This document shows, piece after piece, positions 1 to 64,000 of a stretch of DNA of 64,000 nucleotides. Position numbers and translations under genes: made by a program. The notes under the pieces were generated by a model. That model saw only the letters and a list, made by a program, of their open reading frames with translations. It had not been told where the DNA came from and did not search any database. The DNA is from Selenomonas sp. AE3005 (GTDB taxonomy: Bacteria > Bacillota > Negativicutes > Selenomonadales > Selenomonadaceae): contig NZ_JMME01000006.1 of NCBI RefSeq assembly GCF_000686945.1, positions 1 through 64,000 of the forward strand, given 5' to 3'. Each line of letters opens with the position of its first letter. Within the stretch, counting starts at the first letter, position 1.

Positions 1-4
1 AGAA

Positions 5-122
5 TATCTGGTGACGATAGCTGAGTGGTTCCACCTGTTCCCATACCGAACACAGTAGTTAAGCACTCATACGCCGAAAGTACTTGTCTGGAGACGGACT
101 GGGAGGATAGGGCGTTGCCAGT
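5..122 (+). rRNA. rrf: 5S ribosomal RNA
   Basis: The sequence has the 5S signature: the internal segment CCGAACACAGTAGTTAAGC and the GGGAGGATAGG helix, with complementary ends near positions 5-12 and 112-122. It is the last gene of an rRNA operon whose 16S and 23S genes lie outside the window, and a terminator follows directly. The exact ends are estimated to within a few bases. Confidence 0.93.
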
Positions 123-129
123 TAGACGA

Positions 130-154
130 AAGCACCCTGTGGGGTGCTTTTTTT
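130..154 (+). terminator. Terminator of the rRNA operon
   Basis: AAGCACCC and GGGTGCTT form an 8-bp stem with a short loop, followed by a run of T. This is a standard intrinsic terminator just after the 5S gene. Confidence 0.9.
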
Positions 155-215
155 GTGTCTTTGTGCTATACTGTGATTGTTGTTATACATTACTATTATG
201 GGAGGGATTTGTTTT

Positions 216-647
216 ATGGTAGAAGAATTTAAGAAGTTTATCATGCGTGGCAATGTCCTGGATATGGCCGTTGGTATCATCATTGGTGCGGCCTTCGGTA
301 AGATTGTCACCTCCTTCGTCAATGACATTTTGATGCCGCCGATTGGACTTATTATGGGGCAAGTGGATTTCTCCAATTTGTTTATCAATCTGTCGGCTAC
401 ACCTGCGGCAACTTTGGCTGAGGCAAAGGCTGCCGGTCTGCCGGTTATCGCTTATGGTGCGTTCCTCAATGCGGTTATTGATTTCCTCATTGTGGCATTT
501 GCCATCTTCATGCTGATTAAGCAGGTAAACCGCCTGATGCCGAAGAAAGAGGAAGAACCGGCCAAGGAGCCGCGCCTCTGCCCTTATTGCAAAACGGAAA
601 TTCCTGATGAGGCTACGAAGTGCCCGCATTGCACCTCGGCGTTGTAA
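216..647 (+). CDS. mscL: Large-conductance mechanosensitive channel MscL with C-terminal zinc ribbon
   Basis: Encodes 143 residues. The N-terminus ([20 protein letters not shown]) is the classic MscL amphipathic helix and start of TM1, and TM2 lies around residues 77-100. The channel opens under membrane tension and releases solutes during hypo-osmotic shock. The chosen ATG follows GGGAGGG at 200-206; an upstream ATG at 177 would add 13 residues that are not MscL-like. After TM2 the protein ends in a charged linker and two CxxC motifs (CPYC...CPHC, residues ~121-139), predicted to bind zinc. That cytoplasmic tail is longer than in E. coli MscL (136 residues, no ribbon). The gene stands alone between two terminators. 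Confidence 0.95.
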
Positions 648-677
648 TTGGACAAGGTCTGTCATTATTTAAAACCT

Positions 678-711
678 AAAGGACCAGCTCTTTGTTGAGT
701 GGTCCTTTTTT
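678..711 (+). terminator. Terminator of mscL
   Basis: AAAGGACCA and TGGTCCTTT pair around a 13-base loop and are followed by TTT, 30 bases after the mscL stop codon. Confidence 0.85.
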
Positions 712-827
712 CTTGCGTGAAATTTAATATTAAAAATCTTAAGAATATACAGGATTTATTATGACATGAGTAGAATACATAGCCGTGTGAGATTTGATAC
801 GCCACAGGCTTAACAGGAGGGATTTTT

Positions 828-2099
828 ATGCAAATTATGGGCGGTATCATTGTGATTTTGGCGTTCGCGGCCATTATCAAGAAGTATGAGACAAGGATGG
901 TTCTCTTTGGCGCAGGCTTGCTTATGTGTATCATCGGTGGAGTGCCGGATACAGCCATCACGACTTTTTCCAAGCAGATGGTTCATAACAGTCTGGTGCC
1001 GACAATCTGTACGGTTATGGGTTTTTCCTATGTAATGAAACTGACGGAATGTGACAAACATTTGGTTTCATCAATCTCCGGGGTATTGAAAAAAAGCAGG
1101 ATTTTCCTGATTCCCCTGGCATTTCTGCTGACCTGGTGGATTAACATTGCGATTCCGAGTGCTGCCGGTTGTGCTGCCGCGGTAGGCAGTATTCTGATTC
1201 CGACTTTGATGGCAGCCGGGGTTCATCCGGCTATGGCAGCCAGTGTCGTTCTGGCTGGTACCTGGGGCAGTGCCATCAGTCCCGGCACCTCCCACAATCC
1301 CTTTGTGGCGGACCTGGCTGGTGTGGACGTTATGACGGTTATTATGAATGAGGCCCCGGCAGCTATTATTACTTCGCTTATCTGTATAACTGTTTTAACG
1401 GCCGTAGCGGTGGTTCGTAAAGAAGGTCCTTCGGAGGACCGGGCTCAGGCTTATTTGGCTGAAGGAGAGGATTCCGCAGCCGTAGAGGAGTTTAAGGTAA
1501 ATCCGCTTAAGGCGCTTGTTCCGCTTGTTCCCTTGATTCTGTTGATTCTGGGCAGCAAGCAGATTGCTGTGCTGCCGTTGGTCAGTGTGCCGATGGCCAT
1601 GATTTCCGGTGTGTTACTCGGGCTATTGGTTACGCTTACGAATCCGCAAGAGGCTACGAAGAAATTTTTTGAAGGCATGGGCAATGCCTATGGCAGTGTT
1701 GTGGGCCTTATCGTGGCGGCTGCCGTCTTTACCGCCGGTATGAAGGCTATGGGCCTGACGGACGCACTTATCAATGTTATGAAAGGTTCGGAATCTATTG
1801 CGCAGATTGCCGGCGCTTTCGGTCCCTTTATCATTGCGATTATTTCCGGCTCGGGTGATGCCGCGGCTTTGGCATTCAATGGCGCGATTACGCCGCATGC
1901 CACGGATTTTGGCATGACGATTATGAATCTCGGTTCCTTGGCCCAGATGACAGGAGCTATCGGCCGTTCCATGTCCCCGGTAGCAGGTGCAGCTATTGTC
2001 TGCGCCGGCCTGGCCAAAGTCAGCCCCATGGAAATGACCAAACGCAATGCCCTGCCAATGCTGGCCTCAGTAATTGCCTTTATGGTTCTGTTTGGCTGA
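828..2099 (+). CDS. DcuC-family anaerobic C4-dicarboxylate/anion transporter
   Basis: A 423-residue polytopic inner-membrane protein with about 12 hydrophobic segments. The blocks AAVGSILIPTLMAAGVHPAM and GTWGSAISPGTSHNPF resemble the DcuC/YfcC-type anaerobic carriers, which exchange or take up C4-dicarboxylates such as fumarate and succinate. The ATG follows AGGAGGG at 815-821. It is the first gene of an apparent operon with two M20 hydrolases, the next starting 22 bases after the stop. The context suggests that the real substrate may be the compound these enzymes cleave (for example an N-acyl or N-carbamoyl amino acid) rather than a plain dicarboxylate; that is inference. Confidence 0.8.
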   Translation: MQIMGGIIVILAFAAIIKKYETRMVLFGAGLLMCIIGGVPDTAITTFSKQMVHNSLVPTICTVMGFSYVMKLTECDKHLVSSISGVLKKSRIFLIPLAFLLTWWINIAIPSAAGCAAAVGSILIPTLMAAGVHPAMAASVVLAGTWGSAISPGTSHNPFVADLAGVDVMTVIMNEAPAAIITSLICITVLTAVAVVRKEGPSEDRAQAYLAEGEDSAAVEEFKVNPLKALVPLVPLILLILGSKQIAVLPLVSVPMAMISGVLLGLLVTLTNPQEATKKFFEGMGNAYGSVVGLIVAAAVFTAGMKAMGLTDALINVMKGSESIAQIAGAFGPFIIAIISGSGDAAALAFNGAITPHATDFGMTIMNLGSLAQMTGAIGRSMSPVAGAAIVCAGLAKVSPMEMTKRNALPMLASVIAFMVLFG

Positions 2100-2121
2100 C
2101 AGGCGGCAAGGGGGCGAGGAA

Positions 2122-3426
2122 ATGAATTTCGACAAGGAAATCATGGACCTGGCTGAGAGTATGGAACCGGTGTTGATAGAGCGCCGCCGGGATTTGCACC
2201 GCCACCCGGAAAATGGTTGGACGGAGTTTCGTACAGCCTCTTTGGTTATAACACGGCTGCGGCAGCTGGGCTATGAGGTACAGTTTGGCCGTGACGTGCT
2301 GGCGGAATCCGAACGCATGGGCGTGCCGGCTGAGCCGGTGCTGACCGCGGCCAGCGAGCGTGCGCTGCGCGAGGGCGCGCCGCAGGAGCTCGTGGAAAAA
2401 ATGTCCGGGGGTTATACCGGCGTAGTCGGCACGCTGGCTACCGGCCGTCCCGGTAAAACCGTGGCCCTGCGATTTGATATGGACTGTAATGACGTAGCGG
2501 AGGCAGCTGATGACAAGCATCGGCCAGCCAAGGCGGGCTTTGCCTCTGAGCATAAAGGCTGTATGCATGCCTGCGGCCATGATGGACATACCAGTGTGGG
2601 GCTCGGCGTGGCAGAGATACTGGCCAAGCTGCAGGACAGACTGACTGGGAAGATAAAGCTGATTTTTCAGCCGGCTGAAGAAGGTGTGCGCGGAGCACGG
2701 GCAATGGCCGCCAAGGGCGTGGTCGATGATGCGGATTATCTTATAGGCTCGCATTTTATGATGCCCAAGGTTGGTTTTTTGGCTTACGATGTGCAAAACT
2801 TTTTGGCAACCAGCAAACTGAACGTGGATTTTACAGGTCTGGCTGCGCATGCCGGCGGTGCTCCCGAGCAGGGGAAAAATGCGTTGCTGGCGGCCGCGGC
2901 GGCGGCACTAAACCTCCATGCCATTACCAGACATAGTGCCGGCAGCAGCCGGATAAACGTGGGGGTGCTCAAAGCCGGAACAGGGCGCAATGTCGTCCCG
3001 GCCACTGCGCATATGGAGATTGAAACCAGGGGCGCCACCACAGAAATCAACGACTTTGTCCGTCAGCGGGCGGAGCAGGTGATTAAAGGTGCTGCGCAGA
3101 TGTACGATGTGGCTGTGCGCATTACGCCGATGGGCAGTGCCCCGGGAGGTAATAATTCGCCGGGATTGGCAGAAAAAATCAGGAGTACGGCTGCACGGCT
3201 CGGGATTTTTGACGAGATTACCGATACCTATGATATGTGCGGCAGTGAGGATTTTACCTACTTTATGGAACGCATGCAAAAGCAGGGCAAACAGGCAGCG
3301 TATATCATCGTTGGTGGTTCGCTGGCGGCCATCAATCACAATGACCGGTTTGATTTTGATGAGCATGCCATGGTATTGTCTGCCAGTCTGCTCGCCACAG
3401 CGGCAGTAGATTTGCTGCAGGATTAG
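2122..3426 (+). CDS. M20D metallohydrolase, AbgA-like (aminobenzoyl-glutamate hydrolase family)
   Basis: Encodes 434 residues, close to E. coli AbgA (436). Metal-binding motifs of the M20D peptidases are present: CMHACGHDGHT (~residues 149-159), FQPAEEG (~186-192) and a late GSEDFTYF (~373-380). The N-terminal RRDLHRHPENGWTEFRT is also typical. The family hydrolyses amide bonds of N-acyl amino acids; AbgA cleaves p-aminobenzoyl-glutamate together with AbgB. The chosen ATG at 2122 follows GGGGGCGAGG; an in-frame ATG at 2074 lies inside the upstream transporter gene. It sits second in the transporter-hydrolase-hydrolase operon. The substrate cannot be fixed from sequence. Confidence 0.82.
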   Translation: MNFDKEIMDLAESMEPVLIERRRDLHRHPENGWTEFRTASLVITRLRQLGYEVQFGRDVLAESERMGVPAEPVLTAASERALREGAPQELVEKMSGGYTGVVGTLATGRPGKTVALRFDMDCNDVAEAADDKHRPAKAGFASEHKGCMHACGHDGHTSVGLGVAEILAKLQDRLTGKIKLIFQPAEEGVRGARAMAAKGVVDDADYLIGSHFMMPKVGFLAYDVQNFLATSKLNVDFTGLAAHAGGAPEQGKNALLAAAAAALNLHAITRHSAGSSRINVGVLKAGTGRNVVPATAHMEIETRGATTEINDFVRQRAEQVIKGAAQMYDVAVRITPMGSAPGGNNSPGLAEKIRSTAARLGIFDEITDTYDMCGSEDFTYFMERMQKQGKQAAYIIVGGSLAAINHNDRFDFDEHAMVLSASLLATAAVDLLQD

Positions 3427-3441
3427 AGGTGATGATATAAC

Positions 3442-4689
3442 ATGGTATCCAAGGAACGTCTGTCCCGTGACCTGGCGGAAATGGCTAAGTGCAGTGATAC
3501 ACAGGGAACGGCCGGTATTACCCGACTGGCCTTTACTGACAGCGACTGGCAGGGACGGGCTTATATAATCGGGCAGATGAAAGAACTTGGCTTGACGGTA
3601 AGAATAGATGCCTTCGGCAATGTCATCGGCCGCTGGGCTGGCAGCCGGGAGGATTTGCCGGCGGTGCTGTTTGGTTCGCATGGTGACAGTGTGCCTCATG
3701 GCGGCAATTATGACGGTGTCGTAGGCGTACTGGCCGCACTGGAAGTCATACGCAGTCTGAAGGAGGAGGGCTTTGCGCCCGAACATTCACTGGAAGTCGT
3801 GCTGTTTATGTGTGAAGAATCCAGCCGGTTCGGGGCCGCGACTCTGGGCAGCCGCGCCATGCTGGGCAGGCTTTCCCAGGCTGACCTCCAGCGGCTGCAG
3901 GACGCGCAGGGAAAAACACTGTATGCGGTGCTGCAGGAACGCGGCCTGCAGCCGGAGAACGTGGGGACGGTCACTTATCCTGTACCGCCGAAAGCCTTTT
4001 TTGAAGTGCATATCGAGCAGGGGAAGGTGCTGGAACATCAAGGGATATCCCTCGGTGTGGTGACGGGAATAGCAGCGCCCACACGCCTGCGCCTGCATTT
4101 GCACGGCAAGGCTGACCATAGTGGTGCCACGCCTATGGGGCTGCGGCAGGACGGCTTGTGTGCCGCCGCCGAAGTTGTTCTCAAATTGGAAGAACTGGCG
4201 GCGGCCATGCAGGAAATACCAGTGGTAGGGACTGTTGGCATTCTGAAGGTGCAGCCCTGTGTTATGAATGTGATTCCCGGCGAATGTGAGCTCGGGATTG
4301 ATATCCGCAGTATATCGGCCGCGGCCAAGGATAAAGTTGAAACGGCCCTGCGGCAGGCCATCGCGGAAATTTGCCAGCGGCGGCATATTCCCTATGATAT
4401 CGAAGTGGTGTCCAAGGAAACGCCGGTGGCTATGCGGCCGGAGATGGTGGCGTTCCTCCAAGACATTTGCCGGAAAAGTGGGGCAGAGTGTATAACAATG
4501 CCCAGCGGTGCCGGCCATGATGCCATGCACTGGGCGGAGTCAACGCCGACAGGCATGCTCTTTATTCCCTGTAAGGACGGTATTAGTCATAATGCCGCCG
4601 AGTTTGCGGACATCGAGGATATTGTAAATGTCACCAAAGTTTTGGCAGCGGCCGTGAAGGAAACGGCCCAAGCCGGGCAGAAATTCTGA
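3442..4689 (+). CDS. Hydantoinase/carbamoylase-family M20 amidohydrolase
   Basis: A 415-residue zinc or manganese amidohydrolase of the family that holds N-carbamoyl-L-amino acid hydrolase, beta-ureidopropionase and allantoate amidohydrolase (AllC). Visible metal ligands are GSHGDSVPHGGNYDG (~75-89), EESSRFG (~127-133), EVHIEQGK (~188-195) and GAGHDA (~352-357). These enzymes remove a carbamoyl group, releasing CO2 and ammonia. The RBS GAGGTGATGATATAAC precedes ATG, 15 bases after the previous stop, so it is co-transcribed with the AbgA-like gene. Together with the transporter this suggests import and deamidation of an N-substituted amino acid as a nitrogen source. The exact substrate is unknown. 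Confidence 0.82.
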   Translation: MVSKERLSRDLAEMAKCSDTQGTAGITRLAFTDSDWQGRAYIIGQMKELGLTVRIDAFGNVIGRWAGSREDLPAVLFGSHGDSVPHGGNYDGVVGVLAALEVIRSLKEEGFAPEHSLEVVLFMCEESSRFGAATLGSRAMLGRLSQADLQRLQDAQGKTLYAVLQERGLQPENVGTVTYPVPPKAFFEVHIEQGKVLEHQGISLGVVTGIAAPTRLRLHLHGKADHSGATPMGLRQDGLCAAAEVVLKLEELAAAMQEIPVVGTVGILKVQPCVMNVIPGECELGIDIRSISAAAKDKVETALRQAIAEICQRRHIPYDIEVVSKETPVAMRPEMVAFLQDICRKSGAECITMPSGAGHDAMHWAESTPTGMLFIPCKDGISHNAAEFADIEDIVNVTKVLAAAVKETAQAGQKF

Positions 4690-4701
4690 TTCGATAAGAC
4701 G

Positions 4702-4750
4702 ACAGCCCCGGAAGTAATGTTAGAGGAAAACGTTACTTCCAGGGCTGTTT
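4702..4750. terminator. Bidirectional terminator between convergent genes
   Basis: ACAGCCCcGGAAGTAA and TTACTTCCaGGGCTGT form a 16-base stem with one mismatch, flanked by T-rich or A-rich DNA on both sides. It lies between the plus-strand amidohydrolase and the minus-strand beta-helix gene. Confidence 0.85.
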
Positions 4751-4757
4751 ATTATGC

Positions 4758-6161
4758 TTATTTGGCTATAAGTTTGCCGCCACCGGGGAGCGTGATGGTC
4801 TGCCCCTTAAGGCTGGGATTGCTGTCTTTATCGTAGTAAATATTGTGATGGTTGCTGTTGATGTTGCTGAAATCAGCGGCAGCGTCGGTTATGGTGCTGA
4901 CATAAGCATCAGCCGTCAGATTCCAGATAGCATCTTTCGCCAGGCTGATATGGGCGGTTTCGGCCTGATAGTCGTCATTTATAGTGCCGGTGAACTCGGC
5001 AGCCGGGCCGAGTTTTAACGTGACTTTGCTGATGTTATCCGCAATAATTCTGCCCTGCAGGTGCTGCTGCTGTGCGTTAAGGGTAAAGTCCCCGCCATTT
5101 TGTCCTGTGCTGCCCCAGCGGTCGCTGGCGACCTTGACAAGGATATCGCCGGCCTGTACAAGTTCGGTATTTTCCAAGGCAGCCTCCGCCGTGGTATTGG
5201 TGACATAGAACATGGGGCCGGCAGATTTATTATTGAGGGTGGAATTTTTTGCAGTGAATCTGGCCACGCCGACATTGGCATCACCGGAAAAACTCTGATA
5301 GAGCATGACACCGTGTTTTATATGACCGGTCAGTGTCGAATTTTGCAGCGTGATGGAATTTTTGCCTTCCACCACGGCAATTTCACTGCCGCTGGCCTCG
5401 CCAATCCCGTTGGTCAGCTGGATGTTGCCTGTGGAGTAAATGCAGGGACTGCCCTCACCGGAGGTTTTGATTTTCGCGCCGTTGACAATGACATTGCCTT
5501 CACCCCGGTCCGTAGCCAGGGCGCCGCAATGGGCACCTTCGGTGGTGATATCCACATCTGCGGCATTGATAGTACCGCCGTAGGTCGCATCCAACCCGCG
5601 GGAGGAATTATTTTTGGTGTGGATAACAAGGTGCTTGGCATTGACCACACTTTGGGCTCCAGTGGAGAATACCGCATTAGCCCCGTCAGCGTCAGAAGTC
5701 AACGTGAGATTTTCCAGATTAGCCTGGCTGTTGTTCACGAGAATAATGGCATTCTGGCCGGTGAAATTACTGGCGTCAGCACTGGAGGTATCACCGGTCT
5801 TGCTCAGCGTCGCCTGCTGCAGGTTTAAAACCGCGCCCTGACGTACCAGTACTGCGCTTTCGTCTGTCCTGGCTGCGGTATAATTTTGACCGGTCAAAGT
5901 TTCTGTATCCTGCTGGCAGATTTTTTGCGCTGTCAGCTGACTGGCATCATTAGCGCTATCCTGCATACCACCGAATTTGCCATCAGGCGGCGGTCCGGGC
6001 GGCAGCTGTCCCTGCGGCGGTGCTGCCGGGTTCGTGCTGGTAAAGATGGCCAGCGGCTGCTGTTTCATGCCGGCATAGCCCAAAGCGGAAAAACTGCCCA
6101 GACAGGTGAGGGATAAGGCCAGGGCGGCCAGTCTGCGCCCCTTGTTTGTACGTATATTCAT
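4758..6161 (-). CDS. Secreted beta-helix (autotransporter passenger-like) protein
   Basis: Encodes 467 residues. The N-terminus (RTNKGRRLAALALSL...GYAG, residues 4-31) is a clear signal peptide. A Pro/Gln/Gly-rich linker follows (residues ~44-65). The rest is Asn/Thr/Ala-rich with repeating short strands (for example NAIILVNNSQANLENLTLTS), as in right-handed parallel beta-helix passengers of adhesins. No C-terminal beta-barrel is present and the protein ends LPGGGKLIAK, so it is not a complete autotransporter; it is presumably secreted or periplasmic. The start follows AAGGAG. It is monocistronic, transcribed away from the DnaA-box-rich gap. Function (adhesion, carbohydrate binding) is not known. 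Confidence 0.75.
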   Translation of the reverse strand: MNIRTNKGRRLAALALSLTCLGSFSALGYAGMKQQPLAIFTSTNPAAPPQGQLPPGPPPDGKFGGMQDSANDASQLTAQKICQQDTETLTGQNYTAARTDESAVLVRQGAVLNLQQATLSKTGDTSSADASNFTGQNAIILVNNSQANLENLTLTSDADGANAVFSTGAQSVVNAKHLVIHTKNNSSRGLDATYGGTINAADVDITTEGAHCGALATDRGEGNVIVNGAKIKTSGEGSPCIYSTGNIQLTNGIGEASGSEIAVVEGKNSITLQNSTLTGHIKHGVMLYQSFSGDANVGVARFTAKNSTLNNKSAGPMFYVTNTTAEAALENTELVQAGDILVKVASDRWGSTGQNGGDFTLNAQQQHLQGRIIADNISKVTLKLGPAAEFTGTINDDYQAETAHISLAKDAIWNLTADAYVSTITDAAADFSNINSNHHNIYYDKDSNPSLKGQTITLPGGGKLIAK

Positions 6162-6275
6162 AGTAGTCTCCTTTGCAAATCTGTGGAAAACTTTCTTTGC
6201 ACATCATTATAGATAGGGAAAATTAAATTAGTTTTTGGGGGCGATTAAATTTAGCTAAGAAAGTTTATCACAGAC

Positions 6276-6403
6276 TTATCCACAGAAACTCGGGAATAAG
6301 ACGACGGCAGATGGGGATTTTCAGGGAGTTTTCAGGAAAAATACGGCACTTATCCACAATATCCACAGTTTCTCCTGTGAATACTGTGGATAAGTGGGGA
6401 TAA
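6276..6403. promoter_or_regulatory. Cluster of DnaA boxes in a divergent promoter region
   Basis: Perfect TTATCCACA 9-mers occur at 6276-6284 and 6350-6358, and the reverse complement TGTGGATAA at 6385-6393. A one-mismatch copy (TGGGGATAA) lies at 6395-6403, and ATATCCACA at 6358-6366 is another near match. The 327-base gap between the beta-helix gene and the efflux gene contains no ORF. DnaA binding is expected from the consensus; a role in regulation or DnaA titration is inference. Confidence 0.65.
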
Positions 6404-6488
6404 CTTTTGTGGTTTTTCTAAGGAAATTTTAATCTTGGGCAGTTAGAATATCACGTTATCAACAAACTGACTGAGGAGGATTTATTAT

Positions 6489-7676
6489 ATGGCAATGACA
6501 AAGGGCAGGCAGCTCTGGCTGACGGTATTTTTAGGTTTGATGACAGCAATGGCACCGCTGTCTACTGATATGTACCTGCCGGCCTTGCCCACGATGCAGG
6601 TGGATATGGGCATATCGGCCTCCCTGGCACAAATGACTTTGACCATGACCATGCTGGGCATGGCGCTGGGACAGATTTTTGCCGGGCCATTCAGCGACCG
6701 TTATGGCCGCAAGGGGCCGCTGACCATCGGCATGCTGGTCTTTACCCTGACGACTGTTGGCTGTGTGCTGGCGGAAAATATCAATATATTTTTGTTTTTC
6801 CGCTTTATGGCCGGTTTTGCCGGTGCCAGCGGCATTGTCATAGCCCGAGCCATTGCCAGAGATGTCTGTGAGGGACCGGAACTTACCAAGTTCTTTGCCA
6901 TGCTGATGATGGTCAACGGGCTGGCGCCGATTCTGGCTCCGGTTATTGGCGGCCAGATTTTGCTCTTTACCTCCTGGCGCGGTGTCTTTGTAATGCTCGT
7001 CCTGGTGGGGATATTCCAGCTGCTGGCGACCTTGATGTACCAGGAAACCTTGCCTGCGGCTAAACGGATTCCGGGGTTGAAGGATTCCTTTGCCAAGTTT
7101 CCGCAGCTGCTAAAGGACAGGTATTTTCTGGGGCACTGTCTGGTGCAGTGTTTTGTGTTTGGCGCGTTCTTTTCCTATCTGGCCGGCTCGTCCTTTATCT
7201 TCCAAAATATATTCCATGTATCACCGCAGACTTACAGTCTGATTTTTGGCGGCATTGGTGCTGGCCTGCTTTTGTCAGGTATGCTGCCGGCCAGACTGGC
7301 CGGACGTGTTCCCGATGAAAAATTGCTCCACGTGTCCTTGGTGCTCCCCCTGATGGGTTCCGTGCTGCTGTTTATGGCCTTTTATTTTCAGGCAGGCATG
7401 GCCATTATCCTGCCTGTACTCTTTCTGACCATCGTCCCCCTGTCCGTTATGGGGGCCGCCAGTTTCTCCTTGGCGCTGTCCCGGCAGGGCAAAAACGCCG
7501 GCAGTGCCAGTGCCCTTATCGGCTTTTTTTCCATGATACTGGGCGGCTGTATGATGCCGCTGGTCGGCATCGCCGGTGAAAACACAGCCCTGCCCATGTG
7601 CGTGATTATGATAGCGGGCTATGGACTAGGGTATATGGTGTACAGGCTGTGGGTGAAGGGGGAATTATTTCCTTGA
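6489..7676 (+). CDS. MFS multidrug efflux transporter, Bcr/CflA family
   Basis: A 395-residue inner-membrane protein with about 12 hydrophobic segments. The N-terminal PLSTDMYLPALPTMQ and GPFSDRYGRKGPL (the MFS motif A between TM2 and TM3) are hallmarks of the Bcr/CflA drug-proton antiporters. The RBS GAGGAGGA lies just upstream of ATG. The gene is monocistronic, divergent from the beta-helix gene, and its promoter would fall in the DnaA-box gap. Its stop codon is embedded in the -35 box of the tRNA promoter that follows. Substrate (bicyclomycin, chloramphenicol, sulfonamides or others) cannot be told from sequence. Confidence 0.87.
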   Translation: MAMTKGRQLWLTVFLGLMTAMAPLSTDMYLPALPTMQVDMGISASLAQMTLTMTMLGMALGQIFAGPFSDRYGRKGPLTIGMLVFTLTTVGCVLAENINIFLFFRFMAGFAGASGIVIARAIARDVCEGPELTKFFAMLMMVNGLAPILAPVIGGQILLFTSWRGVFVMLVLVGIFQLLATLMYQETLPAAKRIPGLKDSFAKFPQLLKDRYFLGHCLVQCFVFGAFFSYLAGSSFIFQNIFHVSPQTYSLIFGGIGAGLLLSGMLPARLAGRVPDEKLLHVSLVLPLMGSVLLFMAFYFQAGMAIILPVLFLTIVPLSVMGAASFSLALSRQGKNAGSASALIGFFSMILGGCMMPLVGIAGENTALPMCVIMIAGYGLGYMVYRLWVKGELFP

Positions 7677-7701
7677 CAGAAACGGTGCTCTTCGCTATAA
7701 T
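7673..7701 (+). promoter_or_regulatory. Consensus sigma70 promoter of the tRNA-Val genes
   Basis: TTGACA at 7673-7678 and TATAAT at 7696-7701 are separated by exactly 17 bases. The TGA stop of the efflux gene (7674-7676) lies inside the -35 box. Confidence 0.92.
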
Positions 7702-7725
7702 TATTTTTGTTGTTAAATATGTAAT

Positions 7726-7802
7726 GGGGTTATAGCTCAGTTGGTTAGAGTGTCTCGTTGACATCGAGGAGGTCACAGATTCGAATTCTGTTAACCCCAC
7801 CA
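7726..7802 (+). tRNA. tRNA-Val (anticodon GAC)
   Basis: The acceptor stem GGGGTTA/TAACCCC, D arm, anticodon stem TCTCG/CGAGG with loop TTGACAT, T loop TTCGAAT and encoded CCA are all present. The anticodon GAC reads valine codons GUC and GUU. Confidence 0.95.
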
Positions 7803-7804
7803 TT

Positions 7805-7881
7805 GCTCGCCTAGCTCAGTTGGCTAGAGCATCTCCGTCACATGGAGGGGGTCGGGGGTTCGAATCCCTCGGCGAGCACCA
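7805..7881 (+). tRNA. tRNA-Val (anticodon CAC)
   Basis: The acceptor stem GCTCGCC/GGCGAGC, anticodon stem TCTCC/GGAGG with loop GTCACAT, T loop TTCGAAT and encoded CCA are present. The anticodon CAC reads GUG. It lies two bases after the first tRNA-Val, so both come from one transcript. Confidence 0.93.
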
Positions 7882-7893
7882 CGTAGAATTTTC

Positions 7894-7919
7894 AGGAGGC
7901 CGTGAGGGCCTCCTTTTTT
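7894..7919 (+). terminator. Terminator of the tRNA operon
   Basis: AGGAGGCC and GGCCTCCT form an 8-bp stem with a 5-base loop, followed by six T. Confidence 0.9.
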
Positions 7920-7925
7920 GTTTTT

Positions 7926-8009
7926 ACCCTGCGTTATGGTCGTGCTAAGCCCCTGGATAACGATAACAAGACTGTAAACAACTACTTCGCTCGTGTAAAC
8001 TTCTTCTAA
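7926..8009 (+). pseudogene. C-terminal remnant of an SLH porin gene
   Basis: The DNA reads TLRYGRAKPLDNDNKTVNNY and then FARVNFF and a stop, matching the last strand and terminal Phe of the two complete porins downstream (TLRYGHGKTLN...NYFARVNFFF). No start, SLH domain or body is present; the match begins directly after the tRNA terminator. It has its own downstream hairpin. This is the tail of a deleted third porin copy, probably lost by recombination between tandem paralogues. Confidence 0.88.
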
Positions 8010-8032
8010 GAAAAAGGAAAATTGCAATAAAA

Positions 8033-8056
8033 ACCTCCCCTTTGTGGAGGCTTTTT
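8033..8056 (+). terminator. Terminator after the porin remnant
   Basis: CCTCC and GGAGG form a short stem followed by CTTTTTATTG. It was probably the terminator of the lost porin gene. Confidence 0.7.
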
Positions 8057-8077
8057 ATTGTTTTGTGTGAATTTGAT

Positions 8078-8106
8078 TTGACAGTAAAAATAAATTGTGG
8101 TATATT
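8078..8106 (+). promoter_or_regulatory. Sigma70 promoter of the first SLH porin
   Basis: TTGACA (8078-8083), a 17-base spacer and TATATT (8101-8106). The resulting 5' leader is about 110 bases long. Confidence 0.85.
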
Positions 8107-8147
8107 TACGATGGTCTTAGGGAAAGATTGGTAATCTGTGAGGAAAC

Positions 8148-8211
8148 ATGGACACTCTAAAGATAATCAATCTCCTTCAAGACGAATGTTAATATTATTT
8201 TATTGAAGGAG
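8148..8211 (+). promoter_or_regulatory. Conserved porin mRNA leader: upstream ORF and RBS-sequestering stem
   Basis: CTCCTTCAA (8172-8180) is complementary to TTGAAGGAG (8203-8211), which contains the porin Shine-Dalgarno, so a 9-bp stem would hide the ribosome site. GAGGAAACATGGACACTCT precedes it and opens a 14-codon ORF (8148-8192) with its own weak RBS. The same block recurs before the second porin (stem arms 9795-9802 and 9825-9832). Regulation is inferred from this conservation. Confidence 0.6.
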
Positions 8212-8221
8212 GAGTTTCTTT

Positions 8222-9574
8222 ATGAAAAAGACTCTCGTATCCGCTCTGACGACCGCTTTGGTTGTTGGTGCTGCCAGCACGACTTTTGCTGCTGCAAATC
8301 CGTTCTCCGATGTTCCTGCTGACCATTGGGCTTATGATGCTGTAAGCCAGCTGGCTGCTGACGGCGTAATCGAAGGTTATGGCGACAGCACCTTCAAGGG
8401 CAACCGTAACATCACCCGTTACGAAATGGCTCAGATGGTAGCTAAGGCTATGGCTAAGAACACCAGCGGTGTTGACAAGGCTCTCGTTGACAAACTGGCT
8501 GCTGAGTTCGCTGCTGAACTGAACAACCTGGGTGTTCGCGTTGCTAACCTCGAACGCAATGCTGACAAGGTTAAATGGAATGGTACTGCAGAGTACACTT
8601 TCTCCAACTATACGCAGGAAGATCGTGCAACTGATAGTCAGACCAACAATTTCTTGTTCCGTCTCGAGCCGTCCGCTGAAGTAAACAGCAACTGGCATGT
8701 AAAGGCTCGTCTCGATGCTAACATCAATTCCAAGAAGGATGCCGGCGATGATAATGGTGACAAGGTAGAGCTGAAACGTATTTGGGCTGAAGGCAAGTAC
8801 AACAACGTTACCGTAAAACTCGGTAAGTTCGCTACTCCTGATGACGATACTATCGCTGATACCGCTTACTCCGGTGCTGAAGTTGCTTATGCTCCGGCTC
8901 AGGGGTTCAATGCTGTTATTGGTGCTGGTCGTTTGAAAACTAATGCAGGGGATGCCGCTGGCGTTGCAAATGGCAAATTTGGTTGGGACGATAAATATGG
9001 CGTATTTCGTCAGCAAAACCAGTCTGCTGCTTATGCTTATGTAGGCGTTGGCTATAAGAAGAAGAAGTTCGATGGCGCTCTCCGTTACCATTATCTTGCT
9101 GGTGATGGATTCAATTACAAATATGTTCGTGTTACACCGAGAGGTCTTGTACCGGGAGTTCTTAAGAACTATTCCGAAAATGCAAATGAAGATAAGGCTG
9201 GTATTTGGCTGTTAAAGGCTAACTACAACTTCACCAAGGATTGGGGTGTAAAGGGCTTCTATGCTCAGAACCAGAAGGCTGACTTCTATAAGAAAGCTTA
9301 CAGCTTCGAAGTTGACTACAAGGGCGCTAAGGCTGAAAACAAAGGCTCTTGGGGCGTTTGGGCAGCTTACCGTTACTTCGGCAACAATGCTTTCGTTGCC
9401 ACTCCTTGGGATGTAATTCGTTTGAACCAGAAGGGTTTCGAAATCGGCGGTAACTATGCTCTGTTCAAGAACACGGTTATCACCCTCCGCTACGGCCATG
9501 GCAAGACGCTGAACGAATTCGGCGACAGCAAGACTGTAAACAACTACTTTGCTCGTGTAAACTTCTTCTTCTAA
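8222..9574 (+). CDS. SLH-domain outer membrane porin (OmpM type), copy 1
   Basis: Encodes 450 residues. A signal peptide (residues 1-23, ending TTFAA) is followed by one SLH domain (~25-78; FSDVPADHWAYDAVSQL, ITRYEMAQMVAKAM), a helical segment (~83-112) and an Asn/Lys/Tyr-rich C-terminal region that ends FFF, as expected for a 16-strand type beta-barrel. In Negativicutes such proteins tether the outer membrane to polyamine-modified peptidoglycan through the SLH domain while forming a general diffusion pore. The start follows GAAGGAGGAG. The first ~110 residues are almost identical to copy 2, while the barrel strands diverge. It is monocistronic, with its own promoter, leader and terminator. 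Confidence 0.93.
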   Translation: MKKTLVSALTTALVVGAASTTFAAANPFSDVPADHWAYDAVSQLAADGVIEGYGDSTFKGNRNITRYEMAQMVAKAMAKNTSGVDKALVDKLAAEFAAELNNLGVRVANLERNADKVKWNGTAEYTFSNYTQEDRATDSQTNNFLFRLEPSAEVNSNWHVKARLDANINSKKDAGDDNGDKVELKRIWAEGKYNNVTVKLGKFATPDDDTIADTAYSGAEVAYAPAQGFNAVIGAGRLKTNAGDAAGVANGKFGWDDKYGVFRQQNQSAAYAYVGVGYKKKKFDGALRYHYLAGDGFNYKYVRVTPRGLVPGVLKNYSENANEDKAGIWLLKANYNFTKDWGVKGFYAQNQKADFYKKAYSFEVDYKGAKAENKGSWGVWAAYRYFGNNAFVATPWDVIRLNQKGFEIGGNYALFKNTVITLRYGHGKTLNEFGDSKTVNNYFARVNFFF

Positions 9575-9593
9575 GAAAAAGTTGCAAGCATAC

Positions 9594-9622
9594 AAAAACC
9601 TGCCTCTCGGGGCAGGTTTTTT
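9594..9622 (+). terminator. Terminator of porin copy 1
   Basis: AAAAACCTGCC and GGCAGGTTTTTT form a strong stem with a T run. Confidence 0.92.
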
Positions 9623-9697
9623 ATTTGCAATAATGACGCAGCCACGCACAGGACGGCTTTTTCAGGTGTTTTTCATATTTTCTAACGGAATTTTAAT

Positions 9698-9726
9698 TTG
9701 ACTTTTAAAATCAATAATGGTATCCT
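9698..9726 (+). promoter_or_regulatory. Sigma70 promoter of the second SLH porin
   Basis: TTGACT (9698-9703), a 17-base spacer and TATCCT (9721-9726), in the same place relative to the conserved leader as the promoter of copy 1. Confidence 0.8.
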
Positions 9727-9842
9727 GTACGTAATCTAAAAGGAAAATTGGCAAACTTAGAGGAAACATGGACACTCTTAGGCCTAACCAATCTTCCTTC
9801 AAGACAAGTGTTAATTTTATTTTATTGAAGGAGGAGATTCTC

Positions 9843-11117
9843 ATGAAGAAGACTCTCGTATCCGCTCTGACGACCGCTCTGGTTGTTGGTGCTGCCAGCA
9901 CGACTTTCGCTGCTGCAAATCCGTTCTCCGATGTTCCTGCTGACCATTGGGCCTATGACGCTGTAAGCCAGCTGGCTGCTGACGGCGTAATCGAAGGTTA
10001 TGGCGACAGCACCTTCAAGGGCAACCGTAACATCACCCGTTACGAAATGGCTCAGATGGTAGCTAAGGCTATGGCCAAGAACACCAAGGGTGCTGACAAG
10101 GCCCTCGTTGACAAACTGGCTGCTGAATTCGCTGCTGAACTGAACAACCTGGGTGTTCGCGTTGCTAACCTCGAACGCAATGCTGACATGGTTAAGTGGA
10201 ATGGCCAGGCTCGTTACACGTTCTCCCGTACTTCTACAGAAAACGGTAATGATTCCAGCAAGAATGAGTTCTTGTTCCGTCTCGAACCGTCTGCGGAAGT
10301 AAACAGCAACTGGCATGTAAATGCTCGTCTTGATGTTTCCACTAACGCAAAGACTGACGCTGGTGAGGACGATTCTGACAAGGTTTCCTTGAAACGTGTT
10401 TGGGCACAGGGCGATTACAAAAACTTCAAGGTTAAACTTGGTAAGTTCGCTCCGGTGCAGAACAACACCATTGCTGATACCCAGTTCTCCGGTGCTGAAG
10501 TTTCCTTTGGTAAGGATGTAAAGGCTATTCTCGGTGCTGGCCGTATTAGTTCTGATGACTTTGGTTTTTATAATAAGACCACTAAGGCTAATGAGCTTGG
10601 CGGCTCTGCTGCTAACTACCAGTATGTTGGTGTAGAAGGCAAGAAGAGCAAATTCAATGGTGGCCTGTACTGGCATCATATCAGCTCCAGCGATTTGTCT
10701 AATTTAGGCGGCTATACAGATGATCCTGTTAACGATCGCAAGGACGAGTATAACATTATCTCCGCTCAGGCAGGCTATCGTTTCAACAAGAACGTTGCTG
10801 TAAATGGTTTCTATGCTCAGAACCGTAACGCTGAAAACTACAAGAAAGCAGCTGGCCTCGAAGTAGACTACAAAGGCGCACAGGCTGAAAACAAGGGCAC
10901 CTGGGGTGCCTGGGTAGCTTACCGTCATATTGGTAAATACGGCGTTGTAAAACCGACTTGGGATGCTATCGGCCGCAACCAGAAGGGTTGGGAAATCGGT
11001 GGTAACTACACTATCTTCAAGAATGTTGTAGCTACGCTCCGTTATGGTCGTAACAAGACCCTCAATACTGACAAGACTGTTAACACCTACTTCGGTCGTG
11101 TACAGTTCTTCTTCTAA
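9843..11117 (+). CDS. SLH-domain outer membrane porin (OmpM type), copy 2
   Basis: Encodes 424 residues with the same architecture as copy 1: signal peptide, SLH domain (~25-78), short helical region and beta-barrel ending VQFFF. ATG 9843 was chosen because it follows GAAGGAGGAG and aligns with copy 1. An in-frame ATG at 9768 would add 25 residues ahead of the signal peptide; it corresponds to the leader ORF of copy 1, which here happens to stay open into the porin. Surface-exposed loops differ from copy 1, as expected for porins under immune or phage selection. Its role is outer-membrane permeability and envelope tethering. Confidence 0.93.
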   Translation: MKKTLVSALTTALVVGAASTTFAAANPFSDVPADHWAYDAVSQLAADGVIEGYGDSTFKGNRNITRYEMAQMVAKAMAKNTKGADKALVDKLAAEFAAELNNLGVRVANLERNADMVKWNGQARYTFSRTSTENGNDSSKNEFLFRLEPSAEVNSNWHVNARLDVSTNAKTDAGEDDSDKVSLKRVWAQGDYKNFKVKLGKFAPVQNNTIADTQFSGAEVSFGKDVKAILGAGRISSDDFGFYNKTTKANELGGSAANYQYVGVEGKKSKFNGGLYWHHISSSDLSNLGGYTDDPVNDRKDEYNIISAQAGYRFNKNVAVNGFYAQNRNAENYKKAAGLEVDYKGAQAENKGTWGAWVAYRHIGKYGVVKPTWDAIGRNQKGWEIGGNYTIFKNVVATLRYGRNKTLNTDKTVNTYFGRVQFFF

Positions 11118-11141
11118 TCCTACGATTAGCGGATTATCAGA

Positions 11142-11183
11142 CACAAGAAAGGCCTCCACTAGAGTGGAGGCCTTTTTCTTGTG
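11142..11183 (+). terminator. Terminator of porin copy 2
   Basis: GGCCTCCACT and AGTGGAGGCC form a 10-bp stem with a 2-base loop, flanked by AAGAAA and TTTTTCTT. Confidence 0.92.
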
Positions 11184-11290
11184 CATTTTCTATATGGCAT
11201 AAATTGTTTCCCTATGGAAAAATAACGGCAATGGCGGTATAATATTAAAGTGTTGGATTGTATGATTATCTCGATGTGAGGAGAGATTTA

Positions 11291-12823
11291 ATGAATAAAA
11301 ATGCAAAACTGGCCGGGGTGATAATGACCGCCATGCTATTACCGTCACTGAGCGGGACAGCCATGGCTGCTTACAGTGCAGACTCGGACACGGGGATTAC
11401 GGCACTGGATTATATCGAAAATGCTCACCGTGCAGAACGCGAAAACCGCCTAACAGAAGAACAGAAAAAACTGTTGGCTGATGCAGCGGAGTTTGGCAAG
11501 TCATTGCAGTACCCACTGGATAAAAAGAAGGCCTCGCCTATAGCTTTTGAAGGTGAAGACCTTACTTACGATGAACGCGACGGCAGTTTTATAGCCAAGG
11601 GCAAAGTGGATATTTTGCAACTCGACGCGCATCGTTTTCAAAGTGAATTAGTCACGGGTAATACCAAGACCGAGGATATCAGTGTCCCGGATAAGGCACA
11701 TGTTTTGCAAATGACGCCGGGGCAGACCAGAGTGACTTTGGATGGTTACAAGGTCAAATATAATTACGGCAAAAAGATTGGCTCCATGGAAGATGGCAAG
11801 GGCAAGGCCGGAGCACATTATATCACGGGTAAGCGTTTTGAGTTTTACCCTGAAAAAATCGTTGTTTACAACGGTACTGATACCAAGTGCGGTGCCCAAA
11901 AGCCGGACTACCACATGGCGGCAGAAAAGATGGTCATTTATCCTAACGATAAAGTAGTTATGGATAAGGTACGTTTCTGCATCAAAGGAAAAACGATTTT
12001 TACGCGTGACCATTATGAGGCCGGCATTGGGGATAATGCCAGTGGCGATAAAACATGGCCCAGAGTTGGTTACAACAGTAAGGATAAATTGTGGATTAGC
12101 TGGGGACAAAAATTCGGTCTGCGTCCGAACGTAGCTCTTAATACTAATTTTATGGTAACAGGTGCCGATGGTTGGCGCAGCAATTATGATATTACGTGGG
12201 GCAACCGTGGTATGTCCACAGGCGTCAGATATGGTTATTTTCAAGATAGCAATGATAAGTGGATAAAGAAACAGCCGTCCTATTTTTGGAATTATGGACA
12301 TCGGCTGGGACACAGTCATTTTACTTACAGTCTGGGCGTTGAACATGGTGAATGGTACGGCAATGGTGTTCATAGTGATCACACGGAATATAATTTCGGC
12401 TTAGGCTATGACCCGATAAAGTTCAACCGCTACACGCTTTACCTGCATACAGGTTATAATATCACCAAAGAATCTTACAATGCCTCAAAGGTGAATGGTT
12501 TTACGGCTGATGCTGTGCTGACCAAGGACTTTGATGACCGTTGGGCTGCTTATGTGGGATATCATTACAGCAAGAAGAACAGCAGAAATACCCTGTTTAC
12601 CTATAATACGGACGATTACTCACGTAAACTGGAGTCCGGGTTCAGTTATCGTATAGACGACAAAAACCGCCTGGCTGTAGGTACTAAGTACGATATGGAC
12701 CATAGGGAATGGAAAAACATTGACTACTATTGGTATCATGATATGCATTGTACTCAGTTTATTCTGCGATATAAGTCCAAGGAAAATTCCTGGAATGTAC
12801 GTTGGGAGTTTACACCCTGGTAA
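11291..12823 (+). CDS. lptD: LPS-assembly protein LptD/OstA homologue
   Basis: Encodes 510 residues. It begins with a signal peptide (MNKNAKLAGVIMTAML...GTAMA), followed by an OstA-type N-terminal domain (FEGEDLTYDERDGSFIAKGK, ~90-110) and a Tyr/Trp-rich beta-barrel that ends in Trp. LptD is the outer-membrane gate that inserts lipopolysaccharide. It is shorter than E. coli LptD (784), which is common for diderm Firmicutes. The ATG at 11291 follows GTGAGGAGAG; an in-frame ATG at 11258 lies further upstream without an RBS. The gene heads the LPS core/heptose cluster, with the kinase starting 14 bases after its stop, which supports the role. A TATAAT at 11238-11243 may be its -10 box. Confidence 0.82.
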   Translation: MNKNAKLAGVIMTAMLLPSLSGTAMAAYSADSDTGITALDYIENAHRAERENRLTEEQKKLLADAAEFGKSLQYPLDKKKASPIAFEGEDLTYDERDGSFIAKGKVDILQLDAHRFQSELVTGNTKTEDISVPDKAHVLQMTPGQTRVTLDGYKVKYNYGKKIGSMEDGKGKAGAHYITGKRFEFYPEKIVVYNGTDTKCGAQKPDYHMAAEKMVIYPNDKVVMDKVRFCIKGKTIFTRDHYEAGIGDNASGDKTWPRVGYNSKDKLWISWGQKFGLRPNVALNTNFMVTGADGWRSNYDITWGNRGMSTGVRYGYFQDSNDKWIKKQPSYFWNYGHRLGHSHFTYSLGVEHGEWYGNGVHSDHTEYNFGLGYDPIKFNRYTLYLHTGYNITKESYNASKVNGFTADAVLTKDFDDRWAAYVGYHYSKKNSRNTLFTYNTDDYSRKLESGFSYRIDDKNRLAVGTKYDMDHREWKNIDYYWYHDMHCTQFILRYKSKENSWNVRWEFTPW

Positions 12824-12837
12824 GGGAGTCGTGTTTT

Positions 12838-13824
12838 ATGAAAGAAGAATTAGCCGGTATCATTGACGAGATACAGGGCAAACGTATATTGGTTATCGGT
12901 GACATGGTGGCCGATATTTATCTGGAGGGGCGCATTTCTAGGATTTCCCGGGAGGCGCCTGTCCTGGTGCTGCAGCAGGCCGGGGAAAAAATCATCGCCG
13001 GCGGTGCGGCCAACGTGGTCAATAATGTGGCGACTTTGGGCGGTCAGGCTTTTGCCGTGGGGCTGTTGGGGCTCGATAATGCGGCCAAGGGCTTGAAAGC
13101 GGCGTTGGAGAAGAACGGCGCACATACAGACGGGCTGTTCTGCGATGAAAAGCGCCCTACAATTGCCAAGACCAGAGTTATTGCCGGGGGGCGGGCGACG
13201 GTCAGCCAGCAAATTGTCCGCATTGACCGGGAAAGTGACGAACCCATGACGGCGGCATTTGAACAGCTGTTATTGCAGTATGTCAAGGGGCTGCTGCCGC
13301 AGGTTGACGGCGTGGTGCTTAGTGACTATGGCTCCGGGACGATAACGGAGGCCCTGCAGGCCATGATAATCTCATACTGCCGGGAGTATAATATCCCCAG
13401 TATGGTCGATTCCCGTTATGATATTCACCGCTTTAAAAATATCGGCTATGTCAAGCAGAATGATGCCGAACTGGCGGCGGCTGTCGGACGGAGTCTGCCC
13501 GATGACGAAAGCCTGTTCACGGCCGGACAGGAGCTTTTGACGGAGCTGGCGGCTGATGGTGTGCTTATCACACGCGGCGAAAAGGGCATGGTGCTGCTGG
13601 AAAAGGACGGGGCTATTCATGATATCCCCGTGGCCGACAAGAGTGAAGTTTTCGATGTATCCGGTGCCGGTGATACATGCGTGGCTACGGTGATTCTGGC
13701 ACTGGCGGCCGGGGTGGAACCTGCCCGGGCGGCAGAACTCAGCAATGTGGCCAGCGGTATCGCCGTGCGCAAGCTGGGCACCGCTACAGTTTCCGGTGAG
13801 GAACTGCGCCGAGCGTTGCGCTGA
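12838..13824 (+). CDS. PfkB-family kinase, HldA/RfaE1-like paralogue
   Basis: Encodes 328 residues of the ribokinase/PfkB fold. Visible motifs are [21 protein letters not shown] (N-terminal substrate region), [15 protein letters not shown] (~52-66), VVLSDYGSG (~155-163) and the C-terminal catalytic DVSGAGDT (~273-280, Asp base). It resembles the kinase half of HldE, which phosphorylates D-glycero-D-manno-heptose 7-phosphate at C1. It is followed after 10 bases by the adenylyltransferase half as a separate gene. A second and more canonical copy lies at 18432-19409, so one of the two may act on a different sugar phosphate. Start ATG follows AAGGGAG. Confidence 0.78.
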
Positions 13825-13834
13825 AGGAGTATAT

Positions 13835-14296
13835 ATGTTAGTTGCACGTAAAGATATAAAGACTTTTTGTGAAATCCTGCGGCAGGGCGGTAAGAGAATC
13901 GTCTTTACCAATGGCTGTTTTGATATTCTGCATGCCGGGCATGTTACGTATCTGGAGGCGGCCAAGGCACAGGGCGATATTCTTGTGCTGGGGCTGAACA
14001 CAGACGAATCGGTGCGTCGTCTGAAGGGGCCGGAGCGTCCTATCAACGGTGAGCTCGACCGGGCCAAGGTCGTGGGGGCGTTAAAGGCCGTGGATTATGT
14101 AGTGTTCTTTGGCGAACAGACAGCAGAGGCCGTGATTGCCGAAGTGCGTCCCGATGTGTACGTCAAGGGCGGTGACTATACGCTGGACACCCTGCCCGAG
14201 GCCAAAATAGTGCAGAGCTACGGCGGCAAAGTGGCTTTTATTGACATGGTCGAGGGGCGCTCGACGACGAATATAATCAAGAAGATAAAGAGTTAA
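13835..14296 (+). CDS. hldC: D-glycero-beta-D-manno-heptose 1-phosphate adenylyltransferase
   Basis: Encodes 153 residues, a stand-alone equivalent of the C-terminal half of bifunctional HldE. The nucleotidyltransferase signature [20 protein letters not shown] (residues ~19-38, HxGH motif) and the late [12 protein letters not shown] are typical. It makes ADP-heptose from heptose 1-phosphate and ATP in the cytoplasm. ATG at 13835 follows AAGGAG; a longer in-frame ORF reaching back to 13745 runs inside the kinase gene. It is flanked by a heptose kinase paralogue and a GT9 transferase in one operon. Confidence 0.92.
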
Positions 14297-14300
14297 GGAA

Positions 14301-15323
14301 ATGAAGAATTTTTTAATCGTGAAATTAAGTGCCATCGGCGATGTGCTCCATGCCCTGCCGGTGGCTTATGCCTTGAAGGACAGGTATCCTGATTGCCATA
14401 TCAGCTGGGTGGTGGAACCGGCAGCCTATGAAATCCTCAAAATGGTGCCGGTGATTGACGAGCTGATTCTGTTCAAGAAGAAGGAGTTCCGTTCTCTCGG
14501 CGGCTTTATGCAAAACTTCGGCCCGTTGCGCCGTCAGCTAAAAAAGCGGCATTATGATGTATCCCTGGATTTGCAGGGGCTGTTTAAATCGGCGGCTATC
14601 ACCTGGGTGGCCGGGGCTAAGGAAAAAATCGGTACCTGCTTTATGCGCGAGGGCAGCGACAAAATAAGCCGTCCCGTCGTGGGGCCGAATGCCCGTAATC
14701 ATGTCATTGAGCAGTATCTCGATGTGGCCCGGGCTTTGGGGTGTAATGGTGATCAGATAAAGTTTGGCATCGAAGTGCCGGAACGGGAACAGGATATCGC
14801 GCGCCGGCTGCTCGCTCAGTGCGGTATGAATGCCAGCAATCCTTATGTGGCCTTGGTTATCGGCGCCAGCAGTCCCAACAAGCGCTGGACGTCCGAGGGC
14901 TTTGCCAAGTTGTCGGACTGGCTCTATGAGCAGCGGCTGATTCCCGTTATGGTGGGCGGCGGCCCGCGTGAGGAACAATGGGCGCAGGAAATTGAGTATA
15001 TGACGGACGTGCCGCCGGTAAATCTGGTGGGACGCACGACGCTGTCGCAGCTGGCGGCGGTGCTGCAGGGGGCGGCCTTTACGGTCTGCGGTGACACCGG
15101 TCCCGGCCATTTATCCCTGGCGTTGGGGACAAAGACCATCATGCTTATCGGCCCGACGAATATCAATCGCACCGGCCCGTATACGCAGATGGAAAATGCT
15201 GTGCAAATCAGCCGTGACTGCCGCTACTGTTGGAAACGCAGCTGTCCCAAGGGCCTGGACAAGGAATGTATGGAGGACATAACCGTAGACATGGTGGCAC
15301 GGAAAATAAAGGAGATTTATTGA
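14301..15323 (+). CDS. GT9-family heptosyltransferase (WaaC/WaaF-like), first copy
   Basis: Encodes 340 residues. The N-terminus FLIVKLSAIGDVLHALPVAY is the GT9 signature, and the C-terminal half has the ADP-heptose-binding pattern FTVCGDTGPGHLSLALGTK (~255-273) with a following GPTNINRTGP. GT9 enzymes add L-glycero-D-manno-heptose to the LPS inner core at the cytoplasmic face of the inner membrane. Four bases separate it from the adenylyltransferase and one base from the LtaS-like gene, so translation is probably coupled. Whether it is heptosyltransferase I or II cannot be decided without alignment; WaaC is slightly favoured by its length and order. Confidence 0.85.
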   Translation: MKNFLIVKLSAIGDVLHALPVAYALKDRYPDCHISWVVEPAAYEILKMVPVIDELILFKKKEFRSLGGFMQNFGPLRRQLKKRHYDVSLDLQGLFKSAAITWVAGAKEKIGTCFMREGSDKISRPVVGPNARNHVIEQYLDVARALGCNGDQIKFGIEVPEREQDIARRLLAQCGMNASNPYVALVIGASSPNKRWTSEGFAKLSDWLYEQRLIPVMVGGGPREEQWAQEIEYMTDVPPVNLVGRTTLSQLAAVLQGAAFTVCGDTGPGHLSLALGTKTIMLIGPTNINRTGPYTQMENAVQISRDCRYCWKRSCPKGLDKECMEDITVDMVARKIKEIY

Positions 15324-15324
15324 C

Positions 15325-17262
15325 ATGAGGCTTAGGGGATATTGGCACAATATCCAATTGGATTTACGGTTGTTCTTCTTTTTACTATTGTTGATGGCGC
15401 TGTACCGCGTGCTATTTATGGCCGGCATGAGCAGTTTTATGGGCCCGGCGGCGGATATGCAGGATATTCTGGTTTCCAACTTTGTGGGCATCAGACTGTC
15501 CTTAAAAAGTGCCGGCGGCTTTGCCCTGCTGGGCTTTGTGCTGGCAACTTTGCCGGCCCTGGTTATTCCCAGGCTGCACTGGGGCAGGGTGCGGCTCGTG
15601 GTGGGCGGCCTGGCCAGTTTTCTGCTGACCGTGCTGTTTATCGCCCGGTTTCCATATTATAAAGAATTTCACATGACATACAGCATGCAGATTTTTCAGG
15701 GTTGGCACGATGATAAGACAGCCCTGCTCGGTACGATGGTGCATGAGTACGGTCTGATTCAGGGGCTGGCAGCTGCTGTAATCGTCACGGCTGTGCTGAC
15801 CTGGATCCTGCATAAACTGCTGAGCCGGCCCACGAAGGAAATAAACTTGCCCATAGGCAGCTGGGGTGCAGGTATACTGGCGTTTGTCATCACCTTTGCC
15901 TTTATGTTTTTCTGCCGCTGGGGCGGTGGTGTTTCCTACGCCACCGGCGTGAACTGGGAACATTGCGCCCTGACCAAAGATGATTTCCTCAATGAGTGTA
16001 TTCTGGACGATGTGCAGGGCATATACCGCGCCATCAATACGGAAAAACGCATGCAGCAGGGGGATATCTATGGCGTGGACAAGGCAGCCCTGGCGCAGAT
16101 ACAGGAGGCTGACGCTGCCCGGGCTATTGCCAGACAGACACCGGGAGCCAAGCTGGCCAAACCGCGTCACATTTTTATCATTCTCGAAGAAACCGGCATG
16201 CAGTGGCCGCTGCTGGCTAAGTATGAGGAATTGCATATCGCTGATGGTATAAAGGGCCTGGGCAAGGACGAACAAGGCTATTATACGCCGAACTTCATGC
16301 CCAATGGGGAATTCACTTCCGTGGCGATTACCGGTATTATTACAGGTATTCCCGAGATAAATGTCCGGGTAAATTACCAGCCGCGCAGTTATAAGGGGCT
16401 TTATCCCACTGCGCTGTCGATTCCGTTCCATGAGCTGGGCTACAAAGTTGACTTTTGGTACGGCGGTGCACCGTCCTGGGACGCGATAAGCCGCCTGGCG
16501 ATGGCGCAAGGCTTTGATAATTTCTACGGGTTCCCGGAACTGCATGCACCCAAGACGACACCGTGGGGCACGAACGATGGCTATCTGTTTGCCGCGCTTA
16601 AACAGCATTTAGACCAGGAAGAACCAACGGTGCATGTCATTATGACCACCAGCAACCATCCGCCATATAATCTGGATTTGCAGGCGGAAGGGTTTGATGT
16701 AGATAAGGCTGAGGAACTGGTACGCAAATTGATTCCCGATGAAAAGGACCCCCATAATCTGGCGGTTGAGCTCGGGCATTACTGGTACATGGACAAAGTG
16801 GTGACGAATTTTGCCCGGGAGACACTGGCTGCCTATCCGGACAGTTTGTTTGTCATTACCGGCGACCATGCGGTGCGTTCGAATCCGGGGCCCAAGCCCA
16901 CGTTGTTTGAATTCCAGTCCGTGCCGTTTGTCCTGTACGGAAACGGGGTAAACAAGGATATTCTGCCGCATAATGCGGTGGGCGGCTGTATCGGCATTAC
17001 GCCGACGCTGCTGAACCTCATTGCACCGGCAGGTTTTAAATACAATTCGGTAGCACCAGCTATCGGTGACTGGCCGGCGGCGTTTAACCGCAGCACATTC
17101 CTGACTGACAAAGTCATCGGCCGTATTGAGGACGACAAGACGGAACTTTTGCCCGGGATAGAGGACGCAGATATGCAGGCCGAACGGGGCAAACTGGACA
17201 GTTTCCTCAAGGAAATGCGTACCATGGGCTACTGGCTGGTCACGCATGGCGGTAATCAGTAA
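15325..17262 (+). CDS. LtaS/OpgB-like membrane sulfatase-fold phosphoglycerol or phosphoethanolamine transferase
   Basis: Encodes 645 residues. Five hydrophobic segments occupy residues ~10-200, followed by a periplasmic alkaline-phosphatase/sulfatase domain (~285-600). The likely catalytic Thr lies in NGEFTSVAITGII, and metal-ligand blocks TTSNHPPYNL and VITGDHAVRSN are recognisable. This family transfers phosphoglycerol (LtaS, OpgB) or phosphoethanolamine to glycans or lipids. In an LPS core operon, decoration of the core or lipid A is the more plausible role. The ATG at 15325 begins one base after the previous stop, with AAAGGAG upstream. A glycerol or ethanolamine specificity is undecided. 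Confidence 0.8.
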   Translation: MRLRGYWHNIQLDLRLFFFLLLLMALYRVLFMAGMSSFMGPAADMQDILVSNFVGIRLSLKSAGGFALLGFVLATLPALVIPRLHWGRVRLVVGGLASFLLTVLFIARFPYYKEFHMTYSMQIFQGWHDDKTALLGTMVHEYGLIQGLAAAVIVTAVLTWILHKLLSRPTKEINLPIGSWGAGILAFVITFAFMFFCRWGGGVSYATGVNWEHCALTKDDFLNECILDDVQGIYRAINTEKRMQQGDIYGVDKAALAQIQEADAARAIARQTPGAKLAKPRHIFIILEETGMQWPLLAKYEELHIADGIKGLGKDEQGYYTPNFMPNGEFTSVAITGIITGIPEINVRVNYQPRSYKGLYPTALSIPFHELGYKVDFWYGGAPSWDAISRLAMAQGFDNFYGFPELHAPKTTPWGTNDGYLFAALKQHLDQEEPTVHVIMTTSNHPPYNLDLQAEGFDVDKAEELVRKLIPDEKDPHNLAVELGHYWYMDKVVTNFARETLAAYPDSLFVITGDHAVRSNPGPKPTLFEFQSVPFVLYGNGVNKDILPHNAVGGCIGITPTLLNLIAPAGFKYNSVAPAIGDWPAAFNRSTFLTDKVIGRIEDDKTELLPGIEDADMQAERGKLDSFLKEMRTMGYWLVTHGGNQ

Positions 17263-17277
17263 ACAGGGGGGACACGC

Positions 17278-18432
17278 TTGTATAAAAATATATTGGTCAT
17301 AAATCTCATGCAGATTGGCGACCTCATGCTGACGACTCCTGTGCTGGGGGCTTTGCGTAAGGCTTACCCCGAGGCCAGACTGACATTGCTCGCGGACAGC
17401 CGCTGGCATGACCTGGTGGAGTGCAATCCCCATGTGGATACCTGCCTGTTTATGGATAAAAAGGGCGCGGATAAAGGAACCCTGCGCCTGCTGGCTTTTG
17501 CTCGCAGGGTGCGGAAACTGAAATTCGATTTGGTTATCAATTTGCACCGCAATGAACGTTCTTCCGCTATCGCAGCTTTGAGTGGGGCACCCAGGATTGT
17601 AGGCTATAGTAAGCCACCCTGGTCACTGCTCTTTGATAAGGTAATGAAAAATCCGTCACTGGCACGCCGGGACGGCAACCGCCGGATTCCCGGCACGCAG
17701 CACCAGGTGCATTCGCATATGGCGGTGCTGCGTGAGGCACTCGGCATCGCCCAGCCGGAAGATGTGGGGCTGACACTTTGCCTGTCGGAGGCCGCTGCCC
17801 AGCAGGCAGAGGAACTTTGGCAGCAGGAATTTACCCCCACAGATAAAGTTATTGCCTTTAATATCGGTGCCAGCTGGGAGACCAAGCGCTGGCTGACGGA
17901 ATACTTCGCGCAGGCCGCGGATATGCTGGCAGGCAAAGGCTATCATATCGCCTTTTTCGGCGGCCCGATGGATAAGGATATCGTGGCTAAATGCTGCCAG
18001 CAGATGGAATACAAGGACAGCGGCCTCGTGCATATTTTTACCGGCAAGGTTAGTCTGGCTGTACTGGCCGGGCTGCTGCGGCGCTGTGTACTGATGCTGA
18101 CCACGGATTCCGGGCCGATGCATATCGGCGTGGCTATGAATGTGCCCATAGTGACCATGTTTGGGGCGTCGCCGGTACCAGGTTTTTATCCCTATGACGG
18201 ACGGTCGGTGCTCGTTAAGACACCGGAGGCCTGTCATCCTTGCGGCATACATCAGTGCCAGCGCGAAGGCGAGGGCAATCTGGCCTGTATGAAAAATATC
18301 CCCGTGGCGGCGGTAATGAACTTTGTTTGGGAGCTGCTGGATAAGTACCACGGTGAACCGGCTTATAAATTGCCTCCGCATTACGGTGATTATCAGTGCC
18401 GGGTGATTGACCTTTCAAAAGGAGAATTTTGA
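17278..18432 (+). CDS. GT9-family heptosyltransferase (WaaF-like), second copy
   Basis: Encodes 384 residues with a TTG start following AGGGGGGACACGC. The GT9 signature ILVINLMQIGDLMLTTPVL is at the N-terminus and VLMLTTDSGPMHIGVAMNVP (~262-281) forms the donor site. A Cys-containing tail (CHPCGIHQCQ...) near residues 320-330 is typical of WaaF/WaaQ-type members. Predicted to transfer heptose to the growing LPS core. Its TGA stop overlaps the ATG of the next heptose kinase (18430-18434), so the two are translationally coupled. It is longer than the first GT9 copy by about 40 residues. Confidence 0.83.
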   Translation: MYKNILVINLMQIGDLMLTTPVLGALRKAYPEARLTLLADSRWHDLVECNPHVDTCLFMDKKGADKGTLRLLAFARRVRKLKFDLVINLHRNERSSAIAALSGAPRIVGYSKPPWSLLFDKVMKNPSLARRDGNRRIPGTQHQVHSHMAVLREALGIAQPEDVGLTLCLSEAAAQQAEELWQQEFTPTDKVIAFNIGASWETKRWLTEYFAQAADMLAGKGYHIAFFGGPMDKDIVAKCCQQMEYKDSGLVHIFTGKVSLAVLAGLLRRCVLMLTTDSGPMHIGVAMNVPIVTMFGASPVPGFYPYDGRSVLVKTPEACHPCGIHQCQREGEGNLACMKNIPVAAVMNFVWELLDKYHGEPAYKLPPHYGDYQCRVIDLSKGEF

Positions 18433-19409
18433 TGGATAAACAGAAAATGTATGATTTCGTGGCGCAGGCTACCGGTAAATGCCGTTTGCTCGTGGTCGGG
18501 GACGTAATGCTGGATAAGTATTATTACGGCGAAGTGACGAGAATTTCCCCGGAGGCACCGGTGCCGGTGACAAGAGTACTGAGCCAGAAGGAAACTTTGG
18601 GCGGTGCGGCCAACGTTGCGCACAATCTGGCCCTGCTGGGCTGTCAGACGCAGATTGCCGGATATGTGGGTGATGACTATCACTGCCAAAGCCTGACGGA
18701 TAAGTTTACGTCCCGGGGCATTGACTTTCGGGGGCTGATTCACACCGACAGACCGACGACGACGAAACTGCGCGTTATCGGCGGCCATCAGCAAATGCTG
18801 CGGCTTGACTTTGAAGAGGCTGACCCCATGACGGGTGAGTACGCCCAGCGTCTGCAGAATTACGTCAGTACGCGGCTTAGCGAAGGCGTGGACGGCGTAA
18901 TTATCTCTGACTATGGCAAGGGAGCCTGTACGCCGGAGACCTGCCAGGCTGTCATAAAATGTTGTCATGCGCAGGGCGTGCCGGTGGTGGTGGACCCCAA
19001 AGGCACGAACTGGGGCAAGTACAGCGGTGCTGACTATATAACGCCGAATTTCAAGGAACTCAATGCGGTGCTGCCGGAAAAAATCAAGAATCAGGACGCA
19101 GCTATTGAGCAGGCGGCCCGTTATGTTATGGGTAAGTTCGGTATCAAGCAGGTACTGGCCACTCGTTCGGAATACGGCATGTCACTGGTCACCAAGACGG
19201 AGGCTAAGCATATTCCGACCAAGGCGCAGGAGGTCTTTGATGTATCAGGTGCCGGGGATACGGTTATCGCTGTCTTTACCCTGGGGCTGGCCGGCGGCCT
19301 GGCGCCGGAAATCTGCGCTTATATGTCCAATATGGCGGCCAGCGTCGTAGTGGCGAAGGTTGGTACTTACGCGGTAAGTAAAGAGGAACTTTTGGCAGTA
19401 TTAAGATAA
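18432..19409 (+). CDS. hldA: D-glycero-beta-D-manno-heptose-7-phosphate kinase
   Basis: Encodes 325 residues. LLVVGDVMLDKYYYGEVTRI and SPEAPVPV at the N-terminus, LGGAANVAHNLALLG (~57-71), DPKGTNWGKYSGADYITPN (~192-210) and [11 protein letters not shown] (~269-279) follow the kinase half of HldE closely. It phosphorylates heptose 7-phosphate at C1. Of the two kinase paralogues in the operon this one keeps the characteristic SPEAPVPV and DPKG blocks, so it is the better candidate for the true HldA. The ATG overlaps the previous stop. A structured repeat and the hldD gene follow. Confidence 0.9.
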   Translation: MDKQKMYDFVAQATGKCRLLVVGDVMLDKYYYGEVTRISPEAPVPVTRVLSQKETLGGAANVAHNLALLGCQTQIAGYVGDDYHCQSLTDKFTSRGIDFRGLIHTDRPTTTKLRVIGGHQQMLRLDFEEADPMTGEYAQRLQNYVSTRLSEGVDGVIISDYGKGACTPETCQAVIKCCHAQGVPVVVDPKGTNWGKYSGADYITPNFKELNAVLPEKIKNQDAAIEQAARYVMGKFGIKQVLATRSEYGMSLVTKTEAKHIPTKAQEVFDVSGAGDTVIAVFTLGLAGGLAPEICAYMSNMAASVVVAKVGTYAVSKEELLAVLR

Positions 19410-19416
19410 ACATCGT

Positions 19417-19514
19417 GTTACTTTTCTTTGGTGCAAAGAAAAGTAACCAAAAGAAAACTGTGACCTGAAATCCCGTCCGGGGATTTACGGTCACGGGCGC
19501 CCGTCCTTGGGCGC
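19417..19514. repeat. Structured intergenic repeat with three hairpins
   Basis: First hairpin: GTTACTTTTCTTTG (19417-19430) pairs perfectly with CAAAGAAAAGTAAC (19434-19447) around a 3-base loop. Second: GTGACC..AAATCCC (19460-19474) pairs with GGGATTT..GGTCAC (19480-19494). Third: GCGCCC (19497-19502) with GGGCGC (19509-19514). The block fills the hldA-hldD gap and has no coding potential. It looks like a dispersed intergenic repeat; copy number cannot be judged from this window. Confidence 0.75.
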
Positions 19515-19556
19515 ACGATATTTGGTTAGTTTGCTGATTGCATGGGAGGATTATTT

Positions 19557-20543
19557 ATGATTATCGTAACTGGCGGTGCCGGGTTTATTGGCAGCAACTT
19601 GGTAAAGGAACTTAATCGTCGTGGCCGTACGGATATTCTGGTGGTTGATGACCTGAAAGACGGGCAGAACTATAAAAATCTGCGTGGCTTGAAATTCATC
19701 GATTACCAGCATAAGGACGATTTCCTGCAGTGCATTGAAAACGATGATTTCGATGGCACTGATATTGATGCCGTATTCCATGAAGGGGCCTGCTCCGATA
19801 CTATGGAATACGATGTCAACTACATGATGCGCGTCAACTATGAGTATTCCAAGTCCCTGCTGCATTTCTGCCTGCAGCACCGTATTCCTTTCCTGTATGC
19901 ATCGTCGGCCTCCACGTACGGCAGCGGCAAGAATGGTTTCCGCGAAGGCGATGAGTGTGAGGACGCTTTGAATCCGTATGCCTTCTCCAAGCTGGCCTTT
20001 GACCGCTATGTACGTCAGGTTATGCCGGAGGCGCAGAGCCAGATTGTAGGCCTGAAATATTTCAACGTTTACGGACCGCAGGAACATCATAAGGGCAAGA
20101 TGGCCTCCATCTTCTATCAGCTGTACAATCAGGTAAATGAAACCGGCAAAGCACGTCTGTTCCAGGGCTGGGGCGAGATTGCCGGTACGCCGGTCAAGGA
20201 CGGCGAACAGCGCCGTGACTTTGTCTATGTCAAGGACGTAGTAAACGTGAACTTGTGGTTCTGGGAGAACAAGGGCAAGAGCGGAATCTACAACTGCGGT
20301 ACTGGTCATGCCCATACCTACAATGAAGTGGCTGACGCTGTTATCAGCGCCTTGGGCAAGGGCGAAATCGCTTACCGTGAATTCCCAGAAGTCCTCAAGG
20401 GCAAATATCAGAACTTCACCGAGGCCGATACAACGAACCTGCTGGCTGCCGGCTATGATGAAGGTTTCCATGATATGAAGGACGCTGTTAAGGAGTATGT
20501 TGATTTCCTCGATAAGGGTGGCTATTTTGACTATAACAACTAA
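19557..20543 (+). CDS. hldD: ADP-L-glycero-D-manno-heptose 6-epimerase
   Basis: Encodes 328 residues of the extended SDR fold. IIVTGGAGFIGSNLVKELN is the NAD(P)-binding motif, YASSASTYGSG carries the catalytic Ser/Thr, and NPYAFSKLAFD holds the YxxxK pair (~139-143). KYFNVYGPQEHHKGKMAS is a diagnostic HldD block. It converts ADP-D,D-heptose to ADP-L,D-heptose, the LPS donor. ATG 19557 follows GGGAGGATT; an in-frame ATG at 19542 lacks spacing and adds five residues. It follows hldA across a structured repeat and is followed by gmhB. Confidence 0.95.
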   Translation: MIIVTGGAGFIGSNLVKELNRRGRTDILVVDDLKDGQNYKNLRGLKFIDYQHKDDFLQCIENDDFDGTDIDAVFHEGACSDTMEYDVNYMMRVNYEYSKSLLHFCLQHRIPFLYASSASTYGSGKNGFREGDECEDALNPYAFSKLAFDRYVRQVMPEAQSQIVGLKYFNVYGPQEHHKGKMASIFYQLYNQVNETGKARLFQGWGEIAGTPVKDGEQRRDFVYVKDVVNVNLWFWENKGKSGIYNCGTGHAHTYNEVADAVISALGKGEIAYREFPEVLKGKYQNFTEADTTNLLAAGYDEGFHDMKDAVKEYVDFLDKGGYFDYNN

Positions 20544-20594
20544 AAGCCTTCCCCTTGAGGGGAAGGTGCCGAACAGAAGTGAGGCGGATGAGGT
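20544..20594 (+). repeat. Hairpin repeat between hldD and gmhB
   Basis: CCTTCCCC (20547-20554) and GGGGAAGG (20559-20566) form an 8-bp stem with loop TTGA, followed by GCCGAACAGAAGTGAGGCGG and ATGAGGTGTC. It begins one base after the hldD stop. Its 3' end supplies the GTG start region of gmhB. The layout resembles short mobile intergenic repeats; this is recognised by pattern only. Confidence 0.55.
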
Positions 20595-21090
20595 GTCAAA
20601 AGCCGTCTTTTTTGACCGTGACGGCACCCTTAATGTCGATATCGCCTACCTGCACCGTCCGGAAGATTTTGTTTGGATAGACGGTGCGCAGGAGGCCATA
20701 AAATACGTAAATAGCAAAGGTTACCTGGCGATTTTAGTCACGAACCAGAGCGGCGTTGGCCGGGGCTATTACCCGGAAACGGATATCAAAAATGTCTACA
20801 ACTGGATGAACCGGGAGCTGGCAAAAATAGGAGCGCATTTAGATGCGCTCTTTTACTGCCCGCATCATCCGCAGGCGAAATTAGCAGAATATCGCAAAGT
20901 GTGCAGCTGCCGCAAGCCGGCAACGGGCATGGTGGATGCTGCCTGCGCGGAGTACGAAATTGACCGGTCAAAATCGTACTTTGTCGGGGATAGTGACAGC
21001 GATATGGAGTGCGCAGCCAGGGCTGGTGTAACAGGTATTAAGTATACAAATGGCAATTTGCTGAGCTGCGTAAAGGAAATTATTCGCTGA
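20593..21090 (+). CDS. gmhB: D-glycero-D-manno-heptose 1,7-bisphosphate phosphatase
   Basis: Encodes 165 residues of the HAD superfamily. FFDRDGTLNVD (~5-15) holds the nucleophile and acid Asp, LVTNQSGVGRGYY (~46-58) is motif II, CPHH...CSCRKPATGM (~90-113) holds the Cys/His zinc site, and FVGDSDSDME (~130-139) is motif IV. It removes the C7 phosphate before adenylylation. The GTG at 20593 is the best start: the family begins right at this point, and the longer in-frame ORF upstream overlaps hldD. Its RBS (GAGGCGG) is weak and lies in the preceding repeat. gmhA is not in the window. Confidence 0.9.
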   Translation: MSKAVFFDRDGTLNVDIAYLHRPEDFVWIDGAQEAIKYVNSKGYLAILVTNQSGVGRGYYPETDIKNVYNWMNRELAKIGAHLDALFYCPHHPQAKLAEYRKVCSCRKPATGMVDAACAEYEIDRSKSYFVGDSDSDMECAARAGVTGIKYTNGNLLSCVKEIIR

Positions 21091-21135
21091 ATGTCGAACT
21101 ATCTCAAAAAATATAAAAAAAAGAGGTGATTCCTC

Positions 21136-22674
21136 GTGACTTTGCTATTTATGGGTGTTCTGCCTATTTTGTGGCTGATTGTGGCTCTGTCAGGACTGAA
21201 GATGGCGGCTTGGAAGGCCTGCCCTGTGGCCCTCTTGTTGTCATTATTTGCCAGTATCGCGTATTTTGGCATGCCTTGGGATTATATGGCCAGTGCAGTT
21301 CTGGAAGGGACGGCGTTGGCTTGCTGGCCGATACTTTTGATTATCACGGCTACGATTTACACCTATCATTTGTCCGTACATACCAAGGGCATGGATATTA
21401 TCAAAGCCATGCTCACTTCGGTGAGCAGCGATTACCGTGTGCTTATCCTGCTGATTGCCTTTGGTTTTGGCGGTTTTCTGGAAGGTATGGCCGGCTTTGG
21501 TACGGCTGTGGCTATCCCGGCCAGTATGCTCGCTGGCATGGGGATAAATCCCGTAAGTTCTGTGGCTGTGTGCCTGGTGGCCAACTTCGTGCCATCGGCT
21601 TATGGTTCCATCGGTATTCCCCTGGTGACGCTGTCGGGCATTATGGGGACTGATTCTGCGCAGCTGGCCACCTATGTGGCTTTACAGATAAGTATTTTGG
21701 GGCTATTTTGTCCCTTCCTGATGGTGGCTATCGCCGGCGGCGGCATGCAGGCCATAAAGGGCATGGTGCCCGTGTGTGGCGCGGCCGGTGTCAGCTACGT
21801 GCTGGCGCAGCTGCTCGTGTCCTACTTTATGGGGCCGGAGCTGGCTGGTGTGGCCGGGGCAATCTGTACAATGGGAGCCATAATCGGTGCCGTACATTTT
21901 TTCCCGCCTAAGGATTCGGCGTATGTTCTGCAGCGCGATGAGGCTGCGGCAGTATCGCGAAAACAGGCTTTTTATGCCTGGCTGCCCTTTGGACTTATCT
22001 TTGTCCTGCTGCTGCTGACCAGCAAACTCGTGCCGACGATTTACGATTCCATATCCCAGGTCAGGACGTCCGTGCTGATTTATAGGGGCGAGGGCGGCAG
22101 CCCGTACACTTTCCAGTGGATAGCTACCCCGGGCATGGTGATTTTCTTTGCAACCTTCTTGAGCGGTTTTATACAAAAAACGCCGCTGGGGGATATGCTG
22201 ACCGTTCTGCGCAAGACACTGACCAGTCTGCGGCCGACCTTTATCACCATCATCAGCATTATCGCAACCGCCAAAGTTATGGGCTATAGCGGCATGACCA
22301 CTACGATTGCTGACAACACCGTGGCAGCAACGGGGCTTATGTACCCGGCCATTGCTGCCTTTATCGGCTCCGTGGGCGGCTTTATCACTGGCTCGGCCAC
22401 CAGTACCTGCATTCTGTTGGGCAAGCTCCAGATGGATGCCGCTGTGGCCATCGGCGCGCCGCTCAACACGCAGATTTGGATTGCCGCCGCCAATGCTACA
22501 GGGGCCTGCGCCGGCAAACTGATTGCTCCCCAGAGTATCGCCATCGGCGTAGCGGCCATCGGCATAGCCGGCCGCGGCACCGAAAGCCAGCTGCTAGGCC
22601 TGACCATGAAAATATATCTGCCGTTCATAATTCTGCTGGGGATGCTGGTCTACTTTGGTGGTACCTGGTTATAA
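21136..22674 (+). CDS. lctP: L-lactate permease
   Basis: Encodes 512 residues with about 12-14 membrane segments. The blocks GGFLEGMAGFGTAVAIPASM (~112-131), NFVPSAYGSIGIPLVTLS (~150-167) and FITGSATSTCILLGKLQ (~415-431) are characteristic of LctP/LldP lactate:proton symporters. It starts with GTG after AAGAGGTGATTCCTC, 45 bases after gmhB. It might be read through from the LPS operon or have its own promoter; no clear one is seen. No lactate dehydrogenase gene is adjacent. Confidence 0.93.
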   Translation: MTLLFMGVLPILWLIVALSGLKMAAWKACPVALLLSLFASIAYFGMPWDYMASAVLEGTALACWPILLIITATIYTYHLSVHTKGMDIIKAMLTSVSSDYRVLILLIAFGFGGFLEGMAGFGTAVAIPASMLAGMGINPVSSVAVCLVANFVPSAYGSIGIPLVTLSGIMGTDSAQLATYVALQISILGLFCPFLMVAIAGGGMQAIKGMVPVCGAAGVSYVLAQLLVSYFMGPELAGVAGAICTMGAIIGAVHFFPPKDSAYVLQRDEAAAVSRKQAFYAWLPFGLIFVLLLLTSKLVPTIYDSISQVRTSVLIYRGEGGSPYTFQWIATPGMVIFFATFLSGFIQKTPLGDMLTVLRKTLTSLRPTFITIISIIATAKVMGYSGMTTTIADNTVAATGLMYPAIAAFIGSVGGFITGSATSTCILLGKLQMDAAVAIGAPLNTQIWIAAANATGACAGKLIAPQSIAIGVAAIGIAGRGTESQLLGLTMKIYLPFIILLGMLVYFGGTWL

Positions 22675-22683
22675 AAGAATATT

Positions 22684-22722
22684 AAAATCATCCCAGACTA
22701 AAATTAGTCTGGGATGATTTTA
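22684..22722. terminator. Bidirectional terminator
   Basis: AAAATCATCCCAGACTAA pairs with TTAGTCTGGGATGATTTT, giving a near-perfect stem of about 18 bp. It separates lctP from the convergent minus-strand acyltransferase cassettes and overlaps the last codon of the SGNH gene. Confidence 0.92.
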
Positions 22723-23688
22723 ATTGGTGAAGATATGGGGGTATTTTGCTGTTAGTTCATGACTATAGCGTTCTGCCCCTTTTTTGTTGAGATGGTGGTC
22801 ATCTTGGAAATAATGTGCATCATATAAGGGGATGGTAGTGTTTACTGTGATATGGAATTTATCTGCGAAGGACTGTATATACTGTGCATATTCAGCCGTA
22901 TACCCACTGTCAACCATCCGCTGAAGTCCTGGGTTACCCAAGGGAACCTGCTCAATGATGACAGGGATATTGTTTTTCTGACAAAGGTTGATGATAGCTT
23001 CGGTGTAGAAAGTGACGGATGGTAAGGGGGTAAAATGCTCCTGTTTACTTTCTGGTGTTACAATAAAGTGTTCTTCCTTTTTGTCATTTTTAGGCCAATA
23101 TCCTTTTTTGTTGCAAGCATCTTGATAAAGGGCGTGGTTGCGTTTTGTCTTGTCTTTTAGAATCCCTGCCAGCATTGGCTGCATATAAAATTGGGGGAAC
23201 TTGTGTTTATACATGAAATCTTCCATGCTATAGTCAGTACCATCCAATTCTTTGATATGTCTGTTGGCTTCTACGATTTCATCATCATCCAGGTAACGAT
23301 AGTAAACAGCAAAACCTAAGTAGCCGCTGGTTTTTGTATAATGAGTGGGGCCATACCCAAGAATTACAGCCTTGGGATTGGGGTGATTAGCCAGATATTT
23401 TCGCAAGCTGTAGTATGCTTCAATGGGATCACTGCCGGCTAGGGATAGATTATAGACATTATCGCCCATTTCTGTGGGAATAGCGCCGATTTTCATACGT
23501 GAATCGCCAAAAAGTAAGACTTCCTGTTGATTATTGGCGGTGGAAACGTAGTCCTTTTGCTGCATCCAATAGGGATAGTCTTCTCCCATATAGCGTTCGG
23601 GAGGTGTTAGCAAAACCAAGGCATAGATGATAATGGGCAACAGGAAGACCGTAGCAGAGATAATAAATGTATATTTTTTTGCAGACAC
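22720..23688 (-). CDS. SGNH/DltD-like acyltransferase partner, cassette 1
   Basis: Encodes 322 residues with one N-terminal transmembrane segment (~8-28) and an extracytoplasmic SGNH-like domain. The block VLLFGDSRMKIG (~57-68) carries the nucleophilic Ser and DDHHLNKKGAERYS (~298-311) carries the catalytic Asp-His pair. Such proteins (DltD, AlgJ/AlgX, PatB types) take an acyl group passed through the membrane by an MBOAT protein and transfer it to a glycan. GTG start after AGGAGA, 19 bases after the MBOAT stop. It is about the same length as, and clearly paralogous to, the product of 27946-28914. The acceptor is unknown; LPS or extracellular polysaccharide is likely. Confidence 0.8.
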   Translation of the reverse strand: MSAKKYTFIISATVFLLPIIIYALVLLTPPERYMGEDYPYWMQQKDYVSTANNQQEVLLFGDSRMKIGAIPTEMGDNVYNLSLAGSDPIEAYYSLRKYLANHPNPKAVILGYGPTHYTKTSGYLGFAVYYRYLDDDEIVEANRHIKELDGTDYSMEDFMYKHKFPQFYMQPMLAGILKDKTKRNHALYQDACNKKGYWPKNDKKEEHFIVTPESKQEHFTPLPSVTFYTEAIINLCQKNNIPVIIEQVPLGNPGLQRMVDSGYTAEYAQYIQSFADKFHITVNTTIPLYDAHYFQDDHHLNKKGAERYSHELTAKYPHIFTN

Positions 23689-23707
23689 GATATTTTCTCC
23701 TGTGAAA

Positions 23708-25150
23708 TTAAAATTGGAAATACAAAAACTCTGTGAATGTATTCATTTGGTACAAAGAGTAAACCAGCATAGCTATAGTAATGACAACCCAACGCCAGCC
23801 AGGGTGGAAGGATTGTATGAATTGCAGAGGATTTTTTACTTTGGTAGTTAAAACTAGCAAAATAAGCAGGATGATTAAACATTGATGCAGGCTTTTGTCA
23901 ATATGCCATTCGACAAAAGGTACAGGCAGCCAGCTCAACTCTCGCTCCCAGAAAGTATTTATGGGGAGTGCCAGACTGGAGATGTCTGTCATTGTAATTA
24001 ATATATTGCAGGCACTGCTAATGCTGTTTGCACGGAAGAATACCCAGCAGATCACTACGCAGAGAAAAGTCATGCCCCAGTTGACAAAATTGGGAAGCTG
24101 GATTTTCAATCTGCGCCATTGATGATTAATCATCAGGAAAAGGCCATGCAGACCGCCCCAAATTACGAATGTCCAGCCCGCGCCGTGCCAGAGTCCGATA
24201 ATCAGCATCGAGATAAAAAGATTACGCATTTTCTTGATTTCGCCGTGACGGTTGCCACCCATGGGAATGTAAAGATAATCCTTTACCCAGCTGCCCAGCG
24301 TCATATGCCAACGTCGCCAGAAATCGATAATGCTTTTTGCTTGGTAGGGCGAGTTAAAGTTTACTGGCAGCCGCAGATTGAACATCAAGCCCAGACCGAT
24401 GGCCATTTCACTATAGCCGGAGAAGTCAAAGTACAGCTGGAATGTATAGGCCAGTGCTCCAATCCAAGCTTCCAGGAAAGTCAGCTTATCAGCATTGGTA
24501 AACGCATCATTTACCCAGGGAGAAAGCATATCAGCAATGATAACTTTCTTGAACAGGCCCATGGTAAACAGACTGATACCCATGGCGATATTGTCGTAAT
24601 TTAAGTGGAAAGTTTCATTAGCCACAAATTGTGGAATCATCTTTTTGTGGTTGATAATTGGCCCGGCAATGAGATGAGGGAAAATGGTTACAAACTCACA
24701 GTAGGTAAGAAAGGATTCGTTGCGGGCTTCACCACGGTAGGCATCTACTAAGTAGGCGGTCTGTGTAAACGTGAAGAAGGATATGCCTAACGGCAGGATA
24801 ATATGGGGGAGGTCGAAATAATCAGCGCCTGCCAAGGTGTTAACTGTAGACAGGAAAAAGTCTGTATATTTGAAGTAACCTAGCAACAGTACATTGACCA
24901 CAATACCCAAAATCAGCCATGGTTTATGTCCGGGCTGATTTTCCAGCTGGCGGCCTACCAGATAGTTGAACACAATGGAAGCACCCAGCAGAGGCACATA
25001 GCGAACATCCCACCAGCCGTAAAAGAAAAATGAAGCGAAAACCAGCCAGGCTGTAGCTAAGCGATATTTTTCCCTGCGTCCCAGCAGAAAAAATCCTGCA
25101 AAGGTTAGTGGCAGGAAGAAAAAGATAAACACATAAGAGTTAAACAGCAC
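23708..25150 (-). CDS. MBOAT-family membrane O-acyltransferase (AlgI/DltB type), cassette 1
   Basis: Encodes 480 residues when started at GTG 25150, giving the family's usual N-terminus (M)LFNSYVFIFFFLPL and following GGGGGG at a fair distance. About ten membrane segments. WRRWHMTLGSWVKDYLYIP (~305-323) and the invariant His in GLWHGAGWTF (~345-354) are the MBOAT active-site features. It moves acetyl or another acyl group from cytoplasmic acyl-CoA across the inner membrane to its SGNH partner. Residues up to about 400 are almost identical to cassette 3, while the last ~90 residues are quite different, a sign of gene conversion. A longer in-frame ORF to 25234 runs through the promoter region. 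Confidence 0.9.
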   Translation of the reverse strand: MLFNSYVFIFFFLPLTFAGFFLLGRREKYRLATAWLVFASFFFYGWWDVRYVPLLGASIVFNYLVGRQLENQPGHKPWLILGIVVNVLLLGYFKYTDFFLSTVNTLAGADYFDLPHIILPLGISFFTFTQTAYLVDAYRGEARNESFLTYCEFVTIFPHLIAGPIINHKKMIPQFVANETFHLNYDNIAMGISLFTMGLFKKVIIADMLSPWVNDAFTNADKLTFLEAWIGALAYTFQLYFDFSGYSEMAIGLGLMFNLRLPVNFNSPYQAKSIIDFWRRWHMTLGSWVKDYLYIPMGGNRHGEIKKMRNLFISMLIIGLWHGAGWTFVIWGGLHGLFLMINHQWRRLKIQLPNFVNWGMTFLCVVICWVFFRANSISSACNILITMTDISSLALPINTFWERELSWLPVPFVEWHIDKSLHQCLIILLILLVLTTKVKNPLQFIQSFHPGWRWVVITIAMLVYSLYQMNTFTEFLYFQF

Positions 25151-25199
25151 GAGTAGATATTCCCCCCATAGATAGTAGAAGTCATCAAGAACTCCCCCT

Positions 25200-25229
25200 A
25201 TTGTAACATAAAGATCCCACCCCACACAA
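25200..25229 (-). promoter_or_regulatory. Promoter of MBOAT cassette 1 inside the upstream terminator hairpin
   Basis: On the minus strand TTGTGT (25224-25229), an 18-base spacer and TACAAT (25200-25205). The spacer holds an interrupted G run (GGGGTGGGA) where cassettes 2 and 3 have a pure G tract. GGGATCTTT (25243-25251) pairs with AAAGATCCC (25210-25218), so the -35 box lies in the loop of a stem that may terminate cassette 2. Confidence 0.55.
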
Positions 25230-25274
25230 GACATTGCGGAGAGGGATCTTTGCGCTAAAATGCGTTGCTTTTTA

Positions 25275-26399
25275 TCAGTATGCGGCTGGTATTGCTTGCA
25301 TATTATCCAATGGGTGATTTATAGCTTCATCTAGAACAACGTGATTAATGTATGGTGCTAATGTTTCCTCTTGTCCCAGTAATGCTGTAATTCGTGCATA
25401 TGCTATTTCTGAACCGTGGAAGCCATCTACGGTTTCGTCATCTGAAGAGCCGATGCTGGCTAAATCACAAAAATTATAAAATGGGATGTCCAGCTTACTG
25501 CACATTTTTTCGGTTTTATCCATATAGGCATGCAGATAATCATGATAATGAATACTGTCGTCCATATAAGTGTATACTTCATGAGGAAATGGTGGTAAGA
25601 ATACGATAACTTTAGCACCGGATGTAGTAATATCTTGTAATAATGCATCTATTTTTCCAAGTTCTTTGTGATCAATGGTATCGCACCAAACAAAACGGTC
25701 ATTCTGTTTTCCTTCTCGCATTCGTTTATATGTGTCAGCAAATTTTGTTGTTCTATCGGCATTTTGCCTGATTTCCCGACCATACTGATAGCTGCCGTCA
25801 GAAAGCCTGAAGCCGTTGCTGTTTACAGCAGCATTTAGGCCTACTGTTTGGCGCTGACCGTAGTCATCAATAGCTTTGATTTCATCAAGGTGCAATAACT
25901 GACGGCGAATTTTGTTATTCCTGAACAGTTCGATATACTTTCTATATTGCTGTTGCTTATTAATATTTAAAAAAGTTACACCGAGTTTGTAATTGGGATT
26001 TATCCACCAGGGATCTATTCCAAGAATAACAACTTTTGGGGTATATATTGTTTTTATCTTATTCCAAGTATATACAACATCATCAACACTGGAGCCCAGG
26101 CCCCCCATGGTGTAAAAATCTTTATTTAGGAAGAATGCTGCTCTAAAGGGCATAACGCGGGAAGAGCCTAATGCTATTACGTTGGGTTGCTTCTTTTCTA
26201 CGATGGGAAACTTTAGAGTGTTTCCATCTTTTAATATGCTGCCGTAAAGTACGTTCTCGTAATTCTGCAAAACTTCGTTATCGCTATAGTTTTCCCGATA
26301 GAGTCTCATGACTATATCGGAGATGCTTACCACGAAGAAAATTAAGGTAAAATTTATAAGGATAAATTTTTTGATAAATAAGTGATATTTTTCATCCAT
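25275..26399 (-). CDS. SGNH/DltD-like acyltransferase partner, cassette 2
   Basis: Encodes 374 residues. One N-terminal membrane anchor (~9-30), then a domain with VIALGSSRVMPFR (~74-86, Ser nucleophile in GSSR) and DGFHGSEIAYARI (~325-337, Asp-His). This pattern matches DltD/SGNH acyltransferases but the sequence is not a close paralogue of the cassette 1 and 3 partners; it is 52 residues longer. It follows MBOAT copy 2 by 15 bases with an AGGAG RBS, so the pair is one operon. A different acceptor site or glycan from cassettes 1 and 3 is plausible, but cannot be shown from sequence. Confidence 0.7.
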   Translation of the reverse strand: MDEKYHLFIKKFILINFTLIFFVVSISDIVMRLYRENYSDNEVLQNYENVLYGSILKDGNTLKFPIVEKKQPNVIALGSSRVMPFRAAFFLNKDFYTMGGLGSSVDDVVYTWNKIKTIYTPKVVILGIDPWWINPNYKLGVTFLNINKQQQYRKYIELFRNNKIRRQLLHLDEIKAIDDYGQRQTVGLNAAVNSNGFRLSDGSYQYGREIRQNADRTTKFADTYKRMREGKQNDRFVWCDTIDHKELGKIDALLQDITTSGAKVIVFLPPFPHEVYTYMDDSIHYHDYLHAYMDKTEKMCSKLDIPFYNFCDLASIGSSDDETVDGFHGSEIAYARITALLGQEETLAPYINHVVLDEAINHPLDNMQAIPAAY

Positions 26400-26414
26400 G
26401 TTTATACTCCTGTA

Positions 26415-27800
26415 TTAGAATTGAAAATAAAGGAATTCTCCAGTACCAACTAATGCTACACCATACAGGCTGAATAGTAACATTATACTAGCTATTAGTA
26501 TCCATTTATTATTGGGCTGGAAGTGTCTCAGCAAGATCAAAGTATTCGGCAGCCGTGTCAAAATAATTATGACAAGAAATAGTTCGGCTAAAAGTTCATT
26601 ATTCTTTTTATCCCCTAGGAACATGCTTTGCATAGTGGTCATACTGTTCAATATGGATAGCGCTTCCTGAAGACTGCCCGCGCGAAAGAATACCCAACAA
26701 ATCACAACGCAGAGAAACGTTATCCCCCAATTCATCACTTTTGGTAAAGTTATGCTTGTCCTGCGCCAAGCATGGTTAATCATCAGTAACAGCCCATGCA
26801 GGCCTCCCCAGATGATAAATGTCCAGCCTGCACCATGCCAAAGACCAATTATCAACATGGACACAAAGAGATTGCGCATTTTTTTTAATTCACCATGACG
26901 GTTGCCGCCCATGGGAATATAGAGATAATTTTTCACCCACAAACCTAAGGTCATGTGCCAGCGTCGCCAGAAATCGATAATACTTCGTGCCTGATAAGGT
27001 GAGTTAAAGTTCACAGGAATTTTCAGATTAAAAAGTAGAGCCAATCCGATAGCCATTTCACTATAGCCAGAGAAGTCAAAATAGAGCTGCAAGGTATAGC
27101 TCAAAGCGCCTATCCATGCTTCCACACAGGTCAGTGAATCCGTATGACTGAAAGCTTCATTCGCATAAATAGCCAGTTTATCGGCAATAACCACTTTTTT
27201 GAACAGGCCAAAGGTAAAAATCATCAGACCTAGTGCGATATTTTCATAGTTGATGCGGAAGGTTTTATCCGCCACGAACTGGGGGATCATTTCCTTATGG
27301 TTGATAATGGGCCCTGCAATCAAATGAGGGAAGATGGTAACAAACTCACAATAAGTTGCAAAAGATTGATTTTTAGCCTCACCCCGATAGGCATCCATCA
27401 AGTAAGCTGTTTGGGTAAAGGTGAAGAATGATATGCCCAAGGGCAGGATGATATGTGGTAAATCAAAGAAATTTGTTCTGGTCACATCGTTGAGCGTGCT
27501 CAGAAAAAAATCTGTGTACTTGAAGTAACCCAGTAGCAGAACATTTATAACGATGCCAAAGGCTAGCCAACCCTTGTGTCCATTATTGGCCTCTAACTGC
27601 TTCCCTACCAGATAGTTGAAACAGATCGAACCGAACAACAACGGCACATAACGCATATCCCAATATCCATAGAAGAAAAAGGAGGCCAGTACTAGCCAGA
27701 GTGTTGCCAGCTGTTTTTGGCCCTTATGTCCTAAATAAAAAAAGCCTGCAAAAGTTAGTGGCAGGAACAAAAACATAAATTCAAAAGAATTAAATAACAA
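26415..27800 (-). CDS. MBOAT-family membrane O-acyltransferase, cassette 2
   Basis: Encodes 461 residues starting at TTG 27800, which follows AAGGGAG by eight bases and yields the family N-terminus LFNSFEFMFLFLPLTFAG. WRRWHMTLGLWVKNYLYIP and GLWHGAGWTF carry the conserved MBOAT residues including the catalytic His. It is clearly homologous to copies 1 and 3 over its first ~400 residues but less similar than those two are to each other, so it is the older duplicate. It works with the SGNH protein of 25275-26399 to acylate a surface glycan. The promoter has an 8-G tract. Confidence 0.9.
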   Translation of the reverse strand: MLFNSFEFMFLFLPLTFAGFFYLGHKGQKQLATLWLVLASFFFYGYWDMRYVPLLFGSICFNYLVGKQLEANNGHKGWLAFGIVINVLLLGYFKYTDFFLSTLNDVTRTNFFDLPHIILPLGISFFTFTQTAYLMDAYRGEAKNQSFATYCEFVTIFPHLIAGPIINHKEMIPQFVADKTFRINYENIALGLMIFTFGLFKKVVIADKLAIYANEAFSHTDSLTCVEAWIGALSYTLQLYFDFSGYSEMAIGLALLFNLKIPVNFNSPYQARSIIDFWRRWHMTLGLWVKNYLYIPMGGNRHGELKKMRNLFVSMLIIGLWHGAGWTFIIWGGLHGLLLMINHAWRRTSITLPKVMNWGITFLCVVICWVFFRAGSLQEALSILNSMTTMQSMFLGDKKNNELLAELFLVIIILTRLPNTLILLRHFQPNNKWILIASIMLLFSLYGVALVGTGEFLYFQF

Positions 27801-27847
27801 ATGGATAACTCCCTTCACAATAGTACCTATTATGCGAATCCTCCACT

Positions 27848-27876
27848 ATCATAGCACACATGCCCCCCCCGTACAA
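27848..27876 (-). promoter_or_regulatory. G-tract promoter of MBOAT cassette 2
   Basis: On the minus strand TTGTAC (27871-27876) and an extended -10 TGC-TATGAT (27848-27853 for TATGAT) are spaced by exactly 17 bases. The spacer is eight G (27863-27870) followed by CATGTGTGC. Slippage in the G tract would change the spacing, a known phase-variation mechanism; that this promoter varies is inferred. Confidence 0.65.
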
Positions 27877-27892
27877 GCCGCGGCGAAAAAAT

Positions 27893-27927
27893 AGAGTCTG
27901 TGAAAAAGTGGCGATTTCACAGACTCT
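27893..27927 (-). terminator. Terminator of MBOAT cassette 3
   Basis: AGAGTCTGTGAAA and TTTCACAGACTCT form a perfect 13-bp stem. On the minus strand it is followed by ATTTTTTCG. It isolates cassette 3 from cassette 2. Confidence 0.9.
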
Positions 27928-27945
27928 TATTGTTGGCGTAATATT

Positions 27946-28914
27946 TTATTTGTTAAATATAAAGGGATAACGTTCTTTTAGTTCATTAGAGTACCGTAGA
28001 GCTCCCTTGCGATTTAGATGATGCTCGTCTTGAAAATAATAAGGTTCATAAAGAGGAATGTCATAATATATGTTTACAGCATACTTCTCTTGCATTTGCC
28101 GCAGATAGGCATGATAATCAGCCATATAACCGTTGTCGATCAGACGCTGGTATCCGGGATTGCCCATAGGAAGCTGTTCCATATACACTGGGATGTTGTT
28201 GTCGTTGCATAGGGCCAGTATTTGCTCTGTATAATAGGTCAGACTTTTCAGGGGTGCAAAAGGGCCATCTTTGCTTTCTGGTGTAACGATATATTGTTCT
28301 TCGGATTTGTCATTTTTAATAAGTCGCCCTTTTGCTTCACGAGCTTGTTGGTAAAGCATAGCATTCTTTTTCTCACGGGGCTTAAAAATACTGCGTAAGA
28401 CAGGCCGCATATAGACATTGGGCCAGCGGTATTTATAGGCCAGGGCCTCTGTTTGCAAATCTACGCCATCCAAATCCTTTATTGTTGTATTTATGTCCTT
28501 TACGGTTTTATCGTCTAAGTAATGAAAATACAAGGTGCGGCCTGTGTAAGATTTCATCTGTGTAAAATGAGTGGGGCCAAAGCCTAAAATTACAGCTTTA
28601 GGGCGTGGGTGGTGCTGTAAATAGTTTTTCAATGTGTAGTACATTTCAATAGGAGAACCGCCGCCTAATGCCAGATTATATACATTGTCGCCCATTTCTG
28701 TGGGGATAGTTCCCATCTTCATGCGGGAATCTCCTAGCAACAGGATTTCTTGCTTGGTATCATCTGTAAATACATAGTCTCTTTGTTCCAACCAATTGGG
28801 GTACTCATCATCCATATAACGGTTTTCTGGTAAAAGCAGAACCAGAGTGTAAATACTGATGGCTAAGAACAATAATATGCCCACCGTCAGCCATACAAAT
28901 CTCTTGGCATTCAT
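27946..28914 (-). CDS. SGNH/DltD-like acyltransferase partner, cassette 3
   Basis: Encodes 322 residues, the same length as the cassette 1 partner and similar along its length. N-terminal anchor (~8-28), ILLLGDSRMKMG (~57-68) with the nucleophilic Ser, GYGPTHY-like GFGPTHFTQ (~114-122), and DEHHLNRKGALRYS (~298-311) with Asp-His. It would receive acyl groups from MBOAT copy 3 and place them on a glycan outside the inner membrane. ATG follows GGAGGATAAC, 18 bases after the MBOAT stop. Confidence 0.8.
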   Translation of the reverse strand: MNAKRFVWLTVGILLFLAISIYTLVLLLPENRYMDDEYPNWLEQRDYVFTDDTKQEILLLGDSRMKMGTIPTEMGDNVYNLALGGGSPIEMYYTLKNYLQHHPRPKAVILGFGPTHFTQMKSYTGRTLYFHYLDDKTVKDINTTIKDLDGVDLQTEALAYKYRWPNVYMRPVLRSIFKPREKKNAMLYQQAREAKGRLIKNDKSEEQYIVTPESKDGPFAPLKSLTYYTEQILALCNDNNIPVYMEQLPMGNPGYQRLIDNGYMADYHAYLRQMQEKYAVNIYYDIPLYEPYYFQDEHHLNRKGALRYSNELKERYPFIFNK

Positions 28915-28932
28915 TATGATGTTATCCTCCGT

Positions 28933-30375
28933 TTAAAATTGAAAATACAAAAATTCTGTGTAGCTGTTGGTGTTGTACAGCGTGTACAGCAGAACAATAA
29001 GGGTGCCAATAAACCACTTCCAATTGGCCTTGAATTTTTCCATCCATAATATAGGATTCTTTACTTTGTAGAGCAGGATGCCTAAAAACAGAAGGACTAA
29101 GAGACATTGATGGAAAGGCCGGTGGATATGCCACTCAACAAAAGCTATGCTAGTACTGGAAAGAGAACGCTCCCAAGAACTGTCCAGGGGCAAGGCAAAA
29201 CCGGTAATATCTGTCATGGCTGCCAGAATATTAAAAGCACTACTAATGCTGTCGGCACGGAAGAATACCCAGCAGATTACTACACAGAGAAAAGTTATGC
29301 CCCAGTTGACAAAATTGGGAAGCTGGATTTTCAATCTGCGCCATTGATGATTAATCATCAGGAAAAGGCCATGCAGACCGCCCCAAATTACGAATGTCCA
29401 GCCCGCGCCGTGCCAGAGTCCGATAATCAGCATCGAGATAAAAAGATTACGCATTTTCTTGATTTCGCCGTGACGGTTGCCACCCATGGGAATGTAAAGA
29501 TAATCCTTTACCCAGCTGCCCAGCGTCATATGCCAACGTCGCCAGAAATCGATAATGCTTTTTGCTTGGTAGGGCGAGTTAAAGTTTACTGGCAGCCGCA
29601 GGTTGAACATCAAGCCCAGACCGATGGCCATTTCACTATAGCCGGAGAAGTCAAAATACAGCTGGAATGTATAGGCCAGTGCTCCAATCCAGGCTTCCAG
29701 GAAGGTCAGCTTATCAGCATTGGTAAATGCATCCTTTACCCAGGGAGAAAGCATATCAGCAATGATAACTTTCTTGAACAGGCCCATGGTAAACAGGCTG
29801 ATCCCCATGGCGATATTGTCGTAATTTAAATGGAAAGTTTCCTTAGCCACAAACTGTGGAATCATCTTTTTATGGTTGATAATTGGTCCTGCAATGAGAT
29901 GAGGGAAAATGGTTACAAACTCACAGTAGGTAAGAAAGGATTCATTGCGGGCGTCACCACGGTAGGCATCCACTAAATAGGCTGTCTGTGTAAATGTAAA
30001 GAAGGATATGCCTAATGGCAGGATAATATGGGGGAGGTCAAAATAATCAACGCCGGCCAAGGTGTTAACTGTAGATAGGAAAAAGTCTGTATATTTGAAG
30101 TACCCTAGCAACAGTACATTGACCACAATTCCTAAAATCAGCCACGGTTTATGTCCGGGCTGATTTTCCAGCCGGCGGCCTACCAGATAGTTGAATACAA
30201 TGGAAGCGCCCAATAGTGGCACATAGCGAACATCCCACCAGCCGTAAAAGAAAAATGAAGCGAAAACCAGCCAAGCTGTACCCAGGCTGTATTTTTCCGT
30301 GCGCCCTAGCAGAAAGAATCCTGCAAAGGTTAGTGGCAGGAAGAAAAAAATAAATACATAAGAGTTAAACAGCAC
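28933..30375 (-). CDS. MBOAT-family membrane O-acyltransferase, cassette 3
   Basis: Encodes 480 residues starting at GTG 30375, nine bases after AGGGAG, giving LFNSYVFIFFFLPLTFAG. WRRWHMTLGSWVKDYLYIP and GLWHGAGWTF hold the MBOAT active-site residues. DNA from about 29288 to 30360 is almost the same as 24060-25130 in cassette 1, whereas the C-terminal ~90 residues (after FFRADSISSAFN) differ. This sharp boundary suggests recent gene conversion with retention of a variable C-terminus, which probably contacts the SGNH partner. It is the first cassette in the minus-strand array and has an 11-G tract in its promoter. Confidence 0.9.
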   Translation of the reverse strand: MLFNSYVFIFFFLPLTFAGFFLLGRTEKYSLGTAWLVFASFFFYGWWDVRYVPLLGASIVFNYLVGRRLENQPGHKPWLILGIVVNVLLLGYFKYTDFFLSTVNTLAGVDYFDLPHIILPLGISFFTFTQTAYLVDAYRGDARNESFLTYCEFVTIFPHLIAGPIINHKKMIPQFVAKETFHLNYDNIAMGISLFTMGLFKKVIIADMLSPWVKDAFTNADKLTFLEAWIGALAYTFQLYFDFSGYSEMAIGLGLMFNLRLPVNFNSPYQAKSIIDFWRRWHMTLGSWVKDYLYIPMGGNRHGEIKKMRNLFISMLIIGLWHGAGWTFVIWGGLHGLFLMINHQWRRLKIQLPNFVNWGITFLCVVICWVFFRADSISSAFNILAAMTDITGFALPLDSSWERSLSSTSIAFVEWHIHRPFHQCLLVLLFLGILLYKVKNPILWMEKFKANWKWFIGTLIVLLYTLYNTNSYTEFLYFQF

Positions 30376-30423
30376 GTAGATATACTCCCTCCATATATAA
30401 TAGCGATTGTCAATAACTATATC

Positions 30424-30453
30424 ATAATAGCACAAATGCCCCCCCCCCCACAA
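30424..30453 (-). promoter_or_regulatory. G-tract promoter of MBOAT cassette 3
   Basis: On the minus strand TTGTGG (30448-30453) and an extended -10 TGC-TATTAT (TATTAT at 30424-30429) with an 18-base spacer made of nine G and CATTTGTGC. The full tract is 11 G (30439-30449). Ten G would restore 17-base spacing. The layout matches cassette 2 base for base outside the tract length. Confidence 0.65.
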
Positions 30454-30582
30454 GACAGTTTAAAAAGTGATGTCTGAATATTGAGGAAAGCACAATAAAA
30501 AATGTGCGGATTTTTTGAGGGGAATGTAGTATAATAGGATGTTAGTAATCAATCTTGACATGAACAATGAAGAGGTGTAGCG

Positions 30583-31332
30583 GTGCGACTGGCAGTCATA
30601 ATCTTGACAAGAAATGAAGAAGCAAATATTGCAGCGGCCATGGAAAGCGCAGCTTTTGCTGATGAGATAATAGTAATTGATTCTGGCAGTACAGATAGAA
30701 CTGGTAAGTTAGCAGAAGAGCATGGGGCAAAATTCATTGTTCATCCTATGGATGATGCTGGATTTGCTGGGCAACGGAATTTTGCGCTTACACAGACAGA
30801 TGCTGAATGGGTGTTTTATCTGGATGCGGATGAAAGACTAACACCAGAAGCTGTTGAAGAGATACAACAGGTGGTAGCAAGGAATGAACAGGCAGCGTAT
30901 AAGATAAAGCGGATGAATATCGTATTTGGACAGATGATGAAGTACGGTGAACACGGTCCGGACTGGTGTGTTCGTCTGTTCCCGCGTAAAACTGTTCAGT
31001 GGTTGGGGGCAGTGCATGAGTCACCCCAGTTTAACTTGCCAATAATTAATCTGCGGCATCCGATGTTACATTATACTTATACGGATTGGCATCGCTACTT
31101 TGAAAAATTTAATCAATATACCGATTTGATGGCACAGCGTATGTGGGAACAGGGAAAGCGTGTAACCTTTTCTGCTATTCTGCTTCATCCTGCTTTTGCT
31201 TTTATACGCTTTTATTTCCTGCGATTAGGTATGCTGGACGGCAAGCAGGGGCTTATCTTTGCATTGAATCATTATTTTTATACGATGACGAAGTATGTGA
31301 AATTATATTATAAACAACGGGAGGAACGATAG
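30583..31332 (+). CDS. Family 2 glycosyltransferase, WaaE/KdtX-like
   Basis: Encodes 249 residues with GTG start after AGAGGTG. The GT2 fold is shown by LAVIILTRNEEANIAAAMES (~2-21), EIIVIDSGSTDRTGKLAEE (~28-46) and the metal-binding YLDADERL (~81-88). WCVRLFPRK and WLGAVHE are typical of WaaE-type LPS core beta-1,4-glucosyltransferases. It opens a plus-strand glycan cluster divergent from the MBOAT array. TATAAT at 30530-30535 may be its -10 box, with no good -35. Donor and acceptor are not determinable. Confidence 0.82.
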   Translation: MRLAVIILTRNEEANIAAAMESAAFADEIIVIDSGSTDRTGKLAEEHGAKFIVHPMDDAGFAGQRNFALTQTDAEWVFYLDADERLTPEAVEEIQQVVARNEQAAYKIKRMNIVFGQMMKYGEHGPDWCVRLFPRKTVQWLGAVHESPQFNLPIINLRHPMLHYTYTDWHRYFEKFNQYTDLMAQRMWEQGKRVTFSAILLHPAFAFIRFYFLRLGMLDGKQGLIFALNHYFYTMTKYVKLYYKQREER

Positions 31333-31335
31333 AAT

Positions 31336-32475
31336 ATGCGGTTTGCGATTATGGAGTGTGTAGTGACTCCTGGTGGACATGAGATAGATTTTGACCGCAT
31401 TTTGGTGGAGGAACTGACAGCATTAGGGCATACGGTGGAGTTCTATGTGCCGGAAGGTCACGAATTTAAATGGAATTACGGTGTGCCTGTGCATCATATT
31501 CCAGGAACTGGCGTCTCCTATCGCGGTGCCCATGGCTTGCGCAAGTTGCTCCTGTCTGCCAGAAGGGAATGGCATCGGCAGAAATGGTATCGGGCTATGT
31601 ACGAACATGCCTGTCAGGGGGTTTTTGATGCGATAATTTTCCCTTCGGCTACTTATCGCTATCTGCGAGCGTTAAAACTGAGTAATTTGAAAAATTCCCC
31701 CGTGCCGGTGTTGTTTCTGATTCATGGGGTAACACCAAAGGAAGCAGAAAAACTTAATCATGAAGCGGCGGCTTTTGTAGAGCAGGGCAATATCCGTATC
31801 GGTGTCCAGACCTTTGCCAAGGACAAACTGGACTTAAAATCCAAACATCTACGAATATATGGACCGCCCAACTATCTGCCTCGGGATATCGAGTATACAC
31901 CCCATTTACCGGAGGGTGATGAGCCGCTCACGATTGGCTTTTTTGGTCAGTACCGCCGGGAAAAGAATTTGGAGGCTTTCTTGGAGGCCTTTATTGCTGG
32001 GCATTATACGCGGCCGGTAAAACTCTTTGTTCAAGGAGCTACGCAGACGGCTGAGGATGGAGCGGATTTTGACCGCATTATCAAAAAGTACAGCAATCAT
32101 GCTAATATTGATTTTTTGCACAAGCCTTTGATAGGTATAGACTGGCAAAAGGGACTGGCCAGTGTTGACGCGTTGGCGATTCCATACGGCAATGAGCGGT
32201 ATCTTTATCACACTTCAGCCCTTATCAGCAATGCCATGGGCTATCAAAAGCCCGTGATTGTGGCGGATAATGTTAACCCGGAAATCTTGGCAACTTACGA
32301 TATTGGTGTGTCTTTTAAAAATGGTGATATGGCAGATTTAAAGACCAGTCTGGAAAAATTTGTGAATCAGTACGATGGGAACAAGGTCCGCTATGAGCAG
32401 GAGCTGGAACGAGCCTACTGTGATTACTCCCCAACCAGACTGGCGAAAAATATTGCGGCTTTGGCGCAGATGTAA
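31336..32475 (+). CDS. Family 4-type glycosyltransferase
   Basis: Encodes 379 residues with the two-domain GT-B layout. The C-terminal half has LTIGFFGQYRREKNLEAFLE (~197-216) at the inter-domain start and LISNAMGYQKPVIVADN (~295-311) in the donor-binding region; the classic EX7E motif is degenerate. It starts three bases after the GT2 stop with GGGAGG upstream, so both are co-transcribed. A role in LPS outer core, O-antigen or capsule assembly is inferred from the neighbours only. Confidence 0.72.
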   Translation: MRFAIMECVVTPGGHEIDFDRILVEELTALGHTVEFYVPEGHEFKWNYGVPVHHIPGTGVSYRGAHGLRKLLLSARREWHRQKWYRAMYEHACQGVFDAIIFPSATYRYLRALKLSNLKNSPVPVLFLIHGVTPKEAEKLNHEAAAFVEQGNIRIGVQTFAKDKLDLKSKHLRIYGPPNYLPRDIEYTPHLPEGDEPLTIGFFGQYRREKNLEAFLEAFIAGHYTRPVKLFVQGATQTAEDGADFDRIIKKYSNHANIDFLHKPLIGIDWQKGLASVDALAIPYGNERYLYHTSALISNAMGYQKPVIVADNVNPEILATYDIGVSFKNGDMADLKTSLEKFVNQYDGNKVRYEQELERAYCDYSPTRLAKNIAALAQM

Positions 32476-32485
32476 GGAGAAGTAA

Positions 32486-33400
32486 ATGTTAGATTTTATC
32501 GCTATCGGTAAGCAGATGTATAGGGTGAAAAAATGGCGGGAAGCCCATCGTCTAATTATATTTGCCGGCCGGGCTTACTTACACTATCCGGCCATGCGGG
32601 AATTGTATGCCTTTTTTCAGGAAGATGAATTGCGCAATGATATTTTGGCTTATAATAAGTTCCCAATCGAACAGGCTACAAGGGCTTTTTTCTACAAAGG
32701 GTCGACATTGACGGAGCGTACGAATCTGATAAAATATCACTTCCAGTATCTGCAGGCGCGTTTAAAGCCAGAGGCTATCAGTGACATATATCATGACAAG
32801 GAGATAAAGATTTGGCAGGCTACGGATGAAGACGTGGACTGGCATGCAGTATTGGCATCACATTCTGGTCAGCGTAAAGAAAGCATGATGGCTATAGAGA
32901 TGCATTATGATGGGAAGAATCTTTATCATATGTTGTTTTGGCTTAACGAGGACAAGCATGGTGAGCCTGCTCTTTGGATTGGAGCCATGCAAGGGCCTAA
33001 TACCGAGAATGCACGAGAGTTTGTCAAAGAAACTACCAAACGGGCATATCGCTATCGGACGAAAAACCTTATTCTCTATATGACACAGGCATTAGCCAGA
33101 GAATTGGGGGTAAAGCGGATTTATGCTGTGTCAAATGACGGCTATTATGCGATGAACCATATTCGCCTTGATAGGAAATTGAAGACGGACTTTGGCGCAT
33201 TTTGGGAGGAAACCGGCGGTCGACTGACCGATGATTTGCGATTTTATGAACTGCCGCTAGTGGAGACACGCAAAACCATGGAAGAAGTGCCAACACGTAA
33301 ACGGGCTGTATATCGTAAGCGTTTTGCCTTCCAAGATGATGTGGATGCGCAAATAGAAGCCAACATGCAGGAGATAAAGCTGGGGACGATGCATTCTTGA
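32486..33400 (+). CDS. VirK/YbjX family protein (DUF535)
   Basis: Encodes 304 residues. The region LYHMLFWLNEDKHGEPALWI, GAMQGPNTENAREFVKETTK and GVKRIYAVSNDGYYAMNH (~150-225) is the DUF535 core found in VirK and YbjX. These proteins are associated with outer-membrane and LPS-related phenotypes in enterobacteria, but the biochemical activity is unknown. It has no signal peptide. It lies 10 bases after the glycosyltransferase with AAGGAG RBS, in the same operon. The family assignment is fairly firm, the function is not. Confidence 0.8.
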   Translation: MLDFIAIGKQMYRVKKWREAHRLIIFAGRAYLHYPAMRELYAFFQEDELRNDILAYNKFPIEQATRAFFYKGSTLTERTNLIKYHFQYLQARLKPEAISDIYHDKEIKIWQATDEDVDWHAVLASHSGQRKESMMAIEMHYDGKNLYHMLFWLNEDKHGEPALWIGAMQGPNTENAREFVKETTKRAYRYRTKNLILYMTQALARELGVKRIYAVSNDGYYAMNHIRLDRKLKTDFGAFWEETGGRLTDDLRFYELPLVETRKTMEEVPTRKRAVYRKRFAFQDDVDAQIEANMQEIKLGTMHS

Positions 33401-33468
33401 TATCGAATAATAAGTTGTTAAGAGAAAGTGCAATTTTTAAGATGTTTTTATAATGGGAGATTGAAGTA

Positions 33469-34647
33469 ATGAGGATAATGTTGGCGAATTTTACTGCGAT
33501 GGTTAATGATGCTGGGGGGTTGTCTAAAGTAACGTGCTCTTTTGCTAACGCGATGTCAAAACGTGGTCATGATGTGACTGTGGTTTATAGTGATGATAAA
33601 AAAGGTGATTTTTTCTTTCCAATTGATAAGACTGTAAAATGCTATAATCTTCGTCATTATGAAGGAAATGATTTTAAGTATCCAGTAACTTATAAAATAG
33701 TGCGGGAATTGGTGCGCCCGTTGTCTAAAACATATGCAAAAAGTGTGAATAACTATTTTGTTAGTGAACATCTTTTAGGTAATTTGCAGAGAATATTAAA
33801 AAACAATATGCCGGATGTGATTGTGTCATTTCAGCCAGCAGCAAGCAAAAATTTTATACTGGATTTAAAATCAGATATTCCAGTTATTACAATGTCACAT
33901 GGTGATCCTGAGGATTATTTTCATAACTATCCTAAGAAAGAGCAAGAAGCTGTAAAATGTAGTGCTGCCTGTCAAGTACTGATGCCGCATTTTGTCAATG
34001 CAATAAAATCACGATACCCGAGCACGATGGTGGAAGTTATAGGAAATGTTGTTCCACAATATGAGCGTCAAGCAAATTTGTTACGTAACAAGGACGAATA
34101 TAAGATTATTTTTATCGGGCAATTAGTTAAGACTATAAAGAGACCACATTTATTGATAAAGGCTTTTGTAAACTTGGCGGATAAATATCCTCAATGGAAG
34201 CTTGAAATATGGGGGGCAGAGAACAGAAAAAGTTATAAAGCATATTTGCAAAAATTGATAGATAATGCGCATTTAAATAATCGGATTTTTATAAAGGGCA
34301 TTACTCATGATGTTGAAAGTGTATTATACAATGGTGATATAATTGTTTTGCCAAGTTCAGGTGAAGGTTTTGGCTTAGCCGCAGCTGAAGGAATGAGTAT
34401 GGGGTTACCTGCTGTAGGATATAAAAGATGCACGGGATTAGCAGGCTTGATAGAAGATGGTAAAACAGGTTATCTGTGTGATGACGGGGAGAAACCGCTG
34501 GAAGAAAAACTTGAGTGCTTGATGTCTGACAGGAATCTTAGATATACAATGGGAAGTGCTGCTCGTGAAGCAATGAAACAATACAGTTCAGAATATATTT
34601 GGACAAAGTGGGAAGAGCTTATAAGAAAAGTTGTTAAGAAAAAATAA
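33469..34647 (+). CDS. Family 4 glycosyltransferase
   Basis: Encodes 392 residues of the GT-B fold. MLANFTAMVNDAGGLSKVTC at the N-terminus, IIFIGQLVKTIKRPHLLIKA (~218-237) and the donor motif PSSGEGFGLAAAEGMSMGLP (~299-318), which fits EX7E, are clear GT4 hallmarks. The gene and the next two are conspicuously AT-rich compared with the LPS operon, a sign of horizontal origin of the glycan locus. It follows a 68-base gap without a clear promoter. Confidence 0.85.
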   Translation: MRIMLANFTAMVNDAGGLSKVTCSFANAMSKRGHDVTVVYSDDKKGDFFFPIDKTVKCYNLRHYEGNDFKYPVTYKIVRELVRPLSKTYAKSVNNYFVSEHLLGNLQRILKNNMPDVIVSFQPAASKNFILDLKSDIPVITMSHGDPEDYFHNYPKKEQEAVKCSAACQVLMPHFVNAIKSRYPSTMVEVIGNVVPQYERQANLLRNKDEYKIIFIGQLVKTIKRPHLLIKAFVNLADKYPQWKLEIWGAENRKSYKAYLQKLIDNAHLNNRIFIKGITHDVESVLYNGDIIVLPSSGEGFGLAAAEGMSMGLPAVGYKRCTGLAGLIEDGKTGYLCDDGEKPLEEKLECLMSDRNLRYTMGSAAREAMKQYSSEYIWTKWEELIRKVVKKK

Positions 34648-34692
34648 CTTAGTATATAGTTTTTTCAGTAAAGGAATAGTGATAGGAATAAT

Positions 34693-35421
34693 ATGATTCA
34701 TTTTTTACAACAATTATTATTTTATAAGGATATAGTTGACCATTATCTGCATTTTGGTAGAGAGTATCTAAATGACAAATCAGATTCTAGATTAGAGCTA
34801 ACGGAAAAGATTCCCAAAATAATTCACTATTGCTGGTTTGGTCGTGGGGAAATGAATGACACTATAAAGATGTGTATCGAATCGTGGCATAAGTATTTGC
34901 CAGAGTATGAGTTTATGCTTTGGAACGAAGATAATTTCCCTATGGATGACTACCCTTTCGCACGAAAGGCTCTTAAAGATCACAAGTGGGCGTATGTGGC
35001 TGATGTGGCGCGTTTGCATGCTTTATATAATTATGGTGGCGTATATATGGATACAGATGTGGAAATTATCAAGCCACTAGATGATTTGCTAGAGAATGAT
35101 TTCTTTGCATCTTTTGAATCTTATCGGCATGCATCAATAGGCACTGCGGGGGCAAAAAAAGGAAGCCGTTACATAAAATTACTTTTGGGCTGGTATGTTA
35201 ATAGAAATTTAGGCAATATATACTATATAATGGCTAATACGCGGATTGTGACAAAACTTACACAGCTATATTGTGGACTAAAAAGAAATGGTCAAACGCA
35301 AAGATTTAGAGATGGTGTGTTTTTTTCGAGGGATTACTTATTGCCAGAAAAACAAGGTGATGGTTGGAAAATAACGGATAATACATATGCAATACATCAT
35401 TTTACGGATTTAGGAAAGTGA
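34693..35421 (+). CDS. GT32-type capsular polysaccharide glycosyltransferase
   Basis: Encodes 242 residues. IPKIIHYCWFGRGEMND (~39-55), VADVARLHALYNYGGVYMDT and DVEIIKPLDD (~102-131) are the DXD-sugar-binding core shared by GT32 enzymes such as OCH1-like and capsular transferases. The DXD (DTD) binds the nucleotide-sugar metal ion. Located between a GT4 and a capsule-type gene in an AT-rich block. Donor unknown. Confidence 0.85.
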   Translation: MIHFLQQLLFYKDIVDHYLHFGREYLNDKSDSRLELTEKIPKIIHYCWFGRGEMNDTIKMCIESWHKYLPEYEFMLWNEDNFPMDDYPFARKALKDHKWAYVADVARLHALYNYGGVYMDTDVEIIKPLDDLLENDFFASFESYRHASIGTAGAKKGSRYIKLLLGWYVNRNLGNIYYIMANTRIVTKLTQLYCGLKRNGQTQRFRDGVFFSRDYLLPEKQGDGWKITDNTYAIHHFTDLGK

Positions 35422-35430
35422 GTCAATTCA

Positions 35431-37855
<2,425 letters not shown>

Positions 37856-37880
37856 GCTATAAGGCTATGGAGGCGCAAGT

Positions 37881-39038
37881 ATGATTTATTATGGCAAACA
37901 GACAGTAGACGAAAAGGATATCACGGCGGTCAATGAAGTGCTGACATCTGATTTCCTTACGCAGGGGCCCGCCATTGAGCGGTTTGAAAAAGCAATGGCT
38001 GATTATGTAGGCGCTAAGTATGCTGTGGCAGTAACAAATGCTACGTCCGCATTGCATATTGCCTGCCTGGCGGCAGGCTTGGGGAATGGTGACAGCCTTT
38101 GGACAAGCCCAATTACCTTTACCGCTTCGGCTAACTGTGGCCGCTACTGTGGTGCAGATGTAGAGTTTGTGGATATAGATGATGAAACCTACAACATGAG
38201 TGTTGCGGTGTTGGCTGAAAAGCTTGAAACTGCTAAAGCAGCTGGAAGATTACCCAAGGTTGTTGTGCCTGTACATTTAGCAGGACAGTCCTGTGATATG
38301 AAGCGCATTCATGAGCTGTCACAGGAATATGGATTTACTGTTTTGGAAGATGCTTCTCATGCTACGGGTGCAGATTATCTTGAGGGCAAGGTGGGCTCTT
38401 GTCAGTTCTCTGATATGACGGTGTTCAGCTTTCACCCGGTGAAGATTATCACTACTGGCGAAGGCGGTATGGTGCTGACTAATAGCGAAGACCTGTATGA
38501 GAAGCTGTGTCTCTATCGCAGCCACGGTATTACTCGTGACCCGAAGTTGATGTCACATGAATCTGACGGGCCTTGGTATTACCAGCAGGTGGATTTAGGC
38601 TTTAACTACCGTATGACGGATATACAGGCGGCATTGGGTTACAGCCAGTTGCAGAAACTGGATAAGTTTGTGGCTCGTCGCCGGGAATTAGTGGCCCGCT
38701 ATGATGAACTCTTGCAGGATCTGCCGTTGCGCACACCCTCCGTTATGGAAGGAGCAAATCCCTCCTGGCATCTTTATGTGGTGCGGATTGACTTCAGCAA
38801 GGTTAAGAAAACGAAGATAAAAATTTTTGCGGAGATGAAGGAAAGGGGGATTACCCTGAATCTGCACTACATTCCGGTACATACTCAGCCATATTACGAA
38901 AAAATGGGGCACAAACCGGAAGAGTGCCCCGTGTCGATGGATTATTATCGTGAAGCACTAACACTGCCGTTGTATTATAGTTTAACCAATGAACAGCAGG
39001 ACGAAGTGGTGAATGCGTTGAAGGAAGTTCTGGTATGA
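37881..39038 (+). CDS. pseC: UDP-4-amino-4,6-dideoxy-N-acetyl-beta-L-altrosamine transaminase
   Basis: Encodes 385 residues, a PLP enzyme of the DegT/DnrJ/EryC1 fold. AVAVTNATSALHIACLAAGL (~50-69) binds the cofactor phosphate, VLEDASHATGADY (~155-167) holds the PLP Asp, and MTVFSFHPVKIITTGEGG (~179-196) contains the Schiff-base Lys. It aminates the PseB product at C4. It starts 25 bases after pseB and its stop overlaps the next ATG (ATGA at 39035-39038). Confidence 0.94.
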   Translation: MIYYGKQTVDEKDITAVNEVLTSDFLTQGPAIERFEKAMADYVGAKYAVAVTNATSALHIACLAAGLGNGDSLWTSPITFTASANCGRYCGADVEFVDIDDETYNMSVAVLAEKLETAKAAGRLPKVVVPVHLAGQSCDMKRIHELSQEYGFTVLEDASHATGADYLEGKVGSCQFSDMTVFSFHPVKIITTGEGGMVLTNSEDLYEKLCLYRSHGITRDPKLMSHESDGPWYYQQVDLGFNYRMTDIQAALGYSQLQKLDKFVARRRELVARYDELLQDLPLRTPSVMEGANPSWHLYVVRIDFSKVKKTKIKIFAEMKERGITLNLHYIPVHTQPYYEKMGHKPEECPVSMDYYREALTLPLYYSLTNEQQDEVVNALKEVLV

Positions 39039-39907
39039 GCAAACTTTGCTTGGGGACAGTCCAGTTCGGCATGAAATATGGTGTTAATAATGCTTTAGGC
39101 CGTCAGCCGGATAAGGAGGAGTGTTATGAAATTATCGAAAAAGCTCTAAACTCAGGAATATCATGCTTTGATACAGCTAGTGCTTACGGCACGGCAGAAT
39201 CTTTGCTGGGGGAGTTTTCCTGGGGAAGGCTTACGCCACATATCATTTCTAAATTGTCACCGGAATGCCCTAATGATGATAAGGCTGTGGCGATGAAAAT
39301 TAGAAAATCGTTGCAGCGTCTGAGTCTGACTAAGTTATACGGTTACATGCTCCATCGTGGTGCTGATATGCAAAAGGATGCTGTGATGGCTGGTATGGTG
39401 GCAGCTAAGGAACAGGGACTTGTGGAAAAAATTGGTGTTTCCATATATGAGCCGGAAGAAGCATTGCAGGCTGTCGATGACAACAGAGTGGATATTATCC
39501 AGATTCCCTATAATGTGCTGGATAAAAGATTGGATAAGGCGGGCTTCTTTGTTAAAGCGAAAAAGAACAACAAGGAAATCTATGCCCGCAGTTCTTTTTT
39601 GCAGGGACTGTTGCTAATGAAGCCCGATGAGGCCGAAAAACGTGTGCCACAATCGGGGCGATTCATAGCAGAATTTCAAACGATAGCAAAAGCACAAGGG
39701 TACACGCCTACAGAGGCGGCTATGCTTTACAGTCTATGTAATGAAGGGATAGATTATGTTGTCTTTGGTGTGGAAACTTTAGGACAACTGGTGATGAATT
39801 TGTCTATCCAGAAAAAAGTTGACGGTTTTTCCAGTTGCTATAAGGATTTTAGAAGATTTTTTCTTGATGTGCCCAGAGAAATTATAGTTCCAAGTTTGTG
39901 GAGATGA
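39035..39907 (+). CDS. Aldo/keto reductase family protein of the pseudaminic acid operon
   Basis: Encodes 290 residues. KLCLGTVQFGMKYGVNN at the N-terminus, ISCFDTASAYGTAESLLG (~43-60, Asp/Tyr of the AKR site) and LYGYMLHRG (~106-114) place it in the AKR family. Similar reductases occur in nonulosonic acid and flagellin glycosylation loci. It is coupled to pseC by a 4-base overlap. A role in making a modified form of pseudaminic acid or its precursor, jointly with the SDR gene that follows, is inferred; neither is needed for the core six-step pathway. Confidence 0.8.
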   Translation: MSKLCLGTVQFGMKYGVNNALGRQPDKEECYEIIEKALNSGISCFDTASAYGTAESLLGEFSWGRLTPHIISKLSPECPNDDKAVAMKIRKSLQRLSLTKLYGYMLHRGADMQKDAVMAGMVAAKEQGLVEKIGVSIYEPEEALQAVDDNRVDIIQIPYNVLDKRLDKAGFFVKAKKNNKEIYARSSFLQGLLLMKPDEAEKRVPQSGRFIAEFQTIAKAQGYTPTEAAMLYSLCNEGIDYVVFGVETLGQLVMNLSIQKKVDGFSSCYKDFRRFFLDVPREIIVPSLWR

Positions 39908-39910
39908 TAT

Positions 39911-40714
39911 ATGGTGAGAGATAGTGTAAAGAATATTTTTTCTTTAACGGGGAAAACGGTGCTGATTACTGGCGGTGCAGGGCATTTGGGCCAAGCAATG
40001 AGCGAAGCATTAGTAGCTTTTGGGGCAAAACTGTTTATATTAGGGCACGATGAAGGAAAAAATAAGAGGTATGCTGATGAATTGAATCTAAAATATCCTA
40101 GTGCTGATTGTGAAGCTATTAAGTATGACCTCGATGATGATATCTCGATTGGTAATGCATTATCCAAAGTGTTAAAGAGAACGGGCAGAATAGATGTCTT
40201 GATCAATAACTCAGCTTATAGCTGTGCCAAGGCCCTGCATGAATATGAGTTTGAAGAATGGCAAAAAGGGTTATCGGGCACCATAAATGGGGTTTTTCGT
40301 ATGGTGAAGCAGGTGCTCCCTATCATGATGAAGCAAAAATATGGCAATATAATTAATATAGGCTCTATGTATGGTATGGTAGCACCCAATATGGAAATAT
40401 ATGGAGATAGCGGGCAAAATAATCCAGCTAATTATGGTGCGGGAAAGGCGGCAATAATTCAGCTCACAAAATATATTGCATGTACATACGCCAAGAATGG
40501 AATAAGAGCAAATTCGATATCTCCAGGTCCTTTCCCTAATCCAGAGGTACAGAAAAATGCAAAATTTATAGGAGAATTATGTCGAAAAAATCCTATGAGC
40601 TGTATAGGACAGCCAGAAGATTTGCAGGGAATAGTGATATATTTAGCATCAGATGCAAGCAGATATACCACAGGACAAAATATTGCTGTTGATGGAGGCT
40701 GGACAGCATGGTAA
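39911..40714 (+). CDS. Short-chain dehydrogenase/reductase, PtmA-like
   Basis: Encodes 267 residues of the classical SDR fold. TVLITGGAGHLGQAMSEAL (~16-34) is the cofactor site; NNSAYSCAK, IINIGSMYGM and YGAGKAAIIQL (YxxxK, ~176-180) form the rest of the active site; a GQNIAVDGGWTAW end is typical. It resembles PtmA-type oxidoreductases of flagellin glycosylation clusters. The stop overlaps the start of the nucleotidyltransferase gene (ATGGTAA), showing translational coupling. Substrate unknown. Confidence 0.8.
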   Translation: MVRDSVKNIFSLTGKTVLITGGAGHLGQAMSEALVAFGAKLFILGHDEGKNKRYADELNLKYPSADCEAIKYDLDDDISIGNALSKVLKRTGRIDVLINNSAYSCAKALHEYEFEEWQKGLSGTINGVFRMVKQVLPIMMKQKYGNIINIGSMYGMVAPNMEIYGDSGQNNPANYGAGKAAIIQLTKYIACTYAKNGIRANSISPGPFPNPEVQKNAKFIGELCRKNPMSCIGQPEDLQGIVIYLASDASRYTTGQNIAVDGGWTAW

Positions 40715-41433
40715 AACGACTAGGAATAATAGTACAGGCGCATATGGGATCAACTAGATTACCAAACAAAATGTTAAAAGATTTGTGCGGTAAGACGGTT
40801 ATAGGACATGTCATATCGCGGTTAAAGTTGGTAAAAAATGCAGATGAGCTTATTATTGCTACCAGCGCTTTGCCTGCTGATGATTTGTTGGTACAGGAAT
40901 GTCAGAAGTATGATGTCAAGGTGTTTCGCGGGAGCGATAGTGATGTTTTAGGACGATTTTACCATGCTGCTTGTGAGTATAACTTAACTGATGTAGCTAG
41001 AGTGTGCGCTGATAATACATTTGTCGATTGGTCGCTGATAGACCGAGAGATAGAAAAATATAAATCAGTAGCAAATTCTGTAGTAGTTCCTGGTGAAAAT
41101 GTCCCGTTGGGATTAGGGTGCGAGATATTCTCTTTTTCTATGCTGGAAGAGGCTTTTCAATGTGGTCAGGAAAGATATCATAGAGAGCATGTTACGCCAT
41201 ATATATATGAAATGCATCCTTCAAAAGTTCAAGTTGATTATCCTGTGTGCTACAGTAAATACCGTTTGACCTTGGATACTATTGATGATTGGAAATTGAT
41301 AGAAAAATTGTATAAGAAATTATATGCGGGTGCAGATGATATAACAATAGAACAGATAAATAAAGTTATGGAGGAAAACCCTTCATTTATAGAAATAAAT
41401 AGTCATGTACATCAAAAAGAAGTTAAAGAATAA
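40708..41433 (+). CDS. Acylneuraminate cytidylyltransferase-family protein (PseF/SpsF)
   Basis: Encodes 241 residues. The N-terminal IIVQAHMGSTRLPNKMLKDL (~7-26) is the nucleotide-binding signature of SpsF/PseF enzymes, which activate nonulosonic acids with CTP. KYRLTLDTIDDWKLIEKLY (~186-204) is the matching C-terminal block. In this operon it is the only candidate for CMP-pseudaminic acid synthetase. GGAGG eight bases before ATG lies within the SDR gene. Confidence 0.85.
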   Translation: MVKRLGIIVQAHMGSTRLPNKMLKDLCGKTVIGHVISRLKLVKNADELIIATSALPADDLLVQECQKYDVKVFRGSDSDVLGRFYHAACEYNLTDVARVCADNTFVDWSLIDREIEKYKSVANSVVVPGENVPLGLGCEIFSFSMLEEAFQCGQERYHREHVTPYIYEMHPSKVQVDYPVCYSKYRLTLDTIDDWKLIEKLYKKLYAGADDITIEQINKVMEENPSFIEINSHVHQKEVKE

Positions 41434-41450
41434 ATTGGGAGGAATGATTT

Positions 41451-42605
41451 ATGCATATGAAGTATTGTAAAAGATGTTTACAACCGGATACGAGACCGGG
41501 GATTAAATTCAACGAAGAAGGGATTTGTTATGCATGTTTGTGGGAAGAGGAAAAAAAGAAGATAGATTGGGATGAGCGGTTTTCGGAACTCCAAGCAATA
41601 GCAGATGAAGCTAAAAAAGAGGCAAAAGATAGAGGAAATTTGTATGACTGTGTGATAGGCGTTTCTGGCGGAAAGGATAGTACCTTTCAAGCTATCTATG
41701 CAAAAGAAAAACTTGGACTCAATCCGCTGCTAGTGAATTGTGCACCTGATGAAATTACTGAAGTGGGACAGCATAATATAGATAACCTTAATAAGTTGTC
41801 TGGAGGATTTGATATTATATCTATAAAGTTGAATCCGGTTGTTGCAAAAAAACTAGCTAGGAAATCATTTTTTGAAAGAGGAAATATAATAGCTGGCTCA
41901 GAGTATTGTTTATGGGCATCTTCTTATATAATTGCTAATAAATTCAATATACCGTTAATAATCCAAGGGGAAAATGCAGCGCTGACTTTGGGGACTGTTT
42001 TAAGGCAAGATACATCTGGTGATGCTTTTAACGTATCGAAATTGGATACGTTAAGAGGTTTTGATATAGATGAATTGATAGCTGGAACAGATATATCGAA
42101 GAGAGATATGTATTTTTATAATTTGCCGAATATTGATGAGATGAAGCGCAAGGGAATCAAGGCAATATGGTTGCAGTATTATGCAAAAGAATGGTCCCAG
42201 GTATACAATGCAGATTTTTCTATAGCAAGAGGGTTATGGGGACGTACAAGAGTAGATTTACACAATATTGGGAGATACAGACGATATTCGGCACTTGATT
42301 CAGATTTGCAGATAGCTAATCAGATGATTAAATATCTTAAATTTGGTTTTGGCTTTGCAACCGATGAGGCTTGTTATGATATAAGGGAAGGAAGACTGAG
42401 TAGAGAGGATGCAAAGTGGTTAATTCGTGAGTATGATGGTAAATGTGGTGAAGAGTATATAAAAATTGCTTGTAAATACTTAGAAATTACTGTTGATGAA
42501 TTTTGGAATGTTATTGATAAGTTTGTTAATAAAGACTTGTTCTATAAGGATGAGCAGGGGAAATGGTGCCCTAAATTTAAAGTTGGCGAAGACTTTGATG
42601 TATAA
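41451..42605 (+). CDS. N-acetyl sugar amidotransferase, PseA/WbpG type
   Basis: Encodes 384 residues. Two CxxC pairs (YCKRCLQPDTRPG and ICYACLWEE, residues ~5-34) form a predicted zinc site, and CVIGVSGGKDSTFQA (~70-84) is the PP-loop ATP-pyrophosphatase motif. The family converts an acetamido group to an acetamidino group on nonulosonic acid or related sugars (PseA in Campylobacter, WbpG in Pseudomonas). GGGAGG precedes the ATG. The WbpG type uses HisH/HisF-like ammonia donors, which are absent here, so ammonia must come from elsewhere. AT-rich like its neighbours. Confidence 0.85.
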   Translation: MHMKYCKRCLQPDTRPGIKFNEEGICYACLWEEEKKKIDWDERFSELQAIADEAKKEAKDRGNLYDCVIGVSGGKDSTFQAIYAKEKLGLNPLLVNCAPDEITEVGQHNIDNLNKLSGGFDIISIKLNPVVAKKLARKSFFERGNIIAGSEYCLWASSYIIANKFNIPLIIQGENAALTLGTVLRQDTSGDAFNVSKLDTLRGFDIDELIAGTDISKRDMYFYNLPNIDEMKRKGIKAIWLQYYAKEWSQVYNADFSIARGLWGRTRVDLHNIGRYRRYSALDSDLQIANQMIKYLKFGFGFATDEACYDIREGRLSREDAKWLIREYDGKCGEEYIKIACKYLEITVDEFWNVIDKFVNKDLFYKDEQGKWCPKFKVGEDFDV

Positions 42606-42676
42606 GCCACAATGTTAAAACCTTGTGATGAAGACAAACACGAGAAAAATTTTGGTTTGTGTTTTAGTGGTAGTAT

Positions 42677-43717
42677 ATGAACGTTGTTATAAGATGTGAT
42701 TCCTCGACAACAATAGGCAGTGGGCATTTAATGCGTTGTTTGACGCTAGCACGGTACTATTGTATTGATGGCCAAAATGTAACTTTTATTTGCCGGAATT
42801 TGCTAGGGAATATGAATGATTTAGCTCGAGAGCAAGGCTTTGAGCTAAAAATACTGCCTGTGGCAGATCCTAATGATTATTTGACAGGTTACGGCAAATG
42901 GCTGACGGTTACCCAGGAACAGGATGCCGCAGAAACCATTGAGATAGTTCGTAAAATGGATAAGGCAGAACGACTGGTTGTGGATAGTTATGCTATTGAT
43001 TGCACTTGGGAAAAGATGCTTCGTCCCTATGTGGGGGAGATTATGGTCATTGATGATTTGGCCAATCGCCAGCATGATTGTGATGTTTTGTTAGATCAGA
43101 ATTTTTATCTGCATAAAGAAATGCGCTATCAAGGCTTAGTGCCAGCACATTGCAGGATGCTTTTGGGGCCTGAATATGCTTTGCTGAGAGAAGAGTTTTA
43201 TCGTGTTAAAGCGCAGATGCGAGAACGCGATGGCAGGCTAAGAAATATTGTAGTCTTTTATGGTGGCGTAGATGCGACTGATGAAACCAGTAAGGCAATC
43301 GATGACTTGTTGGTTTTGCGGCAACTAGGTGGACTCATTAAAGTAAAGGTTACTGTGGTAGTGGGAGCTGGTAATGGACGTAAGGAAGCCATTGCCAAGC
43401 GTTGTACTGAGGTAGGATTTACTTATCTTTGCCAAGTCAGCAATATGGCAGAACTGATGGCAGAGGCTGATTTGATGCTAGGCGCAGGCGGCAGTACAAC
43501 ATGGGAACGCTGTTATCTGCAGCTTCCTGCTATTGTCACTGCCGTTGCGGAGAATCAATTTCAAATTTGTGAGGATTGTGCTGCGGCAGGTTTGATTTAT
43601 TATCTAGGGCATTGGGATCAAGTGAAGCAGGGGGACATTTGCAGGGCAATAAAAGAAATGTCTGCGCCAGATAAAATGCTGGCTATGCAAAGAAAAATGA
43701 GCCAGCTGATGGAATAG
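42677..43717 (+). CDS. pseG: UDP-2,4-diacetamido-2,4,6-trideoxy-beta-L-altropyranose hydrolase
   Basis: Encodes 346 residues of the GT-B/MurG-like fold. VIRCDSSTTIGSGHLMRCLT (~4-23, with the catalytic GxGHxxR) and MLGAGGSTTWERCYLQLPAI (~271-290) are diagnostic for PseG/SpsG. It hydrolyses UDP from the PseH product, giving the free sugar for PseI. It follows a 71-base gap after the amidotransferase and precedes the pseH fusion by 8 bases. Confidence 0.93.
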   Translation: MNVVIRCDSSTTIGSGHLMRCLTLARYYCIDGQNVTFICRNLLGNMNDLAREQGFELKILPVADPNDYLTGYGKWLTVTQEQDAAETIEIVRKMDKAERLVVDSYAIDCTWEKMLRPYVGEIMVIDDLANRQHDCDVLLDQNFYLHKEMRYQGLVPAHCRMLLGPEYALLREEFYRVKAQMRERDGRLRNIVVFYGGVDATDETSKAIDDLLVLRQLGGLIKVKVTVVVGAGNGRKEAIAKRCTEVGFTYLCQVSNMAELMAEADLMLGAGGSTTWERCYLQLPAIVTAVAENQFQICEDCAAAGLIYYLGHWDQVKQGDICRAIKEMSAPDKMLAMQRKMSQLME

Positions 43718-43725
43718 GTGATGAT

Positions 43726-44823
43726 ATGGACAAAAAGAAGATTTATTTGCGACAGGCTATCAGGGAGGATATGAAACTTTTCTATATGTGGGTGAATGAA
43801 CCTGCTGTTAGAGCAAATTCCTTCAATACAGAGCCTATTCCTTGGGAAGATCATCAGAAGTGGTTTGATAGGATCCTGAAAGATGAAGGTGTTCTTATCT
43901 ATGTATTGATACAGGATGATAATCCTATCGGTCAGGTTCGCTTGGCATTGGTGGATAGCAAATGGAAGATAAGTTACAGTATTGTCTCTTCATATCGCGG
44001 GCATGGGTACGGCAAAATTATTTTACAACTGGTTGAAAATGAGATGATTCGAGACGGTCATGTGGGGGAGGTCCTTTGGGCAGAAGTAAAAGCAGACAAT
44101 ATTGCCTCGCAGTGGATTTTTGTAAAGCTGGGGTATCGGAAGGTGGAATGTAAGCGTAGTGACGCTTATGCCTATGTTAAAGTAGTGAAGTCCACCCTAT
44201 ACAATAATGACGAACTTGTGCCCACTACGGGGGGGGGGGGGGCAGTCTTGCTGTTAAGAAAAAATGCCAACAGTTTCCCACTATTGGAATGGTTGGAGAA
44301 GCGAGTGAAGGTGCTTTTTTATAGTGGCAAACTGAATGCAGAAATGTTGCAAAGAATCCATCCAAGTCTGGTTATTAGCTACAATTATCGGTATATTGTC
44401 AATCGGGATGTAATTGAAGCGGCGCAGGGGCGGATTATTAATCTGCATACATCTCTGTTGCCTTGGAATCGTGGTTCTTCACCGAATTTATGGAGTTTTA
44501 TTGAGAATTCGCCTAAAGGTGTAACTATTCATATGCTAGATGAAGGATTGGACACTGGTGACATCTTGTTGCAAAAGGAATTAATCTTTGATGAGGAGCG
44601 GGATACCTTACGTTCCTCTTACGAAAAGTTAAATCAAGAAATCGTAGAGTTATTGCAAGATAATTGGTCATACATCTATGGGGGAGGTTGGCGTCCTAAT
44701 AAGCAATCTTATGGTGGTAGTAAGCATACAATGAAGGATTTACATGAATTTTTGCAAGGGCGGTCATTTTCTTACGATATGACCATTGCAGAGTTTAAGA
44801 GAGAATTTAACGTAAGGAGCTGA
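43726..44823 (+). CDS. PseH-type N-acetyltransferase fused to a sugar formyltransferase
   Basis: Encodes 365 residues. Residues 1-~155 are a GNAT domain (WVNEPAVRANSFNTEPIPWE; acetyl-CoA loop SSYRGHGYGKI ~91-101), as in PseH, which acetylates the 4-amino group of the PseC product. Residues ~175-365 match folate-dependent formyltransferases such as ArnA or WbtJ: RIINLHTSLLPWNRGSSPN (~237-255) holds the catalytic Asn and His, and GVTIHMLDEGLDTGDIL (~266-282) the Asp. The two domains are joined by TTGGGGA, encoded by a 14-G tract. With 13 G the frame stops after four more codons and with 15 G after about 30, leaving an intact GNAT domain alone. The gene lies between pseG and pseI, exactly where PseH is expected. 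Confidence 0.88.
   Translation: MDKKKIYLRQAIREDMKLFYMWVNEPAVRANSFNTEPIPWEDHQKWFDRILKDEGVLIYVLIQDDNPIGQVRLALVDSKWKISYSIVSSYRGHGYGKIILQLVENEMIRDGHVGEVLWAEVKADNIASQWIFVKLGYRKVECKRSDAYAYVKVVKSTLYNNDELVPTTGGGGAVLLLRKNANSFPLLEWLEKRVKVLFYSGKLNAEMLQRIHPSLVISYNYRYIVNRDVIEAAQGRIINLHTSLLPWNRGSSPNLWSFIENSPKGVTIHMLDEGLDTGDILLQKELIFDEERDTLRSSYEKLNQEIVELLQDNWSYIYGGGWRPNKQSYGGSKHTMKDLHEFLQGRSFSYDMTIAEFKREFNVRS
44229..44242 (+). repeat. Poly-G tract at the PseH-formyltransferase junction
   Basis: Fourteen consecutive G, encoding part of the inter-domain linker. As sequenced both domains are in one frame. It is by far the longest homopolymer in the window. Confidence 0.95.
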
Positions 44824-44825
44824 AA

Positions 44826-45854
44826 ATGTTGCAATTTGATGATAATAAGCCTTTTATCATAGCGGAAATGAGTGGCAATCATAACCAGTCGTTAGAACGT
44901 GCCATGAAAATTGTCGAGGCGGCAGCAGAAACTGGCGTGGATGCGATAAAATTGCAGACTTATACGGCCGATACAATGACCATCGATAAGGATACAGATG
45001 AATTCTTTATCACAGATAAGGAGAGTCTTTGGCAAGGAGAGTCGTTGTATAACTTATACCAGAAGGCGTATACCCCATGGGATTGGCAGGAGAAATTATT
45101 TCGTCATGCTGAGGCGTTAGGCCTTATTTGTTTTAGCACGCCTTTTGACAATACGTCAGTTGATTTTCTTGAAGGTATTGGCTGTCCGATTTATAAAATA
45201 GCGTCTTTTGAAAATATAGATTTGCCATTGATTCGCAAGGTTGCGAAAACAGGTAAGCCCATCATAGCTTCTACGGGTATGGCCAGCGTGGCCGAACTGG
45301 ATGATATGGTTCGGACGGCGAGGGAAAACGGCTGTGAGGATTTGACCTTGCTTAAATGTACTAGTAGCTATCCAGCGACACCGGAAGGGACAAATCTGCG
45401 GACGATTCCTCATATGAAGGACTTGTTTAATTGTAAAGTGGGATTGTCCGACCATACGTTAGGAATAGGAGCTGCAGTGGCCAGTATTGCACTAGGCGCA
45501 ACGGTTATTGAAAAGCATTTTACGTTGTCACGAGCAGATGGCGGTGTGGATAGTGCATTTTCATTAGAACCGGAAGAGATGAAGCTGCTGGTGCGGGAAT
45601 GTAATACCGCATATCAAGCACTAGGGGAAATTTGCTATAATACACAGGAACAGGAAAAGAAATCTTTGCAATTTCGGCGCAGTTTATACATCGTCGAAGA
45701 TATGGAAAAAGGCGATGTGCTGACAGAAAAAAACTTGCGTAGCATACGTCCAGGGATGGGGTTAGCTCCGAAGTATTATGATGTGCTGCTAGGGAAGAAA
45801 GTGAGCCAAGCTGTAAAGCGTGGTTCTGCCATGGAGTGGAATTTGTTAGAGTGA
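44826..45854 (+). CDS. pseI: Pseudaminic acid synthase
   Basis: Encodes 342 residues. FIIAEMSGNHNQSLERAMKI (~10-29) and DAIKLQTYTADTMTID (~39-54) are the NeuB/PseI TIM-barrel signatures; GLSDHTLGIGAAVASIALGA and TVIEKHFTLSRADGGVDSAF (~211-250) are strongly PseI-like. A C-terminal SAF (antifreeze-like) domain spans ~285-340. It condenses the 6-deoxy-sugar with phosphoenolpyruvate. It starts two bases after the fusion gene stop. It is the last intact gene of the pathway; the DNA after it is rearranged. Confidence 0.95.
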   Translation: MLQFDDNKPFIIAEMSGNHNQSLERAMKIVEAAAETGVDAIKLQTYTADTMTIDKDTDEFFITDKESLWQGESLYNLYQKAYTPWDWQEKLFRHAEALGLICFSTPFDNTSVDFLEGIGCPIYKIASFENIDLPLIRKVAKTGKPIIASTGMASVAELDDMVRTARENGCEDLTLLKCTSSYPATPEGTNLRTIPHMKDLFNCKVGLSDHTLGIGAAVASIALGATVIEKHFTLSRADGGVDSAFSLEPEEMKLLVRECNTAYQALGEICYNTQEQEKKSLQFRRSLYIVEDMEKGDVLTEKNLRSIRPGMGLAPKYYDVLLGKKVSQAVKRGSAMEWNLLE

Positions 45855-45872
45855 TATTTGCAGGAGGAAAAG

Positions 45873-46040
45873 GTGAAGACGTATTTTAAATGGATAAAGG
45901 AATCTAAAACCACTTCTTTTGATATATGCTTCGTTCTTGGAACTGGTTGGAATGCACTACATGAAGCTTTACCAGTATTAGTCTGGATAAAGGAACATTA
46001 CAGAGATGTAAACATATTATCAATAGTGGGCGAGAGATAA
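45873..46040 (+). pseudogene. Truncated N-terminal gene fragment
   Basis: A GTG after GGAGGAAAAG opens 55 codons (KTYFKWIKESKTTSFDICFV, then LGTGWNALHEALPVLVWIKE) and stops at 46038. The RBS and hydrophobic beta-alpha start look like a real gene beginning, perhaps a glycosyltransferase or transfer protein, cut after its first alpha/beta unit. I do not recognise the family. It joins directly to an unrelated aminotransferase tail. Confidence 0.55.
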
Positions 46041-46365
46041 TTTAGCAGATTGGGCTAAGAAAAAGAATGTGACACTCTTCCCCACGACAGAAGGTTCTTC
46101 CTGCTGGTTCTTTGGAATTGTTTTGCCTGCTGAAGCAACATTAGAAGATGCAAAACAATTGTGTGCTGAGTTAAAGACAAAAGGAATTGAGGCACGTTCA
46201 TTTTGGAAACCGGTGCATTTGTAGAAACCTTATGCGGATTGTCCCAGTAGCGATATAAAAATTGCTGAAGGGGTTTGGCAACGGATTGTTACATTGCCAT
46301 GTAGTACTGGTATTACAGATAAGGAATTAGATGTTGTTGTTGCAAATTTTAAATTTTTAAAATAG
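46036..46365 (+). pseudogene. C-terminal fragment of a DegT/DnrJ/EryC1 aminotransferase with an internal stop
   Basis: The frame reads LADWAKKKNVTLFPTTEGSS, then a stretch ending IEARSFWKPVHL, a TAG stop (46222-46224), and KPYADCPSSDIKIAEGVWQR to a final stop at 46363. The FWKPVHLxKPY block and the GVWQRIVTLPCSTGI-like end are typical of the C-terminal domain of sugar aminotransferases of the LegC/PseC family. The TAG replaces what is probably CAG. There is no N-terminal PLP domain. It is a dead remnant, perhaps of a legionaminic-type pathway that preceded or accompanied the pse genes. Confidence 0.75.
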
Positions 46366-46387
46366 CTTATCTGAGGTTTTTAGTGAT

Positions 46388-46412
46388 GTAACCGCAAAAT
46401 AATACGGTGTAT
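46388..46412 (+). repeat. IS66-like left end
   Basis: A 25-base sequence beginning GTAACCGCAAAA and ending ACGGTGTAT. It starts with GTA as IS66 ends do and precedes a tnpA-like gene. A copy with one mismatch lies at 47128-47152 in the same orientation. Confidence 0.6.
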
Positions 46413-46520
46413 GTAAATTTTTCCTCCCAAATGAGATAATTGACTAAAATAAGCCACATGAAAAAGCTGAAAAACGTGAAAAAGCCGTTTTAGTCAAAAT
46501 TTGTCCGGGAGGTTTTTGTT

Positions 46521-46916
46521 ATGACTCAAATTCAGCAACTCAAGCAGCAACATTCTTTAGCATCCTGGAAGCAGACCATTCTTGCCCAACAGAACAGCGG
46601 GCTTACTGCCTCAGAATATTGCCGCCAGCAGAATATTAAGTACAATGCCTTTTACTATTGGCAACGCAAAATTCGCGAAGATTTTGCGACTTCTGCACTT
46701 CAGATCCCAAAAAAGGATGCGCCTGCTCCTGAATTTGCTACGTTGGCAACCGCTACCGTTACGGCCACAGTTCAAACCGCAACACTCCCATCTATGCTGA
46801 AACTTTCCTGTGGTCCCGTGAGCTTGGAAGTCAATGAGAAAACATCGAGAGATTTGCTTGCCAGAACGCTCGCGTATATCAAGGATGTGTTCTCGGTATA
46901 TTCAGTTTGCACATGA
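46521..46916 (+). mobile_element. IS66-family TnpA-like orf1, 3' end altered
   Basis: Encodes 131 residues. The N-terminal helix-turn-helix region LASWKQTILAQQNSGLTASE with YCRQQNIKYNAFYYWQRKIR (~13-54) is characteristic of the IS66 accessory protein TnpA. TCCGGGAGGT lies upstream, and TTGACTAAAA/TTTTAGTCAA (46440-46497) forms a hairpin before it. TnpB and the TnpC transposase are missing: the frame stops in foreign DNA (after LARTLAYIKDVF), so the element is a truncated, immobile relic. Confidence 0.8.
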
Positions 46917-47010
46917 GGCTGTGAAGGTGGGCAAGAATGTTTTGGTAGGGGAGTGCCGCGGCCATGTAGGCCACAATGTCTAAGAGCTTGAGAATTAGGG
47001 AGGCTTGTAG
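46917..47010 (+). other. Unassigned fragment after the IS66 relic
   Basis: One frame reads FAHEAVKVGKNVLVGECRGH then VGHNV and a stop at about 46981. It has the hexapeptide-like rhythm of an acyltransferase (VGKNVLVGE) but is too short to assign. It shows another join of unrelated DNA in this scar. Confidence 0.35.
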
Positions 47011-47044
47011 TAAAATTAACTTAAAACGTTTTAAGTTAATTTTA
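47011..47044. promoter_or_regulatory. Perfect 34-base palindrome upstream of an ATPase fragment
   Basis: Each 17-base arm (TAAAATTAACTTAAAAC and its reverse complement) meets at the central AC/GT with no loop. It lies 22 bases before the ATG of a broken ATPase gene, so it may have been that gene's operator. Confidence 0.6.
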
Positions 47045-47066
47045 TTTAAGAAAAGGTGGCGTGGAT

Positions 47067-47174
47067 ATGAGGTTCATAGGCCGTCAGCATGAGTTGGCCA
47101 TTATTAGACATAAGCTGGCCAGCAATCGTAACCGCAAAACAATACGGTGTATTCCATATACGAAAAGGACCTGA
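47067..47174 (+). pseudogene. N-terminal fragment of an AAA-type ATPase, interrupted by an IS66-like end
   Basis: ATG 47067 opens RFIGRQHELAIIRHKLASNR, a typical start of the DUF234-associated or archaeal-type ATPases (FIGRExEL). The match ends at 47127, where the IS66-like end begins; the frame then runs through it to a stop at 47172. GGTGGCGTGG precedes the ATG. The Walker motifs are lost. Confidence 0.65.
47128..47152 (+). repeat. Second IS66-like end, solo
   Basis: Twenty-four of 25 bases match 46388-46412 in the same orientation, then similarity stops. It interrupts the ATPase fragment and has no transposase genes next to it. Confidence 0.6.
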
Positions 47175-47194
47175 CCGGTAACGGTCAGGTCCTT
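47165..47194. terminator. Strong hairpin, possible terminator
   Basis: AAGGACCTGACC and GGTCAGGTCCTT form a perfect 12-bp stem around a 6-base loop, but no T run follows on either strand. Confidence 0.5.
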
Positions 47195-47256
47195 CGTAGG
47201 TTAGAGATATTTTTGTAGTATCGTATCTGATTGTTCAAATGTAAGGCGGGCTGTAA

Positions 47257-47290
47257 AAAAGAGATTCGTCGCTGTGGACGAATCTCTTTT
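47257..47290 (-). terminator. Terminator of the PRC-barrel/AEKAA operon
   Basis: AAAAGAGATTCGTC and GACGAATCTCTTTT form a perfect 14-bp stem with loop GCTGTG. On the minus strand it ends in TTTTTT. Confidence 0.92.
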
Positions 47291-47294
47291 GCTA

Positions 47295-48218
47295 TTACTG
47301 TACGTTCATGGACAGTTCAATGAACTTGTTTGCCAGTTTGGCTTTCTGGAGGACTTCTTCGGTGATGTCCTGGCCGGCCTCTACGATAACGATGCCGTTA
47401 TCCATCTTAATGTCGCGAGCGGCTTTTTTACCCAGGAGAAATCGACGATGGCGTTCCTCGGACGCTTTGTCGGCAGCGGCCTGTTTAGCGGCGTCTGCCT
47501 TGGGAGCCTCTTTCTTAGGCTCTGCTTTGGGTGCCGGAGCAGCCTTCGGGGCCTCTTTCTTGGGTTCAGCTTTGGGTTCCGGTTTTACTTCTTCAGCTTT
47601 GGAAGCCTCTTCTTTTTTCGGTTCTTCAGCTTTCGGAGCCGGAGCCTCAGCTTTGGGTTCTTCCGATTTTTCTTCGGCTTTCGGAGCCTCAGGTGCCGGT
47701 GCTGCTGCCTGAACCGGTGCCGGTTCAGCCTTAGGCGTTACATCATTTTTTTTTTCCCCGTTGGGGTCAATAACCGTTACCTGCTTACCAAAGATAGAAA
47801 TTTGGTCAGTGCCGATATCGGAAGTGGTTCCATCGGGGGCAGTGATTTCGCATTTTTCGATTTTGCCATCGTCGCCGATGTACAGTTCAGTTACTTTGCC
47901 CTGAATGGTACCGGATTTGGTGATGGCTTTGGTGTCGATGATGCGGATATTTTCATCCAGCAGCGTTTCATAGTCGCCGGCAGCATCGAGCGTCAGGATA
48001 TTTTCGCTGTTGGTGATGGTGACAGCGTCGTCACCGATGGCGATAACGGATTCATAAGGAATGAGTTTTACGCCGCGGTACCAGTCAGCGTCTTCGATAG
48101 TGATAGCTGCTACGGTGCCGTTTTTGGCATCAATCAGGAGTGTCTTGCTGACACCAAGTTCACGACCTTCAGTGATGCTAATGATGGGCAGGCCCAAGAT
48201 TTCTACACTTTTTTTCAT
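47295..48218 (-). CDS. PRC-barrel domain protein with Pro/Ala/Glu/Lys-rich linker
   Basis: Encodes 307 residues. The first ~155 residues contain two PRC-barrel-like units (LGLPIISITEGRELGVSKTL ~8-27; GTIQGKVTELYIGDDGKIEK ~104-123), a fold found in photosynthetic and RNA-processing proteins that often acts as an adaptor. Residues ~165-245 are low-complexity (PKAE, PKKEA repeats), likely extended. A C-terminal segment (~250-307) ends in NKFIELSMNVQ. No signal peptide. It is translated 14 bases after the AEKAA-repeat membrane protein. The A10 tract (T at 47746-47755) at GEKKND is a possible slippage site. Function unknown. Confidence 0.72.
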   Translation of the reverse strand: MKKSVEILGLPIISITEGRELGVSKTLLIDAKNGTVAAITIEDADWYRGVKLIPYESVIAIGDDAVTITNSENILTLDAAGDYETLLDENIRIIDTKAITKSGTIQGKVTELYIGDDGKIEKCEITAPDGTTSDIGTDQISIFGKQVTVIDPNGEKKNDVTPKAEPAPVQAAAPAPEAPKAEEKSEEPKAEAPAPKAEEPKKEEASKAEEVKPEPKAEPKKEAPKAAPAPKAEPKKEAPKADAAKQAAADKASEERHRRFLLGKKAARDIKMDNGIVIVEAGQDITEEVLQKAKLANKFIELSMNVQ

Positions 48219-48232
48219 TAAAATTCCTCCAA

Positions 48233-49393
48233 TTAATTTGCGGCTCTGTCATTTTGTGACTGGAATTCGGTTTCGATTTCCTGCATGATACTTCCCGGTA
48301 TTTTGGGGAAGGGCGTAGAGAGCGCAGAATGTTTGGCTAGTATATCCTGAACGATACCAAGATAGCGGATGTTTTTGGCAAACTCCTGCCGCATGGCATC
48401 GTTGTCAGCAATTATCGGTAAATGCATGGCCTTGGCATAGGTGGCAACAGCGCCACGGTAGTCGGCCTGCTCTTTATAAAGGTTGCCCAGCTCGATAATG
48501 AGGAAGGGCATGTAATCGTCGTCGCTGAAACGGGCGATTGCCTCTTGATAGGCAAAAATTGCATCCTGAGGCTGCTGGTCCTTGGTGGCATACGCAAAGT
48601 CGAGAATGTCGTCCAAAGAATTCATGTTGCCTAGCTTAGCCTGCAATTCCTGCTGGTGGGCAGCTTTTTCAGCAGCGGCTTTTTCAGCAGCGGCTTTTTC
48701 AGCAGCGGCCTTTTCAGCAGCAGCTTTTTCAGCAGCAGCTTTTTCAGCAGCAGCTTTTTCGGCAGCGGCCTTTTCAGCAGCGGCCTTTTCGGCAGCGGCC
48801 TTTTCAGCAGCGGCCTTTTCAGCAGCCGCCTTTTCAGCAGCCGCTTTTTCAGCAGCGGCTTTTTCGGCAGCGGCTTTTTCGGCAGCAGCTTTTTCAGCAG
48901 CAGCTTTTTCAGCAGCCAGTGCCTCGGCGGCACGCACGGCCTCTTCTGCCTCCTGTTTGGCTGCTAAGCGTGCAGCCACGGCAGGATCTGCCGGTGTTGT
49001 AGTTTCGCCATCTGCTGGTGCTGGGCTCGGTGTTTCCGCAGCCAATTTTTCCTCAGGTGGAGGTGCCGGCATATCTTCCGGTGCCAGGATTTCCGTAGCC
49101 AATGATGTGTAATTTCCAGCCACAGCCTCTTCCCGGCGCAGCAGGCGTTCGTTGAAAAAGGTGACGGCAGCGGCTGCTGTTATTACTAATATTCCCAGCC
49201 GCAGATAATGGGCGCGGTCGAGGAATGGGCTCATGGAAATAGCCGCACCGTTGACAATGAACGCCATAACGGCACAGAAGACCAAGGAGCTCCACTTTAT
49301 TTCAATACTGAAAAAGTGGCAAAGTTTATAAATAAGGAAGATGCTGACGGCCATAATGGAACCTGTTATCAGGATGAATGTCGTGTTACTCAC
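48233..49393 (-). CDS. Membrane protein with AEKAA repeat coiled coil and TPR-like C-terminus
   Basis: Encodes 386 residues from a GTG after AGGAAGAG. Three hydrophobic segments occupy residues ~5-80. A Pro-rich region follows (~105-130), then about 17 tandem AEKAA units (~157-245), predicted to be a long alanine-rich helix. The C-terminal ~120 residues (ILDFAYATKDQQPQDAIFAY, IIELGNLYKEQADYRGAVAT) look like TPR repeats. The N-terminus resembles small inner-membrane scaffold proteins, and the helix could span periplasm or cytoplasm like TolA. Co-transcribed with the PRC-barrel gene. I do not recognise the family. Confidence 0.65.
   Translation of the reverse strand: MSNTTFILITGSIMAVSIFLIYKLCHFFSIEIKWSSLVFCAVMAFIVNGAAISMSPFLDRAHYLRLGILVITAAAAVTFFNERLLRREEAVAGNYTSLATEILAPEDMPAPPPEEKLAAETPSPAPADGETTTPADPAVAARLAAKQEAEEAVRAAEALAAEKAAAEKAAAEKAAAEKAAAEKAAAEKAAAEKAAAEKAAAEKAAAEKAAAEKAAAEKAAAEKAAAEKAAAEKAAAEKAAAEKAAHQQELQAKLGNMNSLDDILDFAYATKDQQPQDAIFAYQEAIARFSDDDYMPFLIIELGNLYKEQADYRGAVATYAKAMHLPIIADNDAMRQEFAKNIRYLGIVQDILAKHSALSTPFPKIPGSIMQEIETEFQSQNDRAAN
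48663..48917 (-). repeat. 15-base tandem repeat encoding AEKAA
   Basis: About 17 copies of a 15-base unit (plus strand CTTTTTCAGCAGCGG and variants) run head to tail in frame. Third-position differences (GCA/GCC/GCG/GCT) separate units, so the array is not freshly made, but copy number may still vary among strains. Confidence 0.9.
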
Positions 49394-49593
49394 CTCTTCC
49401 TGGTAGGTAATATAGTTATTCGACTTTCAATGAAAGTCTGAAAAATTCTGCTAATGTATGCATTATGCAAAAATTAGCAAACCGTCTTCAATATTATAGC
49501 ACATTTATGCGTGTTTTGGTGTATAATTTTTGTTAAAGCACGATGATAGCGGAATTATTCTTCAATATATTATTAGGAAAGGAATGGTCGGCA

Positions 49594-51276
49594 ATGATGT
49601 TTGAGCAGGAGGCGGTGGTACACCATGCCAGTGGCATCCATGCCCGCATTGCAGCGATGGTGGTGCAGCGGGCCAAGGAGCTGGGGGAAAAGTACGCGAC
49701 GCCTCTGTTTTTGCGCAGCAGGCACAGTGAACGGTTTGAAATGCGCAGTCTGATGAAATTGGTGGCGCTGAAAATTTGCAAGGGCGATTCGCTGTTTGTA
49801 TCGGCTGAGGGGGACGCCGGCCGGCAGGCGGTTTATGAAATGGTGCGCTTTTTGGAAAGCGATTTTGAAATGTGCGAACCGCAGAAGATTCATGAGATGG
49901 ATAAACTGCTCCATGAAAATGCTCTGATGCAGGAACGCCTGCAGATGATATTGGAGGCTGTGCAGGACGGCATCTGTGTGGTGGACCGCACTGGGGAGAT
50001 TACCTATGTAAATCCATCTTACCTGCGGATTGTCCATAAGACGCCGGAAATGGTCATGGGGCAGAATGTCTTTAAGACGGCACCGGAAGGCAACCGCTGT
50101 GCGGTGCTTCGCACCGGCGTGGCCCGTATCGGCAGTATCAGCCGCAAAAAGGACGGTACTACGGTTGTGGCCAATGTCAATCCGATTTTCGTCAACGGCG
50201 AAATCGCTGGCGTGGTGTCCGTTATTAAGGATATCACGGAGCTGCAGAATCTTATGGCCCGGCTCTCGCAGGTTTCGGCCAAGGCTGAGTATCTGGAGCA
50301 GGAATTGCTGCGGACGAAGAAAACAGCCAATGCTTTTGCCAATTACATAGGCAAGAGCGGCAAGGTTGTGGACGTGCTGGCACTGGCCACGAAGGCGGCG
50401 CAGTCCGGGGCTACGGTACTGATTCGCGGTGAAAGCGGTACTGGTAAGGAAGTTATTGCCGAGGGGATACATTACGCCAGTGAACGGCGCCGGGGGCCGT
50501 TTATCCGTGTGAACTGCGGCGCCATTCCGGGGACGTTGCTGGAGTCAGAACTGTTCGGCCATGAGAAGGGGGCTTTTACGGGAGCGGTAAAGCGCAAGCT
50601 GGGCAAGTTTGAACTGGCTGACCATGGGACGATTTTCCTCGATGAAATCGGGGAGATGGACAAGAAAATGCAGGTGAAACTCCTGCGTGTCCTGCAACAG
50701 AAGGAATTTGACCGGGTGGGCGGCGAGGAAACCGTGCATGTAGACGTGCGTATTATTGCTGCAACCAACCGGCAGCTGGAGGCTATGGTCAAGGACGGGA
50801 CGTTCCGTGATGATTTGTACTACCGTCTGAACGTTATTCCCATAATCCTGCCGCCGCTGCGTGAGCGCATTGATGATATTCCCCTGTTGGTGGAGCATTT
50901 TGTGGAGAAAATCAGCGTGGCCACAGGCAAGAATGTCAGCAGCATTACGCCGGAGGCGATGGATATCCTCATGCGTTATAAGTGGCTGGGCAATGTGCGT
51001 GAACTGGAAAATGTCATTGAACGGGTGATAACCCTGATGGACAGCGACACCATAACCGTGGCCGCCCTGCCTTCCTATATTAAAGGGGAGGCGGCGGACA
51101 AGGAAGTACGGCAGCTTGATACGGACAGCGCGGTTCTGCCATGGGAGGAATATGAAAAACGCATTATCGCCAAAGCACTGAAACAGTGCGGCAGTTTTAA
51201 TGCGGCTGCCAAGGAACTGAAAATTACGCATAAAACAGTGGCCGCCAAGGCGCGCAAGTATGGTTTGTCAGAGTGA
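49594..51276 (+). CDS. Sigma54-dependent transcriptional activator with N-terminal HPr-like and PAS domains
   Basis: Encodes 560 residues. Residues ~1-85 form an HPr-like domain that keeps the phosphorylatable His (ASGIHARIAAM) and a Ser46-like site (RSLMKLVALK). A PAS domain follows (~110-215; VQDGICVVDRTGEITYVNPS). Residues ~255-490 are the AAA+ domain: Walker A GESGTGKE, the sigma54-contact GAFTGA, Walker B ELADHGTIFLDE and a R-finger region. The C-terminus (~515-560) is a Fis-type HTH (GSFNAAAKELKITHKTVAAK). ATG 49594 follows AGGAAAGG. Directly downstream lie three palindromes and a -24/-12 promoter ahead of ptsH, so it most probably senses PTS phosphorylation and activates ptsHI. Confidence 0.92.
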   Translation: MMFEQEAVVHHASGIHARIAAMVVQRAKELGEKYATPLFLRSRHSERFEMRSLMKLVALKICKGDSLFVSAEGDAGRQAVYEMVRFLESDFEMCEPQKIHEMDKLLHENALMQERLQMILEAVQDGICVVDRTGEITYVNPSYLRIVHKTPEMVMGQNVFKTAPEGNRCAVLRTGVARIGSISRKKDGTTVVANVNPIFVNGEIAGVVSVIKDITELQNLMARLSQVSAKAEYLEQELLRTKKTANAFANYIGKSGKVVDVLALATKAAQSGATVLIRGESGTGKEVIAEGIHYASERRRGPFIRVNCGAIPGTLLESELFGHEKGAFTGAVKRKLGKFELADHGTIFLDEIGEMDKKMQVKLLRVLQQKEFDRVGGEETVHVDVRIIAATNRQLEAMVKDGTFRDDLYYRLNVIPIILPPLRERIDDIPLLVEHFVEKISVATGKNVSSITPEAMDILMRYKWLGNVRELENVIERVITLMDSDTITVAALPSYIKGEAADKEVRQLDTDSAVLPWEEYEKRIIAKALKQCGSFNAAAKELKITHKTVAAKARKYGLSE

Positions 51277-51343
51277 TTGGTAAAATATACCATGATTGGT
51301 AAATATTACCAAGAAAAACAGCAAAGTTGGTAATATTTACCAA
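51277..51343 (+). promoter_or_regulatory. Three palindromic upstream activator sites
   Basis: TTGGTAAAATATACCA (51277-51292), TTGGTAAATATTACCAA (51296-51312) and TTGGTAATATTTACCAA (51327-51343) share the pattern TTGGTAA..TTACCAA. They lie 120-185 bases before the sigma54 promoter, the usual distance for enhancer-binding proteins, and just after the activator gene. Confidence 0.85.
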
Positions 51344-51461
51344 AATAATTATTGACTGTTGGTGTTTGACACATAATGCATATTATTTTTAAAGTTCCGC
51401 AGGCCTTATATTATGGGACATATGCCCTGTTTTAGAAAAAAATACCAATGATTTCTAAAGT

Positions 51462-51477
51462 TGGCACGGCAGTTGCA
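51462..51477 (+). promoter_or_regulatory. Sigma54 (-24/-12) promoter of ptsHI
   Basis: TGGCACGGCAGTTGCA is an almost perfect sigma54 promoter: GG of the -24 box at 51463-51464 and GC of the -12 box at 51475-51476, spaced by 12 bases. It is 87 bases before ptsH. Confidence 0.93.
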
Positions 51478-51563
51478 TTATTATAGGGCAGTTAAGTTAT
51501 TTCATGTTCGCAGGCCGCGTCAGGCGGTTGGAATATGGTTATGTAAAGAGGAGAGATTTAAAA

Positions 51564-51830
51564 ATGACTCAGGAAACTGTAACGATTGAAAACAAGACTG
51601 GTATCCATGCCCGCCCGGCATCCATCTTCGTACAGACGGCTACGAAGTTCAAGTCCAAGGTTCAGATTCAGGCTAAGGGCAAGACTGTTGATGCCAAGTC
51701 CATTCTCATGATCATGAGCATGGGTCTTGTAAAAGGCACGGAAATCACGATCGTTGCTGATGGTCCGGACGAAGCTGATGCTGTAAAAGCTCTGAAGGAA
51801 CTGGTTGATTCCAAGTTCGGCGAAGAATAA
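51564..51830 (+). CDS. ptsH: Phosphocarrier protein HPr
   Basis: Encodes 88 residues. TGIHARPAS (~11-19) carries the active-site His15, and DAKSILMIMSMGLVKGTEI (~43-61) contains the regulatory Ser46 region of Firmicute HPr. It relays phosphate from EI to sugar-specific EII proteins and, when Ser-phosphorylated, acts in carbon catabolite control. ATG 51564 follows AAGAGGAGAG; a longer in-frame ORF reaches 51504 across the leader. Transcription should start from the sigma54 promoter. Confidence 0.97.
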   Translation: MTQETVTIENKTGIHARPASIFVQTATKFKSKVQIQAKGKTVDAKSILMIMSMGLVKGTEITIVADGPDEADAVKALKELVDSKFGEE

Positions 51831-51851
51831 TCATTAACCTGTAAGGTTAGG

Positions 51852-51894
51852 GCGCCTTCTTTCCAAGGAGATGGAAACTTTGGAGGAAGGCGTT
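51852..51894 (+). promoter_or_regulatory. Hairpin between ptsH and ptsI
   Basis: CGCCTTC and GAAGGCG, with TTTCCAA and TTGGA inside, form an interrupted stem. It has no long T run, so partial termination or mRNA stabilisation of the ptsH part is more likely than full termination. Confidence 0.5.
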
Positions 51895-51936
51895 TCTTGT
51901 GTATATATAATGGTATGTGAATCAGGGGGAAAGAAA

Positions 51937-53649
51937 ATGGCAGAAGCAATCAGAGGTAAAGGCGTTATTTCCGGTATCGCCATCGGTAAAATCATGCTGG
52001 CAGGGCAGAATCTTGACGGTTATCTCGTCAACTACCAGCCGGAAAGCAAAGAAGTAGAATTAAAAAAAGCTCAGGACGCCTTGACGGCTGTAGCTGAAAC
52101 GCTGCGTGAAAATATTGACCGTCTGCAGAAGCAGAATATGGTAGAACAGGCTGCAATCATGGAAGCACATCGTATGATGGTGCAGGACCCCATGATGGCT
52201 CAGAAAATCGAAGAGAAACTGGCAGAAGATGCCAATGCTCCGCAGGCTGTGCTGAAAGCTGCTGAAGAACAGGCACAGATGTTTGAAATGATGGACGATG
52301 AATACTTCGCTGCCCGCGCTGTTGACCTGCGTGACGTTGGTAAGCGTGTAGCTAAGTACATTCTGGGCGTTAAGGAACCGGAACTGGGTGACGAAAAGGT
52401 TATCCTCTGCGGCCGTGAAATCGAGCCTTCCGTTATCGCTGGTATGCCGACTGACAAGATTGCCGGTGTAATCTTAGGTTCCGGTTCCACGACGGCACAT
52501 GCTGTTATCATCGCTAAAGCCCGTGCTATCCCCACCATTGTTGGCCTCAACAAGGAAGACCGTATCGACAAGATTGCTGATGGCGACCATGTAATCATGG
52601 ACGGTGAAGAAGGCAAGATTATCGTGAACCCCAGCGAAGAAGAACTGGCTGGCTACAACGAAAAAATCAAGAAACAGCAGGAACTGGCTGCTCACTATGC
52701 ACAGCTCAAAGACCTGCCGGCTGTTACGACGGACGGCGTGAAGGTTGACCTCATGGCTAACATCGGTACGCATATGGACGTGGACAACGCTCTGAAGTAT
52801 GGTGCCAAGGGTGTAGGTCTGTTCCGTTCTGAGTTCGTATTCATGGGCCGTCAGGATATCCCCAATGAAGAAGACCAGTTCAAGGCCTATAAGGAAGCTG
52901 TTGAAAAGTGCCAGGGCAACCTCTGCGTTATCCGTACCATGGATATCGGCGGTGACAAACCCCTGCCGTACCTCAACATTCCGGAAGAAGAAAATCCGTT
53001 CCTGGGCTATCGTGCAGTCCGTATCAGCCTGCAGCGCAAGGACCTCTTCCTGCCGCAGCTGAAAGCTATCCTGCGCGCCGGCGTATACGGCAAGGTTGGT
53101 ATCATGGTGCCGATGATTATCAACGTGGCTGAGTTCAAGAAAGTTAAGGAATTCATCGAAGAGGCTAAGCTGGAACTGGCGCATGAGGGCAAGGCTTATG
53201 CTGATGATGTTCAGGTTGGTATCATGGTTGAAACTCCGGCTGCTGCTGTGATGACGCCGGTACTGGCTAAGTACGTGGACTTCTTCTCCATTGGTACTAA
53301 TGACCTGGTTCAGTACACGTTGGCTTGCGACCGTGGCAATGCTAACATCGCTGAACTCTACAACCACTTCAACCCGGCTGTTCTGCAGCTGATTCAGCGC
53401 ACCATCACCAGCGCTCGTGAAAACGGTATCTGGGCTGGTATGTGCGGTGAAATGGCCAGCGATCCGAACGCTGCTGTAATCCTTATGGCTATGGGCATCA
53501 GCGAACTTTCAATGAGCGCTCCGTCCATTCCGCGCGTTAAGGAAAAAATCCGCAACATCAGCTCCACGAAGGCTAAGGAAATCCTCGCTGACGTGATGAA
53601 GATGGAAGACGGCGACGAAATCAAGGCATACCTCAGCAAGGTGCTGTAA
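51937..53649 (+). CDS. ptsI: Phosphoenolpyruvate-protein phosphotransferase (enzyme I)
   Basis: Encodes 570 residues. It accepts phosphate from PEP and gives it to HPr. The swivelling domain contains GSGSTTAHAVIIAKARAIPT (~186-205) with the phosphorylatable His; the usual GGRTSH is altered here to GSTTAH. The PEP-binding TIM barrel has GLFRSEFVFMGR (~291-302), TMDIGGDKPLPYLN (~332-345), IGTNDLVQYTLACDRGN (~452-468) and the catalytic Cys in GMCGEMASD (~501-509). ATG 51937 follows GGGGGAAAG. It is the second gene of the sigma54-controlled ptsHI operon. Confidence 0.95.
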   Translation: MAEAIRGKGVISGIAIGKIMLAGQNLDGYLVNYQPESKEVELKKAQDALTAVAETLRENIDRLQKQNMVEQAAIMEAHRMMVQDPMMAQKIEEKLAEDANAPQAVLKAAEEQAQMFEMMDDEYFAARAVDLRDVGKRVAKYILGVKEPELGDEKVILCGREIEPSVIAGMPTDKIAGVILGSGSTTAHAVIIAKARAIPTIVGLNKEDRIDKIADGDHVIMDGEEGKIIVNPSEEELAGYNEKIKKQQELAAHYAQLKDLPAVTTDGVKVDLMANIGTHMDVDNALKYGAKGVGLFRSEFVFMGRQDIPNEEDQFKAYKEAVEKCQGNLCVIRTMDIGGDKPLPYLNIPEEENPFLGYRAVRISLQRKDLFLPQLKAILRAGVYGKVGIMVPMIINVAEFKKVKEFIEEAKLELAHEGKAYADDVQVGIMVETPAAAVMTPVLAKYVDFFSIGTNDLVQYTLACDRGNANIAELYNHFNPAVLQLIQRTITSARENGIWAGMCGEMASDPNAAVILMAMGISELSMSAPSIPRVKEKIRNISSTKAKEILADVMKMEDGDEIKAYLSKVL

Positions 53650-53666
53650 TTTCAAGCTGCATAGTT

Positions 53667-53861
53667 TTGCCGGGCCGTCGCTTTACGTGCTCCGCTGAGA
53701 CGGCTGGCTAAAACCAATATTTGCAAAAAAATAAATCCCTGTCTAAAGGCTAAACTCGCTTACGCTCAAACAACGCCTTTAGGCAGGGATTTTTGTATGC
53801 AAATATTAGTTTCTTAACGCCAGCCGTCATACGCTGCACCCGTAAAGCGACGGCCCGGCAA
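53667..53861. repeat. 195-base nested palindrome between convergent genes
   Basis: Perfect outer arms of 21 bp (53667-53687 and 53841-53861, containing GCCGGGCCGTCGCTTTACG), then ACGGCTGGC/GCCAGCCGT (53700-53708, 53819-53827), AATATTTGCA/TGCAAATATT (53716-53725, 53798-53807), and AAATCCCTG..CTAAAGGC pairing with GCCTTTAG..CAGGGATTT (53733-53750, 53775-53792). The 24-base loop contains AAACTCGCTTACGCTCAAAC. The core can act as a bidirectional terminator for ptsI and the HD gene, but the arms are much longer than that requires. Confidence 0.9.
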
Positions 53862-53882
53862 GGTACGTTGCCGGTATTTTTA

Positions 53883-54443
53883 TTACAAACCGATTTCTTC
53901 GTGGTGCTCCTGCATGCCTTTGATGCAGTGTCCCATGACTTCGCCGAGTTCCATACCGAGATTTTCGATACCGCGGTCGATGATTTCCCGGTTGCATTTG
54001 GCGGCGAATTTCTTGTCCTTGTATTTTTTCTTGAGAGATTTTACGGCCATGCCGTCCAGACGTTCCGGGCGCATGAGGGCGTAGGCCTGAATAATACCGG
54101 TGAGTTCGTCCACGGCAAAGAGGCTTTTCTCCAGGTTGGTGGCAGGCTGAGCCTCTTCTGTGGTAATGCCGTACCCGTGCGAGATAATGGCTTTGATATC
54201 AGCCTCGTCCACGCCTGCAGGGGCGAGGAATTCCCGAACATGGTGGCAGTGTTCGTCAGGATATTGTTCGTAATCCACGTCATGCAGCCAGCCGATGGCG
54301 GCCCAGTGGTCCTTATCTTCACCATAGGCCTCGGCCATGGCGCCCATGGCGGCGCTGACGGCAGCTGCGTGGTGGAAGAGGTGTTCTTCGCTGGTGTATT
54401 TGGCTAAAAGTTCTTTGGCACGGGCGAGGGTTAATTTACTCAT
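53883..54443 (-). CDS. HD-domain hydrolase-like protein
   Basis: Encodes 186 residues. HLFHHAAAVSAAMGAMAEAY (~21-40) supplies the first His, AAIGWLHDVDYEQYPDEH (~48-65) the HD pair, and IISHGYGITT (~86-95) and DELTGII (~111-117) further metal ligands of the HD superfamily (metal-dependent phosphohydrolases acting on nucleotides). AGGAGG precedes the ATG. It is convergent with ptsI across the large palindrome. The substrate is not known. Confidence 0.82.
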   Translation of the reverse strand: MSKLTLARAKELLAKYTSEEHLFHHAAAVSAAMGAMAEAYGEDKDHWAAIGWLHDVDYEQYPDEHCHHVREFLAPAGVDEADIKAIISHGYGITTEEAQPATNLEKSLFAVDELTGIIQAYALMRPERLDGMAVKSLKKKYKDKKFAAKCNREIIDRGIENLGMELGEVMGHCIKGMQEHHEEIGL

Positions 54444-54511
54444 GTATAGGCCTCCTGTGTAAAGTTGTAAATATATAATGTAAGTATAGGACTGTGCCTG
54501 ATAACTGTCAA

Positions 54512-56707
54512 TTAGTTATGAGGATGGGAACTATGGTAGTGGGCTATGCTCCAGCTGTCGCGGCCGCGTTCTTTTACATGGTACAGAGCCTGGTCGGCAT
54601 TCTGCAATAGTTCCTGGTAATCACTGCCGTGGGCAGGATAGAGAGCGATGCCGATACTGGCGGAGAGTGGCGGCTGAGCGTCCGGCTCCAGTTTGTGGGC
54701 GGCCTCGGTGATACGGCGGGCGACTTTTTCTATGGCATGTCTGGGGATATTGTCCAGAACCAGAATGAATTCGTCACCGCCGAACCGTCCCAGGGCGTCA
54801 CCGCCCCGGATTATATGGGTGAGGCTCAGGGCAAACCGCCGCAGGATATCGTCGCCGCGTTGGTGCCCCAAGGTGTCATTGGCCTCTTTGAAGTGGTCCA
54901 AATCGATGATGAACAGGGCGTGGCAATGGCCATCGGTGGGCGGCTGGGCGAGTATTTCGCCCCCGGCGGCCTCGATGGCAGCTTTGTTCAGCACACCGGT
55001 CAGGGCATCGGTTTCGGCCATGGCTTTGTAGATTTTTTTACTATGATTGGCCTCTTTCAGTTCCTCAATGGTCGACGTCAGGTCGTTGTTTTTTTCTTCG
55101 AGCAAGGCGCGGGCCTTTTCCATGGCTGTCTGGTGATGGTGCTGAAAGATTATTCCGGCAAGCATCAGGAGGATAAGTCCAAAGACCAGCCCTGTCTGCA
55201 AGGGGTAAAAGGTCATGAGATGCTGCAGGGAGAAATCCGGCTCCTTCGCAATGATATGTTTTTGAATGATATGCGTGCGTGTTTCGGGATTTATCTGGGT
55301 GATGGCTTTGTTTAAAATCCCCTGCAGTATGCGCGGCTGATTATTGGAGATAACCACGCTCATGGGGACGCTTATGGAGGCGTCGGGAATGATGGTCAGT
55401 TCCGGGTAGAGGGACAAGGGGCGGTCAATATCCAAGGTACTGTTGCCAATCAGGGCCAGGTCATACTGATTTTCGTTTACGAGATTGATGGCCTCACTGG
55501 CGGAAAACGCACTTTCCGAAAAATGCCAGTCAGGGAATTTTTGCCGTAAATAAGTCAGCATGGAGGGCGTGCTCCGGGGGAGAATCAGATTGACATTTTC
55601 CCCGATAGAGGGCAGATTGCGGACCTTGCCAATGTAGGAGTAGGCCACTTCCAGCAGCGGCGTGGTATAGTAAAACGGCATGTGGGCCGCTGAACCGGCA
55701 TAGATATCCAGCATCATATCGGCCTGGCCGGTGGTCAGCAGGTTGATGGCCTGCTCGTAGTCCACGGCGTGGACATAGGTGAATTTGAGTCCGGAATTCC
55801 TGGCCAGAATATCTATGAGGTCAGGGTAAATTCCCCGGGCATTATGATTAGTTTCATCGTATTCGATATAAGGGGGCGCAGCACCGTAAATGGCTACGCG
55901 CAAGGGGGACTGCTGGGCAATGAACTGGCTTTCCTCCGGGGTGTAGTGTACCAGCTGGAAGTCCAGCTGCTGAGCCAGAAATTGGGAAAGACCCGGTTCT
56001 AAATGAGGATTTTCCTGCGAGAGTTTTTGCAGGGCGGTACTCATTTCCTGCAGCAGTTCCTGTTTGGCGCTGACAGTTGCCACGTGGACGGGGATACGGG
56101 CATAGGCCAGTAAGAATTTCTCGGCAGGGGTGATATTGGTGGCTGTATCGACGACTAAATCAATGTCTTTGTCCTTCAGGGCCGTCAGCATGGCCGTTTG
56201 ATCAGGGTACTCATAGACGGAAACGGTCAGCTGGTGTTCCTGCCGGAATCTGGTAAAGGCAGCATTGGCAGGCCGTCCTTTTATAATGCCGACACGGGCA
56301 CCGCTAAGGGTGTTTAAATCCTTGGGATTGAAACGGGTATCGCCCGGTGCGGTGTAAAATCCCTCCACGTCATAACCGAAGTTGGATTCGCCAAAGACCA
56401 GGGCGTGGGTGTTGTTTAAAGAGGTGGGATATTCTACAGACAGCAGCAGGTCGATGTCGGCATTGAACAAGCTGTTATAGGCGTCTTCCGGGGTAAGGGT
56501 GATAAGTTCATAGCCGCGGTCAGTCCGCTTGGATAATTCGTCCAGATATTGAATATAGTACTGACGGATAATGTGGGAATTTAGCAGGGAGGCATCCGGT
56601 TGAATATAGCCAATTTTTACACAACGGTCCTCAGCAGAAAGCTGTCCGGGGAACGCTGGGGAAAAAATTATCCACAGGGCTAAGATACAGGATATAAGGG
56701 CCTTCAT
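54512..56707 (-). CDS. Diguanylate cyclase with two periplasmic solute-binding domains
   Basis: Encodes 731 residues. A signal sequence or first membrane segment (~1-25) is followed by two SBP_bac_3/PBPb-type domains (~30-255; ~265-490, starting PLRVAIYGAAPPYIEYDE), a transmembrane helix (~500-520), a short coiled coil (~530-565) and a GGDEF domain (~570-725) with DALTGVLNK and the active-site FGGDEF. No EAL domain. It should make c-di-GMP in response to a small periplasmic ligand. ATG 56707 follows AAGGTGG; GTG codons four triplets upstream could also serve. Its promoter region contains the second DnaA-box cluster. Confidence 0.87.
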   Translation of the reverse strand: MKALISCILALWIIFSPAFPGQLSAEDRCVKIGYIQPDASLLNSHIIRQYYIQYLDELSKRTDRGYELITLTPEDAYNSLFNADIDLLLSVEYPTSLNNTHALVFGESNFGYDVEGFYTAPGDTRFNPKDLNTLSGARVGIIKGRPANAAFTRFRQEHQLTVSVYEYPDQTAMLTALKDKDIDLVVDTATNITPAEKFLLAYARIPVHVATVSAKQELLQEMSTALQKLSQENPHLEPGLSQFLAQQLDFQLVHYTPEESQFIAQQSPLRVAIYGAAPPYIEYDETNHNARGIYPDLIDILARNSGLKFTYVHAVDYEQAINLLTTGQADMMLDIYAGSAAHMPFYYTTPLLEVAYSYIGKVRNLPSIGENVNLILPRSTPSMLTYLRQKFPDWHFSESAFSASEAINLVNENQYDLALIGNSTLDIDRPLSLYPELTIIPDASISVPMSVVISNNQPRILQGILNKAITQINPETRTHIIQKHIIAKEPDFSLQHLMTFYPLQTGLVFGLILLMLAGIIFQHHHQTAMEKARALLEEKNNDLTSTIEELKEANHSKKIYKAMAETDALTGVLNKAAIEAAGGEILAQPPTDGHCHALFIIDLDHFKEANDTLGHQRGDDILRRFALSLTHIIRGGDALGRFGGDEFILVLDNIPRHAIEKVARRITEAAHKLEPDAQPPLSASIGIALYPAHGSDYQELLQNADQALYHVKERGRDSWSIAHYHSSHPHN

Positions 56708-56793
56708 TTTGTTCACCACCTTGTATGCATAGCTATATAGGCACTTATTCGTGAAAAAGCGGTGATTTTCCTGCTGCTTATCTTACAGGATTA

Positions 56794-56865
56794 TGTGGAT
56801 AAAGCCGGGGTTGTACACAGGTTATACACCTAAATTGGGGATAATGTGGATAAGTTTGTGGATAA
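56794..56865. promoter_or_regulatory. Second cluster of DnaA boxes
   Basis: TGTGGATAA occurs at 56794-56802, 56845-56853 and 56857-56865, all in one orientation, with a near match TGGGGATAA at 56836-56844. An opposite TTATCCACA lies at 56668-56676 inside the GGDEF gene. The gap 56708-56873 holds no ORF and would contain the GGDEF gene promoter. Confidence 0.65.
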
Positions 56866-56873
56866 CTGGGTGA

Positions 56874-57740
56874 TTATCTGCTATAAACGGTATCGTAAAG
56901 CGCATGAATGAATTTTTTTGTGTTGATATGAACCTGACTCATGGCAGGTTTTTCGTCATTTTCGAGCAGGCGCATGGTGTTGCGGATATCGTTGTAGTCA
57001 AAGTACAGGGGAGCCAGTTCTTCAAAACGGGGATTGGTGTAATCGAGCGAACCCATGGTGGCGATATTCACATGAGCCTGGAAAATAGCCCGGCGCAGCC
57101 GCTGTTCCATGGCTTTGGCCTCTTTTTCCGGTTCGGGGGCCTGCCTTTTTTGGGCAACGGCGGAGAACAGGTTTTTGAGGGCTGGGAGCTGGCCGTTGTT
57201 TTGGGCGATATAGCTGATGATGTCAGATAAATCCGGGGCGGCCGGGCTGCTCAGGATACCTAGTTCCTTTAAGGCAGAGTCACAGCGCTGCTGACTTGTC
57301 AACTTGGGAGCAGCCGTCATTGGTGCCTTAGGGGTGAGATTTTGCAGGGAGTTTTGCAGATTTTGGGCAAAGGATTCCAGCCGCAGGTGTTCGCTGACAC
57401 TGCGCAGAACGCTGACGATTTCGTTGCGGTTCAGCGGTTTGGTGATGTAATAGTCAATGCCGTTTTCATAGGCTTTGCCCACCATATCCTTGCTTTCCAC
57501 CTGGGAGAGCATGATTATTTTGCCGGCAAAGCCGCCTTTGAGGCGGCGTACGGCCTCGATGCCGTCAATGCCCGGCATGAGCAAATCAATGATGAGAATG
57601 TCGATGGCGGACAGCTGGGCGGCGCTCAGGTCAACCGCGGACGGCAGTGACTGGCTGACGGTGCCCAGCTCGTAGTCCTCGATTATATCCTGCAGCATCA
57701 TGCGGATGGCCTCGTCGTCATCGATTAGCATTATATTCAT
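56874..57740 (-). CDS. Response regulator with YcbB/GlnL-type output domain
   Basis: Encodes 288 residues. The receiver domain (~1-118) has the acidic pair DDD (~7-9), the phospho-acceptor Asp in DILIIDLLMPG (~47-57) and the Lys in YITKPLNR (~98-105). The remainder (~150-288; QRCDSALKELGILSS, AHVNIATMGSLDYTNPRFEE) matches the YcbB output domain of Bacillus GlnL, which controls glutamine utilisation. It overlaps the sensor kinase gene by four bases (ATGA, 57737-57740). The target is probably the divergent DASS transporter gene at 59258. Confidence 0.85.
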   Translation of the reverse strand: MNIMLIDDDEAIRMMLQDIIEDYELGTVSQSLPSAVDLSAAQLSAIDILIIDLLMPGIDGIEAVRRLKGGFAGKIIMLSQVESKDMVGKAYENGIDYYITKPLNRNEIVSVLRSVSEHLRLESFAQNLQNSLQNLTPKAPMTAAPKLTSQQRCDSALKELGILSSPAAPDLSDIISYIAQNNGQLPALKNLFSAVAQKRQAPEPEKEAKAMEQRLRRAIFQAHVNIATMGSLDYTNPRFEELAPLYFDYNDIRNTMRLLENDEKPAMSQVHINTKKFIHALYDTVYSR

Positions 57741-59077
57741 GGTTGTACTCCTTGGTTGGTGTTATTTTTGTGCAGTTTATCGCAGGGCAGAATGAGCTGG
57801 CAGGTGACCTGGTCCTTGCCATCGGAGGTAATGGCGATATGACCGCCCAGTTCCTCGGTCTGATGTTTTACATAGGTCAGGCCCACGCCGCTGGAGGCTT
57901 TGCCGCTGCTGTCAAATTTTGTAGTGTAGCCCGGGCTGAAAATCTTGGTCAGGCGCTGGGGCGGTATGTAGCTGCCGGTGTTTTCCAGTGTAATAGTTAG
58001 TTTGTTATCACCACGGCCGCCGTCGATGGTGAGGGTAATCGTGCCGCGCGTATCGATGGCCTCAATGGCATTGGCGGTGAGGTTGTTTAGGATAGACAAC
58101 AGGAGAAAGACATTGAGCGGCGGCAGCTGCTTGGGAACATGGGAAAAAAAGAGGATTTCCTTGTTCAGGTTGCGGGCATATTTTTTTTGCATGTGGATAA
58201 GCAGCTGGGCAATTTTATCAGGCGGCAGATAGTCGTCCACGCGGCGGCTTTTGGTGAGTTCCCGGAGCCCGGCATAAATGCGCTGATGTGTTTTCTTGAT
58301 TTCGTGGCATTGTCCGGCAATGCGCAATAGTTCCTGCGCCAGTTGCTTTTCCTCCGGTGTCTGGGCGGTGGTTTTTAGTTCATCGTAAACTTTATAGCAG
58401 TCACGGGTTACCGCCTCCGCACTGACCAGAGTGCAGCGCAGTTCAAAGACTTCTTCGTACAGTCCGGATATCAGCATGGTCAGGCGGTTCTTTTCCTTGG
58501 TTTTTCTGTCCAGACGCATTTCAGTATTGTAGAGCTGGAACAGGAAGAAGAAGGAGAGAATGAAGAAACAGCGCAGGATAGCGATGAGTATCAGCCGTAT
58601 CAGCATGCCAAAGGTAAAGCTCTCCGCCTGTTGGTAAGAGATGGCATTCATCGCGGCCAGTTCGCCGACACTGGCAAATACTTCGGCAACGATGGCCCAA
58701 AAAGCAATGCCCAACGCCTGTTCGTAAATGGAGCGCCGGTTCAGCGATGGCAGGGCAAAGAACAGGGAATAACAAAAATAATAGAAGAAATTGGGCAGGT
58801 GGAGGATAAAGGCCTCCATAGGCGGCAGTCCGTAGAAGGTATCCAGCCCCGTGCGGAACAGCGTCACGGCTGCGCCGGCCACTGTACCGGTGAACAACCG
58901 TGGGAAACGGTTGAGCCACAGCAGGAAGAGCAGGAATATCGGGGAGCCGAAACTCACCCGGAAGTTGGCAAAATCTCCTGCAAAGGGATGTATTTTAGGC
59001 TCCCCGGCCAGGGGCACCAGAATTATCATAAAGAACAGAACGAGGTAGTCGAGGCGGCGTGGTTTGCCGTTTTCCAT
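57737..59077 (-). CDS. Sensor histidine kinase, GlnK/YcbA-like
   Basis: Encodes 446 residues. Six or so hydrophobic segments occupy residues ~10-200. The cytoplasmic part contains a helical region (GQCHEIKKTHQRIYAGLRE, ~252-270) where the phospho-acceptor His should be, and an ATPase domain: N box LLSILNNLTANAIEAID (~320-336) and G boxes PGYTTKFDSSGKASSGVGLT (~387-406). It works with the YcbB-type regulator next to it. The signal may be an organic or amino acid sensed in the membrane, as judged from the transporter and aspartase nearby. Confidence 0.85.
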   Translation of the reverse strand: MENGKPRRLDYLVLFFMIILVPLAGEPKIHPFAGDFANFRVSFGSPIFLLFLLWLNRFPRLFTGTVAGAAVTLFRTGLDTFYGLPPMEAFILHLPNFFYYFCYSLFFALPSLNRRSIYEQALGIAFWAIVAEVFASVGELAAMNAISYQQAESFTFGMLIRLILIAILRCFFILSFFFLFQLYNTEMRLDRKTKEKNRLTMLISGLYEEVFELRCTLVSAEAVTRDCYKVYDELKTTAQTPEEKQLAQELLRIAGQCHEIKKTHQRIYAGLRELTKSRRVDDYLPPDKIAQLLIHMQKKYARNLNKEILFFSHVPKQLPPLNVFLLLSILNNLTANAIEAIDTRGTITLTIDGGRGDNKLTITLENTGSYIPPQRLTKIFSPGYTTKFDSSGKASSGVGLTYVKHQTEELGGHIAITSDGKDQVTCQLILPCDKLHKNNTNQGVQP

Positions 59078-59185
59078 AGGGGAGCTCCTTTTGTCGAAAA
59101 AATTTATTAAAAAATAATCCGAATTTATTTATCGGATTGCGTAGTTTTTTGTAGTCGTTCATTTATATTATTATCATCAATTGTA

Positions 59186-59236
59186 CCATAAGTCAAACCG
59201 CAATTATATGAATAGTGGGTAAAGTAAGACTTATGG
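59186..59236. promoter_or_regulatory. Spaced inverted repeat in the divergent kinase/transporter promoter
   Basis: CCATAAGTC (59186-59194) and GACTTATGG (59228-59236) are perfect 9-base inverted half-sites with centres 42 bases apart, close to four helical turns. They lie between the kinase start and the transporter RBS, and are the best candidate for response-regulator binding. Confidence 0.5.
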
Positions 59237-59257
59237 ACTATTAAGGAGGTAAAAGAA

Positions 59258-60685
59258 ATGTCCGACTCAAACAATCAGGGACTTAGTCCTCTGGTCCGCG
59301 GCCTCATGTGTGTGGCTATCGGCGCAATCATCTGGTTTATTCCGGCACCGGCCGGAGTGACGGCCCAGGCCTGGGGCCTGTTGGCTGTATTCATTGCAAC
59401 TATCGCAGGTTTTATCCTGCAGCCGATGCCCATTGGGGCAATCGCGTTGATTGCGCTGACATTGCTGCCCATTCTGGGGATCATGAAAACCGGTGAGGCG
59501 CTGGCTGGGTTCTCCAATACGACAATTTGGTTAATCGTATCGGCTTTCATGTTTGCCGAAGGTTTTATCAAGACCGGCCTGGGCAAGCGCATTTCCTATA
59601 TGCTGCTTTCCAAATTCGGCAGCAGCACCCTGCGTGTTGCTTATGTAATGAGCGCGGCTGACTTTGTTATCGCTCCCTTTACGCCGTCCAATACGGCCCG
59701 CGGCGGCGGTATCATTTTCCCGATTGTCCGCAGTATTACCTCAGCTATTGGTTCTGATGTGGATAAAAAGACCAATATGCGTACAGGTGCGTTCCTGATG
59801 TTCAGTGCTTATGCCGCTGTTATCACCTCGGCTTGTATCTTCCTGACGGGCGCGTCCAATAACGTGCTGTGCAACACTTTGGCGCAGGAAATATTCGGTA
59901 CGTCCATCGGCTGGGGTGACTGGTTCCTGGCCTGCATTATTCCCGGTCTTATCCTGACCGTGGCTACGCCGTATATCCTCTATAAGCTCATCAATCCGGA
60001 ACTCAAAAACACGCCGGAAACGATGGAACTGGCTAAACGGGAACTTTCAGAGATGGGCCCCATGTCCGCCAAGGAAATCATTTTGGGTTTCATCTTTGTC
60101 ATTGCTTTGGTTATGTGGGCAACTGGTTCTTACCATGGTATTGACTCCGCCTTTGTGGCCCTGCTGGGCCTTTCTGCAATGCTCCTGACGGGTATCCTCA
60201 ACTGGTCTGATGTTGCTAAACAGCATGCAGCCTGGGACGTACTCGTTTGGATGGGCGTGCTGGTAAATATGGCCGCCTTCCTGTCCAAGTTTGGTCTGAT
60301 GAAATGGTTTGCCGGTGTTATGGCTGCGCAGTTCGCTGGTATGGAATGGATGATGATGCTCATCGTTCTCAGCATTATTTACACCATGGCCCATTACCTG
60401 CTGGCCAGCAACTCGGCACATATCATGGCCCTGTTTGCCGCCTTTGCTACGATTCTCGTGGCTGCTGGTGCTCCGGTACTGGGCGTGCTGATTCTGTTCG
60501 GCGCACTGTGCAATAGTGCCTCCTTCCTCACTCATTACGGCTGCGGTGTTACGCCGATATTCTTCGGTGCCGGTTTTATGGGACAGGGTGAATGGTGGAA
60601 GATTGGTTTCATCATTACGGTTCTCCACATTGTGGTGTGGATGGGCGTTGGCCTCCCAGTGATGAAGGTTATAGGCATGTTGTAA
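59258..60685 (+). CDS. DASS/SLC13-family dicarboxylate or citrate transporter
   Basis: Encodes 475 residues with about 12 membrane segments. GFSNTTIWLIVSAFMFAEGF (~84-103), FTPSNTARGGGIIFPIVRSI (~137-156, with the SNT motif) and the C-terminal YLLASNSAHIMALFAAFAT (~379-397) are characteristic of CitT/TtdT/SodiT-type anion transporters. Substrates are C4- or C6-di/tricarboxylates, usually exchanged for succinate under anaerobic conditions. AAGGAGG precedes the ATG. The gene is divergent from the two-component system and is followed by aspartase, consistent with use of malate, fumarate or aspartate. Confidence 0.9.
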   Translation: MSDSNNQGLSPLVRGLMCVAIGAIIWFIPAPAGVTAQAWGLLAVFIATIAGFILQPMPIGAIALIALTLLPILGIMKTGEALAGFSNTTIWLIVSAFMFAEGFIKTGLGKRISYMLLSKFGSSTLRVAYVMSAADFVIAPFTPSNTARGGGIIFPIVRSITSAIGSDVDKKTNMRTGAFLMFSAYAAVITSACIFLTGASNNVLCNTLAQEIFGTSIGWGDWFLACIIPGLILTVATPYILYKLINPELKNTPETMELAKRELSEMGPMSAKEIILGFIFVIALVMWATGSYHGIDSAFVALLGLSAMLLTGILNWSDVAKQHAAWDVLVWMGVLVNMAAFLSKFGLMKWFAGVMAAQFAGMEWMMMLIVLSIIYTMAHYLLASNSAHIMALFAAFATILVAAGAPVLGVLILFGALCNSASFLTHYGCGVTPIFFGAGFMGQGEWWKIGFIITVLHIVVWMGVGLPVMKVIGML

Positions 60686-60719
60686 TAAGAAAAAAGATGG
60701 ACAAATTTTTAAAATGTAC

Positions 60720-60748
60720 TTGAATGTATTATGTATACATGATACAAT
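60720..60748 (+). promoter_or_regulatory. Promoter of aspA with an internal palindrome
   Basis: TTGAAT (60720-60725), a 17-base spacer and TACAAT (60743-60748). The spacer contains the perfect palindrome ATGTATACAT (60731-60740), well placed for a repressor operator. Confidence 0.7.
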
Positions 60749-60856
60749 AAGAGCAAGTCGAAGGATTATCGATAAATAAATACGAATTATAATTCTTGGG
60801 CTGATTATGCTAACGATATGTTTAAAGTGCTATAAAGGAAAGGAACGTGGATAACA

Positions 60857-62248
60857 ATGAGAAAAGAGCATGATTTCCTTGGTGAACTGGAAATTCCTGA
60901 TGATGTGTACTATGGTGTACAGACCACCCGTGCCGTTGACAACTTCAAGATTACGGGACAGAAAATCGATTCTGATTTTGTGCAGGCTTATGCCAAGGTA
61001 AAGAAGGCTACTATCATTGCCAACATGGCTACGGGCCGTATGCCTAAAGAAGTGGGTGAACCGCTGAAACAGGCTGCTGATGAAATCATCGCCGGCAAAT
61101 TCCTGGACCAGTTCCCTGTTGACCCGATTCAGGGCGGCGCTGGTACTTCTGTAAACATGAATGTTAATGAAGTTATGTGTAACCGTGCGCTGGAAATCAT
61201 TGGCAAACCGAAAGGGAGCTATGATATCATCAGCCCGAACAACCATGCCAACATGGCTCAGTCCACAAACGATACTTTCCCGACCAGCATCAAGGTTTGC
61301 CTGTCCTATAAGGGCAAGAAATTGACGGCTGCGCTCGACAGACTGGCTACGGAATTAGAGGCTAAATCCGTAGAGTTCAAGGATATCCTCAAAATGGGCC
61401 GTACTCATTTGCAGGACGCAGTACCCATCACGCTGGGCCAGGAAATGGGTTCCTATGCCTCCGCTGTTCGCCGCGGCATCGACCGTATTGACCATGCTAT
61501 TGACAGCATTCATGTGGTCAACATGGGCGGTACAGCAGTAGGCACGGGCCTCAATGCTGAACCGGAATACATCACGAAGGTTGCTGAGGCACTGACGGAA
61601 GTAACCGGTGAAAAATATGTTACAGCCGGCAACATCATCGACGCTACGAACAACACGGACGGTTTCTCCGATGTATCGAGTGCTATGAAGACGACGGCAC
61701 TGGTACTCATCAAGATGGCTAACGACTTCCGTCTGATGGCCTCCGGTCCGCGCTGCGGCCTCAATGAACTCAAGCTGCCGATGCGTCAGCCGGGTTCCTC
61801 CATCATGCCGGGCAAGGTAAATCCGGTTATCGCTGAAGTTCTCGACCAGGCTTGCTATCAGGTAGTAGCAAATGATATCGCCGTTTCTCTGGGCGTAGAA
61901 AACGGCCAGTTTGAACTGAATGTTATGGAGCCGGTTATCAGTTTCAACCTGTTCAATGCCATGACTTACCTGACCAATGCTGTTAATACCTTCGTTGACA
62001 AGCTGCTGAAAGACCTGCAGCCCAACAAGGAACAGTGCCAGGAATGGCTCGATAAGAGTGTTGGTATCGTAACGGCTATGCTGCCGCATATCGGTTATGA
62101 AAACTCCGCTATGATTGCCAAAGAGGCATACAACACGGGCCGTCCGGTGCGTGAAGTAATTCTGGAGAAGGGCCTCATTACCAAGGAACAGATGGATAAG
62201 ATTCTGGAACCGAAGGAAATGACCACTCCGGGTATCGCCGGCAAATAA
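60857..62248 (+). CDS. aspA: Aspartate ammonia-lyase (aspartase)
   Basis: Encodes 463 residues of the fumarase/aspartase superfamily. The N-terminus EHDFLGELEIPDDVYYGVQT (~4-23) is typical of aspartase; AGTSVNMNVNEVMCNRALE (~96-114), SPNNHANMAQSTNDTFPTS (~127-145) and GSSIMPGKVNPVIAEV (~313-328) are the three conserved active-site regions, the last with the flexible SS loop. It converts aspartate to fumarate and ammonia, feeding fumarate respiration and succinate formation. Fumarase C is the alternative but its N-terminal pattern differs. AAAGGAAAGGAACG lies upstream. Confidence 0.92.
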   Translation: MRKEHDFLGELEIPDDVYYGVQTTRAVDNFKITGQKIDSDFVQAYAKVKKATIIANMATGRMPKEVGEPLKQAADEIIAGKFLDQFPVDPIQGGAGTSVNMNVNEVMCNRALEIIGKPKGSYDIISPNNHANMAQSTNDTFPTSIKVCLSYKGKKLTAALDRLATELEAKSVEFKDILKMGRTHLQDAVPITLGQEMGSYASAVRRGIDRIDHAIDSIHVVNMGGTAVGTGLNAEPEYITKVAEALTEVTGEKYVTAGNIIDATNNTDGFSDVSSAMKTTALVLIKMANDFRLMASGPRCGLNELKLPMRQPGSSIMPGKVNPVIAEVLDQACYQVVANDIAVSLGVENGQFELNVMEPVISFNLFNAMTYLTNAVNTFVDKLLKDLQPNKEQCQEWLDKSVGIVTAMLPHIGYENSAMIAKEAYNTGRPVREVILEKGLITKEQMDKILEPKEMTTPGIAGK

Positions 62249-62282
62249 TAAGCTAATACTAGTAACATTTCCATAATATGGC

Positions 62283-62313
62283 AAAGAGGCTTGGGGCGTG
62301 CCCTGAGCCTCTT
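62283..62313 (+). terminator. Terminator of aspA
   Basis: AAAGAGGCT and AGCCTCTTTT pair, with GGGC/GCCC inside, and the stem ends in TTTT. Confidence 0.85.
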
Positions 62314-62342
62314 TTGCATGCAGGATTTTGCCTTACGAAGAC

Positions 62343-62558
62343 GCTCCGGTTAGTATAATAACTGTCCATCACTTAGACGCAGAGCGTCAAACGTTCTGGC
62401 CAGCTATTATAACGCCGTTGTTCCAGTTTTGCCATAGGCAAAACTTCCTCTTGGCGTTTCAACGAGGTGGGAGATATGCTCGCCGCCTGTTTTGGTATTC
62501 GTGCCCCCCACCTGCTGAGGTGGGGGACATTTTCTTGCCTCGTTATACTAACCGGAGC
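62343..62558. repeat. 216-base MITE-like element with 16-base terminal inverted repeats
   Basis: GCTCCGGTTAGTATAA (62343-62358) and TTATACTAACCGGAGC (62543-62558) are perfect inverted ends. Inside, AACGCC..GTTTTGCC pairs with GGCAAAAC..GGCGTT (62411-62458) and CCCCCACCT pairs with AGGTGGGGG (62505-62526). No real ORF is carried. It accounts for most of the 444-base aspA-serS gap. No target duplication is visible. Confidence 0.7.
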
Positions 62559-62692
62559 TCAGTGCGGCATAGGAACGGCTCATGGTATTTGTAAGGGGAT
62601 TTTTCTGGTGGCAAAGATTGGCGTTTGGGGTTATAATGGTAGAATAGCAAAAATATGGGCCGAGGGGCTATGAGATATGGAGAGTGAGAATT

Positions 62693-63964
62693 GTGTTAGA
62701 CATTAAGTTTGTCCGTGAACACTTGGACGAGGTGCGGCAGATGCTGCAGAACCGTCATAATCCGCTGAATCTGGATGATTTTTCTGCCTTGGAAAAGGAA
62801 CGCCGTGAGCTGCTGCAGCAGACGGAAACGTTGAAAGCAGAGCGTAATGAGGTATCCAAGGTCATCAGCCAGATGAAGAAAAACAAGGAAAATGCTGATG
62901 ATAAGATTGCGGAAATGCGTGCTGTCGGGGAGAAAATTTCTGCGCTTGATGCCAAGCTGAAAGATGTAGAGGAAAAACTGCGCGACATTCTGCTGCATAT
63001 TCCGAATATGCCTAAGGCTGATGTGCCTATCGGCAAGGACGATACGGAAAATCCGGAAGTGCGCAAATGGGGCACGCCGAAAGAATTCTCCTTTGAGCCC
63101 AAGGCACATTGGGATATCGGCACGGATTTGGATATTTTGGACGCTGACCGCGCGGCAAAGGTTACCGGTGCCCGGTTTATGTTCTACAAGGGGCTGGGGG
63201 CGCGCCTGGAACGTGCCTGCATTAACTTTATGATGGACCTGCATGCCAATAAGCATGGTTACACGGAAATGCTGGCTCCGTATATTGCCAACAAGGACAG
63301 CATGACCGGTACGGGCCAGCTGCCGAAGTTCGCTGAGGATATGTTCAAGCTGGAAGGGCAGGATTATTATCTGGTGCCGACCGCGGAAGTGCCGACGACG
63401 AACTACCATCGCGATGAAATTCTTGATGGCGACAAGCTGCCGGAATACTACAGTGCTTACACGGCTTGTTTCCGGGCTGAGGCTGGCAGCGCCGGCCGTG
63501 ATACTCGTGGCCTTATCCGTCAGCATCAGTTTAATAAGGTAGAACTTATTAAATTTGTTAAGCCGGAAACCAGCTGGGACGAACTGGAAAGCATGGTAGA
63601 TGCAGCAGAAGATGTACTGCGGATTTTGGAATTGCCGTATCACGTCGTGCAGCTTTGCACTGGTGATATGAGCTTTACCTCTGCCAAGACCTATGATATT
63701 GAGGTTTGGTTCCCGTCGCAGGGGAAATATCGTGAGATTTCCTCCTGCTCCAACTGTCTCGATTATCAGGCACGCCGGGCTAATATAAAGTTCCGTCGTG
63801 ACAGCAAGTCCAAACCGGAATTTGTGCATACGCTGAATGGTTCCGGTCTGGCTGTAGGCCGTACGGTGGCAGCTATCCTCGAGAACTATCAGCAGGAAGA
63901 TGGTTCGGTGGTAGTGCCGAAGGCTCTGGTGCCGTATATGGGCGGTGTGGAAGTAATCCGCTAA
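62693..63964 (+). CDS. serS: Seryl-tRNA synthetase
   Basis: Encodes 423 residues when started at GTG 62693 ([17 protein letters not shown]), eight bases after GGAGAG; a GTG at 62684 would add three residues. Residues ~30-105 form the antiparallel coiled-coil arm that grips tRNA-Ser. The class II core shows motif 2 ([20 protein letters not shown], ~261-280, followed by QFNKVE) and motif 3 ([20 protein letters not shown], ~381-400). It charges tRNA-Ser and selenocysteine tRNA. No T-box leader is seen; the upstream gap holds the MITE-like element. Confidence 0.97.
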
Positions 63965-64000
63965 GGGCAGTGGCTGAATCTGATGTGTACGATTGTACAC

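Follow-up and report, generated by a model that had tools for sequence, protein, structure and literature searches.

A 14-G tract between a PseH-like acetyltransferase and a PseJ-type formyltransferase in Selenomonas sp. AE3005: a probable phase-variable enzyme with two functions in pseudaminic acid synthesis

The window analyzed here is a stretch of 64,000 nucleotides from Selenomonas sp. AE3005 (contig NZ_JMME01000006.1, positions 1 to 64,000). Judged by its profile matches, one operon in this window is that of a pseudaminic-acid-type pathway (Table 1). Between pseG and pseI lies a single open reading frame (43726-44823, plus strand) for one protein of 365 amino acids, in which two enzyme domains, an acetyltransferase of the GNAT type and a formyltransferase, are read in one frame across 14 G, as an earlier note on this DNA had proposed. 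The genes upstream of the operon encode glycosyltransferases, a Capsule_synth protein, and AlgI-like acyltransferases; the window also holds an SLH-porin gene, which we take to be in keeping with a Negativicutes host. A link to flagellin glycosylation, which the earlier note had mentioned for Campylobacter, was not borne out here: no PF01973 match was found in the strain's own genome, and the neighbors of the operon are capsule- and LPS-type genes. Flagellin glycosylation was dropped as a role on that account.

Table 1. Features of the pseudaminic-acid-type operon and of the acetyltransferase-formyltransferase gene
Feature	Coordinates	Strand	Basis
Capsule_synth-family protein, candidate glycosyltransferase, adjoining the pathway	35431..36852	+	PF05159, E 7e-10; function inferred
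pseB, UDP-GlcNAc 4,6-dehydratase (inverting)	36854..37855	+	TIGR03589, 556 bits, over cut-off
pseC, aminotransferase	37881..39038	+	TIGR03588, 547 bits, over cut-off
Aldo/keto reductase family protein of the operon	39035..39907	+	PF00248
Short-chain dehydrogenase of the operon	39911..40714	+	Profile match
Cytidylyltransferase, probable CMP-nonulosonate synthetase	40708..41433	+	PF02348, E 6e-25; far under PseF cut-off
N-acetyl sugar amidotransferase (WbuX family)	41451..42605	+	TIGR03573, 364 bits, over cut-off
pseG, UDP-sugar hydrolase	42677..43717	+	TIGR03590, 286 bits, over cut-off
PseH-like GNAT acetyltransferase domain	43726..44228	+	aa 1-168 including tail; Pfam, TIGR03585, AlphaFold, slot between pseG and pseI
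14-G tract, interdomain hinge, codes for Gly4	44229..44242	+	Sequence; G runs at the same junction in other genera
PseJ-type N-formyltransferase domain	44243..44823	+	aa 173-365; phmmer to PseJ 6ci4; Formyl_trans_N; conserved residues
TTG in formyltransferase frame, 5 nt past the tract, possible reinitiation start	44248..44250	+	Sequence
TAA closing the frame after loss of one G	44255..44257	+	Simulated tract lengths
TAG closing the frame after gain of one G	44322..44324	+	Simulated tract lengths
pseI, pseudaminic acid synthase	44826..45854	+	TIGR03586, 511 bits, over cut-off

The tract lies within the coding region and is longer than chance predicts for this window: under Markov models of order 0 to 5, the expected number of runs of at least 14 G on both strands is 2.6e-5 to 2.7e-3. 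Even runs of at least 9 G are few in this genome, with only four in 2.82 Mb. We recomputed the reading frames for tract lengths of 8 to 19 G. The full fusion is read at 11, 14, or 17 G. At 13 or 16 G, translation stops after ...TTGGGGQSCC, 4 codons past the tract, exactly as had been predicted for the loss of one G, and at 12 or 15 G it stops after 26 junk codons past the tract. The early stop foreseen for the gain of one G thus stands, with a tail somewhat shorter than the 30 or so codons given for it. No simulated length truncates the GNAT domain (aa 6-153), so the expectation that the first half of the protein stays whole in shifted frames was also confirmed. From these frames, slippage at the 14-G tract is predicted to join or separate two coding sequences.

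The second domain is, by its sequence, a PseJ-type sugar N-formyltransferase. It matches Formyl_trans_N (E 1.4e-18), and its nearest relative of solved structure is PseJ (PDB 6ci4 and 6ci2; phmmer to 6ci4, E 4.6e-42), with aa 169-352 aligned to PseJ residues 23-204, which is nearly the whole domain; the second structural match is the formylation domain of linear gramicidin synthase. The catalytic Asn-His-Asp, conservation of which had been noted earlier, is indeed kept (N239, H241, and D276) and is invariant among the family members. AlphaFold (six sequences) modeled this domain poorly, with a mean pLDDT of 61. Like the genes of PseJ type, the domain sits between pseG and pseI. Those genes, however, stand alone and have their own ATG, whereas the domain described here lies behind a G tract and an acetyltransferase, and its N-terminus has no ATG or GTG start, TTG at 44248 being the only candidate. 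Formylation of the UDP-sugar precursor of 7-formamido pseudaminic acid has reportedly been demonstrated in work on PseJ. The 7-formamido sugar itself has been described from Pseudoalteromonas distincta, according to a report cited in PMC7281560.

The first domain is harder to name. Pfam GNAT families match aa 6-138, and AlphaFold (six sequences) predicts a confident GNAT fold at aa 6-153, followed by a linker of low confidence (aa 156-188), which we counted in favor of reading the junction as a hinge. No other GNAT lies between pseG and pseI in the window, and this is the place of PseH. Its TIGR03585 (PseH) score of 44.2 bits is nevertheless less than half of the curated cut-off of 93.1 bits. 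The earlier assignment to PseH therefore holds as a PseH-like GNAT in the PseH slot and fails as a TIGR03585 equivalog. The low score also raises the alternative that the GNAT half is a PseH-like acyltransferase that acts on another amine or uses another acyl donor, so that the hinge would toggle formylation beside a second decoration instead of an acetyl-or-formyl choice at one amine. This alternative would fit the true PseH that accompanies the two domains in some relatives, in the same cluster in genome G180 (94.9 bits) and elsewhere in the genome in G015, with a protein just below the cut-off (92.3 bits) likewise encoded elsewhere in G122. It would also fit genome G104, where 10 G connect a true PseH, over the cut-off, with a PseH-like GNAT that lacks its own start codon. 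We consider it unlikely, given that the GNAT domain is the sole one in its slot in the window, that a PseH-like GNAT also fills the slot between pseG and pseI in G148 and G017, and that nothing else in G148 (a 99% complete genome) matches the PseH model. The frame in G104 additionally holds an acyl-carrier-like domain after the PseH, the G10 tract, and the GNAT, and we take this arrangement to mean that the pathway has one more gene in which a second enzyme follows a G tract in place of its own start. A gene of the 3-oxoacyl-ACP-synthase type that adjoins the G104 fusion contains a G10 run, and a similar gene in G180 (L105) contains a G8 run.

To compare the junction across relatives, we searched 189 genomes from the family and 380 from the class. 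Formyltransferases of this clade were found in five genomes from five genera, and in the tree they form one clade apart from the standalone PseJ-type proteins (support 100/99). An ATG or GTG start is absent from the N-terminus of all five, and a TTG is found there in the window sequence alone. A G run lies exactly at the junction in three genera. In addition to the 14 G of the window, G180 has the same GNAT-formyltransferase fusion in frame at 9 G, while in G122 both domains are intact in different frames that are split precisely at 10 G; there, the formyltransferase frame is intact over 198 codons and has no start, and 8 or 11 G would rejoin the domains. The off frames of G180 and G122 meet stops 3 to 5 codons past the tract. 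The search of other Selenomonadaceae suggested in the earlier note thus yielded both a joined and a split state in other genera, which supports its proposal of a hinge of hypermutable type that spares the first enzyme. Not all members keep such a switch, since in G015 the domains are split with no G run at the junction. In G028, the formyltransferase is fused in frame to PseG via Gly-Gly with no G run (L007), which may be what is left of the hinge, now locked, once the acetyltransferase was lost; this genome encodes PseB, PseC, the PseG-formyltransferase, and PseI, and no PseH was found anywhere in it. Trees of the PseH and formyltransferase proteins within the family are too weak to distinguish one gain of the tract from several. 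Beyond the family, a scan of genome contigs returned one 50% formyltransferase match (Desulfobacterales, standalone) and only distant matches to the GNAT domain, the sampled phylum searches returned standalone PseJ-type genes only, plus one weaker match, and a plasmid search returned a single match from Sinorhizobium.

These comparisons bear on two further explanations. The tract could be stable or mis-assembled, with no switching, in which case the gene would be either a plain fusion or a pair of genes that an error has disrupted. The assembly is a draft of 25 contigs, and homopolymer lengths are error-prone; against this, the identical junction carries a G run in three genera. Length and phase differ among them (in frame at 14 and at 9 G, out of frame at 10 G), and the frames that flank the run are intact, all of which makes such an error or a fixed tract very improbable. 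Alternatively, tract length could set whether the formyltransferase is fused or separately translated: out of frame, ribosomes would restart at TTG 44248 with the poly-G as the ribosome-binding site, and formylation would stay on at least in the minus-one phase. The position of this TTG, overlapping the minus-one stop region (TTGCTGTTAA), gives a layout that suits translational coupling. The TTG, however, is not conserved, with no start codon at that place in G122 and a CTG in G180, and a restart there would drop the first residues of the formyltransferase domain; we regard this explanation as improbable.

Frameshifts at G runs are also found outside this gene. Many genes in the examined relatives contain G runs, and several of them are frameshifted at these runs. 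In the strain's own genome, a gene with an adenylation domain of the AMP-ligase type (L033; G000:C7:78908-78917) is frameshifted at a G10 run, apparently in an off state, and G122 has 22 runs of at least 9 G, most of them with C before and TA after. We take the frameshifts in the own and related genomes to support switching in the group, short of proof for this strain. Several of the runs in G122 split methyltransferase-like genes. In G011, a merger by slippage of the deacetylase with the next GNAT was tested and rejected, every phase ending in a stop within about 25 codons.

G-rich stretches of another kind occur on the minus strand of the window, at each of the window's three AlgI-like acyltransferase genes (30439-30449, 27863-27870, and 25219-25234), where they lie between a TTG-type -35 element and a -10-like site. 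The first two read TGTCTTGT-G11-CATTTGTGCTATTAT and CTTGTAC-G8-CATGTGTGCTATGAT, and the third is an interrupted run. The same G-rich promoter-like element, with G9, is present in G015, G028, and G148. These elements are probably phase-variable promoters governed by spacer length.

Taken together, we propose that the gene encodes a bifunctional, phase-variable enzyme that takes part in pseudaminic acid synthesis, a reading to which we assign a probability of about 0.6. The PseH-like GNAT half would always be made, and the PseJ-type half, which has no good start codon of its own, would be made only at 3n+2 G, with slipped-strand mispairing altering the length of the tract. In cells with the tract in frame, the second domain would N-formylate UDP-4-amino-4,6-dideoxy-AltNAc, leading to 7-formamido pseudaminic acid alongside the acetyl form; out-of-frame cells would make the N-acetyl sugar only. 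As a mechanism, the phase-variable domain switch is well supported by the reading frames and their counterparts in other genera; slippage in this strain, the substrates, and the sugars made are what we infer.

Formylation within the pathway, as the earlier note had it, agrees with these data, the formyltransferase being of PseJ type, but we think it more probable that one amine is either acetylated or formylated than that the two reactions follow one another. Standalone PseJ-type genes (L018, L028, and L029) have their own ATG and lie between pseG and pseI, where no PseH adjoins them. Because such genes fill the PseH slot and G028 has a pathway without PseH, in which the formyltransferase can apparently stand in for that enzyme, the formyltransferase most likely uses the amine that PseH uses. 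The acetyl-or-formyl choice itself is something we infer, and the GNAT domain may act elsewhere, given its score under the PseH cut-off and the true PseH in the G180 cluster. More tentatively, the two domains might compete for one amine with one- and two-carbon donors, the mutable hinge adding or removing one competitor; the locus would then be a genetic selector of formyl versus acetyl in which a G tract replaces the start codon of the second gene, an idea that we hold to be possible though rather doubtful. If it is true, the WbuX amidotransferase, possibly acting on one product only, would extend the selection to a three-way choice.

Phase variation usually toggles a whole gene on or off. 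A slip at this tract should instead remove one of two catalytic domains while the pathway keeps running, and the cell would keep its surface sugar in a chemically altered form. The resulting prediction from genotype to glycan is testable, as a shift of 14 Da would be set by one base. The case also indicates that a G tract can replace a start codon.

We found no study of phase variation in Negativicutes in the open-access literature searched. The earlier note had called a tract that serves as a hinge unusual, and that claim has to be tempered, as both a gene-merging tract (PMC2823697) and phase-variable formyltransferases in Campylobacter (PMC6321876) have been published. For HCAN_0660/0661 of Helicobacter canadensis, Snyder et al. 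(2010) proposed that a poly-G tract determines whether two proteins are made separately or as one merged product and considered a gene-merging tract perhaps unprecedented (PMC2823697). As in our case, the poly-G lies near the end of one gene, and slippage would merge the next gene with it. Both products of HCAN_0660/0661 are hypothetical, however, whereas here both are recognizable enzymes of one pathway, the second sequence has no good start itself, and three genera share the arrangement. The PhasomeIt catalogue lists poly-G formyltransferases in Campylobacter coli (lgrA, G 8-10) and C. fetus (CFT03427_1556, G 9-10) (PMC6321876). These genes resemble ours in combining a formyltransferase domain with a poly-G tract, and the name lgrA is that of the gramicidin synthase, the formylation domain of which is also among the matches of the domain described here. 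The catalogue is silent on whether the Campylobacter tracts join an acetyltransferase, and the C. coli and C. fetus loci may have the same hinge.
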